A DNA stretch of 22,983 nt, taken from a virus. This document shows positions 1 to 22,983 of the stretch, piece after piece (the stretch's first letter is position 1; each line of letters opens with the position of its first letter). The DNA lies in the IMG/VR virus record IMGVR_UViG_3300038701_000625, positions 1-22,983 of that record; one strand, written 5' to 3'. The translations under genes and the position numbers were made by a program. The notes beneath the pieces are model-generated. The model saw only the letters and a program-made list of their open reading frames with translations. It was not told the DNA's origin and did not search any database.

Positions 1-343
1 TGTATCTTATCACTTCTTTTATTTCTGTTTTATTTTGATATTTAGACTTGTATATTTGTTCTAATTGCTCTTTATAACCTTTTAAGTCAATTTCAGCAGT
101 TATAACGTTGTTTAAACCTGTTAATGATATATTGCCCTGTTTCACTTTTATAAGTTGTTTAAAAGGTTTTAAATTACCTAAACTATCACAGGGTTGCTTA
201 ATAGTTAAAGTATCTGTAAAACGTTCAACTTCTTTAATCGTTTTGGTTTTGTAAATTGTGTCTTTAGTTTCTTTAGTGGTTTTAGTGTTTCGCTTAGCAA
301 CACAGCTTGATAATAACAATAATATTAATATTAATCTTTTCAT
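1..343 (-). CDS. Lipoprotein, putative spanin component (partial, C-terminus beyond window)
   Basis: The ATG at 343 opens a frame that stays open to the left edge, giving at least 114 residues with the C-terminus missing. Residues 1-14 form a lipoprotein signal: positive MKR, a run of Leu/Ile, then the lipobox LSSC with Cys14 as the lipidated residue. The mature part is rich in Lys and Thr and hydrophilic. It is the last visible gene after holin and endolysin, so it belongs to the lysis cassette. A small lipoprotein there is the usual place for an outer-membrane spanin subunit or a unimolecular spanin, which disrupts the outer membrane. That role is inferred from position and lipobox only. 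A C-terminal membrane segment, needed for a unimolecular spanin, would lie outside the window. Its ATG overlaps the stop of HNH gene 1 (ATGA). Confidence 0.7.
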   Translation of the reverse strand, partial: MKRLILILLLLSSCVAKRNTKTTKETKDTIYKTKTIKEVERFTDTLTIKQPCDSLGNLKPFKQLIKVKQGNISLTGLNNVITAEIDLKGYKEQLEQIYKSKYQNKTEIKEVIRY

Positions 344-822
344 AATTTCTGTTTTAATTCTTTTTGATAAGCCAAATGCGCATCGTATTCGTTCTCAAAA
401 TACCCTAAATATTTTCTCTTTTTACCTAATCTAATTAATGCTTTCCATTTTCTATTAGCCTTGCTCCAAGACACACCTACATATTTAGAGCTTGATTTTA
501 AATGCTTTTGATTAGAATTTTCTCTATTTGTTACTATTTCTAAATTTTCAACTCTATTATCATTTTTAATGAAATTAATATGATTAACTACTAATTTTAA
601 GCCACAAGGTTTATGTTTTAAAAAAGCCATTGCAACTAATTGATGCACCTTTACTCTTTTTGGTGTTTTGTTTTTATAAATACTAACCATTAAATAACCA
701 TCTTTGTCACTGTTTTTTCTTAAAATTCTCTCTTTAGAGTATTTTAAACTTTTAACGTTACCTAAGTTACTAACTTGATACAACCCCTCGTAGTTTGGGA
801 TGTCTTTAAATATTTCTTGCAT
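340..822 (-). CDS. NUMOD4-HNH-AP2 homing-type endonuclease 1
   Basis: A 160-residue free-standing endonuclease. NUMOD4 covers about residues 4-60 (IPNYEGLYQVSNLGNVKSL). The HNH_3 core lies at about 74-103 (VVNHIN with His81, then NDNR and VENLEIVTNREN). An AP2-like DNA-binding domain runs from about 112 to 158 (SKYVGVSWSKANRKWKA to EYDAHLAYQ). I chose the ATG at 822 over an in-frame ATG at 885. Only this start aligns with the N-terminus of the paralogue at 16183, and the upstream start would lie inside a structured leader. The paralogue has DH and THREN where this one has NH and TNREN, so catalytic competence is uncertain. Such proteins nick DNA and spread their own gene. It sits between endolysin and lipoprotein and its stop overlaps the lipoprotein start. 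Confidence 0.9.
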   Translation of the reverse strand: MQEIFKDIPNYEGLYQVSNLGNVKSLKYSKERILRKNSDKDGYLMVSIYKNKTPKRVKVHQLVAMAFLKHKPCGLKLVVNHINFIKNDNRVENLEIVTNRENSNQKHLKSSSKYVGVSWSKANRKWKALIRLGKKRKYLGYFENEYDAHLAYQKELKQKL

Positions 823-828
823 AATTTT

Positions 829-914
829 GCGTTTAAATGATGCGTTTAAAAGAATTGAGGAAATCGTAAACGCTTCGACTTTCAATAGGGTAATTAAACC
901 TATCTATCCTCAAT
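829..914 (-). ncRNA. Predicted pseudoknot leader of HNH gene 1
   Basis: Read on the minus strand, ATTGAGGA (914-907) pairs perfectly with TCCTCAAT (861-854). GCGTTTA (873-867), inside that loop, pairs with TAAACGC just downstream (848-842), and a second copy of TAAACGC lies at 835-829. The interleaving makes an H-type pseudoknot. The 33-nt first loop contains a small hairpin, ATAGG/CCTAT (903-899 with 889-885). The HNH start codon follows 6 or 19 nt after the last strand, depending on which TAAACGC is used. Pairing is read by eye and no folding energy was calculated. The function could be translational control of the endonuclease or part of the mobile unit. Confidence 0.5.
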
Positions 915-915
915 G

Positions 916-929
916 CTAATATACGAAAA
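916..929 (-). promoter_or_regulatory. 14-nt motif shared by both HNH leaders, possible -7 box
   Basis: The minus strand reads TTTCGTATATTAGC shortly after the endolysin stop. The same motif, with one difference (TTTCGTATATTTGC), follows the portal stop at 16774-16787. It contains TATATTAG, close to the Bacteroidetes -7 box TAnnTTTG, and would start transcription at the pseudoknot. No -33 TTTG lies at the right distance, so promoter activity is uncertain. It may instead mark the left end of the mobile HNH unit. Confidence 0.4.
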
Positions 930-934
930 ATAAT

Positions 935-1270
935 CTAATCATTCATTTGAAAATGAGGAACATCTGTAAATTTCCATCTACCACCCCAAACATTATCAGG
1001 GTGTAACCCTTCCCAAAATTCGCCAAGTTCAGCGAGTTTATGTTTATCGTATGTTAAACGACCATTAATAAAAAAGTTAAAATCAACAGCTAAACGTTTT
1101 AAATGATAACTATTTAATGTTTTACTTTTACCCTCTTTTACTAATCTTTTTTGCGTTTCAATATCTCTATAAGCGTGACCAAAAGTTAAACCTATACCAA
1201 GTAAATCAGCATACGCAATTAGACTTGCTACATTCTTTGTAAAAATTTGTTGTTTTTCGCTTAGTTTCAA
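935..1270 (-). CDS. Endolysin, M15 (VanY-like) peptidase
   Basis: A 111-residue single-domain endolysin. The metal-binding pattern of M15 D-Ala-D-Ala or L-Ala-D-Glu peptidases is visible. SxH...AxD is present as SYHLKRLAVDF (Ser54, His56, Asp63), and a second His sits in DVPHF (His106). The usual Gly of SxHxxGxAxD is replaced by Arg59. Its role is to cut the peptide cross-bridges of peptidoglycan at the end of infection. There is no signal peptide, so it depends on the upstream holin for access to the wall. Its ATG overlaps the holin stop by 4 nt (ATGA), typical of a translationally coupled lysis pair. Confidence 0.88.
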   Translation of the reverse strand: MKLSEKQQIFTKNVASLIAYADLLGIGLTFGHAYRDIETQKRLVKEGKSKTLNSYHLKRLAVDFNFFINGRLTYDKHKLAELGEFWEGLHPDNVWGGRWKFTDVPHFQMND

Positions 1271-1668
1271 ACCTCTTTATGTTTATCAATGTTTGCTAAA
1301 ATCTTTGTTAGTGTACTATTTTCAATCAAACCTAATAAGTGCATATTTTTTAAAGCCGAAATTAACTGAAATAAAAGAATAGGTAGTAAAATTGCTTCAC
1401 TTAAAAAAGACGCAAAAGGAAAACCTTTCTCAATAGTTAAAACAGTGGCTAATAACGCCCAAAAACCAACGAGCATATAAATAGCCTTAAACGTTTTCTT
1501 TGTTTCAAAATTGCCAAGTTTAAAAGCCTTGGCAATTCCGAATAAAGCATCTAAAACCACTACAAAAAAAATGGCAAAGAATTGATGTTGAGCGTTTATA
1601 ATCATTTCAATCCATTGAGAGCCAATCGCACCAACTGAAAATGCCATAAATAGTAGTTTAGTTTTCAT
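1267..1668 (-). CDS. Holin (phage_holin_4-like)
   Basis: A 133-residue membrane protein with hydrophobic segments at about residues 5-22, 30-49, 62-80 and 85-107, and a short charged cytoplasmic tail (NIDKHKEV). The pattern DALFGIAKAF followed by KKTFKAIYMLVGF resembles the holin family 4 / toxin-secretion holin signature (D-x-x-x-G-x-x-K-A). It lies directly before the endolysin and overlaps it by 4 nt. Its role is to form the inner-membrane lesion that triggers lysis. The family is assigned from the motif and position, and there is no alignment behind it. Confidence 0.8.
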   Translation of the reverse strand: MKTKLLFMAFSVGAIGSQWIEMIINAQHQFFAIFFVVVLDALFGIAKAFKLGNFETKKTFKAIYMLVGFWALLATVLTIEKGFPFASFLSEAILLPILLFQLISALKNMHLLGLIENSTLTKILANIDKHKEV

Positions 1669-2472
1669 TTAGATATTATTCATATAATTTTGCAAAGCGT
1701 TCTTAAAATTTAAGGATTTAGACAATAAAGAAGAACCTATATAACTAGATTTAATTGTACCGTTAAAAAAAGTGTTAGCATCACCCCCACTGTTAGAGCA
1801 TAAGTAATAAACTTCAACATTAGTTAAAGAATTAACACCAGTTACTGTTAACGAACTATTTTCAATACCATCTGAAAAAAGATATTGTGTGCCATTTTTT
1901 AACTGCACTTGCAAAAAATCTGATATACTTGAAAAACTATCCCTATTATCTGCTGAATTACTATTAATATCATTAAAGTTACCGTAAGGCGTTATAAATG
2001 ATTCGTTAGTTACAAACGCATCTCTAAAACCGACAAATATTCCTGAATTAACGACATCTTGACTATCCCAATATACTCCAAAACTAGCATCATTTGCAGT
2101 ATAATTACTACCATCCGTTAAAGGTCTGTAGTTTGTGTTAATGTAAGAATCATTCCCATTTCCTTTATAACCTACATTTGTTATAAAAGTAGGGGAATTT
2201 ACAGCTGTCATAGTAATTAACCTTTTCCAATCAACCAAAGCAAAATCAGCAGAACCGTTAGTTGCTTGCAATCCAAAAGAATCTAATTCACTCCAAATGC
2301 CAAAATTTTTTAAATCTAAGACTAATTGATTTTGAAGTGTTTGTTGCTCATAACTAGGTAATCCGTACCCTTGACTGGTGGCATAATTTAAAACAGATTT
2401 ATAATCATCGTCGAATTTTGAAACTATATGATTAACTGAATTGAAAGAGTATGTTAAACCTATACCAATCAT
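1669..2472 (-). CDS. Accessory tail protein, possibly lectin-like
   Basis: 267 residues. The N-terminal 60 residues (SFNSVNHIVSKFDDDYKSVLNYATSQGY and following) form a helical region of a type I associate with the distal tail genes of flavobacterial phages. The rest is rich in Ser, Asn, Thr, Gly and aromatic residues and predicts as beta strands. This is compatible with a concanavalin/LamG-like carbohydrate-binding fold, though no diagnostic motif is visible. It sits one base from the 99-residue gene upstream and directly before the holin, at the end of the tail module where receptor-contacting proteins are encoded. The receptor-binding role is inferred from position and composition. Confidence 0.65.
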   Translation of the reverse strand: MIGIGLTYSFNSVNHIVSKFDDDYKSVLNYATSQGYGLPSYEQQTLQNQLVLDLKNFGIWSELDSFGLQATNGSADFALVDWKRLITMTAVNSPTFITNVGYKGNGNDSYINTNYRPLTDGSNYTANDASFGVYWDSQDVVNSGIFVGFRDAFVTNESFITPYGNFNDINSNSADNRDSFSSISDFLQVQLKNGTQYLFSDGIENSSLTVTGVNSLTNVEVYYLCSNSGGDANTFFNGTIKSSYIGSSLLSKSLNFKNALQNYMNNI

Positions 2473-2473
2473 A

Positions 2474-2773
2474 TTAAGGTCTTGTTATTAAGTTCGCTAT
2501 AACCTTTCCACTTATAACGGATAAATTTTTTATAGGTCCTAAAATTAGGGTTAAACCAGCTGTAACATCTAAAGCAGTAACAGTTGCATCTCCATAAGTT
2601 GGAAATTCTGTATCTGATTTTACATAAGATATTGATGAGTTTTCTATGGCTGTTACAGCTATAAATTCATGCAACGGGTCTGGTGTATTCCCTGTTTCTA
2701 ATATTTTATGACCGTAAACTCCTAAAGTAGCATTTCTGTATAAAACAGCGTTTTGTGTTATGTTTGTTTTCAT
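2474..2773 (-). CDS. Small tail-associated protein, function unknown
   Basis: 99 residues with no signal peptide or membrane segment. Composition is beta-rich (Val, Thr, Ile, Gly). The C-terminal half, SYVKSDTEFPTYGD to KNLSVISGKVIANLI, looks like a small beta sandwich, as in short phage proteins encoded between tail fibre and lysis genes. It lies 10 nt after the tail fibre gene and one base before the 267-residue tail protein, so it is probably co-translated and structural. I do not recognise a family. Confidence 0.55.
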   Translation of the reverse strand: MKTNITQNAVLYRNATLGVYGHKILETGNTPDPLHEFIAVTAIENSSISYVKSDTEFPTYGDATVTALDVTAGLTLILGPIKNLSVISGKVIANLITRP

Positions 2774-2783
2774 ATTTATTTAT

Positions 2784-5045
2784 TTAAATTTCTTTCACAA
2801 AATCATAAGATTGATGACCTTCTAAAACAGATGTGATTCTATTTGCTATTAGTCGGAACATTTGCCAATCTGGGTGAATATTGTCAGGGACATATGTATC
2901 TGTATTAGTGTCATTTACGTTAATATTTTCAACGTCAACAACAGGATAACCGTATAATTCAGCTACATCTCTAATCGCTTTTCTTAATTGCCACATATAC
3001 AGACCGTAAATAGAACCACTAGCTTCATCATCTCTATGTGTTATATTTATAAAAAATTTAAAAGCATTTGGCACTCTTGCTTCTGCTTTTAATACCATTG
3101 ATTTTAAATATCCGTAAAACGTGCCTGTATTTAAAGCATCCGTAGGCGCATCGTTTATTGTTCCTAAATTTTGCACTCTTCCGTAATCATTCATACCAAA
3201 CATAAATGAAAGCACCTCTGTATCTGCTGGTATTGTATTAATTCTTGATTGTGTACACGCACTTGCCTCATATACAAAATAATCAACACCCTCTGTTCCT
3301 GCTGGTGGTGGGGATGGTGGTCTATCTATATAAGCTCCGTCTGCTGTTCCCCAAAATATATCACCATTATTGAAACAAGAAGAACCACCCACTGCTCTAA
3401 CAGTTACATCGGCTCCTAGCTTTTGACTTGCCCAATGTTGATATTGCGTATAAGCTGTAATTGAATCGCCGTAAGTAGTCCACTTTTTTGTGTAGAATCT
3501 ATTTGAACTAGCTAAATTATTTAGATAATCATTTCTAAAAGCAAACTTATCTTCATTGACACCATAAGTTAAACCAGCAATTTCAATTATAATATTACTA
3601 CCATCACTTGGTGCAGCTCCTGTATCTATTCTTATTTGATTATTAATTATTTTTTTAGGGTCATTTTTCCCAAGTAAAATAGGTATAGATTTAACAAAAT
3701 ACCATTGATTAGGTAAAAAATTTGACTGTATATTTTGCATACCATAACCTCCAAATCTTTCGTTATTAAATGTAACACTAAAATTAGGCAATGTAGTTGT
3801 TACTTTAACCCAAAATCCTATTTGTAACCAAACATCTTTTTTTACCTGAGGTAACATTGATTGAAAAGTACCCCAAGTGCTTTCTCTAGAGCCAATTAAT
3901 GGGAAAAAGTTAAAAGCAGCTTCTGTGTTGTTCGGATATGTAAATTTAAAACCATTACCCTCTATTGGTTCACCTGTTAGGGTTGTAATTTCTCTTGAAG
4001 TTATTGTTGCTCCATTTTGGTCTGATGGTGATGACAAAGCGTTATTAAAGCCAAAAATAAACTGCGAAAAAGGATATAAATTTGTAAATTGTTTTAATTG
4101 ACCTTTTTCAAAACTCGAATTTGTACGTTCACCGTTTAACTCATCATTTGTGGTATTAACAAGCGTTAAACCTCTAAAATAGAAATTTTCAGTTGCTTCA
4201 AAATATCTAACTGAAAAATACCAATCTTGCCAATCATCAGCATCAACTGTGTAATCGTTACTTTCCACCCAAGTCCAATCTGAATTCTCTAAATTATAAA
4301 CCTTTGTGCCAAATCCATTAAAATTTACAGTTCTAACATTTACGTCGGTTGCATTAGGCGCTTTAACCCACATTCCTAATTTATAAGTATCTCCATTTTC
4401 GTAACCTAATTTATTAAAAAATAATTTACTAAAAGCGGGTGATAACTGAGTATTTCCTGTGTTTGCTGTACTAAATTGCATACAATTAAACCCGTCAACT
4501 ATTGCTGGTCTATACGTTAATAAATTCCCAATAAATGCAAAATCTTGAGTAGTATTTAAAATACCATCTGCAATAGTTCTGACCGAATAAGGATTAATAA
4601 AATTAGGGTCATACCAATCATTTTCTTTTATAATTGGTTTGTTATTTTCTAAAGCTTCAAAAACAGCATTTCCACTAACAGCATTTGAACTTCCCTCTGT
4701 AACGGTACTATCAATGGAAATTGTAATAGGAATAGAAACTAAGTTAGAATCGTTTATAACTGTTGGCACTATGATTATACCTAAATTTTGAGATGCTACT
4801 GTTAAAGTATTTGAACCCATTATATAATCGCCTGACTCACTAGCAATATACCACCCAGCGTCTTTGCTAGCGTATGTACCCGCTGAAATTGAGCCTTTAA
4901 AAGACATATCGTCTAAAGTAGACAAGAAATCTTGTAATCCTTGCATTGTGTTTTTTGTTGCTAAACCGTTTTGGTCTGCTTTAACTAAAAAATCTGTTAA
5001 AGATATGCTACTAGTTGCTAATTCGTTTATTTTAATTGTACTCAT
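2784..5045 (-). CDS. Tail fibre / receptor-binding protein with C-terminal SGNH hydrolase
   Basis: 753 residues. The N-terminus (about 1-130) resembles tail attachment regions and includes the phage-fibre motif TEGSSNAVSGNAVFEAL. Two beta-rich, carbohydrate-binding-like regions follow (about 140-310 and 320-500). The C-terminal domain from about 520 is an SGNH/GDSL esterase. Block I is YGDSIT with nucleophile Ser528, block III is FGMNDYG with Asn619, and block V is DNIHPDW with Asp721 and His724. The likely role is binding surface glycan and removing O- or N-acyl groups during adsorption. The substrate cannot be read from sequence. It follows the second tail-tube-like gene by 4 nt. Confidence 0.85.
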   Translation of the reverse strand: MSTIKINELATSSISLTDFLVKADQNGLATKNTMQGLQDFLSTLDDMSFKGSISAGTYASKDAGWYIASESGDYIMGSNTLTVASQNLGIIIVPTVINDSNLVSIPITISIDSTVTEGSSNAVSGNAVFEALENNKPIIKENDWYDPNFINPYSVRTIADGILNTTQDFAFIGNLLTYRPAIVDGFNCMQFSTANTGNTQLSPAFSKLFFNKLGYENGDTYKLGMWVKAPNATDVNVRTVNFNGFGTKVYNLENSDWTWVESNDYTVDADDWQDWYFSVRYFEATENFYFRGLTLVNTTNDELNGERTNSSFEKGQLKQFTNLYPFSQFIFGFNNALSSPSDQNGATITSREITTLTGEPIEGNGFKFTYPNNTEAAFNFFPLIGSRESTWGTFQSMLPQVKKDVWLQIGFWVKVTTTLPNFSVTFNNERFGGYGMQNIQSNFLPNQWYFVKSIPILLGKNDPKKIINNQIRIDTGAAPSDGSNIIIEIAGLTYGVNEDKFAFRNDYLNNLASSNRFYTKKWTTYGDSITAYTQYQHWASQKLGADVTVRAVGGSSCFNNGDIFWGTADGAYIDRPPSPPPAGTEGVDYFVYEASACTQSRINTIPADTEVLSFMFGMNDYGRVQNLGTINDAPTDALNTGTFYGYLKSMVLKAEARVPNAFKFFINITHRDDEASGSIYGLYMWQLRKAIRDVAELYGYPVVDVENINVNDTNTDTYVPDNIHPDWQMFRLIANRITSVLEGHQSYDFVKEI

Positions 5046-5049
5046 ATTA

Positions 5050-5544
5050 TTATGCCGTGATTATTTCGTTTGTGTTTCCGTCTTCTATATTATTTTCGTT
5101 ACCATCTGTAAGATTGTAAGCCTTTGCACTTGTACTATTTGGCGCTCCATAGCCTTGTATAGAGCAGTTGAAAGTTATAAATTCATCAACCGAACTACTA
5201 TCTCCTAATTCTGTAATGTAACCCTGCCCACTATCTACAAAAGTCAAGTCAATATCTTGTATTTTCCAGTTTATAAGCGTTCTATTGCGTTTTAAAAATC
5301 TTAACCTGTCTAAACTAATCTTTTCAAAGTTACCTCCGTTAAAATTGGTGTTTATGATTAAACCATCAAAAGACAAGCTATATGATTGTGTTGTAGGTAC
5401 TGCTGTACTCCATCCTCCATTATCCCTAGTGGTTGTATCTAACATTTCAACGGTTTCATTAAAAGAATCCCCAGTCAAGCAACCAATAGGTAGAAATTCG
5501 CCCTCCCATTCTATATAAACAAGTCTATAAGTTCCATTTATCAT
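5050..5544 (-). CDS. Second tail-tube-like protein (paralogue of the major tail protein)
   Basis: 164 residues. It shares landmarks with the tail tube protein at 9997-10431: a basic start, the motif PIGCLTGDSFNETVEM (PIGCLTSNEISFSREV there), YSLSFDGL (YELSFEGV there), and a late beta-strand block around FNCSIQGYG. It therefore very probably has the tail-tube beta-barrel fold. It is encoded after the tail hub rather than with the tube, has its own copy of the 24-bp promoter repeat, and carries a polar Asn/Asp/Glu-rich C-terminal extension. It may form a distinct ring at the tip or decorate the tail. This is inferred from homology and position. Confidence 0.7.
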   Translation of the reverse strand: MINGTYRLVYIEWEGEFLPIGCLTGDSFNETVEMLDTTTRDNGGWSTAVPTTQSYSLSFDGLIINTNFNGGNFEKISLDRLRFLKRNRTLINWKIQDIDLTFVDSGQGYITELGDSSSVDEFITFNCSIQGYGAPNSTSAKAYNLTDGNENNIEDGNTNEIITA

Positions 5545-5550
5545 AATTAC

Positions 5551-5574
5551 TACAAATATAAATAAAATTTATTA
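5551..5574 (-). promoter_or_regulatory. Late promoter repeat, copy 1 (second tail-tube-like gene)
   Basis: One of three identical 24-bp copies (others at 10460-10483 and 14822-14845). On the minus strand it carries the -7 box TATATTTG (5560-5553), abutted upstream by the palindrome AATAAAATTTATT. The gene starts 8 nt after the box. No TTTG is found at the -33 distance. Confidence 0.6.
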
Positions 5575-5577
5575 TAG

Positions 5578-7476
5578 TTAGTTTGTTATTGTTGGTTCAA
5601 CTACTTTTCCGTAATCATAAGTAATTAAGTAATCAATGTCATCAACTATGTTTGCGTTTCTCATTTGCATTAACTTAACTTCTATCGTGTTACGTTTACA
5701 GTTATAATTATATTCTATCGGAATGTATTTACCATTGATTTTATTTATAGTTATAGCGGATAAATAATTAAAAAAACCAAAAAAAGAGCCTTGAAATATA
5801 ATTAAAGGTTCTGGATACATTTTCATTCTCTCCTCCCCCATAATTCTAAGCAAAAACTTTGATTCATCAACTCCTTTTCTATTCCATTTATCAGTTAGGG
5901 TTGTTTCATCATTTTTATAAATTGCACCCTCATAAATATCAGATTTTAAATCCCCATTAAAAACTTCTTTTTTTTCTTTTATTTTTGTTGATGGTTTTGC
6001 TATTCTTTGAAAAGTATGATTTTCGCCCTCTATACTAGAGCTGTCTTGACCTACATTTAACGTTATATTATTAAACCTAATTTTACCGTAATTCGTAACT
6101 GTTGTTTCATTAATTAATTTTATAGAATGTATTTCTATTGATAAACTTCCGTCAATTGGTGTGGGTGGTAAATCTAATTCAAACGTTTTAATTTCGTTTA
6201 AATCATAACCGCCTCCATAAATTACTTTACGTAAAGTGTCTATTGTATCACTCCATTCGGTTACATAACCACTAGTGGTATTATATTGTCTAAGATAATA
6301 AGTTTCTGTTGTACCTACTATTTTAATCTTGTAACCTATTTCTGCATCATAACGAGGGTCTTCTACTGTTGTATCATCTAAAGTGATTTCATCAGTCATA
6401 GTTGTAGAAATAGAAATCGCTAAACTTTGACCTTCTTGTATAGTGTTATTGTCTGATGTTATTTTTAATATAGGCGTTCCTGTAATTGGCACTAACTCTA
6501 AAATGTTAGGCGTTGTTAAAATAACACCAGTAGCATCGTTTATAGTCCAATTATCAATCGTAGTTCCGTTATTTTCAAATGTAGGGTTGTTTGATATCTT
6601 TTTATTTAATCCGTATTTGTAATTAATTCTGTAAGCACCTATCGAACTCTTAATACTTTTTTGTTGGTTACCTTCCGCATGAAAAGGGTAAAAATTATCT
6701 ATTTGACTACCTACATTGATTGAAAAATCAATCGTAGTGTTTGACTTAGAAACTCCATCACTATCATACGTAAAAAATGTTAACTCAGAATTAGACGTTA
6801 AAGTGTTTGGTTTGTATATTATCCATTTACCCTCGTAATTAGTAATAACGCATCCAAAAGGCTCTAAAACGCTACGTAAAACCTCGTCGCAATTCATTAT
6901 AGTATCTTTGTCATCTTTTATAAACCTATCAGAATTAAAATAAACATTTTCAAAAGTGCTAAGATTTTCATTTAAACCGTTGTAATAAATATCGCAATTA
7001 ATTAATATATCTTGAGGGGTTAAAGTTCTATTTAAACAGTTAACAACTATTTCTAAAAGACTTTGTTTGCCCGAAAATGGTAAACCGTTATTTTCTACAT
7101 AAGATAAGTTTTTTAAAAAACCAATACCATCAACGCAATTTAAAGATATAATGTAAACGTCTTGTACTAAATTTTCATAAATACCCTCTGGATTTAACCA
7201 ACCACTAAATAAGGTTAAATTATTTCTTTTGTATATTACAGAAAATGTACGTTCCTCCTCGCTGTACAAATCGTTAAAAGTTAAATCACTATTAGCCTCT
7301 AAATCTATTTTCAATCCACAACCTCTTATAGATTCCAAAATATCATCAGTGCTTGAATAAGTTAACTGACAACTTCCAAAAACACGAGTAGATTCTCCAA
7401 AATAAGCATCATTATAAATCTCAACTCTGTGGTTGTTTTGTTCTACATCTGTAAACTCAAAAAAGTATTTTAACAT
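5578..7476 (-). CDS. Distal tail / tail hub protein
   Basis: 632 residues, encoded directly after the tape measure and overlapping its stop by one base. The N-terminus (MLKYFFEFTD, HRVEIYNDAYFG) and the region to about 230 (GCGLKIDLEAN, FSGWLNPEGI, VLRSVLEPFGCVITNYEGKWIIY) resemble the Dit/Tal-like baseplate hub proteins of Bacteroidetes siphoviruses. These form the ring and central hub that close the tube and carry fibres. The middle and C-terminus are beta-rich with a jelly-roll-like part around 270-480. The family is assigned by position and overall character. No catalytic motif is visible. Confidence 0.7.
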   Translation of the reverse strand: MLKYFFEFTDVEQNNHRVEIYNDAYFGESTRVFGSCQLTYSSTDDILESIRGCGLKIDLEANSDLTFNDLYSEEERTFSVIYKRNNLTLFSGWLNPEGIYENLVQDVYIISLNCVDGIGFLKNLSYVENNGLPFSGKQSLLEIVVNCLNRTLTPQDILINCDIYYNGLNENLSTFENVYFNSDRFIKDDKDTIMNCDEVLRSVLEPFGCVITNYEGKWIIYKPNTLTSNSELTFFTYDSDGVSKSNTTIDFSINVGSQIDNFYPFHAEGNQQKSIKSSIGAYRINYKYGLNKKISNNPTFENNGTTIDNWTINDATGVILTTPNILELVPITGTPILKITSDNNTIQEGQSLAISISTTMTDEITLDDTTVEDPRYDAEIGYKIKIVGTTETYYLRQYNTTSGYVTEWSDTIDTLRKVIYGGGYDLNEIKTFELDLPPTPIDGSLSIEIHSIKLINETTVTNYGKIRFNNITLNVGQDSSSIEGENHTFQRIAKPSTKIKEKKEVFNGDLKSDIYEGAIYKNDETTLTDKWNRKGVDESKFLLRIMGEERMKMYPEPLIIFQGSFFGFFNYLSAITINKINGKYIPIEYNYNCKRNTIEVKLMQMRNANIVDDIDYLITYDYGKVVEPTITN

Positions 7477-9305
7477 TATCCTATAACTATATTTCCGCCT
7501 AAACTTCTATTATTATCTAGCGTATTTTTCAAAACCCCTATTAATTTATCCCCTGCAATTTGAAACACTACATTTCCACCATTTTGATTTCCATACCCAC
7601 CACTAAAACCGCTTGAAAAGTTAGAGTTGTTGTTTGTGCCACCTCCTGCTGTTGCGTTTGATGTTGTAGTACCTCCACCACCTCCACTAGCTATGTTAGA
7701 ACTGAAAGATTTAATTGCGCTACCAATAGCAACTAATGCAGTTCCTGCAATAACAGCACCAATACCACCACCAAAAGGGTTTTTAAACGCTGCTTTTAAA
7801 GCTTCGCTAGCTAAACCGTATGCAATAGCCATTTTACCATATTTCACCATAATACCACCTAAAGTGCTTAATAAAGAAGCACCAGCTGCTTTTAATACAC
7901 TTTGACCGCTACCCATAGCATTTCCTATTGCAGTTCCTAAATTAGACAAAGCATCAAATCTACTAGCACTTAACATTTCAGATACTTGCATATTAAATTC
8001 TTGTATCCTTGCTTTTAAATTAGCTTGGTCTATTTCAAATTGTGTAATTGTACTACCTAAAAGATTAGTAGGGTTTGATGTTGTTATTTCTTTAAACCCT
8101 TCTACTCCACTAATGTAACTATTTTTTAACCCTTCAAAAACAGATTGAACTTTACTATTAACTGTTTTCTTTTCTTTATCCCCACCATTACCACCATCAC
8201 TACCTAACCCACCATTAAATGTTGTTGAGTATAATTGATTAATTTTATCTTGAACAGGTTTTAATTCTTTTTCTAAATCTGATGCAAAATTATTAAAATC
8301 ATTTGTTATTTCATCTTTAGTTTTAGCAATTTCAGTAGAATGTCCTTTAGAGATGTAAGTTGATGTTATGCTCGTCTTTGTTACTCTTTCTCCTTCATCT
8401 TTTAAAAATTTAGTAAAAGCTTTTATTCTTTTAGTTTCATCTTTAATGTTTTTCATCTGAACTATTTTAGCTTGTTTTGCTAACTTTTCAGAATTTTCTT
8501 GAACTAAAGTATCAGCTTCAATTCTAGATGCTTGTGCTAAAACATATTGACCGATTTTACCCCTAACAACATCTAAATTAGTTCCATATTTAAAATCTTC
8601 TTTTGTTAATGTAGGTACTTTTTTAATTAACTCTTCTGTAATTTCTTTTCTTTGCTCCTCTGATGTGTTTGCATCTTCTAATATAGAAACATAGGAATGC
8701 AGTTTAGAAACACTATTACCATAAAAATCATTCAAAGCTTTATTAACCTCTCTTTGCGAGCTTGCTAAACTTTTATTTCCTTTAATTAAATTACTAATTT
8801 CATCTCCAAAAACAAGTAATGCGGATGTAGCAACCGAAATAAGTAAAGAAATACCCCCAAATCCTTTTAAGCTACTTAACATAGCTTTTAAAGCACTCCC
8901 TGAACTCCCTGTTTTAGCCTTTAAATAACCAAATTGTTCAGTAAGGTTTGTAATGTTGTTTGAAACCCCCATTATACCAAAAGGGGCATCTTGTATTGTT
9001 CTACTAAAAGAAGTTAAAGCAGAATCACCACTAATTATTCCTTTTTTACTTTTATTAAAAGTATCGCCTAAGCCATTTAAAGAATTTTTATAGTTGTTTA
9101 CTAATTTTGATTGACTAGAAAGTCTAGCTGTATTTTTAGCTAAATCAGAGTAATACTTATCTTGAGTAATATCACCTTTTTTAAAAGCGTTAGCTAAGTC
9201 TTTTTGCTCTTTTTTTAGATTATCTAGTCCTTTTATAGCATTTGCAAGTTTCCCTTGTAAATCCTTAATATCCGCGCCAATCTCAACTTCTAATCTTGCA
9301 TCCAT
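7476..9305 (-). CDS. Tail tape measure protein
   Basis: 609 residues. The N-terminal third is helical and charged (heptad-like KDLQGKLANAIKGLDNLKKEQKDLANAFKKG). A hydrophobic stretch at about 150-170 (GGISLLISVATSALLVFG) is followed by a long alpha-helical region, an Ala/Gly-rich segment with hydrophobic helices at about 470-540, and a Gly/Ser/Asn-rich low-complexity stretch (SGGGGGTTTSNATAGGGTNNNS). This layout and the place immediately after the GT chaperone identify it as the tape measure, which sets tail length and helps DNA cross the envelope. At about 1.5 angstrom per residue it predicts a tail near 90 nm. Its ATG directly follows the stop of the chaperone frame. Confidence 0.88.
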   Translation of the reverse strand: MDARLEVEIGADIKDLQGKLANAIKGLDNLKKEQKDLANAFKKGDITQDKYYSDLAKNTARLSSQSKLVNNYKNSLNGLGDTFNKSKKGIISGDSALTSFSRTIQDAPFGIMGVSNNITNLTEQFGYLKAKTGSSGSALKAMLSSLKGFGGISLLISVATSALLVFGDEISNLIKGNKSLASSQREVNKALNDFYGNSVSKLHSYVSILEDANTSEEQRKEITEELIKKVPTLTKEDFKYGTNLDVVRGKIGQYVLAQASRIEADTLVQENSEKLAKQAKIVQMKNIKDETKRIKAFTKFLKDEGERVTKTSITSTYISKGHSTEIAKTKDEITNDFNNFASDLEKELKPVQDKINQLYSTTFNGGLGSDGGNGGDKEKKTVNSKVQSVFEGLKNSYISGVEGFKEITTSNPTNLLGSTITQFEIDQANLKARIQEFNMQVSEMLSASRFDALSNLGTAIGNAMGSGQSVLKAAGASLLSTLGGIMVKYGKMAIAYGLASEALKAAFKNPFGGGIGAVIAGTALVAIGSAIKSFSSNIASGGGGGTTTSNATAGGGTNNNSNFSSGFSGGYGNQNGGNVVFQIAGDKLIGVLKNTLDNNRSLGGNIVIG

Positions 9306-9635
9306 TTACTTCTTTTTTTTCTTTAAATACTCTAATCTTACTTTTCTGTAAGCCTCTAATTGGGCGTCTGTTATTTTCGGTTTGTTAACACCACTTAATA
9401 AAACATTTTTAGTGGTGTTAAATAATTCTGTTTTTTGTTTCTTATCTCCAAATCCTGCACCTATTATAACTCTATTTATCTCAAATATCTTAGCATTTTC
9501 TATTTGTTGCAACCTTTTATACGCAAAAAAGCGGATGTTAAACTCCGCCATTGTCATTGTATATAAATAATCATAAGACGAAATACCAAGTTCACCTAAG
9601 CAAACTGAAATAATGTCTTTATACCAATCTATTTT
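9306..9635 (-). CDS. Tail assembly chaperone T domain, expressed by -1 frameshift as a G-T fusion
   Basis: This frame (109 codons plus stop) lies -1 to the preceding chaperone and is open back to the A10 run at 9641-9632. A -1 slip there gives ...KIDWYKDIISVCLGELG..., then MTMAEFNIRFFAYKRLQQIENAK, and ends in a Lys run. The resulting fusion spans 9991-9306, about 228 residues. The segment DWYKDI...GELGIS...MTMAEF is typical of the T part that recruits the tape measure in lambda-like G/GT systems. An internal ATG (9557) could start an 83-residue product. However, the open frame before it and the homopolymer make the fusion far more likely. It abuts the tape measure gene. Confidence 0.82.
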   Translation of the reverse strand, partial: KIDWYKDIISVCLGELGISSYDYLYTMTMAEFNIRFFAYKRLQQIENAKIFEINRVIIGAGFGDKKQKTELFNTTKNVLLSGVNKPKITDAQLEAYRKVRLEYLKKKKK

Positions 9636-9991
9636 TTTTTTGCCTCATTTTGGTTATTTTCATTTTCGGTAGGTGTTTTATTTTCGTTAGTTCCAAAGAA
9701 AACTTGTAAAAACTTAACTACATTATCAGCTCCTTTTATGTAATCTTTGTCTAACCAATTTACAACATCATTTTCTGTAAAATCAATCTCTTTTTGATAT
9801 TTGTTGCAAGTATTAACTAAACTTTCATACATCAAAATAGGAGCGTGTTTAAACGGGTTTTTTTGCGTCTTAATTAATAAGTCGTTGTAGTCCTCATATA
9901 AATCACGTTCTAAAACGTTACCTAAAAATAATATACCAAAAGTAAACTTTCTCTTTTTACCACCTAAATGTAATTCTATTTGTTGTTTCAT
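9629..9991 (-). CDS. Tail assembly chaperone G
   Basis: 120 residues, soluble and acidic at the C-terminus (NENKTPTENENNQNEAKKK). It lies between the tail tube and tape measure genes, the invariant position of the G chaperone. The product coats the tape measure during tail assembly and is absent from the virion. The last sense codons GCA AAA AAA AAA before TAG form a ten-A slippery run, so a fraction of ribosomes should shift to -1 and make the GT fusion. The tail tube stop is 5 nt upstream. The start at 9991 (MKQQIELHLGGKKRKFTFG) is the only suitable one. Confidence 0.82.
   Translation of the reverse strand: MKQQIELHLGGKKRKFTFGILFLGNVLERDLYEDYNDLLIKTQKNPFKHAPILMYESLVNTCNKYQKEIDFTENDVVNWLDKDYIKGADNVVKFLQVFFGTNENKTPTENENNQNEAKKK
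9632..9641 (-). other. A10 slippery site for programmed -1 frameshift
   Basis: Ten consecutive A on the minus strand cover the last three codons of chaperone G, directly before its TAG stop (9631-9629). Slipping back one base opens the T frame, which has no stop until 9306. No strong downstream hairpin is visible by eye, so the homopolymer itself may be enough. Confidence 0.8.
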
Positions 9992-9996
9992 ATTTC

Positions 9997-10431
9997 TTAT
10001 GCTTTAGGGTCTGTTGTTGTAATTACTCCACTACCACTTAAAGTGCCACTAAAAGTAACATTATCGTCTGTAGGCGCTGTTTGTGTTAATTCTGTTAAAA
10101 CAGCCGTACCATATCTAAAAGCTGGTGTTACACCAGTAGATAAACGCCAAGTTAATTTTTCCATATTTGCGTTACTTATATAAAACAGCAAAGAGTTGTA
10201 TTCCATTTTTTCATTTTCTATTTCAATATCAACCCCCTCAAATGATAACTCATAACTAACTGAACCACCATCTCTCACAACTTCACCAGCATCACATTTT
10301 GTCTTTGCTTCTATGACTTCCCTAGAAAAACTAATTTCGTTAGACGTTAAACATCCTATTGGCTCGTATTCCTCAGATACACTATCCCAAATAGAAAGTA
10401 TAACATTATCCCCTTTTATAAATGTACTCAT
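9997..10431 (-). CDS. Major tail tube protein
   Basis: 144 residues, beta-rich and Ser/Thr-rich. Motifs are EPIGCLTSNEISFSREVIEAKTKCDAG, YELSFEGVDIEIE and FSGTLSGSGVI, typical of TP901-1/lambda-V-type tail tube subunits that stack as hexameric rings around the tape measure. It lies between the tail terminator region and the chaperone pair, as expected, and has its own promoter repeat 30 nt upstream. High expression is therefore plausible. A divergent paralogue is encoded at 5050-5544. Confidence 0.85.
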   Translation of the reverse strand: MSTFIKGDNVILSIWDSVSEEYEPIGCLTSNEISFSREVIEAKTKCDAGEVVRDGGSVSYELSFEGVDIEIENEKMEYNSLLFYISNANMEKLTWRLSTGVTPAFRYGTAVLTELTQTAPTDDNVTFSGTLSGSGVITTTDPKA

Positions 10432-10459
10432 TTTTTGTTATTTGTTTAATTATTTATTA

Positions 10460-10483
10460 TACAAATATAAATAAAATTTATTA
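10460..10483 (-). promoter_or_regulatory. Late promoter repeat, copy 2 (major tail tube)
   Basis: Identical to the copies at 5551-5574 and 14822-14845. On the minus strand, the -7 box TATATTTG lies at 10469-10462 with the palindrome AATAAAATTTATT directly upstream. The tail tube ATG follows after 30 nt. No -33 TTTG is present at 17-23 nt. Confidence 0.6.
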
Positions 10484-10515
10484 AATAGTTTTTTGTATAA
10501 TATTTCTTTATAGTT

Positions 10516-10546
10516 ATTGTTTAATTGTAAAAAAGTATTATATTTG
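10516..10546 (+). promoter_or_regulatory. Plus-strand promoter facing a short transcript
   Basis: ATTG (10516-10519), 19 nt, then TATATTTG (10539-10546), a good match to the Flavobacterium TTTG-N19-21-TAnnTTTG promoter on the strand opposite to the tail genes. The predicted start is around 10550. Confidence 0.5.
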
Positions 10547-10549
10547 TGT

Positions 10550-10620
10550 GTAATTTTCTTTCATAGTAATTTTTTTAGTTTGGTTGATAAAAGGCGTGTT
10601 ACTAGGTAGCACGTCTTTTT
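10550..10620 (+). ncRNA. Candidate small RNA antisense to the tail operon gap
   Basis: A transcript from the promoter at 10516-10546 would run about 70 nt and end at the hairpin and U5 at 10593-10620. It contains no ORF of note: the 5' part is U-rich single strand and the 3' part is the terminator hairpin. It lies in the only large gap (187 nt) of the tail operon and overlaps the last codon of the tail terminator gene in antisense. The promoter and terminator are read from sequence, but transcription is inferred. Confidence 0.4.
10593..10620 (+). terminator. Hairpin terminator between tail terminator and tail tube genes
   Basis: GGCGTGTTAC, loop TAG, GTAGCACGTC, then T5. In plus-strand RNA all ten pairs form, including two G-U. 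In minus-strand RNA the same two positions become A-C mismatches, and the U-run is only four, so it is stronger as a plus-strand terminator. It may still act weakly in both directions. Confidence 0.6.
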
Positions 10621-11143
10621 AGTATATTTCTAATTCTAATCTTAACAAGTTTCTAAACACGTTTTGAGTATCTGTTTGGTTATCTAAGTTGTTTATACTT
10701 CCGATTGTTTGTTTATGGATTCTTAAACCGCTCTCAACATCTAAAGTTATATTTCTTGTTGCTGTTATAATTGCATCAGTAATATTATCAACTAACAAAC
10801 GACTACCCATATTTCCACTTGCTGAAAAAATAGTAACAGTATCTATTAATATAGAACTTCTCCACATTGCCTCGCATTTACTAGGATGTTCTTCTACGTT
10901 TGTTTGCGTGGTTAATAGATTGTAATAAGGCGTGTTTCCGTTCGCTGTTACATTTGTATCGTAACAAGGCACGTTTATAAAATCTGCGGATGCTATTTCT
11001 ATTCCGTTGCTATTAACTATGCTGTTTGTATTTCCGTCTTGTAATATATGTACATCGTTTGATACTTGGTCGATTACTACTATATTTTCAATGGCATCAT
11101 ATATCGCTTTTCTTACCCATTTATTTGCGAATGGTTTATTCAT
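10619..11143 (-). CDS. Probable tail terminator / tail completion protein
   Basis: 174 residues. Its place, after the gp10-like protein and a small ORF and before the major tail tube, is that of the tail terminator which caps the tube and joins it to the head. The N-terminal helix (WVRKAIYDAIENIV) and the alternating helix/strand pattern with the C-terminal block VFRNLLRLELEIY are compatible with that fold. No diagnostic motif is seen, and the assignment rests mainly on gene order. The ATG overlaps the preceding gene by 4 nt. The stop lies inside the plus-strand terminator hairpin. Confidence 0.55.
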   Translation of the reverse strand: MNKPFANKWVRKAIYDAIENIVVIDQVSNDVHILQDGNTNSIVNSNGIEIASADFINVPCYDTNVTANGNTPYYNLLTTQTNVEEHPSKCEAMWRSSILIDTVTIFSASGNMGSRLLVDNITDAIITATRNITLDVESGLRIHKQTIGSINNLDNQTDTQNVFRNLLRLELEIY

Positions 11144-11385
11144 TTACTTAAATATTTTACAAATCTTTTTAATAAACTATCTTTAATTACTTTTTTAGGC
11201 TCTTTTGTTCTTAAATCTATTATTTCATCCAAATTTATAAACAATTCCACTTTTGCTGTTGGAATTTCTTCTATTTCATCTGTTATTGTTATTTTTGTTT
11301 GTGCTGGTATTGGTTGATTATCATTTGTTAACAATATTAAAAATTCACCATTCCAACCTATTTTACAGTATTTACTTTTATCCAT
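11140..11385 (-). CDS. Small structural-region protein, function unknown
   Basis: 81 residues, starting MDKSKYCKIGWNGEFLILLTNDNQPIP, with a strand-rich first half and a basic helical C-terminus (KKVIKDSLLKRFVKYLSK). It lies between the HK97 gp10-like and tail-terminator genes and overlaps the latter by 4 nt, so translational coupling is likely. Its place suggests a connector accessory protein. I do not recognise a family. Confidence 0.6.
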   Translation of the reverse strand: MDKSKYCKIGWNGEFLILLTNDNQPIPAQTKITITDEIEEIPTAKVELFINLDEIIDLRTKEPKKVIKDSLLKRFVKYLSK

Positions 11386-11393
11386 TTCTATTG

Positions 11394-11828
11394 TTATTTA
11401 CTTAATTCTTTTAAAAGTTGTTTTAATCCGTCTATAAAAGGTTTACGACCATTTAATAAAGCTGGGTACATATATGGTCTAGGCTTTATATTTATTTTCT
11501 TTATATTAGCTCCTTTAAATAAAGATGCAATTCCTTTCATTTCTGTTGGCACGTTTACAAGTCCACCAGTTCCAAATTCTTGATAAGCCGAATATTTTTC
11601 ACGTGCAAATATTGTATAGCTTAAATCCTTATCTTTTGTAGGCTCTTTATTTATACCCCTAACTAAATTACCATTGTCCCAAACTTTTTTAGATTTTGCT
11701 ATTTCTTTAGCATCATCTACTATTTCACCAGCTACACCCTCAGTTATTATTTCTATTTCCTTTTCAGCCTTTTCTCCATAGGTTTTTAACTCTTTTATAA
11801 CCTTATCTAAACCTTTTATTTTAGCCAC
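11394..11828 (-). CDS. HK97 gp10-like head-tail protein
   Basis: 144 residues. The N-terminal half is helical (GLDKVIKELKTYGEKAEKEIE). The family-typical stretch follows: YTIFAREKYSAYQEFGTGG, then PRPYMYPALLNGRKPFIDGLKQLLKEL. The YxxYQEFGTG and RPYMYPA blocks are characteristic of the HK97-gp10/minor tail family, which acts at the neck between connector and tail. The ATG overlaps the stop of the head-closure gene by 8 nt. Confidence 0.85.
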   Translation of the reverse strand: MAKIKGLDKVIKELKTYGEKAEKEIEIITEGVAGEIVDDAKEIAKSKKVWDNGNLVRGINKEPTKDKDLSYTIFAREKYSAYQEFGTGGLVNVPTEMKGIASLFKGANIKKINIKPRPYMYPALLNGRKPFIDGLKQLLKELSK

Positions 11829-12222
11829 CTTGATTCTGATTCTGATTCTGATTTTGATTGCCTATTGGCTCTAGTTGTTCAACTCCATAAGTAGGCTCTT
11901 TTGTTAATGTAATTTGTATTTCTCTGTCCTCAAATCCAACGTTTACAGGCTCTGAATTAATTACATACTTTTCACCTCTATACTTTACAAATTGATTTTT
12001 ACTATTATAGGTTATATCGTTTCTTTTTCGTAATTGTACTACTATTTTATTTGTAGTTTCACTTAGCCCAAACTCTTTGTTTTGGTAAATTTTGTTATTT
12101 GTTATAATCTTACATCTACTTTTAGTAATTAATTCAGGCGTAACAACGTTACCACCAAAACCATCACTTACTTTAGTTGTTTGCCAAATCTCAATCTGTT
12201 TATTGTATTTCCTTGCTCTCAT
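11821..12222 (-). CDS. Head-closure / head-tail joining protein
   Basis: 133 residues with the SPP1 gp16 / phage_H_T_join pattern. MRARKYNKQIEIWQ is followed by DGFGGNVVTPE, RCKI, a strand-rich centre (NQFVKYRGEKYVI), and DREIQITLTKE at the end of the fold. This protein closes the portal channel after packaging. The C-terminus is an unusual low-complexity tail of repeated Asn-Gln encoded by a GATTCT-type hexanucleotide repeat. The ATG overlaps the upstream stop by one base (TAATG). Confidence 0.8.
   Translation of the reverse strand: MRARKYNKQIEIWQTTKVSDGFGGNVVTPELITKSRCKIITNNKIYQNKEFGLSETTNKIVVQLRKRNDITYNSKNQFVKYRGEKYVINSEPVNVGFEDREIQITLTKEPTYGVEQLEPIGNQNQNQNQNQGG
11831..11860. repeat. Hexanucleotide tandem repeat coding for (Asn-Gln)n
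   Basis: Repeats of GATTCT (plus strand) with variants at the right end encode the alternating Asn-Gln tail of the head-closure protein, just before the gp10-like start codon. Such repeats are prone to replication slippage, and six-base units keep the frame. Confidence 0.7.
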
Positions 12223-12692
12223 TAAATGATAAATCTTTTATTTTGGTTTATCATATCTTGTAACCAATATGGTAACATACCTTTATTTGCTTTTTCGGTT
12301 TCAGCTTCATAATACAAATACTTAACGTATTGCAAAGCGCAATCAATTAACTCATAAGGCACGTCTAAAGGGTCTGTATAACCTACATTTAAGACAAGTT
12401 TTTTATCATCTGAACTCTTAGCCTCATAACTTGTAAATAATGCGTATTCGTTCACTTCTACATCACTAGGCGACGTTACACTATTAATAGGGTAGTCGTA
12501 AACATCAACGCAATAATTCTGAAAGAAATAACTCTTAGAACGTGCATAAACTAAAATATTAGTTTTCTTTTCTATTGTAGATAAAGCACTTTTAATCATT
12601 CTCTCAATCATAGAATCATCATCTGTTAACGTGTCATCTATGTTAAGATACGCCTTTGCTTGTGTTAATGTAATAACGTTTAAATAACTCAT
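12222..12692 (-). CDS. Head-tail connector (gp6/gp15-like adaptor)
   Basis: 156 residues from the ATG at 12692. The first part (LTQAKAYLNIDDTLTDDDSMIERMIKSALSTIEKKT) is the hallmark of the phage connector gp6-like family, whose twelve copies bind beneath the portal. The C-terminal helices (LIDCALQYVKYLYYE) also fit. An in-frame ATG at 12707 would add five residues (MYICI) and lie upstream of and within the -7 box, so I prefer 12692. It lies exactly 4 nt after that box, which predicts a leaderless or nearly leaderless mRNA. It is the first gene after the capsid-operon terminator. Confidence 0.82.
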   Translation of the reverse strand: MSYLNVITLTQAKAYLNIDDTLTDDDSMIERMIKSALSTIEKKTNILVYARSKSYFFQNYCVDVYDYPINSVTSPSDVEVNEYALFTSYEAKSSDDKKLVLNVGYTDPLDVPYELIDCALQYVKYLYYEAETEKANKGMLPYWLQDMINQNKRFII

Positions 12693-12696
12693 AATA

Positions 12697-12704
12697 CAAA
12701 TATA
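12697..12704 (-). promoter_or_regulatory. -7 box of the connector/tail operon
   Basis: TATATTTG on the minus strand, followed by four bases and the connector ATG. It restarts transcription downstream of the terminator at 12748-12778. No -33 TTTG is found at 17-23 nt. Confidence 0.55.
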
Positions 12705-12747
12705 CAAATTTTATAGTAAATTAATATTTAATAGATTTTAGTTATAC

Positions 12748-12778
12748 AAAAAAACGCCCTACCGTAAAGTAGGACGCT
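12748..12778 (-). terminator. Intrinsic terminator after the capsid operon
   Basis: On the minus strand, AGCGTCCTAC, loop TTTACG, GTAGGGCGT, then a T7 run. In this orientation all pairs form with one U-G. On the plus strand the same position is a C-A mismatch. It separates head from connector/tail transcription. Confidence 0.88.
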
Positions 12779-12799
12779 AAAAACAACAATAGAAATCGT

Positions 12800-12931
12800 T
12801 TATTTCTTTTTATTTACATATTTAGCAACTTGGTCAACTCTAACTAAATGACTTGCTAATTGTCCGTCATAGAAACCTTTGTCCCCTTTCTTTTTATTGG
12901 CAAATGCCTTAGTAAACTCGACTTGTTTCAT
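12800..12931 (-). CDS. Small basic protein after the major capsid protein
   Basis: 43 residues (MKQVEFTKAFANKKKGDKG, then FYDGQLASHLVRVDQVAKYV and a Lys run). One base separates it from the capsid stop, so it is co-transcribed and probably coupled. It lies directly before the terminator. The composition is strongly basic. The position suits a capsid accessory or a head-tail connector co-factor. No family is recognised. Confidence 0.65.
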   Translation of the reverse strand: MKQVEFTKAFANKKKGDKGFYDGQLASHLVRVDQVAKYVNKKK

Positions 12932-12932
12932 A

Positions 12933-14138
12933 TTACGATGCTAAAGTAGTTAACGCAGCACTAATTGAAGTTACTTTTTTCCAAGCTCCTTTGTCAGCGT
13001 TTCTAATTAAGAACAACAATCTTTTACGTACTTTTAAAGTAGTCATATCGGTTGTAAATTGTGCATCAACTGTACCTTGTGATAATGTAATACCAGCTTT
13101 TTCGTAAATTCTTGCAAATCTACTATCTCCTAAAACTAAAGAGTTTGCTGTTAAAATATTACTCTCAATTACAGTAATACCGTCAATAACTTGACCCTCT
13201 CTACTTACAAATGGTGGTATAATATAGTTGTTATTTGCATCTTTTTTCAACTTGTATTTGTTGATGTCAGCGATATTCATAAAAACAACGTTAGGCATAT
13301 ATTTTGAACCTCCAGAAGCTGTAATTGATTCTTTTACTTTTGGTATTAAATCGTAAATAGAAGCATCAGTAATTCCACTAGCAGAAGCAGTATAAGCTGG
13401 TACAGAAGTAACTAAACCTGTTAGGTTGTTACCAGTTCCATCACCGTTAGCAATTTGGTCATCAATTTTTAGATTAACGTTTGTAATTAAGAATTGATTT
13501 AATTCAGCAGCAAACATCGCTTCATCTTCAAAAAATTCCTCAGTAACAGGTAAAGTATCACCTACTTTCTTTAAGTCAATTGTGTAAGTTTTCCATTTCG
13601 CAGTTGATTCAGGAAAAGCAGCACCCTCCGCAATCATTGCAGCAGCTCTAGAACTTGTAGCCTCATCCCAATCGTAATAACGAATAGTACCATTGTGATT
13701 CGAGCCACTTACAGGGAACTTAGGAAAAGCATCATACATTGATAACTTTCTTGTTGCTAATTGTCCTATATCACCTAACTCAACCGCTTGTGCATTATCG
13801 GCTACAGATGCTCTATTTGTAGTCGCTTTAATTTCAATATCGTTAAAAGACGCCCTATTTGCTAAAGACTTAATCTCATGTGATTTTGTTTTAAGTTCAT
13901 CAACTACAGAAACCGTTTTAGTTTGTGCTTGTTTTTCTTTTAGCTTAACGTCTAATTGGTTTGCGTGGTCTTGTAATGCTTTGAATTTTACCTCCATTGC
14001 ATCCGTAGCATCTTTTACAGCGTTTTTAATAGCCGTTTCGTTTTCCGCTTTAAATTCTTTGATTGCATCAACTACAACCTCTTTTGATTTGCCCTCTAAT
14101 TTTGAAGCTAAATCGTTTAATTTTTGTTCTAATTCCAT
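12933..14138 (-). CDS. Major capsid protein (HK97 fold)
   Basis: 401 residues. Residues about 1-90 are a charged coiled coil (LEGKSKEVVVDAIKEFKAEN and following), like the HK97 delta domain that scaffolds prohead assembly and is removed by the protease. No separate scaffold gene is present. The rest has HK97 landmarks: the E-loop/N-arm region SSRAAAMIAEGAAFPES, KKVGDTLPVTEEFFEDE, a GDGTGNNLTGL insertion, VVFMNIADINKYKLKKDANNNYI, VIESNIL...LVLGDSRFARIYEK, and a C-terminal KVRKRLLFLIRNADKGAWKKVT. Cleavage probably falls between about residues 80 and 125. It follows the prohead protease by 6 nt. Confidence 0.92.
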   Translation of the reverse strand: MELEQKLNDLASKLEGKSKEVVVDAIKEFKAENETAIKNAVKDATDAMEVKFKALQDHANQLDVKLKEKQAQTKTVSVVDELKTKSHEIKSLANRASFNDIEIKATTNRASVADNAQAVELGDIGQLATRKLSMYDAFPKFPVSGSNHNGTIRYYDWDEATSSRAAAMIAEGAAFPESTAKWKTYTIDLKKVGDTLPVTEEFFEDEAMFAAELNQFLITNVNLKIDDQIANGDGTGNNLTGLVTSVPAYTASASGITDASIYDLIPKVKESITASGGSKYMPNVVFMNIADINKYKLKKDANNNYIIPPFVSREGQVIDGITVIESNILTANSLVLGDSRFARIYEKAGITLSQGTVDAQFTTDMTTLKVRKRLLFLIRNADKGAWKKVTSISAALTTLAS

Positions 14139-14144
14139 TCTGTG

Positions 14145-14819
14145 TTATAATGTGTTTATAAAGTTATTTAATATTTGTGCATCTTTTTCACTAAAAATCG
14201 GCTGTTCGTTAGAAGTGTTACTTGGTAACGGCTCTTTGTCTGAAAGTGATTTTAATATAGCTTCAATCTGCTTTAATCTTGTATCTGAATAGTCTAAATT
14301 GTAAGACTTTTCGATTAATTCTAATATGCCATAAGTGCTTTTAATTCCTTTAATATCTTGCACCGTGCTTAATTCATTAGCTGCCCAACTCGATAAAAAA
14401 GAGTATTCCATTAGCTTATATTCTGTAATAATACTTTTATTCTTTTGGTCTCTATTTAATACTTGGTAACCTATTGATAGTTCAGCGTTTAAACCCTCTT
14501 CGTGCATTAACTTAATATCGCTAAACATATCCCTTGAAACTTCTTTGTTTAGGTTAAATTTAGTAGTTGTTAGCAAGCCATAAGAATCCTCAGTATCAAT
14601 ATTCAAAGGCACGCCCAAGCTAATTGTAGGGTTGTGGTCTTTAAGCACTCTTATTCTTTTGTAATTCTCCTGAACAGTCTTATTAAAAGAACCTTTTGCG
14701 GAAATATCTCCGTCAGAATCTTTATAGTCATACGCATTGGCATACGCTATAACTATTCCTTTCTTTTCATCTAAATCTTTTAAATCAAAAGACGTTTGTT
14801 TAAATTCCATTCTTTTCAT
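14145..14819 (-). CDS. Prohead protease (HK97 gp4-like, U35)
   Basis: 224 residues. The family core is clear: IAYANAYDYKDSDGDISAKGSF, VLKDHN with catalytic His62, and NAELSIGY with Ser115. The product cleaves the scaffold domain of the capsid protein and itself during head maturation. Start choice: the ATG at 14819 lies exactly 4 nt after a TATATTTG box. A second in-frame ATG three codons later is possible. It has its own copy of the late promoter repeat, and the next gene upstream is on the opposite strand. Confidence 0.9.
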   Translation of the reverse strand: MKRMEFKQTSFDLKDLDEKKGIVIAYANAYDYKDSDGDISAKGSFNKTVQENYKRIRVLKDHNPTISLGVPLNIDTEDSYGLLTTTKFNLNKEVSRDMFSDIKLMHEEGLNAELSIGYQVLNRDQKNKSIITEYKLMEYSFLSSWAANELSTVQDIKGIKSTYGILELIEKSYNLDYSDTRLKQIEAILKSLSDKEPLPSNTSNEQPIFSEKDAQILNNFINTL

Positions 14820-14821
14820 AT

Positions 14822-14845
14822 TACAAATATAAATAAAATTTATTA
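14822..14845 (-). promoter_or_regulatory. Late promoter repeat, copy 3 (protease-capsid operon)
   Basis: Identical in all 24 bp to the copies at 5551 and 10460. The -7 box TATATTTG is at 14831-14824, with the palindrome AATAAAATTTATT directly upstream. The start codon follows after 4 nt. It lies back to back with the plus-strand promoter at 14879-14910. Confidence 0.62.
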
Positions 14846-14878
14846 AACGTATTTTTAGTATTGTTTTTTGTTATAGTG

Positions 14879-14910
14879 TTTGTTTTTTATGTATTTGTTT
14901 TGTATTTTTG
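14879..14910 (+). promoter_or_regulatory. Host-type promoter of the inserted plus-strand cassette
   Basis: TTTG (14879-14882), 20 nt, TATTTTTG (14903-14910), an ideal match to the Flavobacterium consensus. The downstream ATG is 4 nt after the box, so the mRNA is probably leaderless. It does not need the palindrome found at the late promoters. Confidence 0.72.
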
Positions 14911-14914
14911 TTGT

Positions 14915-15217
14915 ATGGAAAATAAAGTTTTAATAGATTTAAAAGAGTATGAAACTCTAAAGTCACTAGAAAAATCACTAAAAGAAAGTAATCAAGTTTT
15001 TTACGAACACTATTCAGGAATGTACTATTCGTTATCAAAAGATGAACTTATAGATAAATTAAAGAAAAATAATAAATCTTTAAACGTAAGTATAGAAAAA
15101 ACTATGCATAATCATCATAATTTACAAAGAAAAGTTGATAATGTAATTGTATGGGTTTGTGTTATTGCTTTTATATCTTTATTTATTGGGTTTTTTATAT
15201 GGTTATTTTTTAATTAA
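14915..15217 (+). CDS. Tail-anchored membrane protein, moron candidate
   Basis: 100 residues from the ATG at 14915. The in-frame ATG at 14861 would lie upstream of the promoter and is rejected. Residues about 1-75 are hydrophilic and helical (LKEYETLKSLEKSLKES; DELIDKLKKNNKSL). Residues about 77-99 are one strong membrane segment (VIVWVCVIAFISLFIGFFIW). This gives a protein anchored by its C-terminus with the N-terminal domain in the cytoplasm. It is on the opposite strand from all surrounding head genes and has its own promoter. That is the pattern of a gene expressed independently of lytic development, such as lysogenic conversion or superinfection exclusion. Function is not identified. Confidence 0.72.
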   Translation: MENKVLIDLKEYETLKSLEKSLKESNQVFYEHYSGMYYSLSKDELIDKLKKNNKSLNVSIEKTMHNHHNLQRKVDNVIVWVCVIAFISLFIGFFIWLFFN

Positions 15218-15223
15218 ATTACA

Positions 15224-15406
15224 ATGAAAACAAAAGAATTCTATATAAAAGAAAATTTAGATAAATTAAATTCAGGCAAAATAAAAATAGATGCAAAACA
15301 TTATACTTGCATTTGCCCTGATGAATACACTTTAGATTTTAGTAGAAACGGATTTCAAACTCTTAACTTTAGTAAGATTAACGGTATTTGGGTTAACGTC
15401 GAATAA
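15224..15406 (+). CDS. Small protein, second gene of the inserted cassette
   Basis: 60 residues (MKTKEFYIKENLDKLNSGKI, then an HYTCICPDEYTLDF segment with two Cys). It starts 6 nt after the membrane protein stop, so it is probably co-transcribed from the promoter at 14879. It overlaps the end of the Mu-F-like gene tail-to-tail by 14 nt. No terminator is visible after it. No family is recognised, and the coupling suggests it works with the membrane protein. Confidence 0.6.
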   Translation: MKTKEFYIKENLDKLNSGKIKIDAKHYTCICPDEYTLDFSRNGFQTLNFSKINGIWVNVE

Positions 15407-16205
15407 ACCGCCCATTCTCATCACGTTTAGGTACTAAATACGTGTTACATCTACAATTAATTACATTGCCAGCACTTCCTTTAGGGTCGCCAGCAAATCT
15501 TAATTCTTCTACACCTCCGAATTTAGTAGGCACGAAAAAGTTTTCGTTTTCCTCTACTTTTACCCCATTCATTGCAAAGTGGTTAAATTCGGCTTTAGGT
15601 GTTCGCCTTGTTCTACTATCTTCGGCACTTAACCACTTCTTTTGCTGTACTATTCCACTTGTTTTAGATACAATAGTAGATGCGTAATTTGCTGCTGCTG
15701 TTGTTTCTGTACGTGCTATTCTTAAAGCCTGCCACCTGTAAAAATTACGTCTATTAATTAACGCCTGCATATCCCTAGCCAATTCAGTAACGGTTTTATT
15801 ATCCGCTATTCCTTGAGCTATAAATTCCTGTAAGTATAAAATAAGCCCTTGCTGAACTGATTGAACCCTACTAAGCGAGTTACTATACAGCCAACTTAAC
15901 AGATTCTTTTCAAACTCGCTTAAAAAAGCATTAACGGTAAACTCTTTTATTTGCTTATTAATTTGCTTGCCTGTTCGTTTACCGTGTATAATGCCTATCT
16001 CTTTATAGAAGTCGTAATACGTGTTTATTATTGGCTCTTCTTTAATTGAGTTTCTTATTAATACATTATAGTTAGCCTCGTTTAAGTAGTCAAACGGTAT
16101 TCTATTAGATAACTCTCTAAAAGTCTTCACTAATTGTTTGTAGCTTATACGCTCGTAACCTAAATGCCATTTTAGCCACTGCCTACGTAATTGGTCTTCT
16201 GTCAT
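15393..16205 (-). CDS. Minor head protein, Mu gpF / SPP1 gp7-like
   Basis: 270 residues. The C-terminal half has the Mu-F domain: RWQALRIARTETTAAANYAS, KKWLSAEDSRTRRTPKAEFN with HFAMNG, and GDPKGSAGNVINCRCNTYLV with paired Cys. This protein binds the portal and helps DNA ejection or head morphogenesis. The N-terminal half is helical. It normally follows the portal directly, but here an HNH gene is inserted between them and overlaps its first 23 nt. It keeps its own ATG at 16205. Confidence 0.88.
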   Translation of the reverse strand: MTEDQLRRQWLKWHLGYERISYKQLVKTFRELSNRIPFDYLNEANYNVLIRNSIKEEPIINTYYDFYKEIGIIHGKRTGKQINKQIKEFTVNAFLSEFEKNLLSWLYSNSLSRVQSVQQGLILYLQEFIAQGIADNKTVTELARDMQALINRRNFYRWQALRIARTETTAAANYASTIVSKTSGIVQQKKWLSAEDSRTRRTPKAEFNHFAMNGVKVEENENFFVPTKFGGVEELRFAGDPKGSAGNVINCRCNTYLVPKRDENGRFIRR

Positions 16206-16683
16206 TATTTATTTCTTTTAATGCTTTTTGATATGCTAAATGCGCATCATACTCTTTTTTAAAGTTACCTAAATATTTTACAACTCCATTTGTTTTTATA
16301 GATGACTGCCATTTATTTCTGTTTTTTCTCCAAGTTACCCCTGTGTATTTAGAATAGCATCCTTTTTTATCTTTGCTTGAGTTTTCTCGATGAGTTATTA
16401 TTTGTAAGTTACTTAACTTATTATTTAATTTATTATTATCTATATGGTCAATCACTAAAGTATGATTTTTAGGTTTGTGATTTAAAAATGTCATAGCTAC
16501 AAGTTTATGTATATAGTATGTTTTTCTATTTCCGTTTTTATTTAGTGAAACTGTTAAATATCTACCTTTTGATAAACCTCCTTTTAATATTTTCTCATAA
16601 CCAAATTTTAAACTCTTAACATTCCCTAAATTACTAACTTGATAAATACCCTCATAATTAGGGATGTATTTATATGTTTCCAT
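16183..16683 (-). CDS. NUMOD4-HNH-AP2 homing-type endonuclease 2
   Basis: 166 residues. NUMOD4 is at about 5-60 (IPNYEGIYQVSNLGNVKSL). The HNH_3 core is at 76-103 (VIDHIDNNKLNN with His80, THREN with His98), with the canonical DH and H that the paralogue at 340-822 lacks. The AP2-like domain is at about 111-157 (SKYTGVTWRKNRNKW to EYDAHLAYQKALKE). The last nine residues are encoded by sequence that is also the start of the Mu-F gene. It sits between portal and Mu-F, a typical free-standing homing position, and has a structured leader. Confidence 0.92.
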   Translation of the reverse strand: METYKYIPNYEGIYQVSNLGNVKSLKFGYEKILKGGLSKGRYLTVSLNKNGNRKTYYIHKLVAMTFLNHKPKNHTLVIDHIDNNKLNNKLSNLQIITHRENSSKDKKGCYSKYTGVTWRKNRNKWQSSIKTNGVVKYLGNFKKEYDAHLAYQKALKEINNDRRPIT

Positions 16684-16694
16684 TAATTAAAAAA

Positions 16695-16764
16695 CCTATA
16701 TCTTCAAAGGTAGTGGGCTTATCAGATATAGGAATTTATAAATATTTTTTATTATAGCCACTAC
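16695..16764 (-). ncRNA. Predicted pseudoknot leader of HNH gene 2
   Basis: On the minus strand, GTAGTGG (16764-16758) pairs with CCACTAC (16716-16710). CCTATATC (16732-16725), inside that loop, pairs with GATATAGG (16702-16695). The segments interleave, giving a pseudoknot. The 24-nt first loop contains a short hairpin ATAAA/TTTAT (16752-16748 with 16742-16738). A T6 run and the start codon follow 11 nt after the last strand. Hence the second helix alone would look like a terminator with a large loop. Topology and loop lengths match the leader at 829-914, although the stems differ in sequence. Confidence 0.52.
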
Positions 16765-16773
16765 ACTACAAGA

Positions 16774-16787
16774 GCAAATATACGAAA
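16774..16787 (-). promoter_or_regulatory. Shared 14-nt motif with -7 box before HNH leader 2
   Basis: TTTCGTATATTTGC starts immediately after the portal stop and includes a perfect -7 box TATATTTG. It matches 13 of 14 bases of the motif at 916-929. No -33 TTTG is visible. A transcript from here would begin at the pseudoknot. Confidence 0.45.
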
Positions 16788-18167
16788 TTATAAATTAACA
16801 TCATCGTTAGGCAACATAGCCTGTTCTAAAGTCATAACATCATTTTTTACCGTATATTGGTCTAACAAAGGCTCGTTATCTTCGGGAAGTCTTAACATGT
16901 GCCTTGCAGTACGTCTATTAATTATTCCCCTATCTACATTTTCCCCAATCCATTTAGACAAAGTTTCTAAGTCATCCTGCATCTCAGGTAGTTCCTTGTA
17001 GTCAAAGATTAAAGCTCTACCTTTATAAGCTTTTATTTCAGCTAAAACACCCTCGTTAAAAGCACGTTCTATAATCTTAGCATCTGGCACAATACTATTC
17101 GTTAAAACTCTTTTTAACTCGCTTATTTGCTTATCATACTTACCACCATCATCATTATTAAGTAAAGTGTCAGACCACCCTAACGCATTACATATTTGTT
17201 TCTGGTCGTATTTTAAATGTTCAAAGGTTTTTAATTCATCTGTTGTTAGTGAAATTCTAGTGAAACCCATATCAAAAGAACTACCCATTATATTAGACAA
17301 CTCTTCTTTACTGTTTTTAGCTTTTAACAACCTATCTTTTATACCTTGACTTTGTTCGGGGTTAAAATCGTGTGACTTGCCATGAATAAAACCAAAAACA
17401 CCAGCATTACGCAACATTTCAAGATTTAACTCTTTAGCTTTGTTAATTGATAATACATTGCTCCATACCGCTCTTAATCTACTTTGCCCATATAATTGCT
17501 CACCATTTAACCCAAAGTTAGGATTGTCTATTCCAATATGTACAATTTCATCTACTTCAAATCGTATTAATTTATTATACATATCTAGTTCGTAATAATC
17601 AATCGGATTTTCAATACCAATTAAACCACTATCTTGCTTGACATGTATTTTAACGTAATTAGATGGCAATAAATATAATGCAATCGGTTCACCAGCGTTC
17701 ATACCAGCTTCAGGCTTTTGCTTATACCAATAAAAGTTCCCTGTTAAGTCTAAAAAAGCTTCAGTAAGTTTAAAAAACTCGTTCCAATCTTGGTTCGGGT
17801 TTGGCTTTTCAAAAGGCATAGGATATTCTGAGTCGCTTAACCCCTTACTTTCATATTCGGCTAATCTTAGCTTTTGAGTAACACTTGGATTGTAATTTAC
17901 AGCTTTTAATAAGTTACTAGCCTTTCTATGTGATTCACTATCTTTTATATCTTTAATGTAGTAAGGTATTGAAACCAATTTACTAGATTTCTGATTAATA
18001 ATACTAAACACATCCGCATTTATATTATAACCATCTTTTATATACTTTGTTAAGTCGTTATCGTCGTTATTGGTAAACTCACCAAACCCAAACAAAGACA
18101 TATTATATTTATTCTGCTGTTGTTTATTATTTCTAAAGAAATTAACAGCATCTTGCCAAATACCCAT
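16788..18167 (-). CDS. Portal protein (HK97-type)
   Basis: 459 residues. Typical segments are NINADVFSIINQKSSKLVSIPYYI at the N-terminus, then LTEAFLDLTGNFYWYKQ, ALYLLPSNYVKI and VDEIVHIGIDNPN. The helical stem and crown region follows (LNLEMLRNAGVFGFIHG; LKYDQKQICNALGWSDTLLNND; KRVLTNSIVPDAKIIERAFNE). Twelve copies form the vertex through which DNA is packaged and ejected, and the terminase docks on it. Order terminase-portal-Mu-F is canonical except for the inserted HNH gene. Confidence 0.92.
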   Translation of the reverse strand: MGIWQDAVNFFRNNKQQQNKYNMSLFGFGEFTNNDDNDLTKYIKDGYNINADVFSIINQKSSKLVSIPYYIKDIKDSESHRKASNLLKAVNYNPSVTQKLRLAEYESKGLSDSEYPMPFEKPNPNQDWNEFFKLTEAFLDLTGNFYWYKQKPEAGMNAGEPIALYLLPSNYVKIHVKQDSGLIGIENPIDYYELDMYNKLIRFEVDEIVHIGIDNPNFGLNGEQLYGQSRLRAVWSNVLSINKAKELNLEMLRNAGVFGFIHGKSHDFNPEQSQGIKDRLLKAKNSKEELSNIMGSSFDMGFTRISLTTDELKTFEHLKYDQKQICNALGWSDTLLNNDDGGKYDKQISELKRVLTNSIVPDAKIIERAFNEGVLAEIKAYKGRALIFDYKELPEMQDDLETLSKWIGENVDRGIINRRTARHMLRLPEDNEPLLDQYTVKNDVMTLEQAMLPNDDVNL

Positions 18168-18188
18168 AAGAGAAATTTATTTTATATA

Positions 18189-18217
18189 CAAAAATAATAA
18201 AAATTATCTATATCAAA
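18189..18217 (-). promoter_or_regulatory. Possible promoter of the portal gene
   Basis: On the minus strand, TTTG is followed 17 nt later by TATTTTTG (18196-18189), 21 nt before the portal ATG. The spacer is 2 nt shorter than the usual 19-21, so strength is uncertain. Confidence 0.35.
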
Positions 18218-19507
18218 TTAAAAGAAGTGAAACTTTGGTTTTAACTCAAAATAGTAACGCATCATAATAGAATCCCATTCATCAGGTGAACGCCCTATTA
18301 ACTCCTTTACAACATCTTTACTAACTACTGACACTTTACCGTCTTTGTCAATGTCCTTTTGTTTTACTTGCTCCATTTCTTCGGCTGTAATGTCTTTTAC
18401 GTTACCATCTTCACAAATTTCACCAGCTTCCCTTTTCATAATCTTTTGAGCCATTTTGAATGTACATTGGCTTTTTAGATTGTTAAAGTTTTCATCATTT
18501 AACGCTCTACTGTTATTTACAAATCCCTTACAGTACAAGAAATCAACTACACCACCACCAACTCCATCTTCATCAGCTATTATATGAGATAAAGGTATAT
18601 TAAACTTATTTTGTAATTCTTTTGCTTTTTCTACAACTGTTTTCAAACCACTTTTAGCAATCGAATAACGATAAATACATAGCCAACCATCCCAAACACG
18701 AAAAACTGTTTTATCTTTTCCTTTTCGAGCAACATCAATAGTCATAAACTTTTCACCAGTTCTTTTTATATGATTAGGGTTAAAGTAGTCAAATATAGCA
18801 TCGTAATCTATTAATGTAGCTGGGTCGTCATCATATTCCCAATTACCATAATATAACCTTTGTTTACTGTTTTTATCTAATTCTAATAAGGATTCTAAGT
18901 AAGACTTTGGTAAATGTTCGTTATCAGTTGGTAACGCTTGTATAAACTTTCTATATTGTTTTATACTGCCTTTTTTGTCGGTTTGATAAAATTCTTTATA
19001 CGTCCAATTTTTAGCAGGGTTACAAGTTCCCAACATTTTAGGTATTAAACCAAACTCATTTAATTTGTAACGAATACGAGATTTAACAACCTGCCAAGCC
19101 TTATAGACTAACTGATTGCACTCATCTATAAAAGCCCCTGTAATTTCTAAAGAACCTAAACTATCAAAGTTGGGGTCGCTTGGATATAAGAACAAATCTT
19201 TTAATATTATTTCACTACCATTTGACCAAGTTATAACGCCTGACTGTGAATTATAAATCCATTGTTCAGATACACCAAGTTTAGATGATAATTCAAAGAA
19301 AGTGTTAAGCGTTGTTTCTTTAAGTGTTTTAAGTTTAGAACGCCCCATTAACCACCTAGAGCCTGCATATTTTTGGCAATTTTCTATTAACCACAAACAC
19401 CCAAGAGCGGATTTACCACCACCAGCAGCACCACCATATAAAACCTCGTTTGTTTCACTATCTTTTAAATAGTAAATAGCGTGTTCTTGTTTGCTAAGTA
19501 GTTTCAT
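18218..19507 (-). CDS. terL: Terminase large subunit
   Basis: 429 residues. ATPase part: Walker A GGAAGGGKS at 25-33 and Walker B GAFIDE ending at Asp128-Glu129. Nuclease part: MTIDVARKGKDKTV with Asp258, and IIADEDGVGGG with Asp312/Asp314, which coordinate the metals that cut the concatemer. It drives DNA into the prohead through the portal and makes the packaging cuts. It overlaps the small subunit stop by one base. The family is close to Terminase_6 / Terminase_3 types. The packaging mode (cos or pac) cannot be read here. Confidence 0.93.
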   Translation of the reverse strand: MKLLSKQEHAIYYLKDSETNEVLYGGAAGGGKSALGCLWLIENCQKYAGSRWLMGRSKLKTLKETTLNTFFELSSKLGVSEQWIYNSQSGVITWSNGSEIILKDLFLYPSDPNFDSLGSLEITGAFIDECNQLVYKAWQVVKSRIRYKLNEFGLIPKMLGTCNPAKNWTYKEFYQTDKKGSIKQYRKFIQALPTDNEHLPKSYLESLLELDKNSKQRLYYGNWEYDDDPATLIDYDAIFDYFNPNHIKRTGEKFMTIDVARKGKDKTVFRVWDGWLCIYRYSIAKSGLKTVVEKAKELQNKFNIPLSHIIADEDGVGGGVVDFLYCKGFVNNSRALNDENFNNLKSQCTFKMAQKIMKREAGEICEDGNVKDITAEEMEQVKQKDIDKDGKVSVVSKDVVKELIGRSPDEWDSIMMRYYFELKPKFHFF

Positions 19508-19887
19508 TATTCGGGTTTTACTCCATTACCTAAATTAATTACAGTTGTGGGTAGTTCTTTATCCTTTGTAGTTGTATCAATTCTATCAGTCCATCCGTGA
19601 TTAGACTTTAAATTCATAATAGCAAGACTTGGAATTATATCTCCATTTTTACCGTTATAAAAACAGGTCGCCTCACAATTAGATTTCACTTGTCTAAGTA
19701 GCGGTTTTAGTTCAGGGAATTTCTTTGTTATGTAGTTGTATATTTCTTTATACGTCCCTTGTTTCTTAGCTATTTCGCCAATAAAGTCATAGTTGTTTGA
19801 TTGAGATAATTTAACAGCATCCTCTAGTAGAGCGGTTGCCTCTTCTAAAGTCCATTTTTCAGCATCTTTATTACCTTGTTCAAACAT
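19507..19887 (-). CDS. terS: Terminase small subunit
   Basis: 126 residues, directly before and overlapping terL by one base. The N-terminal helices (LEEATALLEDAVKLSQ, YDFIGEIAKKQGTYKEIYNYI) suit a DNA-binding helix-turn-helix. The segment LAIMNLKSNHGWTDR is the common small-terminase end motif (xxxLKxxxGWxD). It recognises the packaging site and activates the large subunit. The start lies 4 nt after a TATATTTG box (19899-19892), so its mRNA may be leaderless. Confidence 0.8.
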   Translation of the reverse strand: MFEQGNKDAEKWTLEEATALLEDAVKLSQSNNYDFIGEIAKKQGTYKEIYNYITKKFPELKPLLRQVKSNCEATCFYNGKNGDIIPSLAIMNLKSNHGWTDRIDTTTKDKELPTTVINLGNGVKPE

Positions 19888-19891
19888 ATTA

Positions 19892-19899
19892 CAAATATA
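19892..19899 (-). promoter_or_regulatory. -7 box of the terminase operon
   Basis: TATATTTG on the minus strand, followed by four bases and the small terminase ATG. The 24 bp around it match the late promoter repeat at 20 positions. No -33 TTTG is visible. Confidence 0.5.
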
Positions 19900-19925
19900 A
19901 GAAAAATCTATAACATAGTAACTTA

Positions 19926-20147
19926 TTATAAAATTTCTTTATTAAGTTCTTCTAATTCTTTCTTAAACCTATACTTTTCTTCCCAGTCGTTTATGAATTG
20001 AAGCACCTTTTTTTTATTTCTACTGTATTCTAAAGATTTATATAATAGGTTTAAGTGTTCTCTTATCTTTTCGCTCGTTTGCATAGGTCTAATCCAGTTT
20101 ATATCTGCTAAAATTTCTTCTTCGGTTTCTTCTATGTAGTCCTCCAT
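19926..20147 (-). CDS. Small acidic helical protein, function unknown
   Basis: 73 residues, very acidic at the start (MEDYIEETEEEILADINWI) and Lys/Glu-rich helical after that (VLQFINDWEEKYRFKKELEELNKEIL), probably a coiled coil. It is 2 nt after the metallophosphoesterase and ahead of the terminase promoter. No family is recognised. Its position suggests an early-to-late boundary gene or a packaging accessory. Confidence 0.6.
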   Translation of the reverse strand: MEDYIEETEEEILADINWIRPMQTSEKIREHLNLLYKSLEYSRNKKKVLQFINDWEEKYRFKKELEELNKEIL

Positions 20148-20149
20148 AA

Positions 20150-20986
20150 TTAATACATTTTACCATTAATAAAAAAACTATCATTATAAACAGATATTTG
20201 ATTAACATAGTAAAGCCCTTTATTATCTATGTAAACCTCAGCAAATCCATTCGCCCAAATGTCCTTCTGAAATCTTGGCATATAATTAAAAACTTTGTGA
20301 TTTACGTTACCAAGCCAGCCTATATTATAAGAAGCTCGTTTACCTTGTCTAAATGATTGCACCCTATGCGTATGACCAAACATAATAGAACGCCCTGTAA
20401 CATCTAAATGCTTTTTGGCAGTATGTACATTACAGTAAACACCGTGAATGATATCTAAATGTTCGCCTAAAGTAAAGTAGTCATCTTTCCAATTTTCTTT
20501 AACTTCATAACCTCTATTGTGTAATTTAAGCGCATCTGTTGGACTCATTAAAGCGTTTCCATACTTAGCCTTATCACCTTTAGCTATCTCTCTAAAATAA
20601 CGGTCTTCATGGTTACCATATAAAAAATACTTTTTACAAGAAAGTTTGTATTTTCCTAAAGCGTTATCAATACCATCCAGAACCTCGTTACCAATAGCGT
20701 ATTCGCTTTCTAAAGTAATTCCTGTTAGATTCTTTAAACTATTTTCATTATAAGAGCCTAAAGTAAACAAGTCTAAGAAATCCCCACTTAAACAGATTCC
20801 GTAAATATTCTGTTTATTTTCTCTTATGTATTTCACAATCTTACCAAATAGTATTTTGTTATGAAAGGGGGTGTGAATGTCTGGCAAAACAAGCCATTTT
20901 TGCATCTTTGGCTTACGGTGGTTAATTATTAACTCGTTTTCAAACTTGTTTAAACGTGGTCTATACTCTTGTTTTTTATTGCTCAT
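20150..20986 (-). CDS. Calcineurin-like metallophosphoesterase
   Basis: 278 residues with all conserved blocks of the family. These are PDIHTPF with Asp36 and His38, GDFLD with Asp69, GNHED with Asn125-His126, IIHG at about 178-181, and GHTHR with His205 and His207. The two-metal site hydrolyses phosphomonoesters or diesters. The substrate in phage is unknown and might be nucleic acid ends or cyclic or linear nucleotides. It is the first gene of the leftward unit, and its start lies beside the tandem operator-like repeats. Confidence 0.88.
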   Translation of the reverse strand: MSNKKQEYRPRLNKFENELIINHRKPKMQKWLVLPDIHTPFHNKILFGKIVKYIRENKQNIYGICLSGDFLDLFTLGSYNENSLKNLTGITLESEYAIGNEVLDGIDNALGKYKLSCKKYFLYGNHEDRYFREIAKGDKAKYGNALMSPTDALKLHNRGYEVKENWKDDYFTLGEHLDIIHGVYCNVHTAKKHLDVTGRSIMFGHTHRVQSFRQGKRASYNIGWLGNVNHKVFNYMPRFQKDIWANGFAEVYIDNKGLYYVNQISVYNDSFFINGKMY

Positions 20987-20995
20987 TGTTTAAAT

Positions 20996-21040
20996 ATTCG
21001 GGTTAAAAGCCTAATTATTACGAATTCGGTTTAAAACCCT
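20996..21040. promoter_or_regulatory. Tandem operator-like direct repeat in the divergent control region
   Basis: ATTCGGGTTAAAAGCCT (20996-21012) and ATTCGGTTTAAAACCCT (21024-21040) match at 15 of 17 bases, 28 bp apart. The second contains a perfect palindrome GGTTTAAAACC. This is unlike the plain AT-rich surroundings and lies between the leftward and rightward units. It is therefore a good candidate for the binding site of a phage regulator. Confidence 0.55.
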
Positions 21041-21105
21041 TATTTTTGATAAAAATACTAAAAATTAGCGAATTACACAAATAAATAAAAAAAAGTTAAA
21101 AAAAT

Positions 21106-21137
21106 GTTGTGTGTTATATATGTTTGGTATATATTTG
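21106..21137 (+). promoter_or_regulatory. Promoter of the rightward early operon
   Basis: GTTG (21106-21109), 20 nt, then TATATTTG (21130-21137), 23 nt before the ATG at 21161. This is a good host-type promoter. The rest of 20987-21160 holds the operator-like repeats and AT-rich DNA, with a second TATTTTTG at 21041-21048 of unclear use. Confidence 0.65.
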
Positions 21138-21160
21138 TAGGGAATTTAAAACTAAACAAA

Positions 21161-21373
21161 ATGACAACTCAAAACACTTATTTTTCTTGGAGTACTAAAA
21201 AAACTACTAACGGATTTGTAGCAATAGTTACTAAAAACACTACTAGAGATGAGGCAAACGAAAAAGGTCAGTTTGTAGATTCAGAAGTATTAAGAGTAGA
21301 TACTTTACCAACTAGGGCTAGAGCTAAATCACACGCTCAAAAATGGGTTAAATATTTAAAAGCAACTGCATAA
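21161..21373 (+). CDS. Small early protein, function unknown
   Basis: 70 residues (MTTQNTYFSWSTKKTTNGFV to AKSHAQKWVKYLKATA). The ATG at 21161 is preferred to the in-frame ATG at 21104, which lies upstream of the -7 box. The protein is basic with an N-terminal beta-hairpin-like half and a C-terminal helix (RARAKSHAQKWVKYLK), possibly a small nucleic-acid-binding protein. It is the first gene of the early operon and overlaps the next gene by one base (TAATG). Confidence 0.72.
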   Translation: MTTQNTYFSWSTKKTTNGFVAIVTKNTTRDEANEKGQFVDSEVLRVDTLPTRARAKSHAQKWVKYLKATA

Positions 21374-21516
21374 TGGAAAAGTCGAACAATATTACTCAAT
21401 ACTTCTCTAAATGGCGAAAGTGCTGGGTTTATTTTACGGATAGACATGGTAATAGATATTTACCAAATAAGGGGGAGTTAGATGAGTATAGAAAATACAA
21501 ATATCAATTAAAATAA
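21373..21516 (+). CDS. 47-residue early protein, function unknown
   Basis: MEKSNNITQYFSKWRKCWVY, then FTDRHGNRYLPNKGELDEYRKYKYQLK. It is basic and aromatic with one Cys. It is held in place by TAATG overlaps at both ends, which strongly supports it as a real, translationally coupled gene. No family is recognised. Confidence 0.65.
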   Translation: MEKSNNITQYFSKWRKCWVYFTDRHGNRYLPNKGELDEYRKYKYQLK

Positions 21517-21728
21517 TGAGTAAAGCATTAAGAGAAAGTTTAGACAACTTCGACACGGATACCTTAGATAGTTTAGAATATAGTAGATATTTATTGCTAT
21601 TACAAGAAAATAGCCATAGATTAGCGTTATTAAAATTAGCTTTAAACTACGAAAATACAAGTATAGGTTTACTTTCTTTAAAGTGGGCAATAGAGCAACA
21701 AGAAAAAAATATTAAATATTATGAGTAA
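21516..21728 (+). CDS. 70-residue helical early protein, function unknown
   Basis: Almost entirely helical (ALRESLDNFDTDTLDSLEYSR; HRLALLKLALNYENTS; LKWAIEQQEKNIKYYE), acidic at the start. It begins in a TAATG overlap with the previous gene. A 137-nt gap follows that holds a candidate small RNA. No family is recognised. Confidence 0.65.
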   Translation: MSKALRESLDNFDTDTLDSLEYSRYLLLLQENSHRLALLKLALNYENTSIGLLSLKWAIEQQEKNIKYYE

Positions 21729-21732
21729 AAAG

Positions 21733-21764
21733 TTTGTGTATATCATATATATATATTAATTTTA
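21733..21764 (+). promoter_or_regulatory. Promoter-like element before a candidate small RNA
   Basis: TTTG (21733-21736), 20 nt, TAATTTTA (21757-21764). It matches the Flavobacterium consensus except for the last G of the -7 box, so it is probably weaker or regulated. Confidence 0.4.
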
Positions 21765-21768
21765 CATC

Positions 21769-21854
21769 AAATAACAAAGCCACCAAGGTTAGATTACTGT
21801 TAATTGAAAGAGATTTTAAGAAATGATTTAATTGTAGCTAACTGGTGGTTTTTT
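21769..21854 (+). ncRNA. Candidate structured small RNA in the early operon
   Basis: A rod-like fold can be drawn. GCCACCA (21779-21785) pairs with TGGTGGT (21843-21849), GTTAG (21788-21792) with CTAAC (21838-21842), and further in TAC with GTA and TTAA with TTAA. A T6 run at 21849-21854 ends it. With the promoter-like element at 21733-21764 this gives an RNA of about 85 nt. The loop is far larger than in a normal terminator, yet every other junction in this operon is overlapping or nearly so. It could also be a terminator or attenuator of the operon. Confidence 0.45.
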
Positions 21855-21865
21855 AATTAAATATT

Positions 21866-21997
21866 ATGAGTAACTGGGAAAAAAGACTAAAAAAACTAAT
21901 AGATTTGACTTCTACATTAGAACATCAAACTTGGCTTAACAACGAATTATTAACACTAAAAAAAGAAATACAAGATGAACAACAATCCAGAAAATGA
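21866..21997 (+). CDS. 43-residue helical early protein, function unknown
   Basis: MSNWEKRLKKLIDLTSTLEH, then QTWLNNELLTLKKEIQDEQQSRK. It is a charged, amphipathic helix with heptad-like Leu spacing, probably a coiled coil. The ATG follows the candidate small RNA by 11 nt. The end overlaps the next gene by 23 nt in another frame, typical of compact phage operons. Confidence 0.6.
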   Translation: MSNWEKRLKKLIDLTSTLEHQTWLNNELLTLKKEIQDEQQSRK

Positions 21998-22082
21998 TTT
22001 TGAAAACGCATTAATTTTAACAGGCTTAGCCTTATTACTTATTATTTTAGCAGTAGCCACATTATACCCTTTAGCAAAATGA
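21975..22082 (+). CDS. 35-residue single-pass membrane peptide
   Basis: MNNNPENDFENALILTGLAL, then LLIILAVATLYPLAK. It has a short acidic N-terminus, one membrane segment at about residues 12-31, and a Lys at the C-terminal end. It is coupled on both sides by overlaps (23 nt before, 4 nt after). Tiny membrane peptides in early operons often target host membrane processes, but the role here is unknown. Confidence 0.6.
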   Translation: MNNNPENDFENALILTGLALLLIILAVATLYPLAK

Positions 22083-22189
22083 AAAAGTTAAACACCGACG
22101 TTATAATTACGTACAACAAAAAAGGAAACATTAAAACAATTAAAACGCCTTATCAAAAGGATATAACTTATAAACCATTAGAGAAATGA
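22079..22189 (+). CDS. 36-residue basic early protein, function unknown
   Basis: MKKLNTDVIITYNKKGNIKT, then IKTPYQKDITYKPLEK. It is very basic and strand-rich, about one beta-hairpin. ATGA overlaps at both ends support it as translated. No family is recognised. Confidence 0.55.
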   Translation: MKKLNTDVIITYNKKGNIKTIKTPYQKDITYKPLEK

Positions 22190-22683
22190 AAGAAAAAACA
22201 CATTACAGAAAAGTATTTAAAAGCGACCATTTAGGTGTGGCTGATTTAGAGGAATATATAGAAGAAAAAAGACCTTTAATTTTTACCATTAAAGAAGTTA
22301 GACAAGAAATAAACGTTTCTGTAGCTGGTAGACGTGGAAACCATAATATTGCGTATTTTTACGAAAACATTAAACCATTAGTTCTTAATTCTACAAATTC
22401 AAAAGTAGTTAAATCCTTCAATAATAACAGTCCTTTTGTTGAAGATTGGAGAGATACTAAAATTCAATTATACATAGATAGTAATGTAAAAATGAAAGGA
22501 GAAATAGTAGGGGGTGTAAGAATTAATCCTGTACAACCTAAAGCAAAAGTAAAACCAGCTTTTACAGAAGTTAATTTCGAGAAAGCAAAGAAAGCAAATG
22601 CAACTATTGAACAAATAAAAAAAGCATACACAATTACTAAAGAAATTGAAACCAAATATTTAGAATATGGAGCAAAGAAGTAA
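22186..22683 (+). CDS. Recombination-linked early protein, function unknown
   Basis: 165 residues. The centre is strand-rich with the block KRPLIFTIKEVRQEINVSV, then AYFYENIKPLVLNSTNSKVV and KIQLYIDSNVKMKGEIVGGVRI. The C-terminus is a Lys-rich helix (KAKKANATIEQIKKAYTITKEIE). It overlaps the YqaJ-type exonuclease gene by 17 nt, so it probably acts with it in phage DNA recombination or replication, for example as a DNA-binding partner. That role is inferred from context only. Confidence 0.65.
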   Translation: MKEKTHYRKVFKSDHLGVADLEEYIEEKRPLIFTIKEVRQEINVSVAGRRGNHNIAYFYENIKPLVLNSTNSKVVKSFNNNSPFVEDWRDTKIQLYIDSNVKMKGEIVGGVRINPVQPKAKVKPAFTEVNFEKAKKANATIEQIKKAYTITKEIETKYLEYGAKK

Positions 22684-22983
22684 AGAATGGTTTAAAGTTC
22701 GTGAGGGTCGTTTTACTGCATCCGAAATTCACAGGCTACTAGGTAAAGAAGGTTTAGCAAGAACAAAGCAAAGTATTGATTCTTTTGCGTTTGAAAAAGC
22801 TGTAGAAACTTTATATGGTAGAGAAGAAATTGAGTTAAACAATTTTGATATACAAAGAGGGGTTACTTTAGAACCATTAGCTTTTAAATTATTCAAAGAA
22901 CTAAAAGAATGTGAGTTTTTAGAAACTAAAGAAACCGGTTTCCATACTTATGGTAAAAATGCTGGTGCAAGTCCCGACGGTTT
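22667..22983 (+). CDS. YqaJ-type viral recombinase / exonuclease (partial, cut by window end)
   Basis: About 105 N-terminal residues are visible. Family marks are QRSKEWFKVREGRFTASEIHRLLG at the start, RGVTLEPLAFKLF with the catalytic Glu, and GASPDG with the metal-binding Asp of the PD-(D/E)XK fold. The product resects double-stranded DNA ends for annealing-type recombination with a RecT/Erf-like partner, which would lie to the right. The start at 22667 lies inside the end of the preceding gene, and the first residues MEQRSKEWFKVREG fit the family start. Confidence 0.85.
   Translation, partial: MEQRSKEWFKVREGRFTASEIHRLLGKEGLARTKQSIDSFAFEKAVETLYGREEIELNNFDIQRGVTLEPLAFKLFKELKECEFLETKETGFHTYGKNAGASPDG

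Follow-up and report, generated by a model that had tools for sequence, protein, structure and literature searches.

In pT181-type plasmid attenuators, an intrinsic terminator is coupled to loop–loop pairing with a second molecule, an antisense RNA. The IncI/IncB repZ activator pseudoknot, in which a loop pairs near the start region, belongs to plasmid replication, is antisense-controlled and has no U-tract. In the cobalamin riboswitch a kissing loop joins the sensor domain to the regulatory hairpin, and type III toxin–antitoxin systems (ToxIN) consist of a promoter, a pseudoknotted RNA, a terminator and then the gene for the protein, a toxin. In T-even leaders, RNA structure lies immediately before homing endonuclease genes (I-TevI, segB and Aeh1 mobE, and the seg43(25) hairpin), and these hairpins for the most part occlude the ribosome binding site of longer transcripts, and the late transcript lacks them (PMC2988022).

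Here we describe a structured RNA leader before an HNH gene of a Bacteroidetes phage (IMG/VR virus record IMGVR_UViG_3300038701_000625; the window is this whole record of 22,983 bases), which is probably a conserved control switch. The T4-type endonuclease leaders are the functionally closest published case, as there too the structure precedes free-standing or intron homing endonuclease genes and is thought to limit their expression (PMC2988022). Their structure differs, however: the window leader starts at its promoter, contains a kissing pair and a U-tract, and is of a kind common to several gene families. With pT181 it shares loop–loop pairing in a leader with a terminator (here a terminator-like hairpin), but both loops are in one RNA, and inspection identified no antisense gene. 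The repZ pseudoknot resembles the related type 2 leaders, described below, more than the class I to which the window leader belongs. Unlike the cobalamin riboswitch, the window leader has no large aptamer domain and no Rfam riboswitch match, and unlike type III toxin–antitoxin loci it is a single unit followed by a NUMOD4-HNH protein, with no endoribonuclease toxin.

Rfam covariance models gave no gathering-score match in the window or in 19 related loci, and nothing meaningful in the leader region at E values up to 10. HDV-like, twister, pistol, hammerhead and riboswitch families were rejected for lack of any such match, and a HEARO/omega RNA because of the protein, a NUMOD4-HNH-AP2 without RuvC. 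The topology is similar to that of a group I intron P3/P7 core, but on inspection the motif is not conserved in relatives and P4–P6 are absent. The leader is undescribed in the literature searched, and the 2010 motif survey has none alike, which does not fully exclude an earlier description.

Promoter and architecture of the leader

The leader lies in a gap of 104 nt that separates the stop of the portal gene at 16788 from the ATG of the HNH gene at 16683–16681, on the minus strand, where the head genes of the window also lie (Table 1). Within this gap is a promoter box that was absent from the first-pass annotation. In F. johnsoniae promoters the G occupies −5 and transcription starts 4–5 nt past the element (PMC6847099); applied to the spacing of the box, this rule would place the RNA start at the base of hairpin A. 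TAnnTTTG itself was a requirement of the box search in class I leaders, of which only four in 84 have no such box; the base that follows is C or T in 99% (logo of 73 class I boxes), and of the 80 leaders that have a box, 69 place it 5 nt from stem A.

Table 1. Positions of the leader, cassette and related features in the window
Feature	Position	Strand	Basis
Promoter: Bacteroidetes −7 element TATATTTG, then C; RNA start predicted at 16770 or 16769	16775–16782	−	exact TAnnTTTG-Y
Hairpin A, RNA 5′ end: stem TTGTAG (16771–16766)/CTATAA (16757–16752), core GTAG/CTAT, 8-nt loop TGTAGTGG	16752–16771	−	core pairs covary 4/4, 97% paired (19-leader alignment)
Helix H1, 5′ strand GTAGTGG, in hairpin A loop	16758–16764	−	both-side changes in 6/7 pairs, 97% paired (19-leader alignment)
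A/U-rich linker ending AAATT	16733–16751	−	19–23 nt and A-rich throughout in 84 class I leaders
Helix H2, 5′ strand CCTATATCT, hairpin B base	16724–16732	−	counted pairs covarying 8/8 (19-leader alignment); own strands pair in 83/84
Hairpin B apex: GAU/UGA internal loop, inner stem, 8-nt loop CCCACTAC	16704–16723	−	inner stem 100% paired (19-leader alignment)
Helix H1, 3′ strand CCACTAC, in hairpin B loop	16710–16716	−	covariation; exact complementarity in motif-selected leaders
Helix H2, 3′ strand AGATATAGG	16695–16703	−	covariation
U-tract T6 directly past H2, terminator-like	16689–16694	−	at least 4 T there in 68/69 scored leaders
Free-standing homing-type endonuclease gene, predicted	16183–16683	−	Pfam: NUMOD4, HNH_3, AP2-like (AP2 below cut-off)
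Inserted cassette: promoter, leader and most of HNH gene, portal stop to next head gene	16206–16787	−	empty sites in relatives
Type 2 leader before the other HNH gene (ATG 822), related but different	829–923	−	11-leader alignment, complementary strands changing, read by eye

The two interleaved helices that the first-pass annotation had read from the DNA are exact: helix 1 (H1) joins GTAGTGG at 16764–16758 to CCACTAC at 16716–16710 over 7 bp, and helix 2 (H2) joins CCTATATC at 16732–16725 to GATATAGG at 16702–16695, with an extension to 9 bp available (16732–16724 with 16703–16695). Its T6 after helix 2, followed by the ATG, is equally correct. The 5-bp hairpin that it placed in the first loop (TATAA/TTATA, all A-T) lacks conservation and would compete with stem A, which is conserved and closes the loop that carries the 5′ strand of H1. 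Hairpin B contains an inner stem (AAG/CTT, 16720–16718 with 16709–16707) and a GAU/UGA-type internal loop, in which tandem sheared G·A pairs may possibly form, and when it was folded alone with RNAfold an 8-nt apical loop appeared in most aligned members. Given this inner stem and internal loop, the H1 contact is a loop–loop kissing interaction, and the architecture is richer than an H-type pseudoknot, with seven bases of loop A pairing with the 8-nt loop of hairpin B. Single-sequence folding of the window leader was by itself no more than mildly unusual (z −1.8). The window AUG lies 11 nt past the 3′ strand of H2, a spacing of 10–12 nt in most class I leaders.

A covarying leader family in Bacteroidetes phages

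The same architecture, built from other helix sequences, lies upstream of many relatives of the HNH protein in IMG/VR; two of them (L005 and L009) have GTCGTCG/CGACGAC and CCACCA/TGGTGG in place of the helices GTAGTGG/CCACTAC and CCTATATC/GATATAGG of the window. When 19 class I leaders were aligned with MAFFT, both sides had changed in 20 of 22 pairs and 95.2% of cells were paired (68% in shuffles). Covariation scored 0.699, compared with 0.167 for shuffled alignments and 0.059–0.131 for slid partners. Covariation thus supports all helices, as in a conserved structured RNA family, and covariation in related phages, the test set beforehand for this leader, is borne out by these 19. In class II leaders, which were found by a different motif, H1 is 100% paired with both-side changes in six of eight pairs.

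Chance matches were assessed with two scans. A descriptor of two interleaved helices and a U-tract, at a cut-off of 26 (the window scores 29), produced 42 distinct matches among the retrieved loci; 660 kb of reversed sequence yielded none. The other scan, which used only the promoter box as its anchor and had no U-tract filter, gave 85 matches, of which about 50 were convincing in U-tract, spacing and flanking stem (50 kept), against 28 matches in the control, four of them with a U-tract; despite the absence of any such filter, nearly all of the best matches have one. Where HNH loci were chosen by protein only, a promoter-anchored pseudoknot lay upstream in 28 of 72, compared with three of 288 random windows.

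For a non-circular test, IMG/VR was scanned with a 23-nt motif that covers only the apex of hairpin B and excludes stem A, H2 and the U-tract. The 106 stretches found represent 86 distinct class I leaders, and an exact upstream complement for H1 is present in 84 of the 85 that were parsed. H2 has 7–8 bp in 69 of the 85, and its strands pair in 83 of 84 when a shorter, six-pair H2 is counted. With U-tracts scored only behind an H2 of 7–8 bp, leaving out 16 leaders in which it is shorter, 68 of 69 have 4–9 T directly past H2 (most have 4–6) and one has none. The leaders therefore show the layout of an intrinsic terminator: a GC-based hairpin with a direct U-tract, between promoter and gene. Two other patterns, a tighter one for class I and one for class II, had no matches in IMG/VR and were replaced.

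Elements also occur in cultured Flavobacterium and Polaribacter phages. Hemulen6-1 (MN812208) carries one of class I at 13744 before an endonuclease gene and another at 14782 before gp040, P12002S and P12002L each have one before a primosomal/replication gene, and FCV-1 has elements at 35886 and at 40372, the latter before a NUMOD4-type gene. Half a crAss-like phage and 50 kb of Cellulophaga phage phi38:1 yielded none. A host-derived leader is rejected, within the limited power of the searches of bacterial chromosomes: there was none in 80 bacterial-genome HNH loci, none by model in 299 Flavobacteriaceae genomes (a weak search, with 15 candidates scored per genome), and BLAST against 397 genomes returned short AT-rich pieces only. 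The result is an RNA family proven by covariation and missing from Rfam, with a fixed geometry to promoter and start codon, that occurs in cultured phages and, among uncultured viruses, in at least 86 distinct sequences.

The inserted cassette and the genes behind class I leaders

In four portal relatives (L355, L358, L360 and L368) portal gene and next head gene directly adjoin, and it is exactly at this junction that the window has its promoter, leader and HNH gene. The leader is therefore part of the mobile cassette, and these relatives without the insert support the proposal of a selfish HNH gene that entered the head operon. An HNH/NUMOD gene that lies between two conserved genes and is missing there in relatives is what is expected of a free-standing homing endonuclease gene, as far as sequence can tell. 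Four further relatives (L353, L354, L356 and L357) have unrelated small ORFs at the same place, and the portal/head-gene junction is, on these comparisons, an insertion hotspot.

The genes downstream of class I leaders could be read in 81 cases. By profile, 41 are NUMOD4/HNH relatives; about 12 are GIY-YIG or T5orf172, judged from the start of the sequence with two checked against Pfam; about 17 belong to one 79-aa family with no Pfam or PHROGs match; and others are endonuclease VII-like or HNH (L262, L275 and L301). The 79-aa family (MNTISVQGFKIDINHF...) follows a class I leader repeatedly (L225, L230, L231, L239, L261 and others). Other leader classes precede small ORFs and DEAD/SNF2 helicase, DUF6291 and replication-type genes. 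As mobile endonuclease genes of different families share a control RNA, the limitation of selfish-gene cost becomes testable outside the T4 model. The leader could even be a portable regulatory RNA module, acquired independently by unrelated selfish endonuclease families, whose kissing would also be intermolecular, so that the leaders of co-infecting phages would respond to gene copy number and turn endonuclease expression on or off; we regard this as a long shot.

Possible functions of the leader

The first proposal, that the HNH gene is preceded by a structured leader containing a terminator-like hairpin, is strongly supported, and this leader is conserved in related phages. The accompanying idea that the RNA chooses between pseudoknot and premature termination is unlikely: since helix 2 belongs to both, the two are compatible and there is no either/or; a plausible choice would be whether helix 2 forms together with the kissing helix or on its own. 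By inspection, no mutually exclusive antiterminator was seen in class I. As for an attenuator of a selfish gene, the leader does precede the HNH gene, but its class is not specific to that gene, being found also before GIY-YIG, endonuclease VII-like and 79-aa family genes, with sister classes before replication genes.

We tentatively favour, at slightly less than an even chance, a promoter-coupled kissing-loop attenuator that limits the expression of accessory phage genes, because both class I and the promoter-anchored matches conserve the signature of intrinsic terminators, a U-tract directly past a GC-based stem. In this model, transcription would start at the base of hairpin A, and as loop B emerges seven bases would pair with loop A to form the kissing helix; the terminator-like H2 would then close just before the U-tract, 11 nt ahead of the start codon. 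The kissing complex would set the frequency at which RNA polymerase stops at the U-tract, only a fraction of transcripts would reach the endonuclease gene, and the accessory gene would be kept low or conditional in any operon of insertion. We infer termination, its modulation by kissing, the direction of the effect and any trigger alike. Intrinsic termination may be weak, as stem H2 (6–9 bp plus the internal loop) is worth about −9 to −14 kcal/mol. A simple terminator scan did not call hairpin B of the window, because its loop limit was 8 nt. In Bacteroidetes, where known regulatory parts are few, the leader would provide a kissing-loop switch that is both natural and compact.

The near-constant AUG spacing of class I fits a translational role too, and it is conceivable, although we consider it unlikely, that a fold ending 11 nt before the AUG sets ribosome access in a group without Shine-Dalgarno sequences, with the kissing loop or a partner near the AUG switching initiation. 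RNA structure near the start codon does tune translation in F. johnsoniae (PMC6847099), and the type 2 leader of the window, before an HNH gene whose product is 53% identical to that of the first, points to translation and away from attenuation. It contains TATATTAG at 923–916 and has an outer stem (TTGAGGA 913–907 with TCCTCAA 861–855, minus strand) and a loop, GCGTTTA at 873–867, that is complementary to two copies of TAAACGC at 848–842 and 835–829. Type 2 leaders have no U-tract, and the second loop-complementary copy adjoins the AUG. In five leaders of other classes (L003, L045, L046, L051 and L065) a further copy of the loop A sequence lies immediately ahead of the ATG, so that loop B could pair with either copy, but the number of such repeats near the AUG is only weakly above permutation (six against a mean of 2.1 and a maximum of 7). 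Against the translational reading, class I, the window included, has no second loop-complementary copy near the AUG, and neither a GC stem base nor a U-tract would be necessary for such a role. It is possible that one sensor-like fold has been given transcriptional or translational outputs.

The conserved U-tract ahead of the gene, together with the leader's own promoter and compact 5′-terminal fold, would also suit a terminated 5′ RNA of about 80–90 nt that is itself the product, a trans-acting small RNA, with the gene expressed by read-through, in an order of elements like that of type III toxin–antitoxin loci. The same leader class precedes unrelated genes, as this would allow, but there are no tandem repeats, toxin or identified target and loops differ among elements of one phage, and we judge such a product rather improbable. 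Stem A is predicted to start with the first or second nucleotide of the transcript, which is consistent with a terminal hairpin and kissing fold that protect short phage mRNAs from 5′-dependent decay; this stabiliser has a small chance of being the explanation, as any stable hairpin would serve and both the GC base with U-tract and the loop–loop complementarity would go unexplained. Least probable is an autoregulatory binding site for the endonuclease encoded downstream. T4 I-TevI and related enzymes do regulate their own expression, though on DNA operators (PMC2988022), but this leader stands before NUMOD4-HNH, GIY-YIG, T5orf172 and endonuclease VII-like genes and that of the 79-aa protein, which are unlikely to share an RNA-binding surface.

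Several phages (L109, L113, L115, L118 and L121) carry two or three leaders each, with loop sequences that differ from one another as if avoiding cross-pairing.
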